Assembly: GCA_023383015.1 (NCBI GenBank)
Contig: JAHDXW010000004.1
Coordinates: forward strand, 1-64,000
DNA length: 64,000 nt
From: Paracoccaceae bacterium
Lineage (GTDB): Bacteria > Pseudomonadota > Alphaproteobacteria > Rhodobacterales > Rhodobacteraceae
Direction of reading: 5' to 3'
Positions within the stretch are counted from its first letter, which is position 1; each line of letters begins with the position of its first letter. Of the stretch, positions 1 to 64,000 are shown piece by piece. Under the pieces are notes generated by a model. It was not told the DNA's origin, ran no database searches, and saw only the letters and a list, made by a program, of their open reading frames with translations. The position numbers were made by a program, and so were the translations under genes.

Positions 1-69
1 CCAGCCCTTCACGGAAAACTTCAAAACTGCCGCTTGACTTCCGCATTAGGCTACGTCCTCCCGCCCAGT

Positions 70-100
70 GCAGCCCGCCGGTCCTGCCGCGGCGGGCTGC
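70..100 (-). terminator. GC-rich hairpin after the truncated hemoglobin gene
   Basis: Perfect 10-bp inverted repeat (GCAGCCCGCC / GGCGGGCTGC) with an 11-nt loop, 46 nt beyond the stop codon of the minus-strand hemoglobin gene. There is no T tract, so it is either a weak terminator or an RNA-stabilising hairpin. I see no gene in bases 1-146. Confidence 0.4.
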
Positions 101-146
101 GGGAGTGGTGCTGCAGGGCGTGGCATCAGGCGTCTCCGTGGGCCGT

Positions 147-545
147 TCAGCGCAGGGCGGGAACGGCCTGCCCGGCGGCCCGCGCGCCGTCCTCGACGGC
201 CATGTGCAGCGACCGGGCGATGCGCTCGGCGCGGGCGATCACATGCGCCGCCCCCGCCGGCGGGCAGGTCTCGACAGCGGTTGCTCGGAACAGGGCGAGC
301 CAAAGCTCGAAATGCGCCCATGTCACGGGCAGGCCGGCATGCGCAGTCACCGGCGTACCGTGATAGCGCCCGGTCATCAGCGCCACCGACGACCAGAAGG
401 CCACCATCCGCTCCAGATGCGGGCCCCAGTCGGATATCCGCGTCGCGAAGACCGGGCCCAGCACCGGGTCCGCGCGCACCCTGTTGTAGAAGCAGTGGAC
501 AAGCCGCGCCAGGATCGTCTCGTCAAGGCCGGTCGCGGCCATCAT
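147..545 (-). CDS. Group III truncated hemoglobin
   Basis: Small globin of 132 aa. The order Leu-Val-His-Cys-Phe-Tyr near residues 15-20 (B10 Tyr), Asp-Trp-Gly-Pro-His at 39-43, Phe-Trp-Ser-Ser-Val-Ala-Leu-Met at 50-57 and a His-Phe pair at 78-79 (probable proximal His F8) is that of group III (Ctb/trHbO-like) truncated hemoglobins. These bind O2 or NO and are linked to NO detoxification in Campylobacter. The open frame runs further upstream, but homology begins at the double Met at 545/542 and the longer version would run through the nsrR promoter, so I start here. It is divergent from nsrR, which suggests NO-responsive control. Lipids, partners and reductase are not visible. The family call is firm; the physiological role is inferred from context. 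Confidence 0.85.
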   Translation of the reverse strand: MMAATGLDETILARLVHCFYNRVRADPVLGPVFATRISDWGPHLERMVAFWSSVALMTGRYHGTPVTAHAGLPVTWAHFELWLALFRATAVETCPPAGAAHVIARAERIARSLHMAVEDGARAAGQAVPALR

Positions 546-653
546 CGCGGCCGTTTTCTCGGAGCGTGCCGAAGAAACCCTGGGCTGATCGGTCGAAGGC
601 GCGTGCAACGGAGGCTCCGGCGATGCGGGCTTGCATTCTCCTCTATCCCTGCT

Positions 654-663
654 AATACGTATT
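654..663. promoter_or_regulatory. AT-rich palindrome in the hemoglobin/nsrR divergent promoter
   Basis: AATACGTATT is a perfect 10-bp palindrome in an AT-rich island within otherwise very GC-rich DNA, 34 bp before the nsrR start and about 110 bp before the hemoglobin start. Its place fits an autoregulatory Rrf2 operator. It does not match the full NsrR consensus, so this is inference. Confidence 0.35.
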
Positions 664-696
664 GTAAATGCCAATTCACCCGGGCGAACCGCGACA

Positions 697-1113
697 ATGC
701 GTCTGACGTCCTTCACCGACTACGGCCTGCGGATGCTGATGCGGATGGCCAGCGCGCCGGACCGCCCCTTCTCGACCGCGGAGCTTGCCGCGGAGTTTGG
801 CCTGTCGCGGCACCATCTGACCAAGATCATGCAGCGCCTCGGCCGCGCCGGCATCGTGGCAACGCGTCGCGGCGGCGGCGGCGGGGCGGTGCTGGCGCGG
901 CCGGCCGCCGCGATCCGGCTCGGCGAGGTGATCCGGCTTCTGGAGGATGGCCAGCCGCTTGTGGAATGTTTCGCCTCCGGACCCGGGGGTTGCTCGATCG
1001 ACGGACGGTGCCGGCTGAAGGCGCGGCTGCGGTCGGCCGAGGCGGCGTTCCTGGCCGACCTCGACCGATCGAGCCTCGCCGACATCGCCCTGCCCGCCCT
1101 GCACCCGGCCTGA
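697..1113 (+). CDS. nsrR: Rrf2-family NO-sensing repressor NsrR
   Basis: A 138-aa transcription regulator. The first residues, Met-Arg-Leu-Thr-Ser-Phe-Thr-Asp-Tyr-Gly-Leu-Arg, are the NsrR signature, followed by a winged helix (about 25-70). Three cysteines at 91, 99 and 105 lie in the usual loop that binds an Fe-S cluster. E. coli NsrR has Cys 91, 96 and 102, so the spacing is close but slightly longer. NsrR loses repression when NO attacks its cluster. I start at 697 because homology begins exactly there; an upstream Met would add 22 unrelated residues. It sits between a truncated hemoglobin (divergent) and the HTHP and NO reductase genes, its likely targets. A separate regulator (FNR/NNR type) seems to act on other operons here. 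Confidence 0.9.
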   Translation: MRLTSFTDYGLRMLMRMASAPDRPFSTAELAAEFGLSRHHLTKIMQRLGRAGIVATRRGGGGGAVLARPAAAIRLGEVIRLLEDGQPLVECFASGPGGCSIDGRCRLKARLRSAEAAFLADLDRSSLADIALPALHPA

Positions 1114-1128
1114 GCCGGCGCTGCCGTC

Positions 1129-1155
1129 GCAACGGGCCCCTCTAGGGCCCGTTGC
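1129..1155 (+). terminator. Perfect hairpin between nsrR and HTHP
   Basis: An 11-bp perfect inverted repeat (GCAACGGGCCC / GGGCCCGTTGC) with a 5-nt loop, starting 15 nt after the nsrR stop and ending 37 nt before the HTHP start. There is no T tract. It probably ends or attenuates nsrR transcription; it could also protect the 5' end of the HTHP message. Confidence 0.55.
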
Positions 1156-1192
1156 CCCGACCAACCCCGATATGGCAGGAAGGAACCCCAAC

Positions 1193-1426
1193 ATGGCCGA
1201 CTGGCTTCCCACCCTCAGGACCGCGACCCCCGAGGAGGGCTACGCCCTCGCCGTCAAGCTCGCGCGCGTTGCCATCAGGATGACCCAGCCCGACGCGGCC
1301 GTGCGCGAGCGGCTGCGCCCGGAATACGCGGAGGATTCCGGCGCGCTGATCGCCGTGAGCCAGGTGGTGGCGACGCATTTCGCCACCGTCGCGGCAGCCA
1401 ACGACTACTGGCGCGGCGCCCCGTGA
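1193..1426 (+). CDS. Hexameric tyrosine-coordinated heme protein (HTHP)
   Basis: A 77-aa protein that I recognise as HTHP, the family first described from Silicibacter (Ruegeria) pomeroyi. It forms a ring of six subunits, each with a heme held by a tyrosine, and has peroxidase and weak catalase activity in vitro; its role in cells is not settled. The sequence opens with Trp-Leu-Pro-Thr-Leu, has an Ala-Val-Lys-Leu-Ala-Arg helix near 20-25, and places a Tyr at residue 45, the number of the heme-ligand Tyr in the characterised protein. A conserved Ala-Asn-Asp-Tyr-Trp ends the core. The start at 1193 follows an AGGAAGG ribosome binding site; a Met seven codons upstream lacks one. It lies behind nsrR and overlaps the next gene, which suggests a job in NO or peroxide stress. 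Confidence 0.88.
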   Translation: MADWLPTLRTATPEEGYALAVKLARVAIRMTQPDAAVRERLRPEYAEDSGALIAVSQVVATHFATVAAANDYWRGAP

Positions 1427-1740
1427 CGCGGGTCGTGCGCGAGGGCGACGGGTTCACCGTCGAGGCCGAGGTCCTCGCCGCCGCCTTCGGGATCGCCGCA
1501 GCAGAGATACCGGTGCTGATGCGGGCAGGTGCGATCACCTCGCGGTTCGAGACCGGGACCGGCGAGGACGCCGGCCGGTTCCGGCTGACCTTCTTCCACG
1601 GTGAGCGTGTGTTCCGCCTCGTGGTCGATGGCGACGGCCGGATCGTCGGCCGCGCGCGGTTCGATGCGCCGGGGCGCGCATCCGCCACGGCCGAAGCCGC
1701 CGGCGCGGCGAAAAACCGATTCGCGCCCGGCGGACAATGA
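1423..1740 (+). CDS. DUF6522-like hypothetical protein
   Basis: A 105-aa soluble protein starting with GTG inside the last codons of HTHP (GTGA overlap), so the two are translationally coupled. The centre has an LMRAGxITSRxE pattern, a Gly-Glu-Asp-Ala-Gly stretch, and then Arg-Leu-Thr-Phe-Phe-His-Gly. To my recollection this is DUF6522, a family of unknown function often found beside denitrification or NO-stress genes. No catalytic motif, signal peptide or metal site is obvious. The last 20 residues are Ala-rich and probably disordered. An FNR-like box overlaps its stop codon, so the next operon has its own promoter. Confidence 0.65.
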   Translation: MTRVVREGDGFTVEAEVLAAAFGIAAAEIPVLMRAGAITSRFETGTGEDAGRFRLTFFHGERVFRLVVDGDGRIVGRARFDAPGRASATAEAAGAAKNRFAPGGQ

Positions 1741-1750
1741 TCCATGTCAA
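1737..1750. promoter_or_regulatory. FNR/NNR-type box upstream of norS
   Basis: ATGATCCATGTCAA, which reads TTGAC-ATGG-ATCAT on the other strand. It matches TTGAY-N4-RTCAA at all but one of the ten conserved positions. Its centre is about 130 bp before the norS start. FNR, DNR and NNR regulators share this site, so sequence alone cannot tell which one binds. Confidence 0.6.
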
Positions 1751-1874
1751 GGACGGGCATCAGGCCACGCCCACCCTCGACGGGCCGGGGTTTCCGCGCT
1801 GAAGGGAAATGAGGGGAGGAGGAGAGGACGGGGAGAACCGGCGAGACCAGGATGGGCATCGCATGGAGGTGCGG

Positions 1875-2408
1875 ATGACGATCCAGACGCTGTCGCTGTT
1901 CTTGTCGCTCGCGGCCGTTGCCGCACTTGCAGCTGTCTTCCTCCGGGTGCGCCTTCTTGCCCCTGCCGGAAGGGACTACCCCGTGGTTCAGGCGGACGCC
2001 TACCGGCTGCGCGGCCTCTCCTTCTGGGTTCTGGTGCTGGTCGGGCTGCCGGTGACCGTCTGGCTCCTGCGCGAGACGCCCTACGAGGCGAAGGCCACCG
2101 AGCCGCAGGTGGTCAACGTCTCCTCGGCGATGTGGTATTGGGATCTCGACCGCGACACGGTCGAGGCCGGCCGGCCGGTCGAGTTCCACGTCACCAGCAC
2201 CGACGTCAACCACGGCTTCGGGCTTTACGATCCCTCCGGTCGGCTGGTCGCCCAGACCCAGGCGATGCCGGGCTACATCAACGTCCTGACGCATGTCTTC
2301 GAAGAGGAGGGCACCTATCGTGTCCTTTGCCTCGAATACTGCGGGCTCGTCCACCACGGGATGGAGACCGCGCTCACCGTGACCGCGACAGGAGGGGGCA
2401 ATGGCTGA
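1875..2408 (+). CDS. norS: CuA subunit (NorS) of sNOR-type nitric oxide reductase
   Basis: A 177-aa membrane protein: two N-terminal helices (about 5-24 and 48-65) and a cupredoxin domain facing the periplasm. The CuA set is complete: His113, Cys152, Glu154, Cys156, His160 and Met163, in the classic C-x-E-x3-C-x3-H-x2-M arrangement. It therefore accepts electrons from a soluble or anchored cytochrome c or from quinol-linked donors. The start at 1875 has a GGAGGT six bases upstream; two earlier in-frame Mets do not. It overlaps norY by 8 bp. The order norS-norY-senC-orf1 is that of the sNOR cluster of Nitrosomonas-type ammonia oxidisers. On its own it could be called cytochrome oxidase subunit II; the partner subunit decides the call. 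Confidence 0.82.
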   Translation: MTIQTLSLFLSLAAVAALAAVFLRVRLLAPAGRDYPVVQADAYRLRGLSFWVLVLVGLPVTVWLLRETPYEAKATEPQVVNVSSAMWYWDLDRDTVEAGRPVEFHVTSTDVNHGFGLYDPSGRLVAQTQAMPGYINVLTHVFEEEGTYRVLCLEYCGLVHHGMETALTVTATGGGNG

Positions 2409-3855
2409 TGCACGCACGAGCGCGGGCATCGCCGACCGCGGACGGACCTGGATCGTGCTCTACCTCGCGACGGCGGGTGTCGTCATCCTGCTGATGATGG
2501 TCTTCGGGCTCGTGATGCGGCTGGCACAGTCGGAATGGATCGCGCTCGATCCCGCGTTCTACTACCAGCTCCTGACGGTGCACGGCATCGGCATGGTCGG
2601 GATTGCCGCCCTCGGCGGGGTGGCGGTGCTGTGGCACTACTTGTCGGCCCATGTCGCGCTGCGCCCCGCGGCGCTGGCGATCAATCTCGTCCTCTTCATG
2701 CTCGGGGTGGCGATGATCCTCTGGGCGGTGTTCATCGGAGGATTCGCCCCGGCCTGGACCTTCCTCTATCCGCTGCCGGCCGTGGGCAGCAGCAACGGCC
2801 AGTGGCAGGCCTGGTCGGCGGTGCTGGACCTGACGGGCGTGCTGCTGATCGGCGTCGGCTTCCTGATCCTGTGCCTCGAGATGGGACGCGGGATCGTCGC
2901 CGCCTACGGCGGGCTCGGCCGCGGCCTCGGCTGGCACGTGCTGTTCGCCGGCAGCAAGGAGAAGGTGCCGCCACCGACGGTGGTCGCCGGCACGATGGTG
3001 GTCATCGTGACGACGCTGGCTCTGATCGCCGGGGCCACGATCGTGGCCATGACGATCCTGAACGTGCTGTTCCCGGCGCTGGCAATCGACCCGCTGATCG
3101 CCAAGAACATGATCTACTTCTTCGGCCACACCTTCATCAACGCCACCATCTACATGGCGGTCGTGGTGGTCTACGAGCTCCTGCCGAGGATCACCGGCCG
3201 GCCGTGGAAGACGTCGAAGGTGTTCCTTGCCGGATGGACCCTCAGCACCACGATGGTGCTCGTGATCTATCCGCACCACTTGCTGATGGACTTCGCCATG
3301 CCGGGCTGGGCGTTGGCCATCGGACAGGTGCTCTCCTACGTGAACTCCTTGCCTGTGCTCGTCGTTACCGGGCTCGGTGCGCTTGCCATCCTGCACCGCT
3401 CGGGCATCAGCTGGGACGTGGTCTCGACCCTGCTCCTGATCGCGATGTTCGGCTGGATGGCCGGGGTCATCCCGGCGGTTGTCGATGCCACAATCTCGGT
3501 CAACTACGTGATGCACAACACCATGTGGGTGCCGGGGCATTTCCACTTCTACCTGCTGCTCGGCCTGCTGCCGATGATCTTCGCCTTCATGCTGCACCTG
3601 GCGCGCGGCGAGGACGTGGCCGCCCACGGCGGTGACCTGTCGGCGCTGCTGTATCTCGGCTTCGGGCTTGGCTTCGTGGCGATGTTCCTTCTCGGCGGCT
3701 GGGCAAGCGTGCCGCGCCGCTGGGCGGTCCATCTGCCCGAGTGGCTGGTCTGGGACCGCATCGCCGCGGTCATGGCGGTGGGCGTGGTCGTGCTGGCCAC
3801 CGTCTTCGTGGTGACATTCCTGCTGCGTATCCCCAGGATCCTGCGGCATGGCTGA
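2401..3855 (+). CDS. norY: Heme-copper catalytic subunit, sNOR-type NO reductase (NorY)
   Basis: A 484-aa protein with about 12 membrane helices of the heme-copper oxidase superfamily. Ligands are in place: His61 and His382 for the low-spin heme, His380 for the active-site heme, and His243, His292 and His293 for the second metal. Four residues after His243, where oxygen reductases carry the Tyr that cross-links to a CuB histidine, there is Asn247. As I recall the family definitions, Asn here marks sNOR, an NO reductase with a CuA subunit. This subunit would reduce 2 NO to N2O. It overlaps norS and senC by 8 bp each. A C-family oxidase, which takes its Tyr from another helix, is the main alternative, but the CuA partner and cluster order argue against it. 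Confidence 0.8.
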   Translation: MADARTSAGIADRGRTWIVLYLATAGVVILLMMVFGLVMRLAQSEWIALDPAFYYQLLTVHGIGMVGIAALGGVAVLWHYLSAHVALRPAALAINLVLFMLGVAMILWAVFIGGFAPAWTFLYPLPAVGSSNGQWQAWSAVLDLTGVLLIGVGFLILCLEMGRGIVAAYGGLGRGLGWHVLFAGSKEKVPPPTVVAGTMVVIVTTLALIAGATIVAMTILNVLFPALAIDPLIAKNMIYFFGHTFINATIYMAVVVVYELLPRITGRPWKTSKVFLAGWTLSTTMVLVIYPHHLLMDFAMPGWALAIGQVLSYVNSLPVLVVTGLGALAILHRSGISWDVVSTLLLIAMFGWMAGVIPAVVDATISVNYVMHNTMWVPGHFHFYLLLGLLPMIFAFMLHLARGEDVAAHGGDLSALLYLGFGLGFVAMFLLGGWASVPRRWAVHLPEWLVWDRIAAVMAVGVVVLATVFVVTFLLRIPRILRHG

Positions 3856-4447
3856 GTCAGCGCGGACGGTGCTGGCCACGCTCGCCGTGGCCGGTGCCGC
3901 CGCCGGCATGCTGGGGTGGGGAACGGGCGGCGGGCGTGTCTTCACCTCCGAGATGGCGCGGCGGCTCGACATCGCCGCCGCGCCGCGACTCCTGCCCGAC
4001 GTCATCCTCCACGACCAGTCCGGAGCCATGACGCGGCTGTCGGACTACCGGGGCCGGCCGGTGGTCATGGAGTTCGTCTACGCCACCTGCCCCGACATCT
4101 GCCTCACGCTCGGCACCGCCTTCGAGCAACTGGACGCGGCCTTGCCGGAGGGAGCGGCGCTGCTGAGCGTCAGCTTCGATCCGGCCGACACCCCCGAGCA
4201 GCTGGGCTGGTTCGCTGACCGCCACGGCGCCCGTGCCCCGCGCTGGCGCGTCGCCGGCATCGCCGATGCCGACGGGCGCGCGGCGCTGCTCGCCCGGGCC
4301 GAGGTCGTCGTCATCCCCGACGGGCTGGGCGGCTACGTCCACAACGCAGGGCTGTATCTGGTCGACAGCGCCGGCCGGCTGGTGGCCGTGTTCGGCCCCG
4401 AGGACGCCGCGGCCGTCCTGGCGGCGATCGCAGCCGATGCGGGCTGA
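3848..4447 (+). CDS. senC: SCO1/SenC copper chaperone of the sNOR operon
   Basis: A 199-aa thioredoxin-fold protein with an N-terminal signal anchor (about 7-24). The copper-binding Cys81-x3-Cys85 sits in a Thr-Cys-Pro-Asp-Ile-Cys motif and a later Gly-Tyr-Val-His supplies the third ligand, as in SCO1/SenC/PrrC. Such proteins load the CuA site, which fits its place directly behind the CuA-bearing norS and norY. It overlaps norY by 8 bp and the next gene by 11 bp. A second, distinct SCO lies in the other heme-copper operon at 13298, so each reductase has its own chaperone. Confidence 0.9.
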   Translation: MAESARTVLATLAVAGAAAGMLGWGTGGGRVFTSEMARRLDIAAAPRLLPDVILHDQSGAMTRLSDYRGRPVVMEFVYATCPDICLTLGTAFEQLDAALPEGAALLSVSFDPADTPEQLGWFADRHGARAPRWRVAGIADADGRAALLARAEVVVIPDGLGGYVHNAGLYLVDSAGRLVAVFGPEDAAAVLAAIAADAG

Positions 4448-5090
4448 CCGCAAGGCCTGGCTCGGCGCGGGAATTGTCGCGCTGGGACTCCTGCCGCCGG
4501 TCGCGGATCTGCTGCAGGCGCGGCTGCCTACCCACGTCCTCGTCCTTCTTCCGCTGCTTGCCGGCGGTGGCGCGGTTGCGGGTGCGGCGCTGGCGCGCGG
4601 ACGTCCGGCCGGCTGGACGGCGGCGCCCTCCCTGCTGGCCGGCGCAGCGACCCTTGGCTTCTGGCTGATCCCGCGCTGGATCGACGCGGCCCTCGCCGCG
4701 CCCGCGGTTGCCGCAGTGCGGACCGCGTCGCTCGTGTTCCTGGCCGGGCTGCCGCTCGGCTGGGGATGGGCGCAGGCCGGGCCGGTACTGCGCCTCTTCG
4801 TGCTGGCCAACGCCGCGGCGATGCTGGCGGTGATGGGCTGGATCGAACTCGTCGTGCCGGCGCGGCTCTGCAACAGCTATCTCCTCGCCGACCAGCGCAA
4901 CCTCGGGCTCGGCCTTCTTGTGCTGGCCGGGGTCGTGGTGGCGGGTGCGGCGCTGCGCGCCCTGGCCGGTGGCGATCAGGCGGACGCCACCGAACGGGCA
5001 ACCCGCCGCGCCAGCCCGAGGATGGCCAGCCCCCAGGAGCCGAGCGCAACGAACACCATCACCGCCGGTATCGGGTCGAGAAAGCCGTAG
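4437..5090 (+). CDS. Membrane protein, orf1 of the norSY-senC cluster
   Basis: A 217-aa protein with about six hydrophobic segments and a short polar tail. The start lies inside the end of senC. The last helix is preceded by a conserved-looking Cys-Asn-Ser-Tyr-Leu-Leu-Ala-Asp-Gln motif. I cannot name a family; the position matches the fourth gene (orf1) of the norSY-senC-orf1 operon, so a role in assembly of the reductase is likely. The final 38 codons overlap the 3' end of the convergent transporter gene (115 bp shared). The polar tail may therefore be constrained by both strands, or the protein may functionally end near residue 185. Confidence 0.65.
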   Translation: MRADRKAWLGAGIVALGLLPPVADLLQARLPTHVLVLLPLLAGGGAVAGAALARGRPAGWTAAPSLLAGAATLGFWLIPRWIDAALAAPAVAAVRTASLVFLAGLPLGWGWAQAGPVLRLFVLANAAAMLAVMGWIELVVPARLCNSYLLADQRNLGLGLLVLAGVVVAGAALRALAGGDQADATERATRRASPRMASPQEPSATNTITAGIGSRKP

Positions 5091-6067
5091 CCCATCGCCC
5101 GGTCGAACTGGAAGGTCGAGGTCGTGTACATGCCGAGCGGGAAGATCATCCCCCACACCGCCGGCTCGTAGGTGAAGCGGTCGCGCTGCCAGAGGTAGCG
5201 CCAGCCCATCAGCGCGAACAGGAACGGAATCCACCAGCTCGCCACCGCCCAGAAGAAGAAGGTGAAGCCCTTCAGGAACGGCAGGAGTGGCGCCAGCAGC
5301 GGCCACACCCCGGCGCGCTGGATCAGGATCGAGCCCGCCAGCGCGCTGATCGCCACTGCTCCCATGTTGATCCAGTAGGGCGGGCTGAAGTCCGAATGGC
5401 TGAGCGGCACGAAGGTCAGCCGGTAGAAGATCAGGGGGATGATCGCGAGGTAGAGCATCGCCCCGATCATGAACATGGCAATGACCTGGAACTGGATCGC
5501 CTCCGGGGGCGGCTGTGCAGTGTCGATCACGCCGCGCAGCACGACCACCGCCTGGGTCGAGACCGCCGCGATCAGCCACGCGCCGTTGATCCCGCGCGCG
5601 AGCGTCGGCTTGCGCCGGCGCACCGTGACGGCGGTGAAGAAAGTGTACATGATCACGAACCACAGGCAGAGCCCAAGCCACCACAGCCCGGCCGCGACGT
5701 CGCGCGCCCCGAGGACGACCATGTTCTGCGTGCCGAGCACGCAGGTGCCCGCGACGATGGTGAAGAATCCCGGCGCACGCTGGTGGTCGGAGACGTCCCG
5801 CAGCAGCTGGTCGCGGAATCGCGCCGCCCGCAGAAGTGTGAGCCCCCACAGCGCGGGATAGGCGACCCAGTTCACCGCGACCAGGACCAGAGCAACCGGC
5901 CGCAGGCCCGTCAGCTGGCAGGCGATCGACACCACCCCGGTCGCCATGACCAGCGCGAAGTAGCCGGGAAAGAGCGATGCCGCGCCGTCCCGGATGCCGC
6001 CCGCAAGCCGCTCCGCGAGGCCCCGCGACAGGGCCGGCGGTCGCGGCGAAACGTCATCCCCGCTCAT
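4976..6067 (-). CDS. TDT-family (TehA/SLAC1-like) membrane transporter
   Basis: A 363-aa protein with about ten membrane helices, matching the tellurite-resistance/dicarboxylate transporter (TDT) family, to which TehA, malate permeases and SLAC1 anion channels belong. The first helix region reads Pro-Gly-Tyr-Phe-Ala-Leu-Val-Met-Ala-Thr-Gly, a family hallmark. The start at 6067 has GGAGGGA eight bases upstream; the frame stays open further but without homology. It lies alone on the minus strand between the sNOR operon and nirS. Anion channels of this class can carry nitrate, chloride or small carboxylates, so a link to nitrite/nitrate balance is possible but only suggested by position. Confidence 0.78.
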   Translation of the reverse strand: MSGDDVSPRPPALSRGLAERLAGGIRDGAASLFPGYFALVMATGVVSIACQLTGLRPVALVLVAVNWVAYPALWGLTLLRAARFRDQLLRDVSDHQRAPGFFTIVAGTCVLGTQNMVVLGARDVAAGLWWLGLCLWFVIMYTFFTAVTVRRRKPTLARGINGAWLIAAVSTQAVVVLRGVIDTAQPPPEAIQFQVIAMFMIGAMLYLAIIPLIFYRLTFVPLSHSDFSPPYWINMGAVAISALAGSILIQRAGVWPLLAPLLPFLKGFTFFFWAVASWWIPFLFALMGWRYLWQRDRFTYEPAVWGMIFPLGMYTTSTFQFDRAMGYGFLDPIPAVMVFVALGSWGLAILGLARRVARSVASA

Positions 6068-6361
6068 GGCTTCCCTCCGTGCCTGCATGGCAGCGCCGCC
6101 CGGGCCATGCAGCCGCAGCTCCGCCCGCCGGACCGCCTCGGGCAGGGTGCTGCCGCGGCAACCGCCCGCAGCGGGGCCGCGTCGAGGTGGTGGCTTGGCC
6201 TTGGCGTCGACGTCGGTCCCACCTTCACGCTCGTGTCGGCCGAACTCGGTCACTGCAGTCTGCAGCCGGCGCGCCGTCATGTGAACGCGGGAGATTGAAG
6301 CACCCGCGTCTTCCGGACACCGCGTGAAGCCCGGGTTGCCCTGTCGCCGGCGGGATGGCGC

Positions 6362-8689
<2,328 letters not shown>

Positions 8690-8698
8690 ACCGCGGCC

Positions 8699-8772
8699 GC
8701 CGGGGGCCCTTCCCCCCGGCAACCCGGCGAGAATACCGCCCCGGCCCGGCGCTTGCAGCGCCGCGGCCGGGG
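8699..8772 (+). terminator. Tandem hairpins after nirS
   Basis: Two GC-rich hairpins follow the nirS stop. The first pairs GCCGGGGG (8699-8706) with CCCCCGGC (8713-8720). The second pairs 8739-8753 with 8757-8772, with a single bulge and a TGC loop. They probably end nirS transcription. The rest of the 337-bp gap up to 9026 is GC-rich and shows no gene, RNA or regulatory box to me. Confidence 0.5.
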
Positions 8773-9026
8773 CGCGCGTTCCCGGCCGCCGCAGTGGCGG
8801 CGCGCAATCCGGGCGGCACGGGACCGCCCGGCAGCTTCAACGGCGCGGGACCCGGCGGAGGCATGCTACACTTGGCACGGGACGGGTGATTCCTGGCCCA
8901 TCCCGGCCGGGCGACCGCGCCCCGCACCGGGGGCAACGCAGGCGGCCCGGCCGCGGTCGCTGCATGCGGCCGTGCCCCCGGATGGCGAAGCGCCCCCGGG
9001 GCCGGGCGGGGATGGGAGGGCGGATC

Positions 9027-9626
9027 ATGGCGGCGATCGACTTCTGGTTCTCGATCGGCAGCACCTACACCTATCTCTCGGTCGCGCGCCTTGCCGCGGT
9101 CGAGGCGGAAAGCGGCGTCACCTTCGTCTGGCGGCCGTTCAACGTCCGCACGATCATGCTGGCGCAGAACAACATCCCCTTCGCCAACAAGCCGGCGAAG
9201 GCAGCCTACATGTGGCGCGACATCGCCCGGCGGGCGGCGCGCCTGGGGCGTTCGCCGCGCCTGCCCGCCCCCTACCCGATCCGCGACCTCGCGCTGGCCA
9301 ACCAGGTCGCGCTGCTGGGCATGCGCGAGGGCTGGGGGCGGCGCTACGTGACCGAGGCGTACCGGCTCTGGTTCGACGAGGGGTTCGACGCGGGCGACAT
9401 GCCCAACATCGCCGCAAGCCTGCGGCACGCCGGCGAGGATCCCGACGCCGTGCTTGCCCGGGCCCGGTCCGAGGAGGTCGCAGCGGCCCTGGCCGCCGAC
9501 ACGGACGGGGCGATGGCCGCGGGCGTGTTCGGCTCGCCAAGCTTCATGGTCGGGGGCGAGCTGTTCTGGGGCGATGACCGGCTCGAGGACGCGCTGGCCT
9601 GGCACCGGCAGGGTCGCCTCGACTAA
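9027..9626 (+). CDS. DsbA-fold protein, 2-hydroxychromene-2-carboxylate isomerase-like
   Basis: A 199-aa thioredoxin-fold protein. It opens with Asp-Phe-Trp-Phe-Ser-Ile-Gly-Ser-Thr-Tyr-Thr-Tyr-Leu, with Ser where DsbA has its CxxC cysteines, and has the late motif Gly-Val-Phe-Gly-Ser-Pro-Ser-Phe plus Glu-Leu-Phe-Trp-Gly-Asp-Asp-Arg-Leu typical of the HCCA isomerase / kappa-class glutathione transferase family. These enzymes use glutathione on aromatic or xenobiotic substrates. No signal peptide, so cytoplasmic. The start at 9027 has GGGAGGGCGG in front. No aromatic-degradation genes are near, so the substrate is unknown and the placement between nirS and the second reductase operon may be chance or point to NO/thiol stress. 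Confidence 0.8.
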   Translation: MAAIDFWFSIGSTYTYLSVARLAAVEAESGVTFVWRPFNVRTIMLAQNNIPFANKPAKAAYMWRDIARRAARLGRSPRLPAPYPIRDLALANQVALLGMREGWGRRYVTEAYRLWFDEGFDAGDMPNIAASLRHAGEDPDAVLARARSEEVAAALAADTDGAMAAGVFGSPSFMVGGELFWGDDRLEDALAWHRQGRLD

Positions 9627-9648
9627 GCCAAGGCGCCGCACCGCAAAA

Positions 9649-9662
9649 TTGATCTATGTCAA
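9649..9662. promoter_or_regulatory. Perfect FNR/NNR box upstream of the eNOR operon
   Basis: TTGATCTATGTCAA matches TTGAY-N4-RTCAA at every conserved base and extends to an 18-bp AATTGA-N6-TCAATT palindrome. It starts 23 bp after the previous stop codon and about 240 bp before the 59-aa membrane peptide that opens the operon. The remaining gap to 9901 shows no gene. Confidence 0.75.
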
Positions 9663-9901
9663 TTCCGCCCCGGCACCGACATGTATCATTCACGGACGGA
9701 GCCGGCCAGGCCAGTCCCCGCGCCCAGCGCGGAAGACCGGCCGAATCGGACTTCTCATCGACGCCGGCGTCCGGGTAACGGGCGGCGGCATGGCGGCGAC
9801 GGCATTGAAACGGGCGGACTTTCGGCGACGGCGTCGCGGAAAGCGGGCAACCTGGGGCCCTGCTGCGCGCAACCGTCCCCGACCGCCGGGGAGGAGCTGA
9901 G

Positions 9902-10081
9902 ATGAGCAACAAGGACACCACCGCCCGCCGGTCCGAGGGAGGACCGCCCGGAAGGGTTCCCATCATGCAGCAGGTGCTGGACAATCCGTTCCTGCTCCTG
10001 TTCCTCGGGATCACGATCCCGGCGGTGCTGTACACCGTCTGGGGCGTGATGGAGATCGCCTCGATCCCGGTCGCCGACTGA
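9902..10081 (+). CDS. 59-aa single-span membrane peptide opening the eNOR operon
   Basis: A short ORF easily missed: polar N-terminus of about 27 residues and one hydrophobic helix (about 29-48), ending Ile-Pro-Val-Ala-Asp. A ribosome binding site, GGGGAGGAG, lies eight bases before the ATG. The gap to the CuA subunit is only 25 bp, so it belongs to the operon. Many heme-copper complexes have a small membrane subunit of this size; I infer a third structural subunit of the NO reductase. Nothing suggests catalysis. Confidence 0.72.
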   Translation: MSNKDTTARRSEGGPPGRVPIMQQVLDNPFLLLFLGITIPAVLYTVWGVMEIASIPVAD

Positions 10082-10106
10082 CCGCGCACAGAACGAGGGC
10101 ACCGAC

Positions 10107-10661
10107 ATGGCCATCACCCCTCCGTCAAACCGCCTCTGGTGGAAAGAACCGATCCACGCCATCGAACTCGGCTGGATCGTGATCGCCTTCCTCTGGGGGC
10201 TGTTCATGTTCTTCTTCATGATCGCCTGGCACTTCATCGGCGAGCAGAACCTCTCCTCGGAGACCTACAAGATCAGGCCCGAGCGCTATCAGGAGAAGGT
10301 CGAGGCCTTCGCCGACGAGTTCGCCGCCAAGGACGACCAAGGCAATCCGATCGAGGAGGACGGCGTGCCGGTCGTCCGACCGCCAGCGGGCGCGGACGTC
10401 TACATCCTCGCCCGGCTGTGGGAGTTCTGGCCGATCCTCGAGTTGAAGCGCAACGAGAGCTACCGCATCCACCTCTCATCGGCCGACTGGCAGCACGGCT
10501 TCTCGCTCCAGCCCACCAACATCAACATCTCGGTGCACCCGGGCTACGAGCACGTGATCACGCTGACCCCGACCGAGTCGGGTGAGTTCGGCATCATCTG
10601 CAATGAATTCTGCGGACTCGGCCATCACACGATGACCGGTCGCATCCGCGTCGTGGACTGA
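10107..10661 (+). CDS. CuA subunit of eNOR-type NO reductase
   Basis: A 184-aa subunit II with one membrane helix near 21-42 and a periplasmic cupredoxin domain. CuA ligands are complete: His130, Cys165, Glu167, Cys169, His173 and Met176. An acidic insert (about 60-90) separates the helix from the domain. It differs in sequence and layout from norS at 1875, which has two helices, so the two are not a recent duplication. The gap to the catalytic subunit is 12 bp. Confidence 0.85.
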   Translation: MAITPPSNRLWWKEPIHAIELGWIVIAFLWGLFMFFFMIAWHFIGEQNLSSETYKIRPERYQEKVEAFADEFAAKDDQGNPIEEDGVPVVRPPAGADVYILARLWEFWPILELKRNESYRIHLSSADWQHGFSLQPTNINISVHPGYEHVITLTPTESGEFGIICNEFCGLGHHTMTGRIRVVD

Positions 10662-10673
10662 GGGGGACACCGG

Positions 10674-12401
10674 ATGACCACCATCGACCCCGCCGCTGCC
10701 CCCGACTACGGGGTTTCGGCAAGCTACCGCACCTGCCGCTTCACCGGGCTCAGGATCGAGGCCAACGCCGAGATCCTGATCAAGGTCAACGCGGTCGCCG
10801 CGGTCCTCTTCCTCGCACTGGGCGGTCTCATGGGCCTGCTCGTGGCGCTGACCCGCTGGCCGGCGATTCAGCTTCTCGATGCCGAGTGGTTCTACCTGAT
10901 CCTCACCGGGCACGGCGCCAACGTCCTGCTGTTCTGGATCATCTTCTTCGAGATCGCGGTGCTCTACTTCGCGTCGGCGGTGATCCTCGGCGCGCGGCTG
11001 GCGACGCCGAAGATCGCCTGGCTCGCCTTCATCCTGATGGTCGTCGGCGCGGTGATGGCGAACTACGCCGTGCTGCGCGGCGACTCGACGGTGATGTTCA
11101 CCTCCTATCCGCCGATGATGGCCTCGCAGTGGTTCTACCTGTCGCTGATCATCTTCGCGGTGGGGGCGCTGCTTGCGGTCTTCGTGTTCTTCGGCACGCT
11201 GGTCGTGGCCAAGTCCGAGAACACCTATGACGGCTCGGTGCCGCTTGTCACTTTCGGGGCCATCACGGCGGCGATCATCGCCGTCTTCACCCTGGCCTCG
11301 GGCGCGATCATCCTCATCCCGACATGGCTGTGGTCGCTCGGGCTGATCTCGAACATCGACTCGCTGATGTACAAGGTGGTCTGGTGGGGGATGGGGCACT
11401 CCAGCCAGCAGATCAACGTCTCGGCCCATGTCGCGATCTGGTATGCGATCGGGGCCATGGTTGTGGGCGCCAAGCCGCTATCCGAGAAGGTCAGCCGCAC
11501 CGCCTTCCTGATGTACATCCTGTTCCTGCAGCTCGCCTCGGCCCACCACATCCTGGCCGAGCCCGGGATGTCCTCGACCTGGAAGATCGTCAACACCAGC
11601 TACATGATGTATCTTGCGGTGATGGGCTCGATGATCCACGGGCTGACGGTGCCCGGCTCGATCGAGGCGGCCCAGCGGCGCAATGGCTTCACCCGCGGTG
11701 CCTTCGAGTGGCTGACCAAGGCGCCCTGGGGCAACCCCGCCTTCTCGGGGATGTTCCTCAGCCTCGTCATGTTCGGCTTCATCGGCGGCATCTCCGGCGT
11801 GGTGCTCGGAACCGAGCAGCTGAACGTGCTGATGCACAACACCATCTACGTTCCCGGCCACTTCCACGGCACGGTCGTGGCGGGCACGACGCTGGCCTTC
11901 ATGGCGATGACCTACCTTGTGGTACCGCTGATCTTCCAGCGCGACATCGTCTGGCCGGGGCTGGCGAAATGGCAGCCGTTCCTGTTCGGGATCGGAGCCG
12001 GGGGCATCTCGCTCTTCATGATGGGTGCTGGCACGCTTGGCGTCTCGCGCCGGCACTGGGATCTCGCGCTGACCGACGCGGCGCACGCCTTCGAATATCC
12101 GGCCGCGGCCTATCTGATGATGGCCCTGAACGGTATCTTCGCGGTCATCGCGGCAGTCGGCGGCATCCTGTTCATCCTGATCGTCGTGCTCTCGATCCTG
12201 GGCGGCACGCGGCTGGACAGAGCCGGTGCCCGGCTGAACTTCCCGCTGCATGACCGCAGCCGCGAAGTGGCCGAGTACGGCAGCCACGGGACGCTCAAGC
12301 TGCCCGGCACGATCATCCTGGTGGGCATCTTCTTCGCCTGCTTCGTGCTCTACTACTTCGTGAACTGGAAGTACCTGTCGGAACTCTGGCTGTTCCGCTG
12401 A
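10674..12401 (+). CDS. Heme-copper catalytic subunit, eNOR-type NO reductase
   Basis: A 575-aa protein with about 13-14 membrane helices. Ligands: His80 and His398 for the low-spin heme, His396 for the active-site heme, and His242, His291 and His292 for the second metal. At the position of the cross-linked Tyr of oxygen reductases (His+4) lies Gln246, within Gly-His-Ser-Ser-Gln-Gln-Ile-Asn. As I recall the definitions, Gln at this site and an operon with a CuA subunit mark the eNOR family of NO reductases, proposed to be energy-conserving. NO to N2O would be the reaction. The neighbours (CtaB, SCO, small helix peptide) fit a heme-a/o-containing, CuA-containing complex. An ordinary oxygen reductase is unlikely without the Tyr. 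Confidence 0.82.
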   Translation: MTTIDPAAAPDYGVSASYRTCRFTGLRIEANAEILIKVNAVAAVLFLALGGLMGLLVALTRWPAIQLLDAEWFYLILTGHGANVLLFWIIFFEIAVLYFASAVILGARLATPKIAWLAFILMVVGAVMANYAVLRGDSTVMFTSYPPMMASQWFYLSLIIFAVGALLAVFVFFGTLVVAKSENTYDGSVPLVTFGAITAAIIAVFTLASGAIILIPTWLWSLGLISNIDSLMYKVVWWGMGHSSQQINVSAHVAIWYAIGAMVVGAKPLSEKVSRTAFLMYILFLQLASAHHILAEPGMSSTWKIVNTSYMMYLAVMGSMIHGLTVPGSIEAAQRRNGFTRGAFEWLTKAPWGNPAFSGMFLSLVMFGFIGGISGVVLGTEQLNVLMHNTIYVPGHFHGTVVAGTTLAFMAMTYLVVPLIFQRDIVWPGLAKWQPFLFGIGAGGISLFMMGAGTLGVSRRHWDLALTDAAHAFEYPAAAYLMMALNGIFAVIAAVGGILFILIVVLSILGGTRLDRAGARLNFPLHDRSREVAEYGSHGTLKLPGTIILVGIFFACFVLYYFVNWKYLSELWLFR

Positions 12402-12425
12402 TCCGTCAGGCAAGGGGTGACCGCG

Positions 12426-13310
12426 ATGCGCGACGTCCTGACCACGACCGTGTCGATCCTGAAGCTCCGGATCGGTTCCTTCGTCGCGCTCGCGGCCCTC
12501 GTCGGCATCGTCGCCGGGGGCGGCGCCATCGGCTGGGCCGAGGGCGCGGCCTTCACCCTCGCCGTGCTCGGAGCTTCGGGCGCGGCGGGGGCCTTCAACC
12601 AGTATTTCGAGCGCGAGACCGACCGGCAGATGGCCCGCACGCACACCCGTCCCTTCGCAAGCGGGCGGCTCAGGGCCGGGCCGGTCTGGCCCGCGACGTT
12701 CACCGCGCTGCTCGCGGTGTCGCTGCTGCTCGGCTGGGCGACGGGGGGCACCCTTGCCGCCCTCCTCGTTTTCGCCGGCGCGGCGACCTACGGGCTTGTC
12801 TACACGCTTCTGCTGAAGAAGCGGACGGTGTGGAACGTCGTGATCGGCGGCGCGGCGGGAAGCTTTGCGCTGCTGGCCGGGGCTGTCGCTGCGGCCCCGC
12901 CGACCGGCCCGGTGATCGGGCCGGTGCCGGTGCTGTTGGCGGTCGTCCTCTTCCTGTGGACCCCGCCGCATTTCTGGGCGCTCGCGGCGGTCCGCGGAGA
13001 GGACTACCGCCGGGCCGGGATTCCGATGCTTCCGGTGACCCATCCCGCCGATGTATGGGCGCCGGCGATCTTCTCGCATGTCGCGGTGCTCGTGCTGCTG
13101 TCGCTGGGGCCGCTCCTCTATGGCTACGGGGTCGTCTACGGCGCCTGCGCGGTGGTGGGCGGTGCCCTGTTCCTGCGCGCATCCTGGCGGCTCATGCGCG
13201 ATCCCGCGCGCGGTCATGCCATGGCGACCTTCCGCGCCTCGCTGGTGCAGTTTGCCCTTCTGGCGCTCGGTGTAATCGTCGACCGGGGGATGGCGGCATG
13301 GCTGGCATGA
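12426..13310 (+). CDS. ctaB: Protoheme IX farnesyltransferase (heme O synthase, CtaB)
   Basis: A UbiA-superfamily prenyltransferase of 294 aa and about eight helices that attaches farnesyl to heme b, giving heme O. The allylic-diphosphate motif Asn-Gln-Tyr-Phe-Glu-Arg-Glu-Thr-Asp followed by Met-Ala-Arg-Thr and Arg-Pro is present near 53-70, and Leu-Trp-Thr-Pro-Pro-His-Phe-Trp near 176. I use the ATG at 12426, eight bases behind AAGGGG, rather than a GTG at 12417. Its place right after the catalytic subunit suggests that this reductase carries a farnesylated heme (heme O, or heme A if a CtaA exists elsewhere; none is in the window). Confidence 0.92.
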   Translation: MRDVLTTTVSILKLRIGSFVALAALVGIVAGGGAIGWAEGAAFTLAVLGASGAAGAFNQYFERETDRQMARTHTRPFASGRLRAGPVWPATFTALLAVSLLLGWATGGTLAALLVFAGAATYGLVYTLLLKKRTVWNVVIGGAAGSFALLAGAVAAAPPTGPVIGPVPVLLAVVLFLWTPPHFWALAAVRGEDYRRAGIPMLPVTHPADVWAPAIFSHVAVLVLLSLGPLLYGYGVVYGACAVVGGALFLRASWRLMRDPARGHAMATFRASLVQFALLALGVIVDRGMAAWLA

Positions 13311-14122
13311 GACAGCTGGGGATGGCGCTTGCCCTCGCCGCCGGGCTTGCCCTGCCCGCGTCCGCCCAGGCACCCAAGCTGGATTCCGAGATCGCATTCG
13401 AGGAAAGCCAGGCCGCAATCGGCCGCCAGACGGGTGCGCATGTGCTCACCGACCATCGCGGCCGGCCGCTGGCTCTGGCCGACCTCCGCGGCCGGCCGCT
13501 CGTCGTGTCGCTGGTCTTCACGAGTTGCGCGACCGTCTGCCCCATCACCACCGACCATCTCCGCGACCTGATCCTCAAGGCACGCCGTGCGACCGGTGAC
13601 GGCTCGTTCGACATCCTCACCTTCGGCTTCGACGCCAGCGGCGACCGTCCGGCCCAGCTTGCCGCGTTTGCCGGCACGCACCGGCTGCTGGGCGTGGAGG
13701 GATGGCATGTGGCGAGCGCGGACGAGGCGACCACCGCCACCTTCCTGAGGGAACTCGGCTTCTCGTTTCGTGCCGCGGCGGGCGGCTTCGACCATGTGAC
13801 CCAGACGACGATCCTCGATGCGGACGGGCGCGTCCGCGCCCAGGTCTACGGGGAAAACTTCCCCCTGCCGATGCTCGTCGAGCCGCTCAAGGCGCTGGTC
13901 TTCGGCACCGCCACACGCTCGCTGGCGCCGACCGACCTGTGGGACCGCATCAATTTCCTCTGCACCGTTTACAATCCCCGGACGGGCGCGTACCGGTTCG
14001 ATTACTCGATCTTCTTCGGCATCTTCTTCGGCGGGCTGTCACTGGTGCTTACCGGCCTTGTGATCCTGCGGCTCTGGCTCCAGCGGCGTCGCGCCCTCCG
14101 CACGGCAAACGAGGCGACTTGA
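13298..14122 (+). CDS. SCO1/SenC-family copper chaperone with C-terminal anchor
   Basis: A 274-aa protein: signal peptide (about 1-24, ending Ala-Ser-Ala-Gln), thioredoxin fold with Cys77-x3-Cys81 and a later Gly-Phe-Asp-His, then an added tail with one membrane helix (about 234-258) and a basic end. The C-terminal anchor is unusual for SCO proteins, most of which are anchored at the N-terminus. It overlaps ctaB by 13 bp and the next gene by 1 bp. It presumably loads CuA of the upstream eNOR subunit. Confidence 0.85.
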   Translation: MAGMRQLGMALALAAGLALPASAQAPKLDSEIAFEESQAAIGRQTGAHVLTDHRGRPLALADLRGRPLVVSLVFTSCATVCPITTDHLRDLILKARRATGDGSFDILTFGFDASGDRPAQLAAFAGTHRLLGVEGWHVASADEATTATFLRELGFSFRAAAGGFDHVTQTTILDADGRVRAQVYGENFPLPMLVEPLKALVFGTATRSLAPTDLWDRINFLCTVYNPRTGAYRFDYSIFFGIFFGGLSLVLTGLVILRLWLQRRRALRTANEAT

Positions 14123-15708
14123 TGGCCTTGCTGCGTCCCGCGCTGCGGCGCGGATTCGACCGGATCGAGCGTCTCCTCGACCGCGCTTTCGGCCCCGACT
14201 GGAACCCACTCGCGCGACTGGGCCCGCTCGGCTGGTACCTTTTCTGGATCGTTGCCGTCACCGGCATCTATCTCTTCATCTTCTTCGACACGGGCGTGAT
14301 CGATGCCTATGCCTCGGTCGAGTGGCTGACCAATGACCACTGGTGGCATGCCGGCGTCGCCCGCAGCCTGCACCGCTACGCCTCGGACCTGATGGTGCTG
14401 GTGATGTTCACCCACCTCCTGCGCGAGTGGGCGATGGACCGCTACCGCGGGCGGCGCTGGTTCTCCTGGGTGACCGGGGTTCCAGTGATCTGGTTCGTCT
14501 ATCTGTCGGGAATCACCGGCTACTGGCTGGTGTGGGACCAGCTTGCCCAGTATGTCGCGGTGACGACGACCGAGCTGCTGGACACACTCGGTATCTTCGC
14601 CGAACCCATCGCACGGAACTTCCTCGCGCCGACGCTGCTGTCGGGCCGGTTCTTCACGCTGATGGTGTTCCTGCACATCGCCATCCCGCTGCTTCTGCTC
14701 CTGATGATGTGGATCCACATCCAGCGCATCACCGAGGCGCGCACGAACCCGCCTCGTGGCCTGGCGGTCGTGACCCTGGTGGCGCTGGTGGTGGTTTCGC
14801 TGGCGATCCCTGCCGAGTCGCAGGGGCCGGCCGACCTGAAAGGCATTCCCCAGTCGGTGGGAATCGACTGGTTCATCCTGCCGCTCTATCCGGTGATCGA
14901 GAGCGTCCCGTCCGGGGTGATCTGGTGGGGCGTGCTTGCCTTCACAGTCCTTCTGTCGGGGATGCCTTGGCTCCCGCGACGCCGTGAGGGCGGCGCTGCC
15001 CAGGTATTCCTCGACCATTGCAACGGCTGCTCGCGATGCGTGGCGGACTGCCCCTATGCGGCGATCACCCTCGTGCCCCGCTCGGATGGACTGCCGTTCA
15101 GCCACGAGGTCGTGGTGAACCCTGCCCGCTGCGTTGCATGCGGCATCTGCATGGGCGCCTGCCCATCCTCGACGCCGTTCCGGCGATCGGGCGACCTCGT
15201 GACCGGGATCGACCTGCCCGACCGCCCGCTCGCCCAGTTGCGCGCCGAAGTGATCGCGGCCGGCCAGGCCCTCACAGGCAAGGGGCGCGTCCTGACGCTC
15301 GCCTGCGGGCAAGGGGCAGCCGTTGGCTCCGCGCCCGGCCGGGTGGTCCTGCCCTGCGTCGCGATGGCGCCGCCGTCGCTGATCGACTTCATCATCAGCC
15401 GGGGCTTGGCCGACGGGGTGGCGGTTGCCGGATGTGCCGAGCGCGACTGCTTCAACCGCTTCGGCCATGCCTGGACGGAGGCCCGCTTTGGTCGCACTCG
15501 CGACCCCTATCTGCGCGCGCGCGTTCCCCGGGACCGCTTGCTGACGGTCTGGGCGGGCCCGTCCGAGACCGCACGGCTTGATGGCGAGATCGCGGGCTTC
15601 GCCGCACGGCTGGCGGACCTTCCGGGCTACGAGAACGTCCGCCCGCTCGACGAGGAGGAAGCGGCCGAGGCCGAGGCGGCAGCGCAACGGCGGGTGGCGG
15701 CGAAATGA
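14122..15708 (+). CDS. Cytochrome b / 2[4Fe-4S] ferredoxin / MvhD fusion protein
   Basis: A 528-aa three-part protein. Residues 30-280 are a cytochrome b like that of bc1/b6f: bis-His pairs His84/His98 and His185/His199, each 14 apart, plus Thr-Gly-Tyr-x3-Trp-Asp-Gln near the quinol site and a subunit-IV-like tail helix. Residues 296-350 hold two [4Fe-4S] motifs (Cys300, 303, 306, 310 and Cys337, 340, 343, 347). Residues 388-460 resemble the delta subunit of F420-non-reducing hydrogenase (MvhD), with Cys395, 412, 438 and 443, which in MvhD carry a [2Fe-2S] cluster. I infer quinol or quinone chemistry joined to a cytoplasmic Fe-S partner. It is embedded in the eNOR operon (overlaps of 1 and 4 bp). 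The domain calls are solid; the reaction is unknown. Confidence 0.8.
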   Translation: MALLRPALRRGFDRIERLLDRAFGPDWNPLARLGPLGWYLFWIVAVTGIYLFIFFDTGVIDAYASVEWLTNDHWWHAGVARSLHRYASDLMVLVMFTHLLREWAMDRYRGRRWFSWVTGVPVIWFVYLSGITGYWLVWDQLAQYVAVTTTELLDTLGIFAEPIARNFLAPTLLSGRFFTLMVFLHIAIPLLLLLMMWIHIQRITEARTNPPRGLAVVTLVALVVVSLAIPAESQGPADLKGIPQSVGIDWFILPLYPVIESVPSGVIWWGVLAFTVLLSGMPWLPRRREGGAAQVFLDHCNGCSRCVADCPYAAITLVPRSDGLPFSHEVVVNPARCVACGICMGACPSSTPFRRSGDLVTGIDLPDRPLAQLRAEVIAAGQALTGKGRVLTLACGQGAAVGSAPGRVVLPCVAMAPPSLIDFIISRGLADGVAVAGCAERDCFNRFGHAWTEARFGRTRDPYLRARVPRDRLLTVWAGPSETARLDGEIAGFAARLADLPGYENVRPLDEEEAAEAEAAAQRRVAAK

Positions 15709-16226
15709 CGGAAGCGGTACCCTTCTGGCAAGGGCGCATCCGGCATCTGGCGCTCGGTGGCGCGCTGACGCTGGCGCTGGGTGCAGCCACAGCAGTGCTG
15801 TCGGCCCGGCCTGCCTGGCAGAGCGTGGCTCCAGGCGACGGGCTGCTGCGCCTCAGCTTCACCCATTCCGGTGCCCGGGTCTGCCGCGACCGCACGCCCG
15901 AGGAGCTGGCCGCCCTGCCCCGCAACATGCGCACCGCCCAGCTGTGCGAGCGTGCCCGCAGCGCGGTGCGGGTGGAGCTTGACATTGACGGCGTCGCGGT
16001 CTTCTCCGACGACGTCTCCCCTAGTGGGCTGGCTGACAGCGGGCCATCACGGGTATACCAGCGCTTCGAGCTTGCGGCCGGGGCACACCGGATCACGCTT
16101 CGTATGCGCGACGATCCTGCGGCCGACGATTTCACCCAGCGCGCCGAATTCGATGTCGTCCTCGATCCTGGGAAGAGCATCGCCGTGGACTTCGACGCCA
16201 CGACCGGTCGCTTCTTCATCCACTGA
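15705..16226 (+). CDS. Unknown membrane-anchored periplasmic protein of the eNOR operon
   Basis: A 173-aa protein with one N-terminal helix (about 13-33) and an outward domain rich in beta structure. Two cysteines (about 59 and 81) flank an Arg-Thr-Pro-Glu-Glu-Leu-Ala-x-Leu-Pro-x-Asn-Met-Arg motif. ATGA overlap with the fusion protein ties it to that gene. I do not recognise a named family. The coupling suggests a structural partner of the cytochrome b/ferredoxin protein. Confidence 0.7.
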   Translation: MTEAVPFWQGRIRHLALGGALTLALGAATAVLSARPAWQSVAPGDGLLRLSFTHSGARVCRDRTPEELAALPRNMRTAQLCERARSAVRVELDIDGVAVFSDDVSPSGLADSGPSRVYQRFELAAGAHRITLRMRDDPAADDFTQRAEFDVVLDPGKSIAVDFDATTGRFFIH

Positions 16227-16242
16227 CCGAAGGGAGATTCCC

Positions 16243-16647
16243 ATGGCCCCGATCGCGTGGAAACCCGAGTACAGCGTCGGCGATCCCGCCGTGGATCACG
16301 AGCACCGCGAACTGGTGGACCTCGTCAACTCCGCTGCCGCGGCGATTCTCGACGGCCGCCCCGACGCCGACATCGACCGCGGGCTCGGCGATCTCTATCG
16401 CGCGATCTCGGCCCATTTCGCGCATGAGGAGGTCCACATGCGCAAGGCAATCTACGATCAGTACTCCGTGCACAAGGCTGACCACGAGCGCCTTCTGGAC
16501 GCGCTGCGCGACATCATGGATGGTGCGGACCGATCCGCGGGCAGCACCGCCGAGCGCCTCACCGCAGCACTCGAGGCATGGTTCACGGATCACTTCCGCT
16601 CCCATGATGCCAGGCTGCACCGTCGGCTCGGCCCGCACGATCACTGA
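16243..16647 (+). CDS. Bacteriohemerythrin-like di-iron protein
   Basis: A 134-aa four-helix protein with the hemerythrin ligand set: Val-Asp-His-Glu-His near 18-22, His-Phe-Ala-His-Glu-Glu near 58-63, His-Lys-Ala-Asp-His near 77-81 and His-Phe-Arg-Ser-His-Asp near 115-120. A di-iron centre that binds O2 or NO is expected. It is cytoplasmic, 16 bp behind the previous gene with an AGGGAG site, so it ends the eNOR operon. A likely job is binding NO or oxygen near the reductase. Confidence 0.9.
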   Translation: MAPIAWKPEYSVGDPAVDHEHRELVDLVNSAAAAILDGRPDADIDRGLGDLYRAISAHFAHEEVHMRKAIYDQYSVHKADHERLLDALRDIMDGADRSAGSTAERLTAALEAWFTDHFRSHDARLHRRLGPHDH

Positions 16648-16713
16648 TGCCGGACGGGCGCGTGGCCCTTCCGGCGACCCGTTGCCGCACCTCGCAATTC
16701 ATCGCGCGATATC

Positions 16714-16727
16714 TTGATAATTATCAA
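16714..16727. promoter_or_regulatory. Perfect FNR/NNR box upstream of the cytochrome c gene
   Basis: TTGATAATTATCAA is a fully symmetric FNR/DNR/NNR site. Its centre lies about 96 bp before the GTG start of the cytochrome c gene, a normal distance for activation when a leader is present. Confidence 0.8.
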
Positions 16728-16816
16728 GCAGCTCCTTGCACGGGACACGCGCTTTGGCAGAATTGCGTTGCGCCACCGACAGATGGCGCGTGGTGACCAG
16801 AAGAGGAGACGGCACC

Positions 16817-17164
16817 GTGAGACATTCGCCCGACCACATCACCGTCGCGCACCTCCGGCAGCACAAGGGACTGCGGAGCATGCTTGTTGCCGCCATGCTG
16901 CTTGCCATGCCCGGTGCAGCCACGGCTGCCGACGTAGAGCGGGGGGCAGCGCTCGCCGAGCAATGGTGCAACGCCTGCCATTCCGTCGGTCGTGAGCCGC
17001 CGCGGCAGTTCGATGCCGGACCGATGTTCGCCGATCTCGCGAAGCAGGACGAGGCCTATCTCGAGACGGCGATCAGGCGCCCGCATGATTTCATGCCGGA
17101 ATTCCCGCGTCTCGATGATACCGATCTGGCCGACCTCGTCGCCTACATCAGGACTGTCGAGTAA
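16817..17164 (+). CDS. Small periplasmic cytochrome c (monoheme)
   Basis: A 115-aa precursor: signal peptide of about 38 residues ending Ala-Ala-Thr-Ala, and a small class I cytochrome domain with Cys51-x2-Cys54-His55. The likely sixth ligand is the Met in His-Asp-Phe-Met-Pro. I choose GTG at 16817 because AGAGGAGA lies eight bases upstream; the next Met is inside the signal peptide and the preceding in-frame ATG overlaps the promoter region. A perfect FNR/NNR box precedes it. By place and size it is a candidate electron donor to NirS or to the CuA subunits of the two NO reductases. It converges, with a 2-bp gap, on the Mo hydroxylase operon. Confidence 0.85.
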   Translation: MRHSPDHITVAHLRQHKGLRSMLVAAMLLAMPGAATAADVERGAALAEQWCNACHSVGREPPRQFDAGPMFADLAKQDEAYLETAIRRPHDFMPEFPRLDDTDLADLVAYIRTVE

Positions 17165-17166
17165 AT

Positions 17167-17565
17167 TCAGCGCGGGGGCAGTACAACCTGATCGACGAAG
17201 AAGACGTCGGTCAGGAATGCCCTCAGCGCAATCAGTCCGTTGGAGTTGTCGACCATTTCGGAACTGATCGAGGGCTGGGCGAGCAAGAGCGAGACGACCG
17301 ACCGCGCCACCGCGATGTCACCCCGGAAGCGTTCGGCGAACGCCGCGCCGTCCCTGCCCCCGATACCGCCGGCCACCGCCGTCGAGCATTCGTCCAGCGC
17401 CGCAAGCATGCGACGGAGATACTGCCGGATCTGGCTCTCGCCTGCACCCTCGGCCATCTCGTGCTTGCGGCCCTGCGCCGCGTAGGCCAGCATGAATTCG
17501 TAGCTTTCCTCGATGACGTCGAAGGCCGCGCGCAGTGCTGCAGCCTGCTGCAAGGTGTCGGTCAA
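17167..17565 (-). CDS. Unknown helical protein, last gene of the Mo hydroxylase operon
   Basis: A 132-aa, mostly alpha-helical soluble protein without signal peptide, motif or metal site that I recognise. It starts inside the stop of the cytochrome b gene (ATGA overlap), so it is co-translated. It may be an assembly factor or chaperone for the complex, since no XdhC/PaoD-like maturation protein is found in this operon, but that is inference from position alone. Confidence 0.6.
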   Translation of the reverse strand: MTDTLQQAAALRAAFDVIEESYEFMLAYAAQGRKHEMAEGAGESQIRQYLRRMLAALDECSTAVAGGIGGRDGAAFAERFRGDIAVARSVVSLLLAQPSISSEMVDNSNGLIALRAFLTDVFFVDQVVLPPR

Positions 17566-18164
17566 TGCTTGTCTCCGCGTGCAAGACCGGGCCCGCGCCC
17601 GGCAATCATCGCCCGAAGGAACGCACGGTGCTCGGGCAGGATGGCGAAATAGATGTGCAGGATCACGAGGAACAGGAGCACGAGCGAGGCGGCCCCATGG
17701 ATGACGTAGATGTAGCCCCAGGTCGCATCGCTGAGGACCGCTGGGTCGCGCCGCCAGAAGCTCGTGTCGATCTTGTAGAGCATCGTCAGCCCGGTGGCCA
17801 CCAGCGCCAGCACGGTCACCGCCGCGGCAGTGTGGAATCCCTTCTGGAAGGCATCGTATTTCGCCGGGCGCAGATCGTTGGTTGGCCGCCCGAGCACCAC
17901 CCTGCCGGCCTCTCGCAGGTCGGTCGGGCCCGGCACCATGTCGGCAAGGCGGTTCACGAACACGGCGCGGAAGATGTGGAAGAGCACCGCTGCGGACAGC
18001 ACAACGCCGGTTGTCCAGTGGATCGGTACCCAGCCGAAGCGGATCCCCAGGATCGGCAGCAGCGCGGTCGCCAGAAGGACGATCACCGCCGCTGCCATCA
18101 CCCAGTGGAATAGCCGCTCGGCAAGCTTGTGCCGGATGCCCGGCTGAGCGTTCCGCTCGGACAT
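17562..18164 (-). CDS. Diheme cytochrome b membrane subunit of the Mo hydroxylase
   Basis: A 200-aa protein with four membrane helices of the FdnI/cytochrome b561 type. Histidines sit where such proteins bind two hemes: Leu-Phe-His-Trp in helix 1, His-Trp-Thr and Leu-Phe-His-Ile-Phe-Arg in helix 2, Gly-Phe-His-Thr in helix 3, and Val-Ile-His plus Ile-Leu-His-Ile-Tyr-Phe in helix 4. It would pass electrons from a periplasmic enzyme to quinone. The start at 18164 follows GAGGAAAG; an upstream Met adds seven residues without one. Within a molybdenum hydroxylase operon this subunit is unusual; most such enzymes use NAD, oxygen or soluble carriers. Confidence 0.85.
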   Translation of the reverse strand: MSERNAQPGIRHKLAERLFHWVMAAAVIVLLATALLPILGIRFGWVPIHWTTGVVLSAAVLFHIFRAVFVNRLADMVPGPTDLREAGRVVLGRPTNDLRPAKYDAFQKGFHTAAAVTVLALVATGLTMLYKIDTSFWRRDPAVLSDATWGYIYVIHGAASLVLLFLVILHIYFAILPEHRAFLRAMIAGRGPGLARGDKH

Positions 18165-18219
18165 GAACTTTCCTCGACTGGTCATGCTCGCGTATCTCGT
18201 CGAGCGGGGCGGCAGGGCT

Positions 18220-18366
18220 TCAGCCCGGCCGCCGCCGCAGTCGCAGGATCAGGTGAAGCGCGATCAGGACGCCGGCGGCGGCAACCGGGATCCATAACAG
18301 ATCCCAGTTGACGCCGACCAGCATCTTCCGCCCGAAGACATCCTGCGTATAGCGCAGAAGCTGCAT
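18220..18366 (-). CDS. 48-aa single-span membrane peptide
   Basis: A very short gene between the FAD subunit and the cytochrome b gene, starting 3 bp after the FAD-subunit stop. It encodes about 20 polar residues, one hydrophobic helix (about 22-41) and an Arg-rich end (Arg-Leu-Arg-Arg-Arg-Pro-Gly). The basic end predicts N-out/C-in topology. It probably helps attach the exported enzyme to the cytochrome b or stabilises the complex. Confidence 0.65.
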   Translation of the reverse strand: MQLLRYTQDVFGRKMLVGVNWDLLWIPVAAAGVLIALHLILRLRRRPG

Positions 18367-18369
18367 GCC

Positions 18370-19359
18370 TCAGACCGCGAGCGAACGGACCGCCCGGGCC
18401 GCGAGGTTCTGCATCAGCGGGACCTTGAAGTGGTTGAAGTTGAGCGGACGCGCACCGCGCGCGGCCACCCGCTTGACCAAACCCTCGAGCTCCGCGCCGG
18501 GCGCCTCGCCGACGATCAGGCTTTCGACATCGGACATGCGGCGCGGCGTGCACTGCACCCCGCCGCAGACCATCGACGCCGCGGTGATCTTTCCTCCCTC
18601 GGTCCGCGCCGCCATGGCAACGTTGACAAGGGCGAAGTCCCACACGTTGCGGTCGGCTGCCTTCTCGAAGTACTGCCGCGAGCCGGCCCACTTGCCGGGC
18701 ACCTTGACGCCCAGCAGGATGTCGCCGCGTTCCAGCACCGTCATCCGGGTGATGTCGATCTCCGGGCCGATGAAGAACTCGGAGGCCGGCACCTCCACCT
18801 GGCGGCTGCCGCGCTGGATCACCATCACCGCCTCGAGCGCCACCAGCGCCGGGGCAGTGTCCGAGGGCGTAACCGCCACGCAGCGGCTCGCCTCGTACAT
18901 CGTGTGCTCGCGGTTCATCGCCGTCGGCGTGTTGGCATAGCAGGTGTTGCCGCCGGCGCGGTAGCAGGGGAACCCGTCGCGGTAGTAGACGCAGCGGGTG
19001 TCCTGGGCGACGTTGCCGCCGAGGGTGGCGAGGTTGCGGATCTGCGGCGAGGCCACGAGACCCGCGGCCTTTGCGAGCATCGGGAACTTCTCGCGCACCG
19101 CCGCGTCCTCGGCGACCTCGGTGAGGGTGGTTGTGGCACCGATCCAGAGGCCGCCGTCTTCCTGCGCGGTGATCCCGTGCAGTTCGGCGATTCCCGAGAT
19201 GTCCACAAGCGCCGGCGGCTGCTTCACCCGGTCCTTGAACCAGTCGAGGCTGTCCTTGCCGCCAGCGATGATCCAGGCGTCAGGATTGTCCTTTAGGACC
19301 GCCTGGGCGTCCGCGACCGAGCCCGGCTGATAGAGCTCGAAGTTGTGCATCACGTCCAT
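18370..19359 (-). CDS. FAD subunit of Mo hydroxylase, with extra [4Fe-4S] motif
   Basis: A 329-aa subunit of the xanthine dehydrogenase/CO dehydrogenase FAD-binding type: Ile-Ile-Ala-Gly-Gly near 30-34 and Ala-Thr-Leu-Gly-Gly-Asn-Val near 111-117 contact FAD. Directly after lies an insert with Cys123, Cys132, Cys140 and Cys160. In 4-hydroxybenzoyl-CoA reductase and in the periplasmic aldehyde oxidase PaoB, a similar insert binds a [4Fe-4S] cluster. It has no signal of its own, so export would be with the Tat-tagged small subunit. Start at 19359 follows GGGGGAG. Confidence 0.85.
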   Translation of the reverse strand: MDVMHNFELYQPGSVADAQAVLKDNPDAWIIAGGKDSLDWFKDRVKQPPALVDISGIAELHGITAQEDGGLWIGATTTLTEVAEDAAVREKFPMLAKAAGLVASPQIRNLATLGGNVAQDTRCVYYRDGFPCYRAGGNTCYANTPTAMNREHTMYEASRCVAVTPSDTAPALVALEAVMVIQRGSRQVEVPASEFFIGPEIDITRMTVLERGDILLGVKVPGKWAGSRQYFEKAADRNVWDFALVNVAMAARTEGGKITAASMVCGGVQCTPRRMSDVESLIVGEAPGAELEGLVKRVAARGARPLNFNHFKVPLMQNLAARAVRSLAV

Positions 19360-19381
19360 GTCTGTGCTCCCCCGGCTCGGC

Positions 19382-21799
19382 TCAGACCGTGTTGGTCGCG
19401 AGCGGTTTATGGGACTGCGGCATGCCTTCCGCCGCATTGATGATCATGTCGGTCACCACCGGCACGCGGTTGAACAGGTGCCCGCCCAGCGCATCCGAGA
19501 TCGCGCAGATGAGTGCTGCCGATGCCGAACCCTGGATCGGTTCGCCGATCCCCTTCATGCCCATCGGGTTCTCGAAGTCCGGCTGGTCGACCGCCGCCCA
19601 GTGCAGGCCGTCGGCCGGGACATCGAGGATCGAGTAGGGCTTGGAGAGGTAGAGTGCACGCGCGTTGGGACGCCCGTAGGCCGGGTCGTAGATGTGGCGC
19701 TCGGTGTGTGCAAGGCCGAAGCCCATCACCGCCGCGCTTCGCACCTGCGCGGCAAGGCCCATGGGATGGATCACCGTCCCGCAGTCCGCCACCGTCAGGC
19801 ACTCGCGGATGTCGACCTTACCGGTCTCCACATCCACGTCGACCTCGACGAAGCTGGCCGACAGCGCCGGCACCGTGCCGACCTTCGGCAACGTGTCCTT
19901 GGCGACGCCGATCAGCCCCGAGCCGGCCATTGCCGTCGCCGAGGCGATGGTCATCGGGTTGATGTCCTCGGGAAGCTGCTGCCCCGAGTACTTGCCACCC
20001 ATCTCGATCGCCTTCTGCGCCGCCTCGGCGAAGCTGATGCCCTTCGAGGCATCCGCGGTCGCCACCACGCGCTCGTCGCGCAGCTCGTAGTCCTCGGGCG
20101 TACCGCCGAGCACTGCCGCCGCGATCTCCTGCAGCTTGGCCTTGGCATCCATCGCCGCGACCCAGTTCGTCCGCGTCATGGTGAAGTTGGTGTTGGACCC
20201 GAACTGGCCGAGGTTCCAGGGCAGGTGCCGCGCCGTGCCGCCATACTCCAGCACAACCCGGCTCCAGTCGTAGCCGAGCACCTCGGCGGCGATCCGGCTG
20301 GTCGAGGCGTAGGAGTAGGTGCCGAGGTTGCCGACGCCGGTGTGCACGTGAAGGATTCCGTCGGGGGTGATCCGCACCAGCCCGTCGAATCCATTCGAGC
20401 CCGCGGTGTGGAACGCCGACGCGACGCCGTAGCCGCGCACGCGCGAGCCGTCGCGGCTGCGGGATGCCGCCACGCGCTCCGACCAGCGGAACTGCTCGGC
20501 GCCCTTCTCGATCGCGTCACGCAGATAGGCCGAACTGACGGGCCCCTGGGCCTTGCCGAACTTGGCGTCCTTGCCGCCGCCGCCGGGGGCGTTGATCACC
20601 CGGATCGCCACCCGGTCGATACCCAGCTCGGCCGCCGCCTTGTCGAACAACGGCTCGATCATGTTGGCGGTCTGGTTCTCGCCGGGCCCGCGCTGGGCGC
20701 CCTTCGGCACGGTGTTGGTCATGACCGGCACTGCGCGGAAGCGCATCGATTCCGGCTGGAAGACGATCGAGGTCGCGTTGGCGACGTTGTTGAAGTCGGG
20801 GAAGCCCTGGGTCGTACCCAGATCCTGCACCACGAACACGTCGGCCGCGATCAGCCGTCCGTCCTCGCGGAAGCCCAGCTTGGCCCAGCCCTGGAAGCCG
20901 CCGCGTGCATAGCCGTTGTCGTATTCCTCCTTGCGGCTCACGCGCAGCAGGCAGGGACGGCCGCCGAGCTTCTTCGACATCAGCGCCGGCAGCGCCATCA
21001 GCGGGTAGGCGCCCGCCTTGCCGCCGAAGCCACCGCCGCAGTACTCCGCCACGAAGACGAGGTCCGACAGCGGGATGCCGATCAGGTTGGCGAGCCCCGG
21101 CTGGGCAAAGGCCGTCGACTGGGTCGACCCCCAGACATGGCACTTCCCGCCTTCCCAGTAGGCCGCCGCCGAGCGCGGCTCCATCGCATGGTGCGAGTTC
21201 GAGGCGTGCACGAAGCTCTCCTCGACGATCACCTTGGCGGCCGCAAAGCCGGCCTCGACGTCGCCGAAGCTCCACTCGAGCGGGGCGTTGCCGCGCGGCA
21301 ATTCACCCTCGCCGGCCAGCGCGAAGTCGCGCCCCGACCACTTGACGGTCTGCAGGTCGATGCCGCTGCCGACAACGTTGCCGCCCGAGAACGCGTTCGG
21401 CCCGTCGGGCTTGAGGCTCTCCAGCGGATCGACGACGAACGGCAGCAACTCCATCTCGACGACGAGCGCCGCGATGGCGTCGGCCGCCGCCTGCTCGGTC
21501 TCGGCCGCGACCGCGACCACGGGCTCGCCGAAGTAGCGCGGCTGGCTCGACAGGATGGCCTGGCCGGCACCGTCAGGCTGCTTCACGTCGTCCGGTACGA
21601 GCGCCGCGAGGAAGCCGGGCACACGCTCGGCGGCCGAGGTGTCGATCCGCGTGACGCGGCCGTTGGGCATCTTCGAGCCCCAGATCTTGACATGCGCCAT
21701 GCCGTCGGCACGGAAATCCTCGGCGAAGCGTGCCGCGCCGGTGACCTTGGCTTCGATGTCGGGGGGCGTGAAGTTCTTGCCGATGAGTTTGTAGGCCAT
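19382..21799 (-). CDS. Molybdopterin-binding large subunit of Mo hydroxylase
   Basis: An 805-aa subunit of the xanthine oxidase family. N-terminal (to about 130) and C-terminal molybdopterin-binding domains are recognisable; the catalytic Glu is at 753 in Gly-Met-Lys-Gly-Ile-Gly-Glu-Pro, and Gly-Gly-Phe-Gly-Gly-Lys and Arg-Gly-Pro-Gly-Glu-Asn-Gln hold the cofactor. The Ala-Tyr-x-Cys-Ser-Phe-Arg loop of CO dehydrogenase is absent, so CO is not the substrate. Aldehydes or N-heterocycles are typical substrates, but I cannot choose. It lies 3 bp behind the 2Fe-2S subunit gene. Confidence 0.9.
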   Translation of the reverse strand: MAYKLIGKNFTPPDIEAKVTGAARFAEDFRADGMAHVKIWGSKMPNGRVTRIDTSAAERVPGFLAALVPDDVKQPDGAGQAILSSQPRYFGEPVVAVAAETEQAAADAIAALVVEMELLPFVVDPLESLKPDGPNAFSGGNVVGSGIDLQTVKWSGRDFALAGEGELPRGNAPLEWSFGDVEAGFAAAKVIVEESFVHASNSHHAMEPRSAAAYWEGGKCHVWGSTQSTAFAQPGLANLIGIPLSDLVFVAEYCGGGFGGKAGAYPLMALPALMSKKLGGRPCLLRVSRKEEYDNGYARGGFQGWAKLGFREDGRLIAADVFVVQDLGTTQGFPDFNNVANATSIVFQPESMRFRAVPVMTNTVPKGAQRGPGENQTANMIEPLFDKAAAELGIDRVAIRVINAPGGGGKDAKFGKAQGPVSSAYLRDAIEKGAEQFRWSERVAASRSRDGSRVRGYGVASAFHTAGSNGFDGLVRITPDGILHVHTGVGNLGTYSYASTSRIAAEVLGYDWSRVVLEYGGTARHLPWNLGQFGSNTNFTMTRTNWVAAMDAKAKLQEIAAAVLGGTPEDYELRDERVVATADASKGISFAEAAQKAIEMGGKYSGQQLPEDINPMTIASATAMAGSGLIGVAKDTLPKVGTVPALSASFVEVDVDVETGKVDIRECLTVADCGTVIHPMGLAAQVRSAAVMGFGLAHTERHIYDPAYGRPNARALYLSKPYSILDVPADGLHWAAVDQPDFENPMGMKGIGEPIQGSASAALICAISDALGGHLFNRVPVVTDMIINAAEGMPQSHKPLATNTV

Positions 21800-21802
21800 G
21801 GC

Positions 21803-22486
21803 TCAAACCCTCTCTGCGGCTTTCATGACGCCGCGCAGATAGTGGTCGTAGGCACCGCAGCGACACAGGTTGCCGGAGAGCGCGTGGCGGGCCTCGTCGA
21901 CGGTGGGCCTGGGGTTCTTGTTCAGCAGCGCGACCGCCGAGACAACCTGGCCGGGCGTGCAGAAACCGCACTGTGGCGCCAGTTCCTCGATGAACGCCTG
22001 CTGGACGGGGTGCAGCGTGCCGTCGGGCGCGGCGATGCCCTCGACGGTGACGATCTCCTTGCTGCGCACACGGTGCGTCAGCGTCGAGCAGGAATAGACC
22101 GTGACACCGTCAGCCATCACCGTGCAAGCGCCGCACTCGGCGTGGTTGCAGCCGACCTTGGTACCGGTCAGGCCGAGCCGGTAGCGAATCGTGAAGGCCA
22201 GCGTCTCGTTCGGCGGAACGTCGACGGTGTGGGTCCTGCCGTTGACCGTCAGGCTGATCATCCGCTCCACCGCACGGGCGTCCGCACGCGCCGGCGAGGC
22301 GGTGGAGAACAGGTAGGCCGATCCCGCGATCACCGTCCCCGAGCACACCACGCCGCGCAGGAAGGCGCGCCGCGACATGTGCAGGGGTTTCCACAACGGA
22401 ATGTGTCGACCCTCGGGTCCGATCTCCTTGATTGCTGGTCCAGAAGGATAACCGACCGTCGGATCGAATGGTCCGATGCCGTCCAT
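21803..22486 (-). CDS. 2Fe-2S subunit of Mo hydroxylase with Tat signal
   Basis: A 227-aa small subunit. Two [2Fe-2S] sites are complete: Cys113, 118, 121, 133 and Cys173, 176, 208, 210. In front lies a twin-arginine signal, Ser-Arg-Arg-Ala-Phe-Leu-Arg (Arg39-Arg40) followed by a hydrophobic stretch and Ala-Arg-Ala-Asp-Ala. The n-region of 36 residues is long. I choose the start at 22486 because GGGAGGAG lies six bases upstream; translation from the Met at residue 37 would give a standard Tat signal and cannot be ruled out. As in PaoABC, this subunit would carry folded partners across the membrane. Confidence 0.85.
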   Translation of the reverse strand: MDGIGPFDPTVGYPSGPAIKEIGPEGRHIPLWKPLHMSRRAFLRGVVCSGTVIAGSAYLFSTASPARADARAVERMISLTVNGRTHTVDVPPNETLAFTIRYRLGLTGTKVGCNHAECGACTVMADGVTVYSCSTLTHRVRSKEIVTVEGIAAPDGTLHPVQQAFIEELAPQCGFCTPGQVVSAVALLNKNPRPTVDEARHALSGNLCRCGAYDHYLRGVMKAAERV

Positions 22487-24316
<1,830 letters not shown>

Positions 24317-24332
24317 ACCGCCGGCCCTTCGG

Positions 24333-24360
24333 ACGCCCGGCGCCTAGCAGCGCCGGGCGT
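24333..24360. terminator. Hairpin between convergent gdhA and nnrS
   Basis: An 11-bp perfect inverted repeat (ACGCCCGGCGC / GCGCCGGGCGT) with a 6-nt loop, 17 nt after the gdhA stop. The loop contains the nnrS stop codon, so one structure may serve both genes. Confidence 0.6.
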
Positions 24361-25570
24361 TCAGGGTGCGCGCGTCGGCCACCGCCGGCGCATAGGCGTG
24401 AAGCCACAGCAGGAATCCTGCCGCCCAGGCCGCCGCGGCCAGCCCGTGCACCGGCCCCGGCGGCCATGGCGCCACACCCATCTCGGGCAGGCAGCGCAGA
24501 CCCGCGGCGAGGACGACGAGCACCATGCCCGCCCGCGTGCGCCGGTCCAGGCCGAGCGGCCGGCCGGTGTGCATCCGCCCCGCGATTGCCATCACCGCCA
24601 GCACGCCAAGCCCCAGCCCGCCCATCAGCGCCAGGTGCAGCGGCGCCACTTGGCCCCAGGGCGCGCCAAGCCGGGCCGCACCGTAGGCCAGAAGGCCGGC
24701 CCCGGACAGCGCTGCCGATCCCGCCAGCGCCAGCACCTCGGCGCGTCGCGCCGCCCGGCCGACGAAGGCCTCGGCGACGCGATCCATGAACGCCGCACCG
24801 GCTGCCACCCAAAGGAACCCGGAGACCGCCGGCGACAGTGCCGCGATCTCGCCGGCCAGGGCCAGCGCCACGAGGCCCGGCGCGAGGTTCATCCTGCCCG
24901 GATGCGGCCGGAACGGGCTCGTGGCCTCGCTGGGGTCGAGAACGAGATTCGTCACCGGCACGGTGATGCGGGCCAGTGCGAGGCCGAGAAGGCCCATGAA
25001 CACAAGCCCGGCCAGCCTCAGCGCGCCGGCCGCCACCTCGGCCGCGCCGGCCAGCATCGCCAGCTTGGCCACCGCCGCGGCCGTGCAAAGCGCGGCGAGC
25101 CAGCCCATGAACGCTGCCAGCCGCGTCGTCTTCCGCCGTAGCGACAAGGCCCCGAGATGCAGCGTCAGCGCCACGAGCCACACCAGATCGGCCAGCACGA
25201 GCCAGCCAAGCCCGCCCCAGCCCGAAAGCCCGGCAAGGCGCGCCACGCCCCAGGCCGCGGCCATCAGCCACAGCGGACGGCCGCGCAGCCTTGGCGCGTC
25301 GGTCCATTCCGGCGCCGCAGTGGTCAGGAAGCCGATCAGCGCCGCACCCCAGGCGCCGAACACCATCTCATGGGCATGCCAGATTCCCGCCGGCAACGCC
25401 GCCGCCGGCAGTTCGAGCGCGAACACCACGACCCACAGCAGCGGCCAGAGCGCGGCGTGCAGCGCCGCCAACGGAAAGAAGATGCGGAAGCCTTCGTCGG
25501 AAAGCACGGCATGGAGCGGCAGCCGCGGCGGCGTCACCGGCACCCCGCGAAGGTTCGGCACCCCCATCAT
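24344..25570 (-). CDS. nnrS: NnrS family heme-copper membrane protein
   Basis: A 408-aa protein with about twelve membrane helices. The family marker Trp-His-Ala-His-Glu-Met-Val-Phe-Gly is at 64-72. NnrS is widespread in denitrifiers, is induced by NO, binds heme and copper in Rhodobacter sphaeroides, and eases NO stress, though its exact reaction is unsettled. It is the last gene of a four-gene operon with ATGA overlaps throughout, behind an ABC transporter and an FNR/NNR box. This grouping with a NitT-like transporter recurs in denitrifiers to my knowledge. Confidence 0.92.
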   Translation of the reverse strand: MMGVPNLRGVPVTPPRLPLHAVLSDEGFRIFFPLAALHAALWPLLWVVVFALELPAAALPAGIWHAHEMVFGAWGAALIGFLTTAAPEWTDAPRLRGRPLWLMAAAWGVARLAGLSGWGGLGWLVLADLVWLVALTLHLGALSLRRKTTRLAAFMGWLAALCTAAAVAKLAMLAGAAEVAAGALRLAGLVFMGLLGLALARITVPVTNLVLDPSEATSPFRPHPGRMNLAPGLVALALAGEIAALSPAVSGFLWVAAGAAFMDRVAEAFVGRAARRAEVLALAGSAALSGAGLLAYGAARLGAPWGQVAPLHLALMGGLGLGVLAVMAIAGRMHTGRPLGLDRRTRAGMVLVVLAAGLRCLPEMGVAPWPPGPVHGLAAAAWAAGFLLWLHAYAPAVADARTLNARRC

Positions 25571-26316
25571 GCGCGCCGCCGCTCGTCGACGTCATGGACA
25601 TGGGCGAATGCCGGGTCGCGGCCCAGCCAGTCCTGGACGGTGGCGAATACCTCGCGGTCGCTGCGGGCGCCGGGGACGCCGGGGACGTCGCGCAGCCCCG
25701 CAAGGCCGCGTCCGCGCGAATCGAGCACGGCGATGCGGTGGGCCACGCGCGCAGCCTCCATCAGGTCGTGGGTGATGAACAGCGCGGCGAAGCGCGCCGC
25801 CGCGGCGGCGGCGATCACGAGGTCCTGCATCCGCCGCTTCAGCGCCACGTCCAGTGCCGTGAACGGCTCGTCGAAGAACAGGAAGTCCGGTGCCGGCGCC
25901 AGCGCCCGCGCGATCGCGACGCGCTGGCGCATGCCGCCCGAAAGCTCGACGGGGAACTTGGCAAGATCCTCGGGCCCGAGCTCGGCCAGCCGCGCCGCCT
26001 CGGCCACACGAGGGTCGCGGCCGGCACGCGGCCAGCGGGCGAGCCTCAGCGCGAAGGCGATGTTTCCCTCGGCGGTCAGCCAGGGCAGCAGCCGCGGCTC
26101 CTGAAAGACCATCGCGTGGCGTCGGTAGTCCCGTGTCACGCGCCCCTCCCGCGGCTCGATCAGCCCGGCGGCGATGTGCACGAGGGTGGACTTGCCGCAT
26201 CCCGACGGGCCAACCAGTGCCATCACCTCGCCCGGCCGCACCGCCAGGCTGACGCCCGACAGGACGATGCGGCCGAAAAAGGCATGGCCGATACGCGACA
26301 GGCCCAGCGCCGTCAC
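25567..26316 (-). CDS. ABC transporter ATP-binding protein (NitT/TauT type)
   Basis: A 249-aa ATPase with Walker A Gly-Pro-Ser-Gly-Cys-Gly-Lys-Ser-Thr (about 37-45), signature Leu-Ser-Gly-Gly-Met and Walker B Phe-Leu-Phe-Phe-Asp-Glu-Pro, followed by a His switch (Ile-Thr-His-Asp). Closest in style to SsuB/TauB/NrtD. It overlaps the permease and nnrS by 4 bp each. The substrate is unknown. Confidence 0.9.
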   Translation of the reverse strand: MTALGLSRIGHAFFGRIVLSGVSLAVRPGEVMALVGPSGCGKSTLVHIAAGLIEPREGRVTRDYRRHAMVFQEPRLLPWLTAEGNIAFALRLARWPRAGRDPRVAEAARLAELGPEDLAKFPVELSGGMRQRVAIARALAPAPDFLFFDEPFTALDVALKRRMQDLVIAAAAAARFAALFITHDLMEAARVAHRIAVLDSRGRGLAGLRDVPGVPGARSDREVFATVQDWLGRDPAFAHVHDVDERRRA

Positions 26317-27230
26317 CGCTTCACCCCCCAGGGCTCGGCTGCCTCGCGCCAGCGCTCCACTTCCGCCCGCAGTGGCCGGATCAGCCCGTACTCCACGACG
26401 ATCAGCGCCGCCACCGCAAGCAGCACCCAGGCCAGCGCCAGCGCGATGTCGAGCAGCGCCCGGGCCCGCGCAAGCTCGCCGCCGATGCCGCCGGCGTTGG
26501 CCAGAAGCTCGGCCATGACCGCGACCTTGAAGGAGGTCCCGAGCGCGAGCGCAAGCGCGGGGAACAGATGGCTGGCCATCTGGCGCGAGGCCACCGCCAG
26601 AAAACGCCGCACGGGGCCCGCCCCGAAGGCCTCGGCCATGGCGTCAAGCCCGCGGTCGCGCGTTGCCACCCCCTCGGCCGCGCCGACGAAGACGACCGGG
26701 GTCGCCGCGATCAGGATCGTTGCGGCCACCGTGGCGTCCGAGGCGCCGAACCAGATCATCGCCAGCACGATCCAGGCGATCGGCGGCACGCCCAGGCTCA
26801 CCGTCAGGAGCGGCCGGGCAAGCCGCAGCGTCGCCGGCGAATAGCCCGCGGCAATTCCCGCCAGCGTGCCGGCCACGGCTGCCAGGCCAAAGCCCGCGAC
26901 CGCCCGCCAGCTCGTCTGCCCCAGCACCGCCCAGGCGTCGGCATCGGCCAGCACGCCGCGGGCGGCCACAAGCGTGTCAAGCGGGGCGGGCAGGATGAAG
27001 GCGCCGTAGGCCTCGTGCCCCGCCTGCCACAGCGCCGCCAGCAGCGCGAGCGCGGCAAGCCCCGCCCACCCCGACCAGACGAACCGGCCAAGCCGCCCCG
27101 CCCGGTCGCCGGCCTTCCGGGCAAGCCGCGCCCCCCGTCCCGCCCCGATTCGGGCCCCCTTGGGGACGGGGGCTGCTGGCGGCGCGGCGGTCTCGGCCCG
27201 GATGCGGTCGGGGGCGGCGGCGTCGGTCAC
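26313..27230 (-). CDS. ABC transporter permease (NitT/TauT type)
   Basis: A 305-aa permease with a long polar N-terminus (about 50 residues, rich in Ala, Pro and Arg) and six membrane helices. The cytoplasmic loop with the Glu-Ala-Phe-Gly-Ala-Gly pattern near 220 contacts the ATPase, as in SsuC/TauC. Overlaps of 4 bp on both sides. Substrate unknown. Confidence 0.88.
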   Translation of the reverse strand: MTDAAAPDRIRAETAAPPAAPVPKGARIGAGRGARLARKAGDRAGRLGRFVWSGWAGLAALALLAALWQAGHEAYGAFILPAPLDTLVAARGVLADADAWAVLGQTSWRAVAGFGLAAVAGTLAGIAAGYSPATLRLARPLLTVSLGVPPIAWIVLAMIWFGASDATVAATILIAATPVVFVGAAEGVATRDRGLDAMAEAFGAGPVRRFLAVASRQMASHLFPALALALGTSFKVAVMAELLANAGGIGGELARARALLDIALALAWVLLAVAALIVVEYGLIRPLRAEVERWREAAEPWGVKR

Positions 27231-28240
27231 AGCGCGTAGAACTCCTCTCCGGGCAGCCTGCCGCCGATGATCGCGGCATCCGCGGCCGCAATCAGGTTCA
27301 GCATCGCCTCGATCGCTGGGCGGGCATCGCGTGCCGGCGTCGCGGTCAGTCGGCAGTGCGGGATCGACCGCACAAGCACCGGCGCCGGCAGGTCCAGCGG
27401 GGCCGCCGCATGGGAGGCCGCCGCCGCCGGGTCGGCCAGCACCACCGCCGTGGCGGCGGCGAGCGCGTCATGCAGCGGTGCGATCAGTTCGCCATGGGCC
27501 TCCGCAAAGCCCCGTGTCACCGCCAGCCCTGCCTGCGGCACGACCGGACCGAGGCCGGTGACGGCGCCCCACTCCTCCTGGATGTCGACGGCGCGGGCCA
27601 TCGGCCGGCCGGCCTCGGCCCCGCGAAGCACCGCGACGGTCGCCGCCGGCTCCGACAGCAGCGCCGCGTCCACCCCCCCGGCCAGCAGCATCTGCGCCGC
27701 CTCGATCGGGGTACCCGTGGTCACGATCCGGGGCGCGATGCCGTGCCTGGCGATCAGCGCCCGCAGGATCAGGTCGGGCGTGTCGTTGGCGTAGGGTACC
27801 GCGACGGTCCGGCCGTCAATCCCCGCCAGCCCGGCCGGCCCGCCCGCCGGCGAGATGACATGCAGAAGGCCGTTCGTCATCACGTTGACGAGGGTCAGCC
27901 CCATGCCGCGGTTGTGAAGGTTCGCGGCCGCCTGCACCGGCATCACCGACAGGTCGATGCCGCCCGAGGTCAGGCCTGCGCGCAACTCGTCGGGCGTGCG
28001 CCACACGGTGAGGCTTACCTCGCCGGCCAGCCCGGCCAGCGCACCGCTGGCCACCGCCTGGGCAAGCGTCACCGTTGGCCCCGCCGGCGGCCCCCACAAC
28101 GCGAGCCGCGGCGCCGCCGCGCGCAGCACTGCCGGCGCGGCCAGCGCAGCCGCCCCCGCCCCCATCGCAGCCAGAAGGCTCCGGCGGCTCGGCCGGGCCT
28201 TCGCGATCCCCGTCTCCATCCTCGTCTCCATGTCTCGCAT
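27227..28240 (-). CDS. ABC substrate-binding protein (NitT/TauT type) with Tat signal
   Basis: A 337-aa NMT1/SsuA-like periplasmic binding protein. A twin-arginine signal, Pro-Ser-Arg-Arg-Ser-Leu-Leu-Ala, lies near 17-24 and is followed by an Ala-rich hydrophobic stretch. Three Mets could start it (28240, 28231, 28219); the first has GAGG six bases upstream and the third GGAG. Tat export may mean that it binds a cofactor or folds before export. It leads the nnrS operon behind an FNR/NNR box. Confidence 0.85.
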   Translation of the reverse strand: MRDMETRMETGIAKARPSRRSLLAAMGAGAAALAAPAVLRAAAPRLALWGPPAGPTVTLAQAVASGALAGLAGEVSLTVWRTPDELRAGLTSGGIDLSVMPVQAAANLHNRGMGLTLVNVMTNGLLHVISPAGGPAGLAGIDGRTVAVPYANDTPDLILRALIARHGIAPRIVTTGTPIEAAQMLLAGGVDAALLSEPAATVAVLRGAEAGRPMARAVDIQEEWGAVTGLGPVVPQAGLAVTRGFAEAHGELIAPLHDALAAATAVVLADPAAAASHAAAPLDLPAPVLVRSIPHCRLTATPARDARPAIEAMLNLIAAADAAIIGGRLPGEEFYAL

Positions 28241-28333
28241 GCGCCACCTCGGCGGCAGTGCGGGAGCGGCTGGCAGAGAGCGTGGCTAATTCCCGACTGT
28301 TTCGGTCGATAATCCTGCGGGACGGGCTTCACC

Positions 28334-28347
28334 TTGACATGGATCAA
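28334..28347. promoter_or_regulatory. FNR/NNR box upstream of the nnrS operon
   Basis: TTGACATGGATCAA fits TTGAY-N4-RTCAA at all conserved bases. The centre is 100 bp before the binding-protein start. It overlaps the last codons of hypX, so it sits at the 3' end of the hydrogenase run and separates the two transcription units. Confidence 0.75.
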
Positions 28348-30032
28348 ACCGCCGCGGCGGCATGGGTGCGGCGGTGGCGGGCCAGGTGCAGCGGCGTGCG
28401 CGACTTCGGCACCGACAGGATGAAGTCGTGGCGGGCGACATGATAGCTCGTGTCAAAGCCGAAGAAGTTGAGCCGCATGCGTGCAAGCTCGTCGGCGCGG
28501 TAGGCGGCGAGCGGACGGTGTGCCTCGTCGGCCCTTCGCCAGGCGGCCTTGGCGGCAAGAAGGCCTTGAAGCCGCCGGCCGTCGGTCACCAGCGCCTGCA
28601 CCTCGGCCACAGCGGCGGCCTCGAATCCGGCCGGATCCCCTGGCAGGGCGGCATCGACGAGCCCCAGCCCCTCCGCCTGCGCCGCCGACAGCGGCATGCG
28701 GCTCGCCATCAGCCGCGCCGCACCCTCGCTGCCAAGCCGCCGCGGCAGCAGGTAGGTCCAGTATTCCGAGCCAAAGAGGTTGCCCATGTTCTTGTAGTGC
28801 GGCGACAGCACCACCCCGTCGCGGGCCAGTACCCGGTCGGCGGCCAATGCCATGAAGACCCCTCCCGCCCCGGCATTGCCCGCCATTGCCGCCACCACCC
28901 AGCGGTCGCGCGCCTCGAGCATCGCAAGGCAGACGTCGTCGATCGCCTCGATCGCGGCCCAGGATTCCTCGGCCGGCCGGTCCGACGCCTCGATCGTGGC
29001 AAGGTCGATGCCGTTCGACCAGAACTCCGGCCCGCCTGCCAGCAGGATCGCCCGTGCGGGCCCGGCGGCGGCAGCGCGGATCGCGGCCTCCAGCGCCCGC
29101 GACCGCGCGACCGACATGGCGCCGTTCAGGAACGGGAAGCGGATCACCGCGACCTCCCCGGCCATCTCGGTCGACACCCGGTTGGGGGCACCCTCCGGCG
29201 CAACCTCCGCGGGCAGTCCCACGCCCAGCAGGCGAAGCGCCGGCACCGCCGGCAGCTTCAGCCGCCGCCCCTCGGGAAGCTCCACGCCGAGATGGCCGAT
29301 CCACACTGCCCCGTCGGCGGTGGCGCGCAGGACCGCCTCGTCGGTCCGGCCGATCAACTGCCCCGGCACGCCGCGGCCGCGGCCGGGGTGGGCATCATGC
29401 AGACGGACGCGCTGCCCGGCAATGACATCCCCGACCCCCGGCCGGCCGTCGGCGGCACGGATGCGCGCCAGCACCGATGCGGTTCCCGCCCTTGCCCAGT
29501 CGATCGCACGGTCGGCCTGGGCCAGTGCGGGCTTGGCGCCCTCCGCCCCGCGGTTGGCCTGCATCAGCGGCCCTCGCCCCGCCGCCAGCCGCGCCAGCGC
29601 CCCGCGCACTGCCGCGACCGCAGCTTCGGTCACCTCGCGGCGGTAGAGGCTGGACTTGGCCGCCGGCCGGATCGGAAACGCCCGGTGCGCCCAGACCGGT
29701 CCGGCGTCCATCTCGGCCACCGCCTCCAGCACCGTCACCCCCCACTCCCCGCGTCCGGCCTGCACGGCATGGTCCAGTGCGGCGGGCCCGCGGTCGCCCG
29801 GCGGGCCGGGGTGGACGACAAGGCAGGGAACGGCGCGCCAGACGTCCTCGGGAATGGCCCGTTTGAGGAACGGGGCCAGCACGGCGTCGGGCCGCCACAG
29901 CGCCACCGCCTCGCGGGTCACCGCATCGTTGATGTCGTATTCGATCGAGATGTCGTGGCCGTCCCCGGCAAGCTCGATCCACAGCCGCTGCGCCAGGCTG
30001 TTGAAGGCGTGGGTCAGGAACAGCAGGCGCAT
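28344..30032 (-). CDS. hypX: HypX/HoxX, CO-ligand synthesis for [NiFe] hydrogenase
   Basis: A 562-aa two-domain protein. The N-terminal half is a formyl-THF transferase/hydrolase fold with His-Pro-Gly-Pro-Pro-Gly-Asp-Arg-Gly near 73-81; the C-terminal half is an enoyl-CoA hydratase/crotonase fold. HypX takes the formyl group of N10-formyl-THF and releases CO, used as the iron ligand when oxygen is present. The start overlaps the hypE stop. Its presence suggests that the hydrogenase is matured under air or micro-oxic conditions too. Confidence 0.93.
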   Translation of the reverse strand: MRLLFLTHAFNSLAQRLWIELAGDGHDISIEYDINDAVTREAVALWRPDAVLAPFLKRAIPEDVWRAVPCLVVHPGPPGDRGPAALDHAVQAGRGEWGVTVLEAVAEMDAGPVWAHRAFPIRPAAKSSLYRREVTEAAVAAVRGALARLAAGRGPLMQANRGAEGAKPALAQADRAIDWARAGTASVLARIRAADGRPGVGDVIAGQRVRLHDAHPGRGRGVPGQLIGRTDEAVLRATADGAVWIGHLGVELPEGRRLKLPAVPALRLLGVGLPAEVAPEGAPNRVSTEMAGEVAVIRFPFLNGAMSVARSRALEAAIRAAAAGPARAILLAGGPEFWSNGIDLATIEASDRPAEESWAAIEAIDDVCLAMLEARDRWVVAAMAGNAGAGGVFMALAADRVLARDGVVLSPHYKNMGNLFGSEYWTYLLPRRLGSEGAARLMASRMPLSAAQAEGLGLVDAALPGDPAGFEAAAVAEVQALVTDGRRLQGLLAAKAAWRRADEAHRPLAAYRADELARMRLNFFGFDTSYHVARHDFILSVPKSRTPLHLARHRRTHAAAAV

Positions 30033-31048
30033 CAGCAGATCCTCGGCAGCTGCTCGCCGGCGATCCAGTCCACCATCCGCCGCCCGCCGAAGGCCGTCTC
30101 CATCTCGACGAACCGGTCCGGGTCGGCGCGGACGGCCCCGATCACTGCCGCATCCTGCCCCAGCGGGTGCGCCCGCAGGGCCGCAAGCGCCGCCGCGGCC
30201 TGCTCGGGCGGCACCACCGCGACAAGCTTGCCCTCGTTGGCCACATAGAGCGGATCGAGGCCCAGCAGCTCGCACGCGCCGCGCACCGCCGGATGCACCG
30301 GCACCGCAGCCTCGCGGATCACGATGCCGACGCCGCTCGCCTGGGCGATCTCGTTCAGCACCGCGGCAAGGCCGCCGCGCGTGGGGTCGCGCATCGACCG
30401 GGTACCCGGTGCCGCGGCCAGCAGCGCCGCGGCCAGCCCGTTCAGCGCCGCGCAGTCCGACACGACCTCGGTCTCGAAGTCGAAGCCCGCGCGCGTCGCC
30501 ATCACCGCCACGCCGTGGTCGCCCATCGTCCCGGAGACGATCACCGCATCGCCCGGCCTGGCACCGCGGACCGACAGCGAAAGGCTGCCGGCCACCACCC
30601 CGACCCCGGCGGTGGTGATGAAGACGCCGTCACCCTTTCCGCGCTCGACCACCTTGGTGTCCCCGGTGACGATCCTGACGCCCGCTGCCCGTGCCGCCTG
30701 CGCCATCGAGGCGACGATGCGCGCCAGATCGGCCAGCGGGAAACCTTCCTCCAGGATGAAGCCGGCGGTCAGCGCGACGGGCTCGGCACCGCCCATGGCG
30801 ATGTCGTTGACGGTGCCGTTGACGGCGAGCGACCCGATGTCGCCGCCGGGGAAGAACAGCGGTGCGATCACGAAGCCGTCGGTCGACAGCGCGACCCGCC
30901 CGGGCGGCAGCGCAAGCACCGCCTGGTCCTCCTCGCCGCCCTCGCCGAACGCGGCGACGAACAGCCGGGCGATCAGCTCGGCCATGTCGCGGCCGCCGGC
31001 GCCGTGGCGCAACTCGACGACGCCGGCAAGGCTGTCGAGGTCCTTCAT
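30032..31048 (-). CDS. hypE: HypE, thiocarbamate dehydratase for cyanide ligands
   Basis: A 338-aa AIR-synthase-like protein that turns the carbamoyl group on its C-terminal Cys into thiocyanate for the Fe centre. The obligatory C-terminus Pro-Arg-Ile-Cys is intact. An ATP-binding N-terminal domain begins Leu-Arg-His-Gly-Ala-Gly-Gly-Arg. The start at 31048 makes an ATGA overlap with hypD. Confidence 0.96.
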   Translation of the reverse strand: MKDLDSLAGVVELRHGAGGRDMAELIARLFVAAFGEGGEEDQAVLALPPGRVALSTDGFVIAPLFFPGGDIGSLAVNGTVNDIAMGGAEPVALTAGFILEEGFPLADLARIVASMAQAARAAGVRIVTGDTKVVERGKGDGVFITTAGVGVVAGSLSLSVRGARPGDAVIVSGTMGDHGVAVMATRAGFDFETEVVSDCAALNGLAAALLAAAPGTRSMRDPTRGGLAAVLNEIAQASGVGIVIREAAVPVHPAVRGACELLGLDPLYVANEGKLVAVVPPEQAAAALAALRAHPLGQDAAVIGAVRADPDRFVEMETAFGGRRMVDWIAGEQLPRIC

Positions 31049-32184
31049 TGCGCTGCCTCCAGCGCCCGCGCCCGCCGGCCGTAGCGGTAGTAGGCCGCAC
31101 AGGCCCCCTCGTCGGAGACCATGCACGATCCCAGCGGCGTCTGCGGCGTGCACTGCCGCCCGAACAGCCGGCAGTCGGTCGGCCGGGCCGCCCCGCGCAG
31201 GATGCGCGGGCATTCGCAGGCCTTGTTCTCGACCGCCGGCGGCGCATCCATCGCAAAGCGCCGCTCGGCGTCGAAGGCGGCGTAGGCGGCGCGCAGCCGC
31301 AGGGCCGAATAGGGCACCGGGCCAAGGCCCCGCCAGTCGAAGCTCCGGCGCAGCTCGAACACTTCGGCCACCAGAGCCTTGGCGGCGGCGTTGCCGTCGC
31401 GGGTCACCGCACGGGTGTACTGGTTCTCGACTTCGGCGCGGCCCGCGTTGAGCTGGCGCACCAGCATCAGGATCGCCTGCATCACGTCCAGCGGCTCGAA
31501 GCCAGCGATCACCACCGGCTTGCCGAACTCCTCGGCGAAATGCTCGTAGGGCTGGGCGCCGATCACCACGGACACATGCGCCGGGCCGAGGAACCCGTCG
31601 ATCTCCACCCGCTCGATCGCCCGAACCGCAGGCGCCTCGAGGATGTTCATGATCGCCGCGGGCGTCAGGACATGGTTGCTGAAGACGCTGAAGTTGCCCA
31701 CCCCCCGGTCGGCCGCGCGCCTGATGGCGGCGGCGGTGGGTGGGGTCGTCGTCTCGAATCCGATGGCGAAGAAGACCACATCGCGCGCGGGATCGGCCTC
31801 GGCGAGCCGCACTGCGTCAAGCGCCGAGCCCACCATCCGCACGTCCGCCCCTTCGGCGCGCGCCCGCAGGAGCGTCCCCTTGCGCGACCCCGGCACCCGC
31901 AGCATGTCGCCATAGGTGCACAGCGTCACCCCCGGCCGCCGGGCCAGCGCCAGCGCCATGTCCAGCCGGCCCACCGGCAGCACGCAGACCGGGCAGCCGG
32001 GCCCGTGGATCATCCGCACCGCCGCCGGCAGCAGATCCTGCACCCCGTAGCGGAAGATCGCATGGGTGTGGCCGCCGCAGAACTCCATCAGCCGGTAGCT
32101 GCGACCGGGCTGCACCTCGGCAGCGATGCAGGCAGCCAGCGCGCGCGCCCGGGCCGGGTCGCGGAACTCGTCGACATATCTCAC
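31045..32184 (-). CDS. hypD: HypD, Fe(CN)2CO assembly scaffold
   Basis: A 379-aa Fe-S protein that, with HypC, holds the iron while cyanide and CO are attached. Gly-Gly-His-Thr-His (about 36-40) and Gly-Pro-Gly-Cys-Pro-Val-Cys (about 59-65) are present, and the C-terminal Cys group near 325-355 carries the [4Fe-4S] cluster. It starts with GTG, overlapping the hypC stop (GTGA). Confidence 0.96.
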   Translation of the reverse strand: MRYVDEFRDPARARALAACIAAEVQPGRSYRLMEFCGGHTHAIFRYGVQDLLPAAVRMIHGPGCPVCVLPVGRLDMALALARRPGVTLCTYGDMLRVPGSRKGTLLRARAEGADVRMVGSALDAVRLAEADPARDVVFFAIGFETTTPPTAAAIRRAADRGVGNFSVFSNHVLTPAAIMNILEAPAVRAIERVEIDGFLGPAHVSVVIGAQPYEHFAEEFGKPVVIAGFEPLDVMQAILMLVRQLNAGRAEVENQYTRAVTRDGNAAAKALVAEVFELRRSFDWRGLGPVPYSALRLRAAYAAFDAERRFAMDAPPAVENKACECPRILRGAARPTDCRLFGRQCTPQTPLGSCMVSDEGACAAYYRYGRRARALEAAQ

Positions 32185-32402
32185 GGCGCAGTCCCCAGCG
32201 AATCGAGCGCCGCAAGCGTCGCCTCGGCCTCGGCCTCGTCGAGCCGGCCAAGCGCGAAGCCGACATGCACCAGCAGGAAGTCCCCCACGGCGACCGGGCC
32301 GACCAGCGCCGTCGAGACGGTCTTGCGGCTGCCGGCAAGCTCGACCTGCGCCTCCTCGTCGGGCAGCACCCGGATCACCCGGGCGGGAACGGCATGGCAC
32401 AT
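32181..32402 (-). CDS. hypC: HypC, hydrogenase maturation chaperone
   Basis: A 73-aa OB-fold chaperone that begins Met-Cys-His-Ala-Val-Pro; the Cys at position 2 becomes N-terminal and binds the iron. It shuttles Fe(CN)2CO from HypD to the large subunit. It is wedged between hypF (1-bp overlap) and hypD (4-bp overlap). A second HypC-like protein, HupF, is encoded at 37563. Confidence 0.95.
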   Translation of the reverse strand: MCHAVPARVIRVLPDEEAQVELAGSRKTVSTALVGPVAVGDFLLVHVGFALGRLDEAEAEATLAALDSLGTAP

Positions 32403-34633
32403 CAGCCGGTCTCCATCATCAAGGCGCGGGCCACGGCCGCCTGGCCGAGGGCAATGCCCCCGTCGCCGGGCGGCATGGCCCGCGGGACAAGCAGCGCCCG
32501 GCCCTGATCGGCCAGGCGCGACGCAAGCGCGGCGGCAAGCGGGCGGTTGACGGCGCAGCCGCCGGTCAGGGCCACCTGCCGCGCTTCGGGGGCGGCGGCG
32601 GCGACCAGCGCGGCGAGCCCGGCTGCAAGCGTGCCGTGGAATTGCGCGGCCCCACGCGCGCTGTCGTTGCAGTCGGCCAGGCAGCCCAGCAGCGGCGATA
32701 AGTCAAGCACGCCACCCTCGATCCGGAACCCCCCCGCCAGTTCCTCCGGCCTGTCGCAAAGCCCCTCGAGCGCCATCGCCGCCTCGCCCTCGAAGCGGTT
32801 TTCGGCGCGGATGCCAAGCAGCCCCGCGGCCGCGTCGAACAGCCGCCCGGCCGAGGTCGTTGCAGGCACGCCCCCCGCGAGCATCAAGGCAACCCCCGCT
32901 CCCGGCCGGCCGGGGAAGCGCGCCGCGATCTCGCTGCCGCGGCCGAGCACATGCAGCGCCGCCGCGGCCATCCGCCAGGGCTCGCGCGCCGCCGCGTCGC
33001 CCCCCGGCAGGGGCAGCGGCGCAAGATGGCCAAGCCGGGCGCATCCCGTTCCCTCGATCCGCAGAAGCTCGCCGCCCCACAGCGTGCCGTCCGGCCCGAG
33101 GCCGAAGCCGTCCAGCACCAGGCCGACGAGTGGCCCGGCGATGCGGTATTCGGCCGCCACCGCGGCCAGGTGGGCGTGGTGGTGCTGCACGCCGGTCACC
33201 GGCGCCCCGAACTCCGCGGCAAGACGCGTCGAGGGGTAGTCGGGGTGCAGGTCGCAGGCCACCGCCGCAGGCCGGACGTCGAGCAGCCGGCAGAGATGCT
33301 CTGCCGCCGCACGCAGGAAGCGGATGGTGGCAGCCGAAGTCAGGTCTCCCACGTGCTGGCCGGCCACCGCCTCGTCGCCGCGCAGCACGCAGGGCGCGGT
33401 CTTGAGCAGCGCGCCCAGCGCAAGCACCGGCGGCCCCCCGCCGGCAAGCGCCACCGCGTCGGGCACGAAGCCGCGCGACCGCCGCAGGAACACCGGCGCC
33501 CCCAGGACAACGCGCTGGACGCTGTCGTCGCAACGGGTGATGATCGCCCGGTCATGGCCGGCCACGGCGTCGGCGATGCCGCCCAGACGCTCGGCCGCCT
33601 CGGCATCGTCGGTCACCAGCGGCTCGCCGGCGGGGTTGGCCGAGGTCATCACCAGGGCAAGCGGCTGCGCCGCCTCGCACCAGGCGCGGCCCGCCGGGCG
33701 GCCGGCGGCCTCGTGGAAGATCAGCCAGTGCAGCGGCGTGTAGGGCAGCATCAGCCCGACCGTCGGCAGCCCGTCCGAGACCGCCGCCGGCAGCTCACCC
33801 CTGCCGGCCAAGACCACCACCGGCCTGGCCGGCGCGGCAAGCGCCTCGGCCTCGGCCGCGTCGATCGCCGCGAACCGGCGCGCCGACTCGAGGTTGGCTA
33901 CCATCACCGCGAACGGCTTGCCGCGCCGTCCCTTGCGGGCGCGCAGCCGGACGACAGCGGCCGGGTTTGCCGCATCGACGGCAAGATGAAACCCCCCGAG
34001 CCCCTTGACGGCAACGATTCCGCCCGCCCGAAGCCGGGCGAGGATCTCCGCGGGCGCCATCGCCAACCGGGGTCCGCAGTCCGGGCAGGCGACAGGCTCG
34101 GCATGGAAGCGGCGGTCCCCGGGGTCGGCGTATTCGCCCGCGCAGGCGGGGCACATCGCGAAGGCCGCCATCGCCGTCGCGGCGCGGTCGTAGGGCAGGC
34201 TGCGGGCGATGGTGAACCGCGGGCCGCAGGCGGTGCAGGTGATGAAGGGATGCAGGTGGCGCCGGCCGGCGGGGTCGAACAGCTCGTCCAGGCAGAGAGA
34301 GCACAGTGCGACGTCGGGCGGGATGATCGCTGCCGCCGCGCCGCCGGTCCGGCTTTCGGCGATGCGGAATGCGGTCTCGCCGCGCGGCGCGCAGGCCGAT
34401 GCCTCGATCGCCGACAGCCGCGCCAGCGGCGGCGCCCCGGCCGCAAGCCCGGCAAGGAAGGCGCCGACCGCCTCGCCCTCCACCTCGATCAGCACGCCCT
34501 CGTCATCGTTGGCGACAAAACCGCCCAGACCGTGGGCACTTGCGAGGGAATGCACGAACGGGCGGAAGCCCACGCCCTGCACCCTTCCGCGGACGCGGAT
34601 GCGAAGGCGCAGTGCGGGCGCCGCCCCGTCCAT
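32402..34633 (-). CDS. hypF: HypF, carbamoyltransferase
   Basis: A 743-aa multidomain enzyme that makes the cyanide precursor from carbamoyl phosphate and passes it to HypE. In order: acylphosphatase (about 8-95, with Arg-Gly-Arg-Val-Gln-Gly-Val-Gly-Phe-Arg-Pro), paired zinc fingers (about 110-185, four CxxC), a YrdC-like domain, and a Kae1-like domain with His-His-His-Ala-His near 480. The start at 34633 sits 5 bp downstream of the hypB stop; an upstream in-frame Met is without homology. Confidence 0.95.
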   Translation of the reverse strand: MDGAAPALRLRIRVRGRVQGVGFRPFVHSLASAHGLGGFVANDDEGVLIEVEGEAVGAFLAGLAAGAPPLARLSAIEASACAPRGETAFRIAESRTGGAAAAIIPPDVALCSLCLDELFDPAGRRHLHPFITCTACGPRFTIARSLPYDRAATAMAAFAMCPACAGEYADPGDRRFHAEPVACPDCGPRLAMAPAEILARLRAGGIVAVKGLGGFHLAVDAANPAAVVRLRARKGRRGKPFAVMVANLESARRFAAIDAAEAEALAAPARPVVVLAGRGELPAAVSDGLPTVGLMLPYTPLHWLIFHEAAGRPAGRAWCEAAQPLALVMTSANPAGEPLVTDDAEAAERLGGIADAVAGHDRAIITRCDDSVQRVVLGAPVFLRRSRGFVPDAVALAGGGPPVLALGALLKTAPCVLRGDEAVAGQHVGDLTSAATIRFLRAAAEHLCRLLDVRPAAVACDLHPDYPSTRLAAEFGAPVTGVQHHHAHLAAVAAEYRIAGPLVGLVLDGFGLGPDGTLWGGELLRIEGTGCARLGHLAPLPLPGGDAAAREPWRMAAAALHVLGRGSEIAARFPGRPGAGVALMLAGGVPATTSAGRLFDAAAGLLGIRAENRFEGEAAMALEGLCDRPEELAGGFRIEGGVLDLSPLLGCLADCNDSARGAAQFHGTLAAGLAALVAAAAPEARQVALTGGCAVNRPLAAALASRLADQGRALLVPRAMPPGDGGIALGQAAVARALMMETG

Positions 34634-34637
34634 CGCG

Positions 34638-35540
34638 TCATCCCCTGAGGCGGGCCATCCGCCGACCGGCGTCGATCCAGGCAAGCCAGTCCTCCAGGCC
34701 CTCGCCTGTCCTGGCCGAGATGCGGATCACCGCCAGCCCCGGGCGGACACGGCGCGCGTTGGCGATCAGCAGTTCCGTATCGCAGTCCACATGCGGCAGC
34801 AGGTCGGACTTGGACACCAGCAGAAGATCGGCCGTCGCGAAGATGCCGGGGTACTTCAGCGGTTTGTCCTCGCCCTCGGTGACGCTCGCAATGACCACGC
34901 GCGCGCTTTCGCCAAGGTCGAAGGCGGCTGGGCAGACCAGGTTGCCGACGTTCTCGATGAAGACCACCCCGCCGTCGACGGCGGGCAGGTGGTCGAGCGC
35001 ATGGCCCACCATCGCCGCGTCGAGGTGACAGCCCTTGCCGGTGTTGACCTGTACCGCCGGCGCGCCCGCGGCGCGGATGCGCTCGGCGTCGGTGCTGGTC
35101 TCCTGGTCGCCCTCGATCACCGCCACCGGGACACCGGCCATCCGCCGCAGCGTCTCGACCAGCAGTGTCGTCTTCCCCGCTCCGGGCGAGGAGACGAGGT
35201 TCAGCGCCAGCGTCCGCGCTCGCGCCAGCCTGGCGCGATTGGCCGCCGCCAGCGCGTCGTTCCGGGCCAGCACATCGGCCTCGATCGCCACGAGCCGCGT
35301 CTGCCCGAGCCCCGGAACGGAATTGCCGGCCGGACCGCGGCCGTAGTGGATCGTCCCGCCGGGGCCGTGGTGGTGGTGGTCGTGGTCGTCGTGGCCGGGG
35401 GCGCGGTCGTCCTCGTGCGGATGGGGATGGTCGTGGTGGTGGTGATGGGCATGCACCGTGCCGTCGGCATGGCGGTGCATGTGGGCATGGCCGCCCTCGA
35501 TGCGCGTCTCGCCCGCACCGCAGCCGCAGGTCGTGCACAT
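34638..35540 (-). CDS. hypB: HypB, nickel GTPase
   Basis: A 300-aa GTPase for nickel insertion. It begins Met-Cys-Thr-Thr-Cys-Gly-Cys, the high-affinity Ni site, followed by a His/Asp-rich stretch (about 18-60, some 20 His) that stores nickel, and a G domain with Ser-Ser-Pro-Gly-Ala-Gly-Lys-Thr-Thr (about 116-124). The His tract gives the simple-sequence look of the DNA at 35360-35480. One-base overlap with hypA. Confidence 0.96.
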
Positions 35541-35881
35541 CAGGCAATCTCCATCGTCGTCACCCTCAGTTCCTCACCGCCCGCGACGCGCAGCATGTGC
35601 CCGCCGCAGCCGGGGCAGGGCGCGCCGCGCCGGTCCAGCCCGACCTCGGCGGCGCAGTCGAAGCACCACGCCCGGCCGGGCCGCTCCTCGATTGCAAACC
35701 GCGCGCCCTCGACCAGCGTGCCCCGTGCGGCGCCATCCAGGCAGAATGCCAGCGCCTCGGGCTCGACATGGCCCAGTCGGCCGACTGCCACCCCGACCGT
35801 CAGGACCCGTGCCGCTCCCTCGCCGCGCGCCCGTTCCTCGACCAGCCCGACCAGCGCGAGCGCGAGCGACATCTCATGCAT
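35540..35881 (-). CDS. hypA: HypA, nickel metallochaperone
   Basis: A 113-aa protein with the required Met-His-Glu start (nickel ligand His2) and a zinc site from two CxxC motifs: Cys-Phe-Asp-Cys (about 73-76) and Cys-Pro-Gly-Cys (about 89-92). It works with HypB. It overlaps hupK by 8 bp. Confidence 0.96.
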
Positions 35882-37022
35882 CGGCCGCCTCGGCGGTGCG
35901 CGGCTCGACCGGCGCGCAGGGGTCGAAGGCAGCCACTACATGCGCCGCGGCGGCCGTGAACTCGTCGACCGGCAGTGCCGCCAGCGCCGCAGCGAAGGGG
36001 CCGGCAGGGTGCAACATCCATTCGGTCGGCGCGACCGAGGCGAAGGCCGCGATCCGACCCGCGCCGTCCACTTCCAGCCGGTGGACAAGCGGCCCGCGCA
36101 TCCCCTCCACCCGCGCAGCCCCGACCCCGGGGGCGGGGCAGATCGCCTCGATCGGCGGCGGAGCGAGACGCTCGAGCGCCTCGATCACGTCAAGCGCCAG
36201 ATGCGCCCGGGCCAGGAACCGGGCGCCGGCAGCCCCGAAGCCCATGGCGCCGCTGGCAAGGTCGGGGGGCAGGCGCGCCAGCATGCCGGGGTCGGCCGGC
36301 CCGCCGCCGGGCGCCGCGGGGGCGCGGCCGAACCCCGGATCCTCCGCCAGAGCGGCCGCGACGGTGGCAAGCGGCCCGGGCGGCGGGACGGCCGGCGCCG
36401 GCAGGGCCGGTCCCGGATGGCGGACAAGACGGGCAAGCGGCGAAGGATCGCGCCGCGCCCAGTCGGCCAGGCGCCGCGGGTCGGCCGGCGCGCGCGGCAG
36501 CACGGCGCGCTGGATCGCCTCGATCAGCGCGCTCATCGCCGGCTCGCCGGCAAGGATCGGCTGCGCCCGGGCCGAGGGGTCCAGCGGGTCGGCCAGCGAC
36601 CACAGCCGCGCCACCAGCGTGTCGAGCGCCGTTCGCGCATAGCGCAGGCATCCCGATTCGCGTGCTGCGCCGACCAGCGGCGGCCAGTCGAGGCAGGCGT
36701 GCCAGACCAGCCCCACCCCGGTCTCGGCCAGCGCCAGCATCGCCCGTGCCGCAGCGGTGGCGGGGTCGGGCTGGATGCCGCGCGCCGCCTCGACGGCCGC
36801 AAGCCCGGCCAGCCCCTGCGCCCAACCGCACACCGGCATCAGCATGCGGGCCAGCCGCGGCGCCCGGTCGGCCGGACGGCCGACAAGCGCCGGGGCGATG
36901 TCGGTCACCCGGGCATTGCGAAAGGCGACCCGCCCCCCATGCGCACCCCCCCCGAGGCGCAGCGCCTCGATCGCTCCGGTGCGCTGTGGCGGCCGCGCGG
37001 TGACGGCGTGAGTCCCGACCAT
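35874..37022 (-). CDS. hupK: HupK-like hydrogenase maturation protein
   Basis: About 382 aa, rich in Ala, Pro and Arg. It is a distant relic of the hydrogenase large subunit: a single Cys remains of each Cys pair (Pro-Val-Cys-Gly-Trp-Ala-Gln near 64 and Phe-Asp-Pro-Cys near the end), and no C-terminal cleavage site follows. HupK is thought to be a scaffold for cofactor transfer to the large subunit when oxygen is present. The start is uncertain: Mets at 37031 and 37022 both lie in the right place, and neither has a strong ribosome binding site. Confidence 0.72.
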   Translation of the reverse strand: MVGTHAVTARPPQRTGAIEALRLGGGAHGGRVAFRNARVTDIAPALVGRPADRAPRLARMLMPVCGWAQGLAGLAAVEAARGIQPDPATAAARAMLALAETGVGLVWHACLDWPPLVGAARESGCLRYARTALDTLVARLWSLADPLDPSARAQPILAGEPAMSALIEAIQRAVLPRAPADPRRLADWARRDPSPLARLVRHPGPALPAPAVPPPGPLATVAAALAEDPGFGRAPAAPGGGPADPGMLARLPPDLASGAMGFGAAGARFLARAHLALDVIEALERLAPPPIEAICPAPGVGAARVEGMRGPLVHRLEVDGAGRIAAFASVAPTEWMLHPAGPFAAALAALPVDEFTAAAAHVVAAFDPCAPVEPRTAEAADA

Positions 37023-37098
37023 CTTCCCCATCCATGCGCGGCGGCCGACGTATCGATGGCAGCCTGACAGGCGCCGGGGACTGCGGCCTTGACTTAAG

Positions 37099-37566
37099 TC
37101 AAGCCCCGCGCGGTCGCGCACCCAGGAACGACCGGCGCGCCGGGCAGTCCGGCCCCTCGGCATCCGGAGCCGGCGGCGTCAGCGCCGACTGAAGCCGCAG
37201 CCGGGCCTCCGCCCGCGCCTGCGCCTGCGACCGGAACACCTCCATCGGCGAGTGCAGCGAGGCCGTCCAGATCGCACCCAGCCCGGTGTCGCCGGCATAG
37301 CGGAAGGTCTGCTCCCCGGCCGGCAGCTCCACCCGCCGCGCCTGCCCCCAGCGGGCAGGCTCGATCGGCTCGGCGACCAGCGGCAGCAGGACGAGGTTCA
37401 TGAACCACGGGCTGATCAGCACGCCGGCAAGCCCCTCGGCGGCAAGCGGACGGAAGCCCCAGGCCTCCACCGCCAGCGCAGGGTTGTAGAGCGGCAGGTC
37501 GCGCATGGCGGCATCGGCGGCGCGGAAGGCATCGACCAGCGCCGCGACACGGGGATGCTCGGTCAT
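37099..37566 (-). CDS. hupJ: HybE/HupJ hydrogenase assembly chaperone
   Basis: A 155-aa chaperone of the HybE family: Asn-Pro-Ala-Leu-Ala-Val-Glu-Ala-Trp-Gly-Phe-Arg-Pro (about 28-40), Ile-Ser-Pro-Trp-Phe-Met-Asn-Leu-Val (about 51-59), Leu-Pro-Ala-Gly-Glu (about 81-85) and Ser-Pro-Met-Glu-Val-Phe (about 106-111). Such proteins bind the Tat signal of the small subunit or guard the pre-complex. No rubredoxin domain or separate hupI gene is seen. It overlaps hupF by 4 bp. Confidence 0.85.
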   Translation of the reverse strand: MTEHPRVAALVDAFRAADAAMRDLPLYNPALAVEAWGFRPLAAEGLAGVLISPWFMNLVLLPLVAEPIEPARWGQARRVELPAGEQTFRYAGDTGLGAIWTASLHSPMEVFRSQAQARAEARLRLQSALTPPAPDAEGPDCPARRSFLGARPRGA

Positions 37567-37805
37567 GTCGGCGCATCCTCCATCCGGCGGGCGATGGTCG
37601 CATATAGCTCGAGCAGCTCGGCCGCCTCCTCCGGCGTCAGGATCGCCACCGCATCGCGCTGGGCCTGCACCGCCACCCAGTCGCCGCAGGCCACCGGATC
37701 GTCCAGCAGCCACAGCGAGACCGTGAACCGCTGGCCAAGCCGCTCGACGTCGGCCCGCTCGGAGTCGAGGACGGCAACGACCTGGGCGGGGGCGACAAAG
37801 CACAT
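37563..37805 (-). CDS. hupF: HupF, HypC-like chaperone
   Basis: An 80-aa HypC paralogue. The family needs Cys right after the initiator, so I start at 37805 (Met-Cys-Phe-Val-Ala-Pro) and not at the Met three codons earlier. HupF keeps the large subunit stable in the presence of oxygen in Rhizobium. It lies 5 bp behind hupD. Confidence 0.88.
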   Translation of the reverse strand: MCFVAPAQVVAVLDSERADVERLGQRFTVSLWLLDDPVACGDWVAVQAQRDAVAILTPEEAAELLELYATIARRMEDAPT

Positions 37806-37810
37806 CGGGA

Positions 37811-38302
37811 TCACGCGGCCGCCAGAGCGCGCTGCAGAGGGGCGGCGCCCCAGGCGGCAAGGCGGGCAATCAGCACTGCCAGCGCCTCGCCGGCCGCGCG
37901 CTCGCCCGCCGGCGACAGCTCGAGCGCAAGGGCCAGCGAGGCCGGCTGAACGGCCACCAGCGCCATGCGGGGCGGCATCCGGCCAAGGAGGGCGACCGCG
38001 CCCATCAGGTCCGAAAGCCCGATCTGGTGGGGCGAGATGCGGGTCCGGAAGAACGCCGGCACCGCCTCCCCGACAATCTCGCGCACCGTGCCGGGCGGGG
38101 CGCCGAGATCGGCGCAGTCGACGATCACCACGGCCTCGGCGGCGGCGACGGCATCAAGCAGGTCCATCCCCGAGGTGCCGCCATCCACCGCCTCGACGCC
38201 AGCCGGCAGGTGGAAGCGAGCCGCCAGCCGGTTCACCACATGCACCCCGATTCCCTCGTCCGAGAGCAGGATGTTGCCGACGCCGAGGACGAGCACCGCC
38301 AT
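37811..38302 (-). CDS. hupD: HupD, hydrogenase large-subunit protease
   Basis: A 163-aa endopeptidase of the HybD/HyaD family that trims the C-terminus of the large subunit after nickel insertion. Gly-Val-Gly-Asn-Ile-Leu-Leu-Ser-Asp-Glu-Gly-Ile-Gly-Val-His holds the first nickel-sensing Glu (about 16) and Asp-Gly-Gly-Thr-Ser-Gly-Met-Asp-Leu-Leu follows. It lies 1 bp after the large subunit gene. Confidence 0.95.
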   Translation of the reverse strand: MAVLVLGVGNILLSDEGIGVHVVNRLAARFHLPAGVEAVDGGTSGMDLLDAVAAAEAVVIVDCADLGAPPGTVREIVGEAVPAFFRTRISPHQIGLSDLMGAVALLGRMPPRMALVAVQPASLALALELSPAGERAAGEALAVLIARLAAWGAAPLQRALAAA

Positions 38303-38303
38303 A

Positions 38304-40010
38304 TCAGAACGCCCGCACCGCGACGATCGGACGACGCTCGGTGTCGGCCATGTGGATCGCGCAGGAGATGCAGGGATCGAAGCTGTGGACGGTCCGCAGC
38401 ACCTCGAGCGGCAGTTCGGCATCGGCCACGGGGTTGTCGATCAGCGACGCCTCGTAGGGGCCGGGGCGGTCCTGCTCGTCGCGCGGCCCGGCATTCCAGG
38501 TCGAGGGCACCACGCACTGGTAGTTGCGGATCTTGCCGTCCGCGATCACCACCCAGTGCGACAGCACGCCCCGTGGCGCCTCGTGGAAGCCCACGCCCTG
38601 GACCTCCTCCTTGGGGAACACCGGCCGGTTGAAGGTGTCGGTGTCGCCGGTGGCGATGTTCTCCATCAGGAGCGTCCACTGCTTCTCGAGTTCCTCGTGC
38701 AGCACCGCGCAGCGGATCGCACGGGCGGCGATGCGTCCGACCGTCGAATGCACCGCCGCGAGCGGGATGTCCGTCCCCGCCACCGCGCCCGCCTGGGTCA
38801 GCAGCCTGGTCAGGTGGCGGGTGGTGGGTTCGTGCCCGGCCGCGGCCATCGCCAGCACGTTGGCCAGCGGCCCGACCTGCGCGCGCTCGCCCATGAAGGT
38901 CGGCGCCTTGATCCAGCTGTATTTGCCCTCGTCCTGGAAGTCGGTGTAGTTCGGCCGCGTCTCGCCCTGGAAGGGATGCAGCGCGTCGCCGGCGCCGTAG
39001 TCGTACCAGCTGTGCTTGACCGCCTCCTTCACGCCATCGCGGAAGAAGGCGTCATCGAAGCTCGGGATGCCGCGGAAGGCGGCCAGGTCGGCGTTGGGCA
39101 CATAACCGCCGGGCAGGGCGAAGGTCGTGCCCATCTCGTCGAGCGGCATGTCGGGCACCGAGAGGTAGTTGGTCACGCCCGCGCCATAGCCCGTCCAGTC
39201 GGCATAGAGCGCGCCCACCGCGGCGACATCCGACATCATCGCGTTGTGCACGAAGTCGCCCAGCTGGTCGATCAGCGCCTTAACCGCCTGCAGCCGCTCA
39301 AGGGTCAGCGTCGACTGGCTGTCCATGTTGATGGCATTGGTCACGCCGCCCACGGTCAGGTTCTGGATGTGGGGTGTCTTCGACCCGAGGATCGCGACGA
39401 TCTTGTTGGCTGTCCGCTGCACCTCGAGCGCCTGCAGGTAGTGGGCCGCCGCCATCAGGTTGGCGTCGGGCGGCAGCTTCATCGCCGGATGCCCCCAGTA
39501 GCCCGAAGCATAGATGCCAAGCTGACCCGACTGCACGAAGGTGGTCAGCCGGTCCTTTGCATCCTGCATCGCCAGCCGCGAGTTGCCGCGGTAGTCCGAG
39601 AGCGAGGCGGCAAGCGCGGACGCGCCCTCCGCCGAGCCTGACAGCGCCGAGACCAGATCGACCCAGTCAAGCGCGGCGAGATGGTAGAAGTGCACGATGT
39701 GGTCGTGCACCGCATGCGCCGCGATGATCAGGTTGCGGATGTACTGGGCGTTCTTCGGCACCGGCAGCTTCAGCGCGTTCTCGACCGCCCGCACCGATGC
39801 CACCGCATGGACCGTGGTGCACACGCCGCAGATCCTCTGGGTGATCGCCCAGGCATCGCGCGGGTCGCGTCCCTGCAGGATGACCTCGATCCCGCGCCAC
39901 ATCTGGCCCGACGACCAGGCCTTGGTGACACGGCCTGCGTCGACCTCGACGTCGATGCGCAGGTGGCCCTCGATCCGGGTGATGGGGTCGATGACGATGC
40001 GGGTGCTCAT
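38304..40010 (-). CDS. hybC: [NiFe] hydrogenase large subunit (HybC/HupL type)
   Basis: A 568-aa catalytic subunit with the Ni-Fe site: Arg-Ile-Cys61-Gly-Val-Cys64 and Asp-Pro-Cys547-Ile-Ser-Cys550-Ala-Ile-His553. A 15-residue tail follows His553 and should be removed by HupD. The partner genes in order (small subunit, HybA, HybB, then this) point to the group 1c Hyb type, which oxidises hydrogen and feeds quinone. It carries no signal and is exported with the Tat-tagged small subunit. Confidence 0.95.
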   Translation of the reverse strand: MSTRIVIDPITRIEGHLRIDVEVDAGRVTKAWSSGQMWRGIEVILQGRDPRDAWAITQRICGVCTTVHAVASVRAVENALKLPVPKNAQYIRNLIIAAHAVHDHIVHFYHLAALDWVDLVSALSGSAEGASALAASLSDYRGNSRLAMQDAKDRLTTFVQSGQLGIYASGYWGHPAMKLPPDANLMAAAHYLQALEVQRTANKIVAILGSKTPHIQNLTVGGVTNAINMDSQSTLTLERLQAVKALIDQLGDFVHNAMMSDVAAVGALYADWTGYGAGVTNYLSVPDMPLDEMGTTFALPGGYVPNADLAAFRGIPSFDDAFFRDGVKEAVKHSWYDYGAGDALHPFQGETRPNYTDFQDEGKYSWIKAPTFMGERAQVGPLANVLAMAAAGHEPTTRHLTRLLTQAGAVAGTDIPLAAVHSTVGRIAARAIRCAVLHEELEKQWTLLMENIATGDTDTFNRPVFPKEEVQGVGFHEAPRGVLSHWVVIADGKIRNYQCVVPSTWNAGPRDEQDRPGPYEASLIDNPVADAELPLEVLRTVHSFDPCISCAIHMADTERRPIVAVRAF

Positions 40011-40028
40011 TGGATCGGACCTTTCGGA

Positions 40029-41180
40029 TCAGGCCTGCGCGGGCGCGCGGCGGGTCGCGTGCAGCACGGGGAAAAGCTTGACGAAGCTCAGATAGAGCAG
40101 GATCTCGAGGGCGATGATGCCGATTGTCACCGTCAGTTCGGGGACCGATGGCGCATAGCTGTAGCTGCCGACGGGATGGTAGGCGACAAGATAGGCGGCA
40201 AAACGGTAGAGAGCGCCGAAGAGGATGATGGCCAGGCCGGCCAGCAGCATCAGCGGCTCGCTGCGCCGCCAGGCGGGCGACAGGCACACCGCGGTGGCAA
40301 ACAGCGCCAGCGCCGTCTCCACCCAGAAGGTCGCCGCCGCGGCGCTGCCCGCGAAGACCCCGCCCAGCGCTCCGCGCACCATCAGCCCGACGAAGCGCCC
40401 GGCCACCCACACCAGCAGGAGCCAACCCACGACCCGGGCGATCCGCACGATCAATCGGTGCTCGGAGGGTCGCCGGAAGCTGTGGCTGACGGTCGTCGCC
40501 TCGGCGATCACCACACCCCAGCCCATCGCCAGGGCGGAGGTGACGAACAGCAGCGGCAGGAACGGCGTCTGGTAGACCGGGTCGATCTTGGTGCCGAGCA
40601 CGATCAGCGCCGAGCCGAGCGAGGACTGGTGCATGAACGGCAGCACGATGCCCAGGGCGATCAGGAGCCACATGATGCCGTCGATGCGCCGCTGCCAGCC
40701 GGTCCAGCCGAGCCGCTCGAGGATCGCCGGCGAGAACTCCAGCCACAGCACGACGACGTAGAGCATCACGCAGAGGCCGATCTCGAGCATCACCGAGTTG
40801 GGGTTCATGTGCCAGGGCAGCACGAGGTTGTAGAACTGCCACCAGCGGCCGAGGTCGATCAGCACCGCCGCCCCTGCGAGCGTGTAGCCGAACAGGCCGC
40901 CCAGCAGCGCGGGGCGCATCAGCGGGCTGTGCTCGCCGCGGTTGAAGACGTAGATCAGCAGCGCCATGGCAAAGCCGCCGCAGCCGATGGCCGAGCCGAT
41001 CACCACGTCGATGACCACCCAGATGCCCCAGGGATAGCCGGCGTTGATGTTGGTGACGGCGCCGAGGCCGAGGGCGAAGCGCTGGACCACGAAATAGGCC
41101 GCGACCGCCGCGAGCAGCCCGAGCACGAGCGTGAGCGGGGTGATCAGCGGCGCGCGGAGGCGTTCGGCGGAAGCGGCCAT
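40029..41180 (-). CDS. hybB: HybB, NrfD-type quinone-linked membrane subunit
   Basis: A 383-aa protein with about ten membrane helices, of the NrfD/HybB family without heme. It reads Pro-Trp-Gly-Ile-Trp-Val-Val near the second helix. It links the hydrogenase electron-transfer subunit to the quinone pool and may move protons. The start is 1 bp behind the hybA stop codon. Confidence 0.92.
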   Translation of the reverse strand: MAASAERLRAPLITPLTLVLGLLAAVAAYFVVQRFALGLGAVTNINAGYPWGIWVVIDVVIGSAIGCGGFAMALLIYVFNRGEHSPLMRPALLGGLFGYTLAGAAVLIDLGRWWQFYNLVLPWHMNPNSVMLEIGLCVMLYVVVLWLEFSPAILERLGWTGWQRRIDGIMWLLIALGIVLPFMHQSSLGSALIVLGTKIDPVYQTPFLPLLFVTSALAMGWGVVIAEATTVSHSFRRPSEHRLIVRIARVVGWLLLVWVAGRFVGLMVRGALGGVFAGSAAAATFWVETALALFATAVCLSPAWRRSEPLMLLAGLAIILFGALYRFAAYLVAYHPVGSYSYAPSVPELTVTIGIIALEILLYLSFVKLFPVLHATRRAPAQA

Positions 41181-41181
41181 C

Positions 41182-42180
41182 TCACAGCTCCCTGCCCGTG
41201 TCGCGGGCCTGACGGATGCGGTTGCGGCGGACAAGGAAGGCGACGCCGATGACTGCCAGGACCGGCGCGGCGAGCCAGCGGTAGAGGGTGTGCTGGATGC
41301 CCTCCGACAGCCGGGACGGGGCGAAGTCGGGCAGCGTCGGCAGCCCGAGGTTGGCGAAGGGCACTGCCGAGAGATAGCGCACCTGGGTGCCGCCGACCTC
41401 GGTCTCGCCAAAGGTGTGCTGCAGGTAGGCGGGCACCACGCCCTCGTGGCGCGGGCGGTCCTCGCGGATGTCGCCGCGCGGGAAGGTCGTCGTCGCGCCG
41501 GCCGCGGCGGCAAGCCGGCGGTCGGCCTCCTCCTGCAGCGCCGCGACGGGGCCGAACAGTGAGGCGCCCGTCGGGCAGACGTCGCAACAGGCCGGAATCC
41601 TGCCCTCGGCCTGCAGGTGGCGGCACATCTCGCACTTGTTGATCTTGCCGGCCGGCACCGCGAGGTCGAACTGCGGCACGCCAAAGGGGCAGCCGTAGGT
41701 GCAGTAGCGGCAGCCGATGCAGGCGTCGGGGTCGTAGCTGACGATGCCGGTCTCGGGGTCCTTGCGCATCGCCGACACCGGACAGACCGAGACGCAGGAG
41801 GGATCGACGCAGTGCAGGCAGTGGCGCTTGGCGAAGGCGAAGCCATCGCTGGCCCGGTCCTTAACCTCGGCGGTCCCGTCGCGCCACACCTTGATGACGT
41901 TCAGCGTCCGCCCGTCGAGGTCGAGTGCGGTGTCCCAGGTGCGGGCGGCGTTCCAGCCCGCCAGCGCGAAGGGCGTGTCCTCCACCTCCACGCCGTTGGC
42001 ATCCCGGCAGGCGGCGACGCAGGCCTGGCAGCCGATGCACAGGGTCGAGTCGATCAGCATCCCCACGGCCGCCGGCGGCATCTCGCGCGGCGGGCGGGAG
42101 ATCGCGGCCTCGGCCGGCCGGGCGGCGGCACAGGCCCCGCCCGCACCCGCGGCCGTCAGGAACTCGCGGCGGGTGTGCAT
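41182..42180 (-). CDS. hybA: HybA, four-cluster ferredoxin subunit
   Basis: A 332-aa electron-transfer subunit. Tat signal at the very start (Thr-Arg4-Arg5... read as Thr-Arg-Arg-Glu-Phe-Leu), four groups of Cys beginning Cys-Ile-Gly-Cys-Gln-Ala-Cys, and a C-terminal membrane helix (about 300-322) as in E. coli HybA. It passes electrons from the small subunit to HybB. The gap to hybO is 4 bp. Confidence 0.93.
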   Translation of the reverse strand: MHTRREFLTAAGAGGACAAARPAEAAISRPPREMPPAAVGMLIDSTLCIGCQACVAACRDANGVEVEDTPFALAGWNAARTWDTALDLDGRTLNVIKVWRDGTAEVKDRASDGFAFAKRHCLHCVDPSCVSVCPVSAMRKDPETGIVSYDPDACIGCRYCTYGCPFGVPQFDLAVPAGKINKCEMCRHLQAEGRIPACCDVCPTGASLFGPVAALQEEADRRLAAAAGATTTFPRGDIREDRPRHEGVVPAYLQHTFGETEVGGTQVRYLSAVPFANLGLPTLPDFAPSRLSEGIQHTLYRWLAAPVLAVIGVAFLVRRNRIRQARDTGREL

Positions 42181-42184
42181 GGCC

Positions 42185-43330
42185 TCAGGCCTCCCCGCCC
42201 TTGTCGCGCCGGCCCACGTCGCGCACCAGCATCGCACCCGCGCCGATGGCGATGCCGGCCGCTCCCGCCGCCAGCGCCGCCGCCCCGGGCGACAGCCCCT
42301 CGCCCTTCGGCGCGTCGGTCGCCGGATAGACCGACGGTGGCGTCTGGGTGCGCAGCGTCGCCAGCGCATGCACCGGCTTGTCGAAGCCGATCCCCTTCTC
42401 GGTGCAGCCGAAGCAGGGGGCGCCGTTGGCCACCGGCCAGCTGCCCTCGCCGACGTCGCCGAAGCCGATCGCCGGGCAGTTGGCATAGGTCTCGGGGCCC
42501 TTGCAGCCGATCTTGTACAGGCAGAAGCCCTGCCGGTGGCCCTCGTCGCCGAACTCGAGCGCGAAGCGGCCGGCGTCGAAGTGCGGCCGCCGCTCGCAGT
42601 TCTCGTGGATCAGCCGGCCGTAGGCGAAGCGCGGCCGGTTCTCGGCGTCCAGCGCCGGCGGCCGGCCGAAGGTCAAGAGGTGGAGCACCGTGGACAGGAA
42701 GTTGTAGGGGTTCGGCGGGCAGCCGGGGATGTTGATGACCGTCGTACCCGGGATCACCTCATGCGTGCCCACGGCGCCGGTGGGGTTCGGCCCGGCCGAC
42801 TGCACGCCTCCCCAGGACGCGCAGGAGCCGATCGCGATCACCGCCGCCGCCCCCGCAGCCGCCTCGCGCACCAGCTCGACATGGGTCTTGCCGCCCGACT
42901 TGCAGTAGATGCCGCCGTCCTTCATCGGCGTGCCGCCCTCGGTGACCAGCACGTACTGGCCGCGATACTCATCCATCACCTTGTGCTTGTGGTCGGTCGC
43001 CTGCCGGCCGGCCCCCGAGCACAGCACGTAGTGGTAGTCGAGCGAGATCAGATCGAGGATCAGCGTCTCGAGGCTCGGGTGGTAGGCGCGCAGGAGCGAT
43101 TCTGTGCAGCCCGTGCATTCCTGCCCCGACAGCCAGATGACCGGCGGGCGGGCCGGGCTCTCGGCCGCCTGCGCCATGCGCACGCCGGCCGCCTGGCTCA
43201 GGCCCATGGTCGCGGCGACACCCGCGCAGAACCGGAACAGCTGCCGCCGCGTCACCGTTCCGAAGCGGCGGATCGGGGCGTCGGGATCGGGACCCAGGGC
43301 TTCGGCTAGCTGGACGGCATAATCGGCCAT
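42185..43330 (-). CDS. hybO: [NiFe] hydrogenase small subunit (HybO type)
   Basis: A 381-aa Fe-S subunit. A Tat motif Thr-Arg28-Arg29-Gln-Leu-Phe follows a long n-region, then Gly-Gln-Glu-Cys-Thr-Gly-Cys-Thr-Glu-Ser for the proximal cluster and further Cys groups for the medial and distal clusters (near 255-320). A C-terminal helix (about 350-368) anchors it. Start at 43330 has GAGGAG upstream. It is the first gene of the hydrogenase run. Confidence 0.95.
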   Translation of the reverse strand: MADYAVQLAEALGPDPDAPIRRFGTVTRRQLFRFCAGVAATMGLSQAAGVRMAQAAESPARPPVIWLSGQECTGCTESLLRAYHPSLETLILDLISLDYHYVLCSGAGRQATDHKHKVMDEYRGQYVLVTEGGTPMKDGGIYCKSGGKTHVELVREAAAGAAAVIAIGSCASWGGVQSAGPNPTGAVGTHEVIPGTTVINIPGCPPNPYNFLSTVLHLLTFGRPPALDAENRPRFAYGRLIHENCERRPHFDAGRFALEFGDEGHRQGFCLYKIGCKGPETYANCPAIGFGDVGEGSWPVANGAPCFGCTEKGIGFDKPVHALATLRTQTPPSVYPATDAPKGEGLSPGAAALAAGAAGIAIGAGAMLVRDVGRRDKGGEA

Positions 43331-43407
43331 GGCGGGGCACTCCTCAACGGGCGGCGGGGCGGGGCGGCCCCCTGCCGCGGTTGAAGCGTGCCGGGGGCCC
43401 GGCCGCG

Positions 43408-43421
43408 ATGACAAATGTCAA
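43408..43421. promoter_or_regulatory. FNR-type box upstream of hybO
   Basis: TTGACATTTGTCAT on the minus strand, one base off TTGAY-N4-RTCAA, centred about 84 bp before the hybO start. It overlaps the stop codon of the neighbouring fnr-like gene, so the regulator gene and its likely target adjoin. Confidence 0.55.
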
Positions 43422-44194
43422 GTTTGGGGCCGGCCAGGTGCCCCCGCCGCAAGCTGCGCGACCGAGGGGATGACCAGCATCCGCCCCGACAGACGCACCA
43501 GCCCCTCGGCCTTCAGCCGCCCGAACAGCCGCGACAGGCTTTCGGGCTGGATACCCAGCATCGTCGCCAGATCGCCGCGCGCCACCGGCAGGCGCAGCTG
43601 CACCCGGTCCTCGTCCGGGCGGGCGGCGATCTGGCGGGCAAGCCGCAGGATCAGCGCCACCAGCCGGTCGCGGTTCGACAGGGCCGCGTTCTGCAGCAGC
43701 CCGCCCTGCGCCTCGTCCATCGCCGCCAGGCAGCGCTCGACCAGGGCCAGATGGACCTCTGGCGCCTCCTGTGTCAGCCGCACCGCGTCGCGCCGCAGCA
43801 GCACGCACACGGCGACCGGGGTCAGCGCTACCGCGGTGGTGCGGTGGGGACCGTTGCGCAGGAAGGCGCGGGCGCCCAGCGTGTCGCCCGGCCAGCCGAA
43901 GCCGACCAGCGCCTCGGTCCCGTTCTCATGCGTCATGCGCAGGCCGATCAGCCCGGCGGACACGCAGTAGAGGCCGAGGTTGGCGTCGCCCTCGCGGAAC
44001 AGCACCGCCCCTTCGGCCAGCGTCCGGCGGTGCCGGACGCGCCCGACGACGGCGGCGGCGCGCGGCGGCAGGCCGGCCCAGTCGCTGCGGCTGCGCACTG
44101 CGCATGACTCGCAGCCACCGGGCTGCGGCGCCGCCAGGCCGCAGGGCGCGGCATTGGGAAGGGAGGCAATGTCTGAAGCGGGATCGAACGACAT
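43418..44194 (-). CDS. Crp/Fnr-family regulator, FNR-like with atypical Cys spacing
   Basis: A 258-aa regulator: cyclic-nucleotide-fold sensor domain (about 50-160), dimer helix and a C-terminal helix-turn-helix whose recognition helix carries Glu-x2-Ser-Arg (Glu218, Ser221, Arg222), the FNR/NNR pattern that reads TTGAY. Cysteines at 18, 28, 31 and 130 could bind a [4Fe-4S] cluster, but the N-terminal order C-x9-C-x2-C differs from the C-x2-C-x5-C of E. coli FNR. It may sense oxygen, or NO like NNR. Start at 44194 is chosen by homology; no strong ribosome binding site. Two FNR-type boxes lie upstream, so it may regulate itself. Confidence 0.83.
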   Translation of the reverse strand: MSFDPASDIASLPNAAPCGLAAPQPGGCESCAVRSRSDWAGLPPRAAAVVGRVRHRRTLAEGAVLFREGDANLGLYCVSAGLIGLRMTHENGTEALVGFGWPGDTLGARAFLRNGPHRTTAVALTPVAVCVLLRRDAVRLTQEAPEVHLALVERCLAAMDEAQGGLLQNAALSNRDRLVALILRLARQIAARPDEDRVQLRLPVARGDLATMLGIQPESLSRLFGRLKAEGLVRLSGRMLVIPSVAQLAAGAPGRPQT

Positions 44195-44260
44195 CGGGGC
44201 TGCCGGAGTGACGGGCGGCTTGACTGGCCGCCAGTTGCGCCCGGCCGCGCGCCGGCTTCC

Positions 44261-44305
44261 TTGATGCAGGTCAAGCGCGGGGTGCGGTTTCTTGACTTTC
44301 GTCAT
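44261..44305. promoter_or_regulatory. Two FNR/NNR-type boxes between fnr and cytochrome c
   Basis: TTGATGCAGGTCAA (44261-44274) fits the consensus fully; TTGACTTTCGTCAT (44292-44305) is one base off. Their centres are 31 bp apart, about three helical turns, so both are on the same face. They lie between the starts of fnr (44194, minus) and the cytochrome c gene (44371, plus). Confidence 0.65.
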
Positions 44306-44370
44306 CGCGCCGGGCGCCCGGTCGGCCATCCGATGGGCCGGCGGAGCCAACTGCGGGGGTGGAGCCACAC

Positions 44371-44805
44371 ATGCGTGTTGCAGGATATCTCTTTGCGGTG
44401 GCATCGGCCGCCGCCATCGGCGCCGCGATCTTCTGGGCCAATGGCACCGAACGGGCCGGTGCCGTCACCCATCTTGCGGTCCAGGACGGCTGGCGGTTCA
44501 GCACCGCGGCGCCCTCCGGGCATGGCGCGCTCGCCCGCTGCGTCGCCTGCCACCGGGTCGAGGCCGCCGGGCCCGAGCGGTCGGCACCGGCGCTGACCGG
44601 CGTCGTCGGCGCCCCGGTCGCGCGGGCGGGATGGTTCGGCTATTCCCCGGCCCTGCGTCGCCACGGCGGGGTCTGGAGTCGCGCCCGGCTGGAGGCCTAT
44701 CTTGCCGATCCCACCGGCACCGTGCCCGGCACCTTCAAGACGCTGAGCCCGATCCGCGATGCCGCCGAGCGCAGCGCGATCCTCGACGCCCTGGGCAGGA
44801 TCTGA
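44371..44805 (+). CDS. Membrane-anchored monoheme cytochrome c
   Basis: A 144-aa protein with an N-terminal helix (about 4-23) that is likely uncleaved, and a class I cytochrome c domain with Cys57-x2-Cys60-His61. A likely axial Met is not obvious: the expected region reads Pro-Gly-Thr-Phe-Lys-Thr-Leu. The start follows GGGGTGGAG; a GTG four codons earlier is possible. By place it may take electrons from the cytochrome bc1 complex to a terminal reductase under low oxygen. Confidence 0.82.
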   Translation: MRVAGYLFAVASAAAIGAAIFWANGTERAGAVTHLAVQDGWRFSTAAPSGHGALARCVACHRVEAAGPERSAPALTGVVGAPVARAGWFGYSPALRRHGGVWSRARLEAYLADPTGTVPGTFKTLSPIRDAAERSAILDALGRI

Positions 44806-44880
44806 CCCCGTGCCCGTCCGCATCATCCCCTGCGGCAGCACCTGCCGCCCGCGCAACCTCATCCCGGAGGCAGCCCCCCG

Positions 44881-45471
44881 ATGACCACCCGCCCAGCCCC
44901 GCTGTCCCTCGCGCTCGGCGCCGCCGCGGTCACCGCAGCCGCCCCGGCCCTGGCCCATACCGGCATCCACGAGGCCTCGGGCCTCGCCGCCGGGCTCGTC
45001 CACCCGCTGGCCGGCGCCGATCACCTTCTCGCCATGCTCGCGGTCGGGCTGTGGTCGGGCTTCGTCCTGCCGCGCGCGTTCTGGGCCGGCGCCGCGGCGT
45101 TCCTCATCGCCATGGCGGCCGGCGCGGGCCTCGGCTTCGCCGGCCAGGGCCTGCCCTTCGTCGAGGCAGGCATCCTCGCCTCGGTGGTCGTGTTCGGCCT
45201 GATGACAGCGCTCGCGAGCCCGGCCCAGTCACCGGCCGTGACCGCCGCGGCGCTGGCCGCGATCGCGGGCTTCGCGCTCTTCCACGGCCACGCCCACGCT
45301 GCCGAGGCGACCGGTGCCGCCCTGCCCTATCTCGCCGGCTTCCTGCTCGCCACCGCCGGCCTGCACCTGGCCGGAATCGCCATCGCCCGCGCCGTCGCCG
45401 GACGGGTGCTGGTGCTGCGCGGCATCGGTGCGGCGATCGCCGCCTCGGGGCTGTTGCTGATGGCCGGCTGA
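44881..45471 (+). CDS. hupE: HupE/UreJ nickel permease
   Basis: A 196-aa protein: signal-like N-terminus ending Ala-Leu-Ala-His and six membrane helices. The marker His-Pro-Leu-Ala-Gly-Ala-Asp-His-Leu-Leu-Ala-Met (about 41-52) is that of HupE/UreJ, nickel (diffusion) channels. It would supply nickel to the hydrogenase encoded on the other strand. It ends at a strong hairpin. Confidence 0.92.
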   Translation: MTTRPAPLSLALGAAAVTAAAPALAHTGIHEASGLAAGLVHPLAGADHLLAMLAVGLWSGFVLPRAFWAGAAAFLIAMAAGAGLGFAGQGLPFVEAGILASVVVFGLMTALASPAQSPAVTAAALAAIAGFALFHGHAHAAEATGAALPYLAGFLLATAGLHLAGIAIARAVAGRVLVLRGIGAAIAASGLLLMAG

Positions 45472-45478
45472 CGGCCCC

Positions 45479-45521
45479 GCGGCCCTCACCCGGCCCCCGC
45501 GGGCGGCCGGGTGAGGGCCGC
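45479..45521. terminator. Bidirectional terminator between hupE and ytfE
   Basis: A perfect 17-bp inverted repeat (left arm 45479-45495, right arm 45505-45521) with a 9-nt loop, placed between two convergent stop codons. There is no T tract on either side, but it is the longest perfect hairpin that I saw in the window. Confidence 0.75.
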
Positions 45522-45532
45522 GGCTGCCCGTG

Positions 45533-46198
45533 TCAGCCGCGCGCCCCCTCGAAGCGGGGAAACAGCACCTCGTTCTCCAGATGCATGTGGCGCACGAGGT
45601 CAGAGGCGAACTTCTCCAGCCCCGCGTAGAGCGCCTGCCAGGACCTGCAGGCACCCGCGGGCGGCACGAATCCGTTCGTTAGGTGCTCCAGCGCACGAAG
45701 CTGCTCGGCGTGGCTGTCGTGCTCGTGGCGCATCATCGCGATCGGATGCACGATCATCGGATGACCGCCGCCAAGCATCATCGGGAACAGCACATGCTCT
45801 TCCTTGGTCATGTGCTCGTCCATCTCCTCGAACACCTGCACGAGCAGATCCGACAGCCCCGCCGGCGCGTCCTCGCGCTCGCCGTGAACCGTCTCCACCT
45901 TGGCGGCGAGCGGGATCAGTTCGTCCAGCTCGGCCCGGTGGGTGGCGTGATAGCGGCCGAGGATGTGGGCAATCAGCGCGTCGGTTGCCTCGGGGACGGC
46001 CGCGGCGGCGTCGGTGCGCAGCGCCACAAGCCCGGCCAGCAGGCGGTCGGCGTCGATCCCCCGCTCGGCCGCGGTCTCGGCGAGCGTCTTGCCGGCGCCG
46101 CAGCAGAAGCTGATGCCCTGGCGGCGGAACAGCCCCGCCGCGCCGGGCAGGCTGGCGGCGACGTCGCCGACACGGGACTGAAGCGAGAGGTCGGTCAT
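45533..46198 (-). CDS. ytfE: Iron-sulfur cluster repair di-iron protein (RIC/YtfE/DnrN)
   Basis: A 221-aa protein: N-terminal ScdA-like domain with Phe-Cys-Cys-Gly near 31-34 and a hemerythrin-like di-iron domain (His-Ala-Thr-His near 84-88, Asp-Glu-His-Met-x3-Glu-Glu-His, His-Glu-His-Asp and His-Met-His-Leu-Glu-Asn). It repairs Fe-S clusters damaged by NO or peroxide. NsrR or FNR/DNR commonly control it; I see no clear box upstream. It fits the NO theme of the window. Confidence 0.93.
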   Translation of the reverse strand: MTDLSLQSRVGDVAASLPGAAGLFRRQGISFCCGAGKTLAETAAERGIDADRLLAGLVALRTDAAAAVPEATDALIAHILGRYHATHRAELDELIPLAAKVETVHGEREDAPAGLSDLLVQVFEEMDEHMTKEEHVLFPMMLGGGHPMIVHPIAMMRHEHDSHAEQLRALEHLTNGFVPPAGACRSWQALYAGLEKFASDLVRHMHLENEVLFPRFEGARG

Positions 46199-46405
46199 GC
46201 ACGGGCTCCTTCGGGGCCGGATTCGCGCGGGATGCGCGGGCGCCTCGAATAGGCACCTACCGTACCCATTCCTGGCCCGGAATCGGACATGATGCCCCAG
46301 CCGCCCTTCCGGCCGCTGCCGTTAGCGGCAACAGCGGCCTTGTCACATGGCCGTGACTTCGGCAGTCTAACGGCTGCGGCATACGCGGCAACAGGAGACA
46401 TATCG

Positions 46406-47722
46406 ATGTATCGACTCCTTCTTTCCACCGCGGCGCTGGCCATGCTCGGCAACGCTGCCACCGCCCAGACCGAGATACAGTGGTGGCACGCCATGGGCGG
46501 CGAACTCGGCGCGCGGCTCGAAGGCATCGCCACCGAGTTCAACGCCAGCCAGTCCGAGTTCCGAGTCGTGCCGAGCTTCAAGGGCACCTATCCCGAGACG
46601 CTGACCGCCGCCATCGCCGCCTTCCGGGCGCGCGAGCAGCCGGCAATCGTGCAGGTCTTCGAGGTCGGCACCGGCACCATGATGGCCGCCAAGGGCGCGG
46701 TCTATCCCGTCTTCCAGCTGATGGCCGACATGGGCGAGCCGTTCGACCAGAATGCCTTCCTGCCGGCGGTGGTGGGCTACTACACCGACGCCGACGGCAA
46801 CATGCTGTCGATGCCGTTCAACTCCTCGACCCCGATCGTCTACTACAACAGGGACGTGTTCGCGAAGGCGGGGCTCGACCGCGACACCCCGCCGAAGACC
46901 TGGGAGGAGCTCGAGGCCTTCAGCCGCCAGATCATGTCCTCGGGCGCGGCGCCCTGTGGCTTCACCTCGGGCTGGATCAGCTGGGTGCAGACCGAGAACT
47001 TCTCGGCCTGGCACAACCAGCCGATCGGCACCAACGAGAACGGCTTCGGCGCCATCGACAGCCAGCTCACCTTCAACGGCCCGGTGCAGGTGCGCCACTG
47101 GGAGAACCTCAAGCGCTGGCAGGACGAGGGGCTGTTCCAGTACGGCGGGCCGGTCGGCGGCAACGACGCCCCGCCGAAGTTCTACGCCCAGGAATGCGCG
47201 ATCTACATGAACTCCTCGGCCTCGCGTGCCGGGGTGGTGGCGAACTCGAAGGATTTCGAGGTCGGCTACGGCATGCTGCCCTACTACGCCGACGTCGCCG
47301 GGGCGCCGCAGAACTCGATCATCGGCGGCGCCACGCTCTGGGTGCTGCAGGGCCGGCCGGAGGCGGAATACAGGGGGGTGGCGAAGTTCTTCTCCTACCT
47401 CTCCTCGCCGGAGGTGCAGGCAAGCTGGTCGGAGCCGACGGGCTACCTGCCGATCACCCAGGCGGCCTACGAGTACTCGCAGTCCAACGGCTTCTACGCC
47501 GCCAACCCCGGGGCCGAGATCCCGATCAAGCAGATCACGCTGAATCCGCCGACCGACAACTCCAAGGGTCTGCGCTTCGGCAACTACGTCCAGATCAGGA
47601 CTGTGATCGACGAGGAGTTCCAGGCCCTTCTCGGCGGTTCCAAGACCGCCCAGCAGGCGCTCGACGCCGTCGTCGCGCGCGGCAACGCGCTGATCGCCGA
47701 GTTCGCCGCCGCGAACCGCTGA
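46406..47722 (+). CDS. ugpB: UgpB, glycerol-3-phosphate binding protein
   Basis: A 438-aa periplasmic binding protein with a signal peptide of about 20 residues ending Ala-Thr-Ala-Gln. The mature part begins Thr-Glu-Ile-Gln-Trp-Trp-His-Ala-Met-Gly-Gly, as in UgpB. The start at 46406 is behind CAGGAGA. First gene of ugpBAEC, which imports sn-glycerol-3-phosphate or its diesters. A weak Pho-box-like sequence at 46340-46357 is not convincing. Confidence 0.93.
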   Translation: MYRLLLSTAALAMLGNAATAQTEIQWWHAMGGELGARLEGIATEFNASQSEFRVVPSFKGTYPETLTAAIAAFRAREQPAIVQVFEVGTGTMMAAKGAVYPVFQLMADMGEPFDQNAFLPAVVGYYTDADGNMLSMPFNSSTPIVYYNRDVFAKAGLDRDTPPKTWEELEAFSRQIMSSGAAPCGFTSGWISWVQTENFSAWHNQPIGTNENGFGAIDSQLTFNGPVQVRHWENLKRWQDEGLFQYGGPVGGNDAPPKFYAQECAIYMNSSASRAGVVANSKDFEVGYGMLPYYADVAGAPQNSIIGGATLWVLQGRPEAEYRGVAKFFSYLSSPEVQASWSEPTGYLPITQAAYEYSQSNGFYAANPGAEIPIKQITLNPPTDNSKGLRFGNYVQIRTVIDEEFQALLGGSKTAQQALDAVVARGNALIAEFAAANR

Positions 47723-47739
47723 TCCCCTGACGCGACCGT

Positions 47740-47766
47740 GGCCCGCGCCCCCCCCGGGCGCGGGCC
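47740..47766 (+). terminator. Hairpin between ugpB and ugpA
   Basis: Perfect 11-bp inverted repeat (GGCCCGCGCCC / GGGCGCGGGCC) with a CCCCC loop in the 68-bp gap. Hairpins here often protect the message of the abundant binding protein and reduce reading into the permease genes. Confidence 0.6.
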
Positions 47767-47790
47767 CGCTCTGCCGTCCGAGGGCCGCCG

Positions 47791-48669
47791 ATGAAGCGCA
47801 CGCTCTTCCGCAACCAGTTCCTGCCATGGTTCCTGCTTGCGCCGCAGCTTGCCGTGACGGCCGTCTTCTTCCTGTGGCCGGCCGGCCAGGCGGTGTGGCA
47901 GAGCTTCCTGCGCCAGGACGCCTTCGGCTTTTCGGTCACCTTCGTGGCGCTGGAGAACTACGCCGCGCTCTATGCCGACCCCTTCTACCGCAACTCGTTG
48001 CAGGTCACCCTCGTCTTCGCGCTGCTGGTGACCACGCTGTCGCTCGGGGTGGCGCTGGTTCTCGCGGTGGCGGTCGACCGGATGCTGCGCTCGGCTCCCG
48101 CCTATACCACGCTGATCGTGTGGCCCTATGCCGTGGCCCCGGCGATCGCCGGCATCCTGTGGTGGTTCATGTTTAACCCCACCATCGGCATCCTTGCCTA
48201 TGTGCTCAAGCAGTGGGGCTACAACTGGAACCACCAGCTCAACGCCGGCAACGCCATGACGCTGGTGGTCATCGCCGCCGCCTGGAAGCAGGTGAGCTAC
48301 AACTTCCTCTTCTTTGTGGCCGGGCTGCAGTCGATTCCCGCCAGCCTGCGCGAGGCCGCGGCGATCGACGGCGCCGGCCCGGTCAAGCGCTTCTTCACCA
48401 TCACCCTGCCGCTGCTGGCGCCGACCACCTTCTTCCTGATGGTCGTCAACGTCGTCTACGCCATGTTCGACACCTTCCCGGTGATCGACGCCACCACCGA
48501 GGGCGGGCCGGTGCAGGCCACCACGATCCTCGTCTACAAGGTCTACATGGACGGCTTCGTGGGGCTGAACCTCGGCTCCTCGGCAGCGCAGTCGGTGGTG
48601 CTGATGGGCATCGTCATCTTCCTCACCGTGATGCAGTTCCGCTATGTCGAGCGCAGGGTGAACTACTGA
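47791..48669 (+). CDS. ugpA: UgpA, glycerol-3-phosphate permease subunit
   Basis: A 292-aa MalF-type permease with six membrane helices and the EAA loop ([11 protein letters not shown], about 187-197). Basic N-terminus Lys-Arg-Thr-Leu-Phe-Arg. It overlaps ugpE by 1 bp. Confidence 0.94.
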
Positions 48670-49517
48670 TGGTCGAGAACCGCCCCTTCCTCGACTTCCT
48701 CGCCCATCTGGTGCTGATCATCGGGGTGGCGTTGGTCGCCTTCCCGGTCTGGATCGCCTTCGTGGCCTCCACCCACGAGCCGACGCGCTTCATCTCGGGG
48801 CTGATCCCGCTCCTTCCCGGCGACAACCTGGTGGAAAGCTACCGCACCATGCTGTCGGCGGGCATCTCGACCTCGGGCGCGCCCCCGGTGGCGGGGATGC
48901 TGTGGAACAGCCTAATCATGGCGGTGCTGATCGCCACCGGCAAGATCGCGATCTCGCTGCTCTCGGCCTTCGCCATCGTCTATTTCCGCTTCCCGCTGCG
49001 CCAGCTCGCGTTCTGGTGCATCTTCATCACCCTGATGCTGCCGGTCGAGGTGCGCATCCTGCCGACCTTCGAGGTCGTGGCCAACCTCGGCATGCTGAAC
49101 AGCTACGCCGGGCTGACGGTACCACTGATCGCCTCGGCGACGGCAACCTTCCTCTTCCGCCAGGTCTTCCTGACCATCCCCGACGAGTTGACCGAGGCGG
49201 CGCGGATCGACGGCGCGGGGCCGCTGAAGTTCTTCCGCGACATCCTGATCCCGCTCAGCCGCACAAACATCGCGGCGCTGTTCGTGATCCTCTTCATCTA
49301 CGGCTGGAACCAGTATCTTTGGCCGCTGCTGATCACCACCGACGACGGCTATTACACCATCGTCGCCGGCATCAAGCGGATGGCCGAGGCGGCCGAGAGC
49401 GACCCGAAGTGGAACTACATCATGGCGACCGCGATCATGGCGATGCTGCCGCCCGTGCTCGTGGTGCTCGCCATGCAGCGGCTGTTCGTCAAGGGCCTCG
49501 TCGAGACGGAGAAGTGA
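48669..49517 (+). CDS. ugpE: UgpE, glycerol-3-phosphate permease subunit
   Basis: A 282-aa MalG-type permease with six helices and the EAA loop (Leu-Thr-Glu-Ala-Ala-Arg-Ile-Asp-Gly-Ala-Gly, about 175-185). The ATG shares one base with the ugpA stop and ugpC begins at the next base after its own stop. Confidence 0.94.
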   Translation: MVENRPFLDFLAHLVLIIGVALVAFPVWIAFVASTHEPTRFISGLIPLLPGDNLVESYRTMLSAGISTSGAPPVAGMLWNSLIMAVLIATGKIAISLLSAFAIVYFRFPLRQLAFWCIFITLMLPVEVRILPTFEVVANLGMLNSYAGLTVPLIASATATFLFRQVFLTIPDELTEAARIDGAGPLKFFRDILIPLSRTNIAALFVILFIYGWNQYLWPLLITTDDGYYTIVAGIKRMAEAAESDPKWNYIMATAIMAMLPPVLVVLAMQRLFVKGLVETEK

Positions 49518-50561
49518 ATGGCCGCCATCGAGATCGACAGCGTCGTCAAGACCTACCCGGGTGGCGTGGCGGCGGTGAAGGGCGTCAGCGTGACGATCGA
49601 GGACGGCGCCTTCGCGGTGCTCGTCGGCCCCTCGGGCTGCGGCAAGTCGACGATCCTGCGGATGGTGGCGGGGCTGGAACAGATCACCGCGGGCGAGGTG
49701 CGCATCGGCGGCCGGCGGGTGAACGAGCTTGACCCCGCCGACCGCGACATCGCCATGGTGTTCCAGAACTACGCCCTCTACCCGCACATGAGCGTGCGCG
49801 AGAACCTCAGCTACGGGCTGCGCAACCGCGGCGTGCCGAGGGACGAGATCACCCGCCGGGTGGCTGCTACGGCCGACATCCTGCAGATCGGCGCCCTGCT
49901 CGACCGCAAGCCGCGCGCGCTCTCGGGCGGCCAGCGCCAGCGGGTGGCGATGGGCCGGGCAATCGTGCGCGAGCCCAAGGCGTTCCTGTTCGACGAGCCG
50001 CTGTCGAACCTCGACGCCAAGCTGCGCGTGCAGATGCGGGCCGAGATCCGGCTGCTGCAGCGGCGGCTGGGAACGACTGCGATCTACGTCACCCACGACC
50101 AGCAGGAGGCCATGACGATGGCCGACACGCTGATCGTGCTGAACGCCGGCCGGATCGAGCAGGTGGGCGCGCCGCTCGACGTCTACCGCCGCCCGGAAAC
50201 CACCTTCGTGGCCGCCTTCATCGGCTCGCCGCCGATGAACCTGCTGGCGGCCCAGGCAGCGGGCGGCCGCGTCCTGCTGGGCGGGGCGGAGGTGGCGCGG
50301 GCGGAGGGGCTGGCCGACGGGCCGGTGACCCTTGGCGTGCGCCCCGAGGACCTCGTCCCCGGGACGGGCGCCTTCGACCTCACGGTCGACTATGTCGAGG
50401 AGCTCGGCGCCGGCCGGCTGGTCCACGGCCGTCATGCCGGGCAGGAGATGGTGGTCGCGGTTCCCGCCGGCCTGGACCTCGGCGAGCGGCTGGCGCTGGC
50501 GGCGGCGCGCGACCGGCTGCACCTCTTCGACCACGGCAGCGGCCGGCGACTCGGCGGCTGA
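49518..50561 (+). CDS. ugpC: UgpC, glycerol-3-phosphate ATPase subunit
   Basis: A 347-aa MalK-type ATPase: Walker A Gly-Pro-Ser-Gly-Cys-Gly-Lys-Ser-Thr (about 38-46), signature Leu-Ser-Gly-Gly-Gln-Arg-Gln, Walker B Phe-Leu-Phe-Asp-Glu-Pro, His switch, and a C-terminal TOBE regulatory domain (about 240-340) with Gly-Val-Arg-Pro-Glu-Asp. No GlpQ phosphodiesterase gene follows. Confidence 0.95.
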
Positions 50562-50629
50562 GGCGGCCACGCTTTCGCCGCCATTGGCGGGCAGGATGGG
50601 CCGGGCGGAGGCGGAGACGGAGGCGGGCG

Positions 50630-50899
50630 ATGGTCGAGCAGCTCCTGGAGCATGCGGTCGGGCATGTTGCGATTCCGATGCTGGTCCTGTTCGGGGGGGC
50701 GGCGGCGGTGGTGCTTGTCGTGGCGCGGATCGGCGGGCGGCTGTTGCGGCGCCATGCGCCGGCCTGGATGGTGGGCCCCGGCGGCTTCCTGATCGACACC
50801 ACCGGCCGGCTGGGCCTGCTGCAGCTTCCTCCCGACGGCCACCAGCATCATCACCTCAGCCACCACGGCGGGGGCCCGGAGGGCGGCGGCCCCTGCTGA
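50630..50899 (+). CDS. Small membrane protein with His-rich C-terminus
   Basis: An 89-aa protein: one hydrophobic helix (about 13-34), a basic stretch, then a tail with His-Gln-His-His-His-Leu-Ser-His-His and a final Cys, which could bind metal. No family recognised. A GGCGGG-type site precedes the ATG. It is 68 bp behind ugpC and could be in that transcript. In DNA this GC-rich, a spurious frame cannot be fully excluded. Confidence 0.5.
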   Translation: MVEQLLEHAVGHVAIPMLVLFGGAAAVVLVVARIGGRLLRRHAPAWMVGPGGFLIDTTGRLGLLQLPPDGHQHHHLSHHGGGPEGGGPC

Positions 50900-50990
50900 G
50901 GCGACGCCGGCCCGGAGGCGGCCGGCGGGCGCGGCGGGGCTGCGGGCAAGGGGGGCGCCGGTCGGCCGCCTGTTGCGCGCGGCAGCCCGC

Positions 50991-51025
50991 GTCCCATGCA
51001 TGGGACAACTGTCAAGCCATTGACA
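50991..51025. promoter_or_regulatory. Two adjacent palindromes between convergent genes
   Basis: GTCCCATGCATGGGAC (50991-51006) is a perfect 16-bp palindrome without a spacer. Four bases on, TGTCAA-GCCA-TTGACA (51010-51025) is a second inverted repeat. Both lie between the 3' ends of the small His-rich gene and the xanthine dehydrogenase operon, where operators are not expected. The second repeat has the FNR half-sites turned inside out, so it is not an FNR box. Confidence 0.45.
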
Positions 51026-51059
51026 TCGCTCGCGCGGAAGCGCGGGATTCACGCTTGCT

Positions 51060-53348
51060 TCACCCCCGGCCCCCGGCGACCATGGGCGCCCCCTCGCCGC
51101 CGTCGAGGGCGTCCAGCACCCGTTCGGGGACCAGCGGCAGATGCGTCAGCGCCGTCCCGAGGGCATGGTTGACGGCGTTGACGACCGCCGCCGCGACCGG
51201 GATCGTCGCGATCTCGCCCACCGCCTTGGCGCCGAAGGGGCCCGTGGGCTCTCCGGCCTCGATCAGCCGCACCGCCACCGCCGGCATCTCGAGGCTGTTG
51301 GCGAGGATGTAGCGGGCAAAGCTGTCGCCGCCCATCCGCCCCGTGACGGGGTCGTTGGCGACGTCCTCGAACAGCGCATAGCCGATGCCGATCTGGATGC
51401 CGCCGTGGATCTGGCCCTCGACCAGCATCGGGTTGATCGCGCGGCCGATGTCGTGGACCGCAAGGTAGTCGGTCACCCGCACGAGGCCGGTGGCGGTGTC
51501 GACCGCAACGGCGGCGTAGTGGGCCGCGTGCGAGCTGGGGTTCGCCGTGGCGGTGTGGGTGACCGTCGCCGCCGGCAGGACGATTCCGGCGCCGCCGAGG
51601 TCGCGCGCGAGCGCCGCAAGGCCGAGCCGCGCGCCGCCGCGCCGGTCGGTCACGGCGCCGTCGGCGAAGCCGATGTCGTCGGGTGCGGCGTTCAGCAGCA
51701 GCGCCGCGGCAGCGCGGATCGAAGCGACGAGCGCCAGCGCCGTGCGCCGCGTCGCCTCGCCCTGAGCATAGGTCATCCGGCTTGCCCGCGTGCCGAGGTC
51801 GTAACCGCAGAGATCGGTGTCGGCCTCGACGATCCGCAACTCGGCCGGCGCCACCCCGAGCACCTCGGCGGCGATCTGGGCGAGCGTCGTGTTCGAGCCG
51901 CAGCCGAGGTCGTGCAGCGCCGAGACCATCGCCACCCGGCCGTCGGCGCCGAGCACCATGGTCATCGTCGTCGCCTCGTCCGAGCCGGGGAAGCAGCCGT
52001 TGATGTGGGCCGCCGCAGCCATGCCGACGCCGGTGCGGATGCGCCCCGTCCCGCCACCGGCCGCCCGCCACGCCGCCCAGCCGAAGGCCGCCGCACCCTC
52101 GGCGATGCATTCCCGCAGCCGGGCGTTGCCGACGTCGAGGCCGGTGAAGGGCTCCACCGCCCCGGGACCGATGGCATTGGCGAGCCTGAGTGCCACCGGG
52201 TCGATCCCCAGCCGGGCGGCGGCGATGTCGAGGTGAATCTCGCCCGCGGCGTTGATCTGCGGCGAGCCGTAGCCGCGGAAGGCGCCCGTGGGCGGGGTGT
52301 TGGTGTAGACGGCGCGGCCATGGTAGCGCTCGGCCGGGATGGCGTAGAGGCGGACGTGGCGCTGCAGCATCGACCCCGGCAGGTAGTTGCCGCCGGTGGC
52401 GTAGGCACCGATGTCGATCAGCGCCTCGGTCTCGCGGGCGAGGATGCGGCCGGCGGCGTCGAAGCCCGAGCGGATGCGGACGCGTGCCGAGGCGCGCATG
52501 CGCGTGCTGGTGAAGACGCGCCGGCGGTCGTAGGCGATGCGCACCGGGCGGCCGAGGCGGCGGGCGAGTTCGGCGGCGATCGGCTCGAGCACCGGCTCGG
52601 CCTTGCCGCCGAACGAGCCGCCGATCGGTGTCTTGACGACATGGATGTCGCGCGGCGCGAGCCCGAGCGCGCGGGCCACCACCACCTGGGTCGCATGGAC
52701 GCTCTGGCAGGGCGAGAGGACGCGGATCCGCCCGTCGGCCAGGGGCATCGCGATCGCGACATGGGGCTCGACGGCGCAGTGGTGGGTCTTGGGCGTGCGC
52801 ACCTCGGTCTCGACCACGACCGCCGCCGCGGCCATGCCGGCAGCGGGGTCGCCATGGCGGAAATGCCGCTCGTCCAGCGGGTTGAGAAAGGTGGGAGTGC
52901 CGTCGGGCGCGAAAGGGGCGCCGCGGCGGCGGTCGGCCTCGCCGTCCGTGAGGCAGGCCGGCAGGGGCGCGTAGTCGACGGCGATGCGGGAAAGCGCGGC
53001 CTCGGCAGCCTCGGGGCTGGTCGCCACCGCCACCGCCACCCGGTCGCCGATGTGGCGGACGGTGCCGGGGAACATCGCCTCGTCCTCGGGCGCCTCCTGG
53101 CCCTCGAGCCACACGGCGCTGTTGTAGCGGTCGGCGGGCATCGTGGCGTGCCAGAAGACACCCAGCACGGCGGGGTCAGCAAGCGCGGCGGTGGCGTCGA
53201 GTGCCAGGATGCGGGCGTGGGGGTGGGGGCTGGTCAGGATGGCGCCGTGCACCAGCCCCTCGATGGCGAGATCGGCGGCGTAGCACAGTGCCCCGGACAC
53301 CTTGGCCGCACCGTCGAGCATCGGGTGGCGCCGGCCGACCGCGGTCAT
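51060..53348 (-). CDS. Xanthine dehydrogenase family Mo-binding subunit
   Basis: A 762-aa cytoplasmic Mo subunit. Gly-Gly-Ser-Phe-Gly-Gly-Lys, Gly-Ala-Phe-Arg-Gly-Tyr-Gly-Ser-Pro-Gln (the Arg is typical for purine or N-heterocycle enzymes) and the catalytic Glu712 in Gly-Ala-Lys-Ala-Val-Gly-Glu are present. The CO dehydrogenase Cys loop is absent. It shows only distant likeness to the exported enzyme at 19382 and is ordered small-FAD-Mo with ATGA overlaps. Substrate (xanthine, nicotinate, other) is not decidable. Confidence 0.9.
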   Translation of the reverse strand: MTAVGRRHPMLDGAAKVSGALCYAADLAIEGLVHGAILTSPHPHARILALDATAALADPAVLGVFWHATMPADRYNSAVWLEGQEAPEDEAMFPGTVRHIGDRVAVAVATSPEAAEAALSRIAVDYAPLPACLTDGEADRRRGAPFAPDGTPTFLNPLDERHFRHGDPAAGMAAAAVVVETEVRTPKTHHCAVEPHVAIAMPLADGRIRVLSPCQSVHATQVVVARALGLAPRDIHVVKTPIGGSFGGKAEPVLEPIAAELARRLGRPVRIAYDRRRVFTSTRMRASARVRIRSGFDAAGRILARETEALIDIGAYATGGNYLPGSMLQRHVRLYAIPAERYHGRAVYTNTPPTGAFRGYGSPQINAAGEIHLDIAAARLGIDPVALRLANAIGPGAVEPFTGLDVGNARLRECIAEGAAAFGWAAWRAAGGGTGRIRTGVGMAAAAHINGCFPGSDEATTMTMVLGADGRVAMVSALHDLGCGSNTTLAQIAAEVLGVAPAELRIVEADTDLCGYDLGTRASRMTYAQGEATRRTALALVASIRAAAALLLNAAPDDIGFADGAVTDRRGGARLGLAALARDLGGAGIVLPAATVTHTATANPSSHAAHYAAVAVDTATGLVRVTDYLAVHDIGRAINPMLVEGQIHGGIQIGIGYALFEDVANDPVTGRMGGDSFARYILANSLEMPAVAVRLIEAGEPTGPFGAKAVGEIATIPVAAAVVNAVNHALGTALTHLPLVPERVLDALDGGEGAPMVAGGRG

Positions 53349-54169
53349 GCCGGCGCCCCCGCCGCGGCGAGCCGCGAAGCGAGATCCTCGCCGAGGCCGC
53401 GGACGGCGCGCGCCTTGTAGGCGGCCGAGGCGCGGCCGGGGATCGCCGCCAGCACCTCGGCGGCCAGCGCCTCGGCCAGCCCGGGGCCGCCGTCGTTGAG
53501 GATGCGCTCGGCCGCCGGCAGGCGGCGCGGCCCGGGGCCGAGGGCGCCGGCGACCAGCGCCATCGCCCCGGGCGGGCCGGAGGCGGCCAGGGTGAGGCGC
53601 GCGATCGCGGGCTCCTGCCGGCGGCCGAGCTTGGCGAAGGCCGCGCGCGGCGTCCGGCCGGAGGCAGGGACGAGAAAGGCCGCGATCACCTCGCCCGGCG
53701 CCAGCACGGGCCGGCGGGCAAGGAGGTCGGCGACGGGGACGGCAACCTCGCCCGGTGCGCCCGGCGGCCACAGCAGCGCCAGCGCCGCCGCCGCGACCAG
53801 CGCCGGGGCGAGGTCGGCGGCGGGTGCGGCGTTGGCGATGTTGCCGCCGATGGTGGCGCGGTTGCGGATCTGGACCGAGCCGAAGTCGGCGGCGGCAAGG
53901 GCCAGCACCGGTGCGAGGCGGGCGACCAGCGGGTCGCGGGCGAGGCGCGCCACCGTGACCCCGGCGCCGAGGAGGAGCGCGCCGTCGCGCCGCCCGATCG
54001 CCCGCAGCGCCGCGAGGCGGCCGAGGTCGACGAGGGTGCCGGCCGCTGGCAGGCGGGCGGGGGCGATCAGGAGGTCGGTGCCGCCGGCGATCAGTGTCGG
54101 CGCGGGGTCGGCCGCGAGAAGCGCGTCAAGCTCGTCGCGGCCCTCGGGAGCGGCAAGGCGCAGGGTCAT
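53345..54169 (-). CDS. Xanthine dehydrogenase family FAD subunit
   Basis: A 274-aa FAD-binding subunit: Leu-Ile-Ala-Gly-Gly-Thr-Asp-Leu (about 26-33) and Ala-Thr-Ile-Gly-Gly-Asn-Ile-Ala-Asn-Ala (about 105-114). Unlike the FAD subunit at 18370 it lacks the four-Cys insert. It has 4-bp overlaps with both partner genes. Confidence 0.9.
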   Translation of the reverse strand: MTLRLAAPEGRDELDALLAADPAPTLIAGGTDLLIAPARLPAAGTLVDLGRLAALRAIGRRDGALLLGAGVTVARLARDPLVARLAPVLALAAADFGSVQIRNRATIGGNIANAAPAADLAPALVAAAALALLWPPGAPGEVAVPVADLLARRPVLAPGEVIAAFLVPASGRTPRAAFAKLGRRQEPAIARLTLAASGPPGAMALVAGALGPGPRRLPAAERILNDGGPGLAEALAAEVLAAIPGRASAAYKARAVRGLGEDLASRLAAAGAPA

Positions 54170-54714
54170 GGCCGTGCCGCCAGCCGGCCGGCGGCGGTGC
54201 GCGCGACCGCCTTCACGATGGCGGCGTAGCCGGTGCAGCGACAGAGGTTGCCGGCGATCGCCCGGCGGATCGCCGGCTCGTCGGGGGCGGGGTCGGACGC
54301 GAGCAGCCCCTCGGCGGCCATCAGCATCCCCGGCGTGCAGTAGCCGCACTGCACCGCCCCCTCCTCGACGAAGGCGCGCTGGAGGTCCGACAGCCCGCCC
54401 GGGGCCGCGGCAAGCCCCTCGACCGTGACGACCTGCCGGCCGGCGGCCTGGCCGGCGAGCATCAGGCAGGCGCAGACGGGGGCGCCGTCGAGAAGCACGG
54501 TGCAGGCGCCGCACTCGCCCTCGAGGCAGCCCTCCTTCAGCCCGGTCAGGCCGTGGTCGCGCAGAGCCGCTGACAGCCGCACGGCAGCCGCGGCGACAAG
54601 ACGCGCCGGCCGGCCGTTGAGAACGAGGTCGATGTCCAAGGGGCACACGGAGGCGGGAGGTTCCGCTGCCCTGCTAGCGCCGGCCGGGCCGGGCCGCATG
54701 GCCGATTTCGCCAC
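54166..54714 (-). CDS. Xanthine dehydrogenase family 2Fe-2S subunit
   Basis: A 182-aa Fe-S subunit with both clusters: Gly-Cys-Leu-Glu-Gly-Glu-Cys-Gly-Ala-Cys near 63-71 with a later Cys, and Gln-Cys-Gly-Tyr-Cys-Thr-Pro-Gly plus Leu-Cys-Arg-Cys-Thr-Gly-Tyr. There is no Tat signal, so the enzyme stays in the cytoplasm. Starts at 54714 or 54699 are both possible, since the core begins near residue 25. First gene of the operon. Confidence 0.9.
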   Translation of the reverse strand: MAKSAMRPGPAGASRAAEPPASVCPLDIDLVLNGRPARLVAAAAVRLSAALRDHGLTGLKEGCLEGECGACTVLLDGAPVCACLMLAGQAAGRQVVTVEGLAAAPGGLSDLQRAFVEEGAVQCGYCTPGMLMAAEGLLASDPAPDEPAIRRAIAGNLCRCTGYAAIVKAVARTAAGRLAARP

Positions 54715-54804
54715 CGCCCCGTCGCAAACGGCACCGGCCGATTTGCCGCAGGCGGATGGCCGACGGGCGGGGGCAGGCGCCGCCCGCCCCGCCCGGACCG
54801 GCGC

Positions 54805-57138
<2,334 letters not shown>

Positions 57139-57148
57139 CTATCAAACT

Positions 57149-57185
57149 CCGGCGATCAGCTTAAGTCGAATCTTCTGATCGCCGG
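57149..57185. promoter_or_regulatory. Inverted repeat in the katG/oxyR promoter region
   Basis: CCGGCGATCAG (57149-57159) and CTGATCGCCGG (57175-57185) pair perfectly over 11 bp with a 15-nt spacer that contains CTTAAG. The right arm ends 14 bp before the oxyR start, and the repeat is about 120 bp upstream of katG. Likely OxyR operator region, or a leader hairpin of oxyR. Confidence 0.55.
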
Positions 57186-57199
57186 CATAAGATTGCCCT

Positions 57200-58192
57200 A
57201 TGACAAGCCCGACCCTGAGACAGCTGCGCTATTTCGAGGCACTCGCCCGCCATGGCCACTTCGGCCATGCGGCCGAGGCCTGCGCGATCTCGCAGCCGGC
57301 GCTGTCGATGCAGATCCGCGAGCTGGAGGCGCTGCTCGGAACGCCGCTGTTCGAGCGCGGGCCGCGGCAGGTGCGGCTGACGCGGTTCGGCGCCGCGGTC
57401 GCGCCGCGGGTGCGCGCGATCCTGCGGTCGGTGGACGAGCTTGGCGACATGGCCCGCGCGGCGCGCGACCGGCTGGCGGGGCCGCTGCGGATCGGGGTGA
57501 TCCCAACCGTCGCGCCCTACCTGCTGCCGACGATCGTGGGCGACCTGGCCGGCGAGGAGGGACTCGAGTTGATGCTGCGCGAGACGCTGACGCCGCGGCT
57601 GATCCGCGACCTGGCCGAGGACCGGCTGGACGCCGCGATCGTGGCGCTGCCGGTGTCGGAGCCGTCGCTGACCGAGGTGGCGCTGTTCTCGGAAGCCTTC
57701 GTGCTGGTGCGTCCGGCCGAGGACGCCGGCCGGCCGGTGCCGAGCCGCGAGATGCTGCGCACCATGCGCCTGCTGCTGCTCGAGGAGGGGCACTGCTTCC
57801 GCGACCAGGCGCTGTCGTTCTGCGACATGGGCGCGGCGCCGCCGCGCGACCTGATGGACGGCAGCTCGCTCACCACCCTGGTGCAGATGGTGGCGGCGGG
57901 AATCGGGGTGACGCTGATCCCCGAGATGGCGGTGAGCGTGGAGACACGCTCGGCGCGGGTGTCGGTGGTGCGGCTGCGCGAGCCGCAGCCGTCACGGACG
58001 ATCGGGATGGTCTGGCGACGGACGAGCCCGCTGGCGCGGCACCTGATGGCAATTGCCGAGACCGTCCGTGGTTCGGCGGCGAGGCTGCGGGCCGGGACGG
58101 GTGCCGGCGCTTCTGCCGGCGCAGGTGCGGGCCGCCGGCCGGCGGCAGGGACGGTGCCGGGGCGGAATCCTGCTGCGGATATAGAATTTTGA
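57200..58192 (+). CDS. oxyR: OxyR, peroxide-sensing LysR regulator
   Basis: A 330-aa LysR-type regulator: helix-turn-helix at about 20-40 and a sensor domain in which Cys199 and Cys208 lie in Glu-Gly-His-Cys-Phe-Arg-Asp-Gln-x4-Phe-Cys, with the same residue numbers as the redox pair of E. coli OxyR. The C-terminus has an extra tail of about 35 residues rich in Gly and Ala. Divergent from katG. Confidence 0.95.
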   Translation: MTSPTLRQLRYFEALARHGHFGHAAEACAISQPALSMQIRELEALLGTPLFERGPRQVRLTRFGAAVAPRVRAILRSVDELGDMARAARDRLAGPLRIGVIPTVAPYLLPTIVGDLAGEEGLELMLRETLTPRLIRDLAEDRLDAAIVALPVSEPSLTEVALFSEAFVLVRPAEDAGRPVPSREMLRTMRLLLLEEGHCFRDQALSFCDMGAAPPRDLMDGSSLTTLVQMVAAGIGVTLIPEMAVSVETRSARVSVVRLREPQPSRTIGMVWRRTSPLARHLMAIAETVRGSAARLRAGTGAGASAGAGAGRRPAAGTVPGRNPAADIEF

Positions 58193-58362
58193 TTCCGCTG
58201 GATTTCGCCACCTTCCTGTGCAAGCTGTCGGCCGCCCGCGTCCGGCCCTGCGCCCGGGGCGGCGACGGCCGGGGCTGCGGCCGGCCGGCGCCCCCGGGGC
58301 GAGCGGCCGGGGCGTGGCCGCAGGAGTGCCCGCCGCCGTGCAATGATGACCGGACGCCGCCG

Positions 58363-59805
58363 ATGACCGACGAGCACTCCCGCCCCGCGACCGCGCAGGG
58401 CTGCCCGGCGGGCACGCGCCGCGAGCCCCCCCGCCCCAGCCACCGGCCCGAGCGGGTGTCGCTGCTGTCCTACCTGAGGCGCTTCCGCGCCGACATCCTG
58501 GCCGCCCAGCCCGAGCGGCTTTACCGCGCCTGGATGGCCGAGTTCCGCACGCCCTTCTTCACCTCGTTCCTGTGCAACGACCCGGCGCTGGTCGACCTGG
58601 TGCTGTTCGGGCGTGCGGCGGACTTCCCCAAGTCGGCACGCCTGGCCGAGGGGCTGGGGCCGCTGCTGGGCCATTCGGTCTTCATCACCAACGGCGCGGA
58701 GTGGGAGCGCCAGCGGCGGATCATCGACCCCGCCTTCGAGAGCGGCCGGCTGCGCGAGGTGTTCCCGGCGATATGGGACGCGGCGGTCGCCTGCGCCGAG
58801 CGGCTGGCACCGCTGGCCGACGGCCGCCCGGTCGACATCGAGCCGCAGACGAGCCACGCCGCACTGGACGTCATCTTCCGGGCGCTGTTCTCGATCCCGG
58901 TCGAGGATGCCACCGCCGCCGCGGTCTTCGCCGCCTTCCGCTCCCACCAGGCCTCGCGGCCGCTGTTCAATACCGGCTCGCTCATGCCGCTGCCGCGCTG
59001 GGTGCCGCGTCTGCGCTCGCGCGCGACCGGCGCCACCGCCCGGCGCATCCGCTCGCTGATCGGCACGCTGGTCGGGCGCCGCGCCGCCGAGATCGCCGCC
59101 GGCACCGCCCCCGACGACCTTGCGACGCGGATCATGACCACCGCCGACCCCGTGGACGGCAGCCGCTTCACGCCACAGGAGATGGCCGACCAGGTCGGCA
59201 TCTTCCTGCTGGCCGGCCACGAGACATCGGCCGCGGCGCTTGCCTGGGCGCTATACCTGATGGCGATCTTCCCCGACTGGCAGGACCGCGTCGCTGCCGA
59301 GGCGCAGGCGATGATCGACCGCGAGAAGGTCTATTTCTCCACCGCCTCGCGGCTGCGCACCGCCCGCGCCGTCTTCCGCGAGGCGATGCGGCTCTATCCG
59401 CCGGTGCCGATGCTGCTGCGCGAGGCCGCGCGGGAGGAGTGCTTCCGCGGCCGGCAGGTGCCGAAGGGGGCGCAGATCGTCATCAGCCCCTGGCACCTGC
59501 ACCGCCACGAGCGGCTGTGGCGCGACCCCCACGGCTTCGACCCTGCCCGCTGGGACACGCCCGAGGGCCGCGAATCGGCCCGCGCCGCCTACATCCCCTT
59601 CTCGGCGGGGCCGCGCGTCTGCCCCGGCTCGGCCTTCGCCATGGCGGAGGGGCCGCTGATCCTGGCCATGATCCTGCGCAGCATCGCCGTCGCCCCGGTG
59701 GAGGGGCGCGAGCCCGTGCCCGCGGCGCAACTGACGGTGCGCAGCCGGGACGGCATCTGGCTGCGCCTGACGCCTCGCACCCCCAGCCCGGAGCGCCCGA
59801 CATGA
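58363..59805 (+). CDS. Cytochrome P450
   Basis: A 480-aa P450 with the I-helix Ala-Gly-His-Glu-Thr-Ser, the ExxR motif in Glu-Ala-Met-Arg-Leu-Tyr-Pro-Pro and the heme loop Phe-Ser-Ala-Gly-Pro-Arg-Val-Cys420-Pro-Gly. The frame is open for 1,087 codons upstream through the antisense of katG, but homology begins near residue 25 and the start at 58363 is the first sensible one. No ferredoxin or reductase gene adjoins. It overlaps alkB by 4 bp, so both oxidise perhaps the same hydrophobic substrate. I cannot assign a CYP family. Confidence 0.9.
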   Translation: MTDEHSRPATAQGCPAGTRREPPRPSHRPERVSLLSYLRRFRADILAAQPERLYRAWMAEFRTPFFTSFLCNDPALVDLVLFGRAADFPKSARLAEGLGPLLGHSVFITNGAEWERQRRIIDPAFESGRLREVFPAIWDAAVACAERLAPLADGRPVDIEPQTSHAALDVIFRALFSIPVEDATAAAVFAAFRSHQASRPLFNTGSLMPLPRWVPRLRSRATGATARRIRSLIGTLVGRRAAEIAAGTAPDDLATRIMTTADPVDGSRFTPQEMADQVGIFLLAGHETSAAALAWALYLMAIFPDWQDRVAAEAQAMIDREKVYFSTASRLRTARAVFREAMRLYPPVPMLLREAAREECFRGRQVPKGAQIVISPWHLHRHERLWRDPHGFDPARWDTPEGRESARAAYIPFSAGPRVCPGSAFAMAEGPLILAMILRSIAVAPVEGREPVPAAQLTVRSRDGIWLRLTPRTPSPERPT

Positions 59806-60935
59806 CCCGCGCCGCCGCCCTGCCCTCGGCCCTGCCCTACTGGATCACGCTGACCTTCGTGCCGCTGGTGGTGCTGGCGGTCACCCGCGGCGGCTGGTGG
59901 ATCGTGCTGATCCCGCTGTGGGGCTGGGTGGCGATGCCGGCCCTCGACCTGATCCTCGGCCGCGACCTGCGCAACCCCGACCCCGACACCCCCGATGCAG
60001 AGCTGTTCTGGTTCCGGCTGCTGACATGGATCTGGTTTCCCATCGAGGCGGCGCTGGTCTTCGGCGGCATCTGGTACCTGACGCGACAGGCCGACTTCCC
60101 CTGGTGGGAGGATCTTGCGGTGATGTTCGCGATCGGCGTCACCACCGGCACGGTCGGGATCGTCTATGCCCACGAGCTGTTCCACAAGGCCAGCCGCGGC
60201 GAGCGCTGGCTGGGCGACCTCCTGATGGCGATGGTCCTCTACGCGCACTTCCGCACCGAGCACCTGCTGGTCCACCACCCCTGGGTCGGCACCCCGCGCG
60301 ACACCGTGACGGCGCGCTACGGCGAGGGGTTCCTGCGCTTCTTCCCGCGCGTCCTGCGGCAGGGCCCCGGCTCGGCGCTGAGGGCGGAGGCGGCACTGCT
60401 TGCCCGCCGCGGCCTGCCGGCATGGAACCTGCGCAACCCGTTCTGGCGCTACGCCGCCCTGCAGCTTGGCGCGCTTGCGGCGGCCTTCGCCCTTGGCGGC
60501 TGGTGGGGGCTTGCCCTCTTTGCCTTCCAGGCGCTGGTCGCGGTCTGGCAGCTCGAGCTGACCAACTACGTCGAGCACTACGGGTTGACGCGACGCCACC
60601 TGGGCGAGGGCCGCTACGAGCCGGTGGCGCCGCACCATTCCTGGGATTCGACGCACAAGGTGTCGAACCTGCTATTGATCAACCTGCAGCGCCACGCCGA
60701 CCACCACCTGCACCCGATGCGGCGCTTCCCGCTGCTGCAGGCCTATGGCGAGGACGCGGTGCCGCAGCTGCCGACCGGCTATCCGCCGATGACTGCGCTG
60801 GCCATGGTGCCGCCCTTGTGGCGGCGGCGGATGAACCCGCGGGTGCGCGCGTGGCGGCGCCGGCACTACCCCGACATCGCCGACTGGACCCCCTACCGCG
60901 AGGGCAGCCTGCCGATGCCGCGCGGGGCGGGATAG
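59802..60935 (+). CDS. alkB: AlkB-type alkane 1-monooxygenase
   Basis: A 377-aa membrane di-iron hydroxylase with the four family His motifs: His124-Glu-Leu-Phe-His128, His154-x3-His158-His159, Asn-Tyr-Val-Glu-His-Tyr-Gly-Leu (HYG motif) and Leu-Gln-Arg-His-Ala-Asp-His-His. It would hydroxylate alkanes or similar chains with electrons from rubredoxin, which is neither fused nor encoded nearby. ATGA overlap with the P450 gene. Confidence 0.92.
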   Translation: MTRAAALPSALPYWITLTFVPLVVLAVTRGGWWIVLIPLWGWVAMPALDLILGRDLRNPDPDTPDAELFWFRLLTWIWFPIEAALVFGGIWYLTRQADFPWWEDLAVMFAIGVTTGTVGIVYAHELFHKASRGERWLGDLLMAMVLYAHFRTEHLLVHHPWVGTPRDTVTARYGEGFLRFFPRVLRQGPGSALRAEAALLARRGLPAWNLRNPFWRYAALQLGALAAAFALGGWWGLALFAFQALVAVWQLELTNYVEHYGLTRRHLGEGRYEPVAPHHSWDSTHKVSNLLLINLQRHADHHLHPMRRFPLLQAYGEDAVPQLPTGYPPMTALAMVPPLWRRRMNPRVRAWRRRHYPDIADWTPYREGSLPMPRGAG

Positions 60936-60966
60936 CGGCGCGGGCAGCGGGGCTGAGGCGGCGCGG

Positions 60967-61857
60967 TCAGTCCCCGGCCCAGACGGCGGGCAGCCGCACG
61001 GTGATGCCCGCCGCGGCAAGCCTCGCCGCCGCCGCCTCGACGCCGGCCCGCGGCATCGCCGGCCACGCACGCGCCGGCCCGCGTACGCCGTGGCGGCGGA
61101 AGGCGTTGAGGCGCACCGGCACGCCGCCAAGCTCGCGCGCCAACGCTACCAGCGCGCCGATCTCCTCGGGCCGGTCGGTCTGGCCGGGCACCATCAGGAA
61201 GCGCAGCTCGTGCAGCTTGCCGGCGGCCGCGACCAGCCGCGCCGAGGCCAGCGCGCGGGCGTTGTCCTGCCCCGTCAGCGCCCGGTGGCGGGTGGGGTCG
61301 AAGGCCTTGACGTCAAGCATCACGCCGTCGGTGACGGGCAGGACGCGGGCCCAGCCGAGGGGGCCGAGATGGCCGTTGGAATCGATGAAGCAGGTCAGGT
61401 GGCAGAGGTCGGGCGCGGCACGGATGGCGGCGAAGAGCGCGACCACGAACTTCAGCTGCAGCGTCGCCTCACCGCCCGAGACGGTGACGCCGCCGATGAA
61501 GGGAAGCGCCTCGCGCAGCGCCGCGAGCACCTCGTCCACAGGCATCCGGCGGACCATCGGGCTGGCGCCGGCCGGACAGGCCTCGAGGCAGGCGTCGCAG
61601 CGGGTGCAGCGGGCGGGGTCGAAGGCGATGTGCCCGCCGGCCGGGGCGAGCGCCCCCGCCGGGCAGGCTGGAATGCAGGCGCCGCAGCCGTCGCAATGAC
61701 CGATCGTGTGGGGGTTGTGGCAGCCGGGGCAGGCGAAGTTGCAGCCCTGAAGGAACAGCACGAAGCGGTTGCCGGGCCCGTCGACCACCGACCAGTCGAG
61801 CAGCCGGGCGACGACGCCCGCGGGCGCCTCAGCGGCGTTCGCCGGCGGCGAGTTCAT
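60967..61857 (-). CDS. yjjW: YjjW-like glycyl radical enzyme activase
   Basis: A 296-aa radical SAM protein: Cys39-x3-Cys43-x2-Cys46 for the SAM cluster, then an inserted ferredoxin with two [4Fe-4S] motifs (Cys55, 58, 61, 65 and Cys84, 87, 90, 94), as in activases of glycyl radical enzymes such as YjjW. It would set the radical on the neighbouring YjjI. The genes overlap by 29 bp. Confidence 0.9.
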   Translation of the reverse strand: MNSPPANAAEAPAGVVARLLDWSVVDGPGNRFVLFLQGCNFACPGCHNPHTIGHCDGCGACIPACPAGALAPAGGHIAFDPARCTRCDACLEACPAGASPMVRRMPVDEVLAALREALPFIGGVTVSGGEATLQLKFVVALFAAIRAAPDLCHLTCFIDSNGHLGPLGWARVLPVTDGVMLDVKAFDPTRHRALTGQDNARALASARLVAAAGKLHELRFLMVPGQTDRPEEIGALVALARELGGVPVRLNAFRRHGVRGPARAWPAMPRAGVEAAAARLAAAGITVRLPAVWAGD

Positions 61858-63364
61858 GGGCGATGACCCGCGGCCGGCGGTCCAGGATGCCGGTCAGCGC
61901 CGATGCCTCGGCGCCGAGCGGCGTGGTGGTGCTGCGCGCGCCGCCGCCGGCGGCGTGGCGGGCGATGTCGGACAGGCGGATCATGTAGCCCGTCACACGC
62001 ACGAGGTCGTTGCCGGCGACGTTGGCGGTGAACTCGCGGAAGCCCGCGGCAAGCACCCCGCGGGCCAGCTGGAAGACCGCCTCGGGATTGGCGCGCACGG
62101 TCTCGTCGAGGGTGAGGATGTCGGAGATGCCGCTGGGGTAGTGGGCATGGTGGGGCGCAAGCGCGCGGACATGCGCGACCGGGTCGGGCTCGGTCCCGTA
62201 GGGGATGCGAACGCCCGGCGTGAGCCCCGCGTCGGTGGACAGCCCGGCCTGGGCATGCAGCAGCGCCCGGCCCCGCCAGGCGCCGTCGACCGGCTCGGCC
62301 GCGACCAGCCGGGCGAGCTCGGCCGAGATGCGCTGGCCGAGCGCGGTGGCGGCGGAGTCGTGGCCGTAGCGCCCCGGACGGCCCGCGAGATCCTGCAGGT
62401 GGTTGACCGCCTCGGCCATGGCGAAGACGCCGAACATCGCGGCGAAGCGGTCGGGTGCGATCCAGTCCTCGGCCACGAGGAAGGACGCAAAGAAGCCGGA
62501 GCGGTTGCGCAGGTGATCGACGCGGGCGCGGATCAGCCGGGCGGTCAGCGCGACATGGCGCGGCAGCTGCACGGCAAGGAAGTCGTCGGCGCCGCGGCTG
62601 AGCCGTGCGACCGCGGCGAGGTTCAGCCGCACCAGCGTCGAGGCCCCGCCGGCCAGCGGCAGGGCGTTGTAGCAGCTGACGATCCCGTAGCCGCGGGCGT
62701 CGAAGGCGGCGCGGTGCAGCGGGTGGCTGGCGATGTGGGGCTTGGAGCAGGCGATGATGCTGTCGGTGCACCGCCGCAGGATCGCCTCGCCGCTGACCTC
62801 GGGGTCGTAGAGGAAGGTGAGGTTGGGCGCCACCTGCTTGAGTTCGGCATCCACCCGCAGGATCGCGCGGGCCACGCGGTTGTCGGCCGGGCCGATGTTG
62901 GCGTGCATGAAGGCATCGGGCAGGGTGCGGTCGAGGTAGCGCCAGAACAGCCGCAGCCGGCGGTGCAGCGCATCGTCGGAGACACCCTCGCAGAACGGCA
63001 GGAGCAGCGCGTCGAGCCGCCCGATGTAGACCGGCATGCCGGTGACCGAGGGGACATGGTGGTAGGCGATCATCAGCGTACTGATCGCCTCGTCGAGGGT
63101 CTGGGGCGGCGGCAGCTCCAGATGCGCCGACCCCTGGCGCATCAGCACCGCATAGTCGGGCAGCACGTAGCGCGGCCGGTAGGGGGCGTGGCCCTCGAAC
63201 ATGTCGCAGATCACGCGCGCGTCGAGTGCGGCCCGCGTGTCGCCGTCGAGGGCGGGATAGGGCAGCGCGTTCTCGGCCGCCACCGCCAGCGCATGGGCCT
63301 TGCGGGCGGGCTCGAGCGCGGGGTCGGTGACGATCGCCTCGATGCGGCGGAGGAGGTCGGACAT
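61829..63364 (-). CDS. yjjI: YjjI-family glycyl radical enzyme
   Basis: A 511-aa protein of the YjjI family (DUF3029). The glycine-radical loop is Arg-Val-Thr-Gly459-Tyr-Met near the C-terminus and a Val-Ser-Cys-Tyr-Asn motif near 220 could give the thiyl residue. It is much shorter than pyruvate formate-lyase. The reaction of YjjI is not established to my knowledge. Start at 63364 rather than three codons earlier because GGGG lies nine bases upstream. It would be active only without oxygen. Confidence 0.87.
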   Translation of the reverse strand: MSDLLRRIEAIVTDPALEPARKAHALAVAAENALPYPALDGDTRAALDARVICDMFEGHAPYRPRYVLPDYAVLMRQGSAHLELPPPQTLDEAISTLMIAYHHVPSVTGMPVYIGRLDALLLPFCEGVSDDALHRRLRLFWRYLDRTLPDAFMHANIGPADNRVARAILRVDAELKQVAPNLTFLYDPEVSGEAILRRCTDSIIACSKPHIASHPLHRAAFDARGYGIVSCYNALPLAGGASTLVRLNLAAVARLSRGADDFLAVQLPRHVALTARLIRARVDHLRNRSGFFASFLVAEDWIAPDRFAAMFGVFAMAEAVNHLQDLAGRPGRYGHDSAATALGQRISAELARLVAAEPVDGAWRGRALLHAQAGLSTDAGLTPGVRIPYGTEPDPVAHVRALAPHHAHYPSGISDILTLDETVRANPEAVFQLARGVLAAGFREFTANVAGNDLVRVTGYMIRLSDIARHAAGGGARSTTTPLGAEASALTGILDRRPRVIAHELAAGERR

Positions 63365-63435
63365 GGGCGGCATCCCCGGGGCGACGCGCGGTGCGGCCAG
63401 ACTAGCCCCGCGGCCCGGCCCGGCCCATGGAGCGG

Positions 63436-63471
63436 ACTCGCATGCACATGGACAGAACTCGCATCGTCATG
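63436..63471. promoter_or_regulatory. Two-copy direct repeat in the yjjI/araC promoter
   Basis: ACTCGCATNNNCATG occurs at 63436-63450 and 63457-63471, 21 bp apart, two helical turns. Twelve of fifteen bases are identical. Phased direct repeats are the normal operator shape for AraC regulators, and the araC gene starts 46 bp on. Confidence 0.65.
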
Positions 63472-63517
63472 CCATTCGGGAAAAGGAGAACGCCGCCCGC
63501 CAGGGGAGGATTAGCGC

Positions 63518-64000
63518 ATGATTGCGACCGATATCTGGTTCCACACGCCGGGCCCCGCCGAGGCGGCCTTTCCCTATCACATCGTCGCCGCCGGCCGGAC
63601 GCTGGCCCTGCCGGGGGCGCCGCCGGTGGCACGGCGCTACGACCAGCATGTTCTGATCCTGACCCGCGAGGGGACGGGGCGCATCCGCGTCGGCGGGCGA
63701 GCCCGGCGCGCCGGGGCGGGCACGCTGACCTGGCTGGACACCGCGCTGGCCTATGCCCATGGCTGCGCGCCCGGCGCGGCCGCCTGGCGCTACGACTGGA
63801 TCGGCGTCCGCGGCTTCGGGCTGGACCGGCTGTTCGCGCAGGCCGGCGCGGGGGCCGAGCCGGTGGTGACCGCACGCGACCCCGACGCGATGGCGGCGCT
63901 GATGGGCGAGGCGATGGCGCGGATGCGCGGGCGGGTTCCCCTGCAGGGGGCCGGCAACTGCGCCGCGGTGGCGGCGATCCTTGCCCGGGCACTTGCCGAC
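63518..64000 (+). CDS. AraC-family regulator (N-terminal part, runs off the window)
   Basis: The frame is open from 63518 to the window end (161 codons). The start follows GGGGAGGA by seven bases. The visible part is an AraC-type sensor cupin domain: Val-Leu-Ile-Leu-Thr-Arg-Glu-Gly-Thr-Gly-Arg-Ile-Arg-Val-Gly-Gly near 45-60 and Trp-Arg-Tyr-Asp-Trp-Ile-Gly-Val-Arg-Gly near 88-97. The DNA-binding domain would lie beyond 64000. Divergent from yjjI, which it probably controls. Confidence 0.8.
   Translation, partial: MIATDIWFHTPGPAEAAFPYHIVAAGRTLALPGAPPVARRYDQHVLILTREGTGRIRVGGRARRAGAGTLTWLDTALAYAHGCAPGAAAWRYDWIGVRGFGLDRLFAQAGAGAEPVVTARDPDAMAALMGEAMARMRGRVPLQGAGNCAAVAAILARALAD

Follow-up and report, generated by a model that had tools for sequence, protein, structure and literature searches.

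A cytochrome b joined to an iron-sulfur and FlpD-like module as the probable partner of the NO reductase eNOR in Proteobacteria

Among the sources of the greenhouse gas N2O, the NO reductase eNOR is widespread but little studied, and it is often misannotated as an oxygen reductase. A block of genes attributed to such an enzyme lies in the window, i.e. the stretch of 64,000 nucleotides analysed here (contig JAHDXW010000004.1, positions 1 to 64,000, of the Paracoccaceae bacterium assembly GCA_023383015.1). Embedded in this block is a gene for a protein of unusual architecture, in which a cytochrome b is continued by a ferredoxin-like segment and a domain resembling FlpD/MvhD. Does this fusion belong to eNOR, and what could it do there? 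The first-pass annotation, made from the DNA letters, had inferred from it a quinone-reactive module that exchanges electrons with a cytoplasmic partner.

The features of the block are compiled in Table 1. The first-pass label ‘eNOR operon’ is right, since the gene at 10107-10661 carries a CuA motif and that at 10674-12401 encodes HSSQQ. The genes next to the fusion thus encode a predicted eNOR, with a Gln-for-Tyr subunit I and an adjoining CuA subunit II. Gln in place of the catalytic Tyr is the stated mark of eNOR (PMC8756737). A gene cluster combining SCO with a Gln-type (Tyr-lacking) subunit I and a subunit II of CuA type was noted before in three sources (PMC6431628, PMC8879329, PMC8756737), two of which draw the eNOR cluster with SCO as the ‘ba3-a1’ operon of Proteobacteria (PMC6431628, PMC8879329). 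NO reductase activity of eNOR is known from literature cited in PMC8879329.

Table 1. Positions of the eNOR block genes, the parts of the fusion and the upstream control site in the window
Feature	Position	Strand	Remarks
Upstream FNR/NNR-type palindrome TTGATCTATGTCAA	9649..9662	+	Perfect match; candidate anaerobic/NO-responsive control site
59-aa single-helix ORF	9902..10081	+	Resembles small subunit IIa of B-type heme-copper enzymes
eNOR subunit II, cupredoxin	10107..10661	+	CoxB/NosZ CuA-domain matches; CuA motif CNEFCGLGHHTM
eNOR subunit I, predicted Gln-type heme-copper NO reductase	10674..12401	+	COX1 E 1.7e-60; HSSQQ replaces HPEVY
Heme o synthase CyoE/CtaB	12417..13310	+	TIGR01473, 227 bits vs cut-off 210
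SCO family copper chaperone/thioredoxin-like, C-terminal membrane anchor	13298..14122	+	SCO1-SenC E 3.8e-11
Fusion: cytochrome b (helices A-F) + two [4Fe-4S] + FlpD/MvhD-like domain, 528 aa	14122..15708	+	
Fusion, cytochrome b membrane part	14224..14973	+	H84/H98, H185/H199; IDWF = residues 248-251
Fusion, two-cluster ferredoxin segment	15016..15168	+	Fer4_7; Cys 300/303/306/310 + 337/340/343/347
Fusion, FlpD/MvhD-like domain, candidate [2Fe-2S] site	15289..15621	+	PF02662; Cys 395/412/438/443
173-aa anchored protein, N-terminal helix + periplasmic beta-sandwich	15705..16226	+	No known family
Bacteriohemerythrin	16243..16647	+	TIGR02481, 87.8 bits; closes block in most copies

The fusion gene is translationally coupled on both sides: as the first-pass annotation had noticed, its ATG overlaps the SCO stop, by one base (TGATG, 14120-14124), and its own stop overlaps the ATG of the 173-aa gene (ATGA, 15705-15708). 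At the head of the block, the 59-aa ORF has no Pfam or NCBIfam match; 17 related loci have a counterpart, always in the same orientation, and on a Defluviimonas plasmid a comparable small ORF lies before subunit II. FNR/NNR-type palindromes with at most one mismatch occur 11 times in the window, versus 1.07 expected, and a second perfect one (16714-16727) stands before a gene for a small cytochrome c. The neighbourhoods of relatives, judged by eye, contain Crp/Fnr-type regulators, NirS and other denitrification-like genes; no conserved gene for a cytoplasmic donor was found in them.

The three-part architecture read from the sequence at first pass holds, with Pfam matches to Cytochrome_B (residues 33-204, E 4e-17), Fer4_7 (residues 299-349, E 9e-10) and FlpD/MvhD (PF02662, residues 409-500, 32.7 bits versus a cut-off of 22.3), all above the curated cut-offs. 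The third assignment has to be narrowed, because the match covers profile positions 32-122 of 123; the N-terminal part of the domain is missing and a single Cys (C395) is found there. The bis-His pairs seen earlier, H84/H98 and H185/H199, each with a 14-residue spacing, are invariant in 52/52 aligned homologues, as are all eight ferredoxin Cys. In the FlpD region, C395 and C412 are kept in 52/52 homologues, C438 and C443 in 51/52. A profile built from these 52 homologues matches cytochrome b6 (E 4e-26), helices A-F of bc1 cytochrome b and also MvhD of the methanogen hydrogenase complex (5odc_D, E 4.9e-10), as well as 9sw2_D (E 2.5e-10). The best PDB folds for the AlphaFold model (pLDDT 86.9, pTM 0.86) are bc1 cytochromes b.

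Likeness to the cytochromes b of bc1 and b6f complexes extends through helices A-F to the PEWY region, and a WDQ segment recalls cytochrome b6. The membrane part of the fusion is larger than noticed at first pass: it comprises six transmembrane helices and reaches through helices E and F, including the region of the Qo motif. There, (I/L)DW(F/Y) stands for PEWY, with D249 and W250 present in 52/52 homologues, and a search restricted to this segment independently backs the homology of the region. When the fusion is compared with the genome's own bc1 cytochrome b in an alignment, its four heme His fall at the same places, but T or S occupies the position of the Qi His and the segment with the Lys-Asp pair is deleted. 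Helices G-H are exchanged for the Fe-S/FlpD module: beyond helix F, the polypeptide emerges at the cytoplasmic face, which is marked by positive charges, and continues as the Fe-S region. This positive-inside charge distribution points to a cytoplasmic location of the Fe-S end. Also unlike bc1/b6f, no Rieske protein is found among the identified operon genes of the window, and none was recognised by eye among the conserved neighbours. Collectively, the retained Qo-type motif, the lost Qi residues, the exit on the cytoplasmic side and the conserved Cys lead to a predicted order of a Qo-type quinone site, heme bL, heme bH, two [4Fe-4S] and a candidate [2Fe-2S], the cofactors being assigned from their ligands. 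The core would hold two heme sites and one Qo-type quinone site near the periplasmic face, with no canonical Qi site. Some lineages have two fusion genes in a row, and in the pairs that were aligned each copy retains the heme His and the ferredoxin Cys; such twin genes would be in keeping with a heterodimer in place of the usual homodimer.

The tie between fusion and eNOR was followed at several scales. One scan of GTDB genome contigs gave at least 564 relatives of the fusion, and conservation of this extent across Proteobacteria excludes chance; viral contigs scanned with the Fe-S/FlpD half contained no relatives. In the order to which the window genome belongs, 6/295 genomes have the fusion. 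The nearest relatives of the locus are found in Rhodobacteraceae MAGs, Roseovarius and Defluviimonas. Conservation of the whole block, from subunits II and I through CyoE, SCO and the fusion to the 173-aa protein and hemerythrin, extends to the five relatives and to the Defluviimonas plasmid. In a phylum sample of 398 Proteobacterial genomes, near full-length copies of the fusion were counted and eNOR subunit I was searched independently. The fusion is present in 34 genomes, eNOR in 30 and both in 29 (Fisher p ~8e-38). In the sole eNOR genome lacking the fusion (G362), the contig stops ∼50 bases past the SCO match, where the fusion would be expected to start (L155). Of the five genomes that have the fusion but no eNOR, four reach a completeness of 69-82%, and in the fifth (G434, 96% complete) the gene lies on a 5.3-kb contig; in several of the five, SCO or CyoE lies at a contig edge. 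The first-pass annotation had asked whether the fusion always travels with the Gln-type reductase or is common and unlinked to NO reductase genes. It proves to be common but linked, with joint presence in 29/30 eNOR genomes and 29/34 fusion genomes.

Gene order tells a similar story. Neighbourhoods were counted in named loci, all Proteobacterial by title, of the best 80 of the at least 564 relatives. Culturable carriers of the fusion include Litoreibacter arenae (L069), Roseovarius amoyensis (L067) and Meinhardsimonia xiamenensis (L082). Within these 80 loci, the gene directly upstream of the fusion is SCO in 79, the one directly downstream is the 173-aa gene, likewise in 79, and a bacteriohemerythrin gene is nearby in 72. 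Subunit I of eNOR is encoded in 71/80; in the nine others the fusion lies at most 1.9 kb from the contig start, so that eNOR is present in every locus whose contig extends to it. The motif HxxQQ is present in all 70 readable subunit I homologues. Genes of nirS type occur in 17 of these best 80 loci. The arrangement differs in a single family (f47) of the phylum sample and in genome G343, where the fusion and 173-aa genes are often paired, several times beside a cytochrome cd1-type nirS, and eNOR II-I-(CyoE)-SCO is encoded elsewhere in the same genome. Thus, co-occurrence of fusion and eNOR is independent of physical linkage, and the fusion with its 173-aa partner behaves as a separate unit.

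Between the fusion and eNOR subunit I, pairwise distances are correlated with r = 0.85 (n = 88 genomes). The corresponding values against subunit I are 0.59 for SCO and 0.66 for CyoE, a gap that should not be over-read, since longer proteins give less noisy distances, and 0.21 and 0.10 for the NirS controls. The possibility that the fusion travels with nirS rather than with eNOR was rejected because of the 17/80 loci with nirS-type genes and of the weak distance correlation. Other holders of eNOR are Chloroflexota, relatives of Rhodothermus and Halobacteria. No fusion-like gene is found near eNOR on the Thermus and Thermomicrobium plasmid loci, which are the loci on which absence outside Proteobacteria is judged, and this indicates that eNOR chemistry as such is independent of the fusion. 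In Proteobacteria, the fusion is thus very probably a dedicated partner of eNOR.

The companion of the fusion, the 173-aa protein, is modelled as one helix and a beta-sandwich (pLDDT 94.8). The window copy has no Pfam or NCBIfam match, and its alignment gave scattered weak single-member matches; comparisons with PDB sequences and PDB folds yielded only distant beta-sandwich matches (e.g. HGSNAT), with no functional lead. Two Cys (60 and 81) are conserved, and one lineage (L040, L060) lacks both at once, a joint loss that would be more in line with a disulfide than with a cofactor site.

Several known systems share parts of this arrangement. NosR, whose two [4Fe-4S] clusters lie on the cytoplasmic side of the membrane, is required for N2O reduction in vivo; it is apparently dispensable for assembly of the copper centres and may be an electron donor (PMC7660919). 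Like the fusion, it has two cytoplasmic [4Fe-4S] sites in a membrane protein, encoded by a gene adjoining that of a copper-dependent N-oxide reductase (PMC7660919). The fusion differs from NosR by a predicted heme-bearing cytochrome b core and the lack of the periplasmic domain with covalent FMN, and Pfam scans of the fusion and of its 173-aa partner gave no match to the FMN-binding family. CcoG, the cupric reductase for cbb3 assembly, combines two [4Fe-4S] clusters with an Ig-like domain (PMC7558416). Two [4Fe-4S] sites, a heme-copper enzyme operon and an Ig-like or beta-sandwich periplasmic domain are features common to CcoG and the present system, but here the beta-sandwich is on a separate gene and the fusion has b-heme sites and a Qo-type motif; the same scans of both proteins found none of the CcoG-type Pfam domains, including the Ig-like C-terminal domain. 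NosR and CcoG are precedents for a membrane Fe-S protein serving the copper-dependent reductase beside which it is encoded. The best NCBIfam matches of the membrane part are ExtP and ExtQ, cytochromes b of the selenite/tellurite-reduction operon, with scores far below the cut-offs (ExtP, NF040969, 89 bits versus 290; ExtQ, 31 bits versus 150); in contrast to the fusion, these are two separate proteins with no Fe-S/FlpD fusion. The C-terminal domain, for its part, shares with MvhD the Cys of the C-terminal half, but lacks the N-terminal part of the family, is joined to a cytochrome b and has no HdrA partner in the genome. On this comparison, the fusion appears to be a bc1/b6-type cytochrome b in which the Qi side is replaced by an Fe-S/FlpD relay. 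No description of a cytochrome b-Fe-S-FlpD protein was found in the searchable literature.

It is tempting to propose, tentatively and at somewhat less than an even chance for the statement as a whole, that the fusion and its 173-aa partner are a dedicated redox accessory, acting as a transmembrane electron wire to eNOR in a NosR-like role. The FlpD-like end would dock a soluble cytoplasmic electron carrier, and electrons would pass from the Fe-S sites to heme bH, heme bL and then the periplasmic face or the quinone site, with the direction of flow and the immediate acceptor as we infer them. These electrons might keep eNOR reduced, or reactivate it, during NO turnover, and the anchored beta-sandwich protein could dock the wire to eNOR subunit II. 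Support comes from the co-occurrence, which persists where the fusion is encoded far from eNOR, the fixed gene order, the distance correlation, the Qo-type motif kept while the Qi residues are lost, the invariant His and Cys, the cytoplasmic placement of the Fe-S end, the upstream FNR/NNR-type site and the precedent of NosR. Counting against it are eNOR without the fusion in Thermus and Thermomicrobium and the lack of a conserved donor gene nearby. Cytochrome c1 of the bc1 complex is encoded in 26/28 fusion-bearing genomes, the two others being incomplete small genomes. Therefore, bc1 and cytochrome c could in principle supply eNOR with electrons, and the fusion is unneeded as a basic route from quinol to cytochrome c; replacement of bc1 by the fusion was rejected on the same count.

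The main rival to electron supply is assembly. The fusion and the 173-aa protein would then act like CcoG, sending cytoplasmic electrons outwards for the reduction of Cu(II), SCO or the thiols of CuA, a step that would enable assembly of the eNOR copper sites. The place of the fusion directly after SCO in 79 of the best 80 loci, in an operon with CyoE, speaks for such a role, as do the features shared with CcoG, i.e. two [4Fe-4S], an Ig-like periplasmic domain and a heme-copper oxidase neighbour (PMC7558416), and the fact that the fusion-less Thermus and Thermomicrobium loci also have no SCO nearby. It is nevertheless rather doubtful, because the Proteobacterial family with fusion and partner beside nirS, away from SCO and eNOR, shows a unit not tied to SCO, because an invariant Qo-type motif and two b-heme sites exceed the needs of a copper reductase, and because CcoG-type domains find no Pfam match. 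Electron supply is favoured since, across genomes, the fusion unit parts from SCO and not from eNOR, and since it keeps the invariant quinone-site motif.

That same motif, together with the cytoplasmic Fe-S relay, would also suit a self-standing quinone oxidoreductase that feeds the quinone pool with electrons of a cytoplasmic ferredoxin or flavoprotein (or works in reverse) and is merely co-regulated with denitrification; in some genomes the gene pair indeed adjoins nirS and not eNOR. Co-occurrence with eNOR that is nearly one to one even when the genes are unlinked, and the weak distance correlation with NirS, make this unlikely. A more daring scheme is quinone-based bifurcation with an iron-sulfur exit, in which quinol would be oxidised at the Qo site, one electron going to the NO reductase, an acceptor of very high potential, via CuA and the other via bL and bH to the [4Fe-4S] and [2Fe-2S] sites, yielding low-potential reducing power rather than reducing a quinone at a Qi site. 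It would fit the kept Qo-type motif, the missing Qi site with an Fe-S relay instead, and the near-obligate pairing with a high-potential acceptor, and is regarded as quite improbable. Homology of the C-terminal domain to FlpD/MvhD recalls, finally, the hub that feeds a heterodisulfide-reductase-like bifurcating enzyme in methanogens. Such a role is extremely unlikely here, given a genome with no HdrA (best local match 29 bits versus a cut-off of 1100) and with the fusion as its only FlpD protein, and conserved neighbours with no Hdr-like gene. From the first-pass proposal, what stands is a predicted quinone-type cytochrome b with a cytoplasmic Fe-S relay; an MvhD/HdrA hub as the cytoplasmic partner does not.

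For the biology of NO reduction, the main message is that in Proteobacteria eNOR hardly ever occurs by itself, being accompanied by two proteins that belong to it, one of cytochrome b-Fe-S-FlpD type and one small and anchored. If this pair provides electrons or assembly parts, heterologous work on eNOR that omits it may fail or mislead, and the pair would become a specific marker for eNOR-type NO reduction. Should a Qo site truly be coupled to cytoplasmic Fe-S clusters, the cytochrome b machine would be arranged here in a new way, and would offer a case in which the joining of quinone chemistry to low-potential clusters can be tested.

The eNOR operon, which encodes the Gln-type heme-copper NO reductase, carries two tandem copies of the fusion gene (cytochrome b, ferredoxin and FlpD/MvhD-like domains) at four related loci. 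The heme His and ferredoxin Cys residues are retained by both copies in L040, L051 and L060. In the tandem-fusion lineages, the gene for the 173-aa anchored protein is followed by one for a second, divergent heme-copper subunit I-like protein of ~455 aa, which adjoins a CtaA-like gene. This protein displays the motifs GGHVLQF and AHYHS, matches COX1 only weakly, has no match in NCBIfam, and is possibly an undescribed heme-copper relative. A small conserved ORF, present at 19 loci, lies beside the 173-aa gene and is without a Pfam match; this opposite-strand reading may be the shadow cast by a genuine gene for a small membrane protein.

Features of the window and of related loci (L)
Feature	Location	Strand	Remarks
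nirS-like gene	window 6941-8689	eNOR operon's	upstream; cytochrome cd1-type product (c heme, d1 domain)
FNR/NNR-type site	window 16714-16727		immediately 5' of small cytochrome c gene
Small cytochrome c	window 16880-17164		CxxCH; candidate periplasmic donor
Tandem fusion genes	L040 7581-10997; L051; L060; L066		genomes G488, G511, G425, G638
Divergent subunit I-like protein	L066 7126-8481	-	
	L060 466-1839	-	
	L040 11730-12869	+	
Small ORF	L038 10513-10899; 18 further loci		several families

Candidate types for the cd1-type protein are NirS, NirN and NirF. Perfect TTGAY-N4-RTCAA palindromes also occur at window positions 28334, 37089 and 44261, which suggests additional FNR/NNR-controlled genes within the window.

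The entire eNOR block, including the fusion, is found on a 165-kb Defluviimonas plasmid (NZ_CP156080.1, 10774-17520), and can therefore move as a unit.
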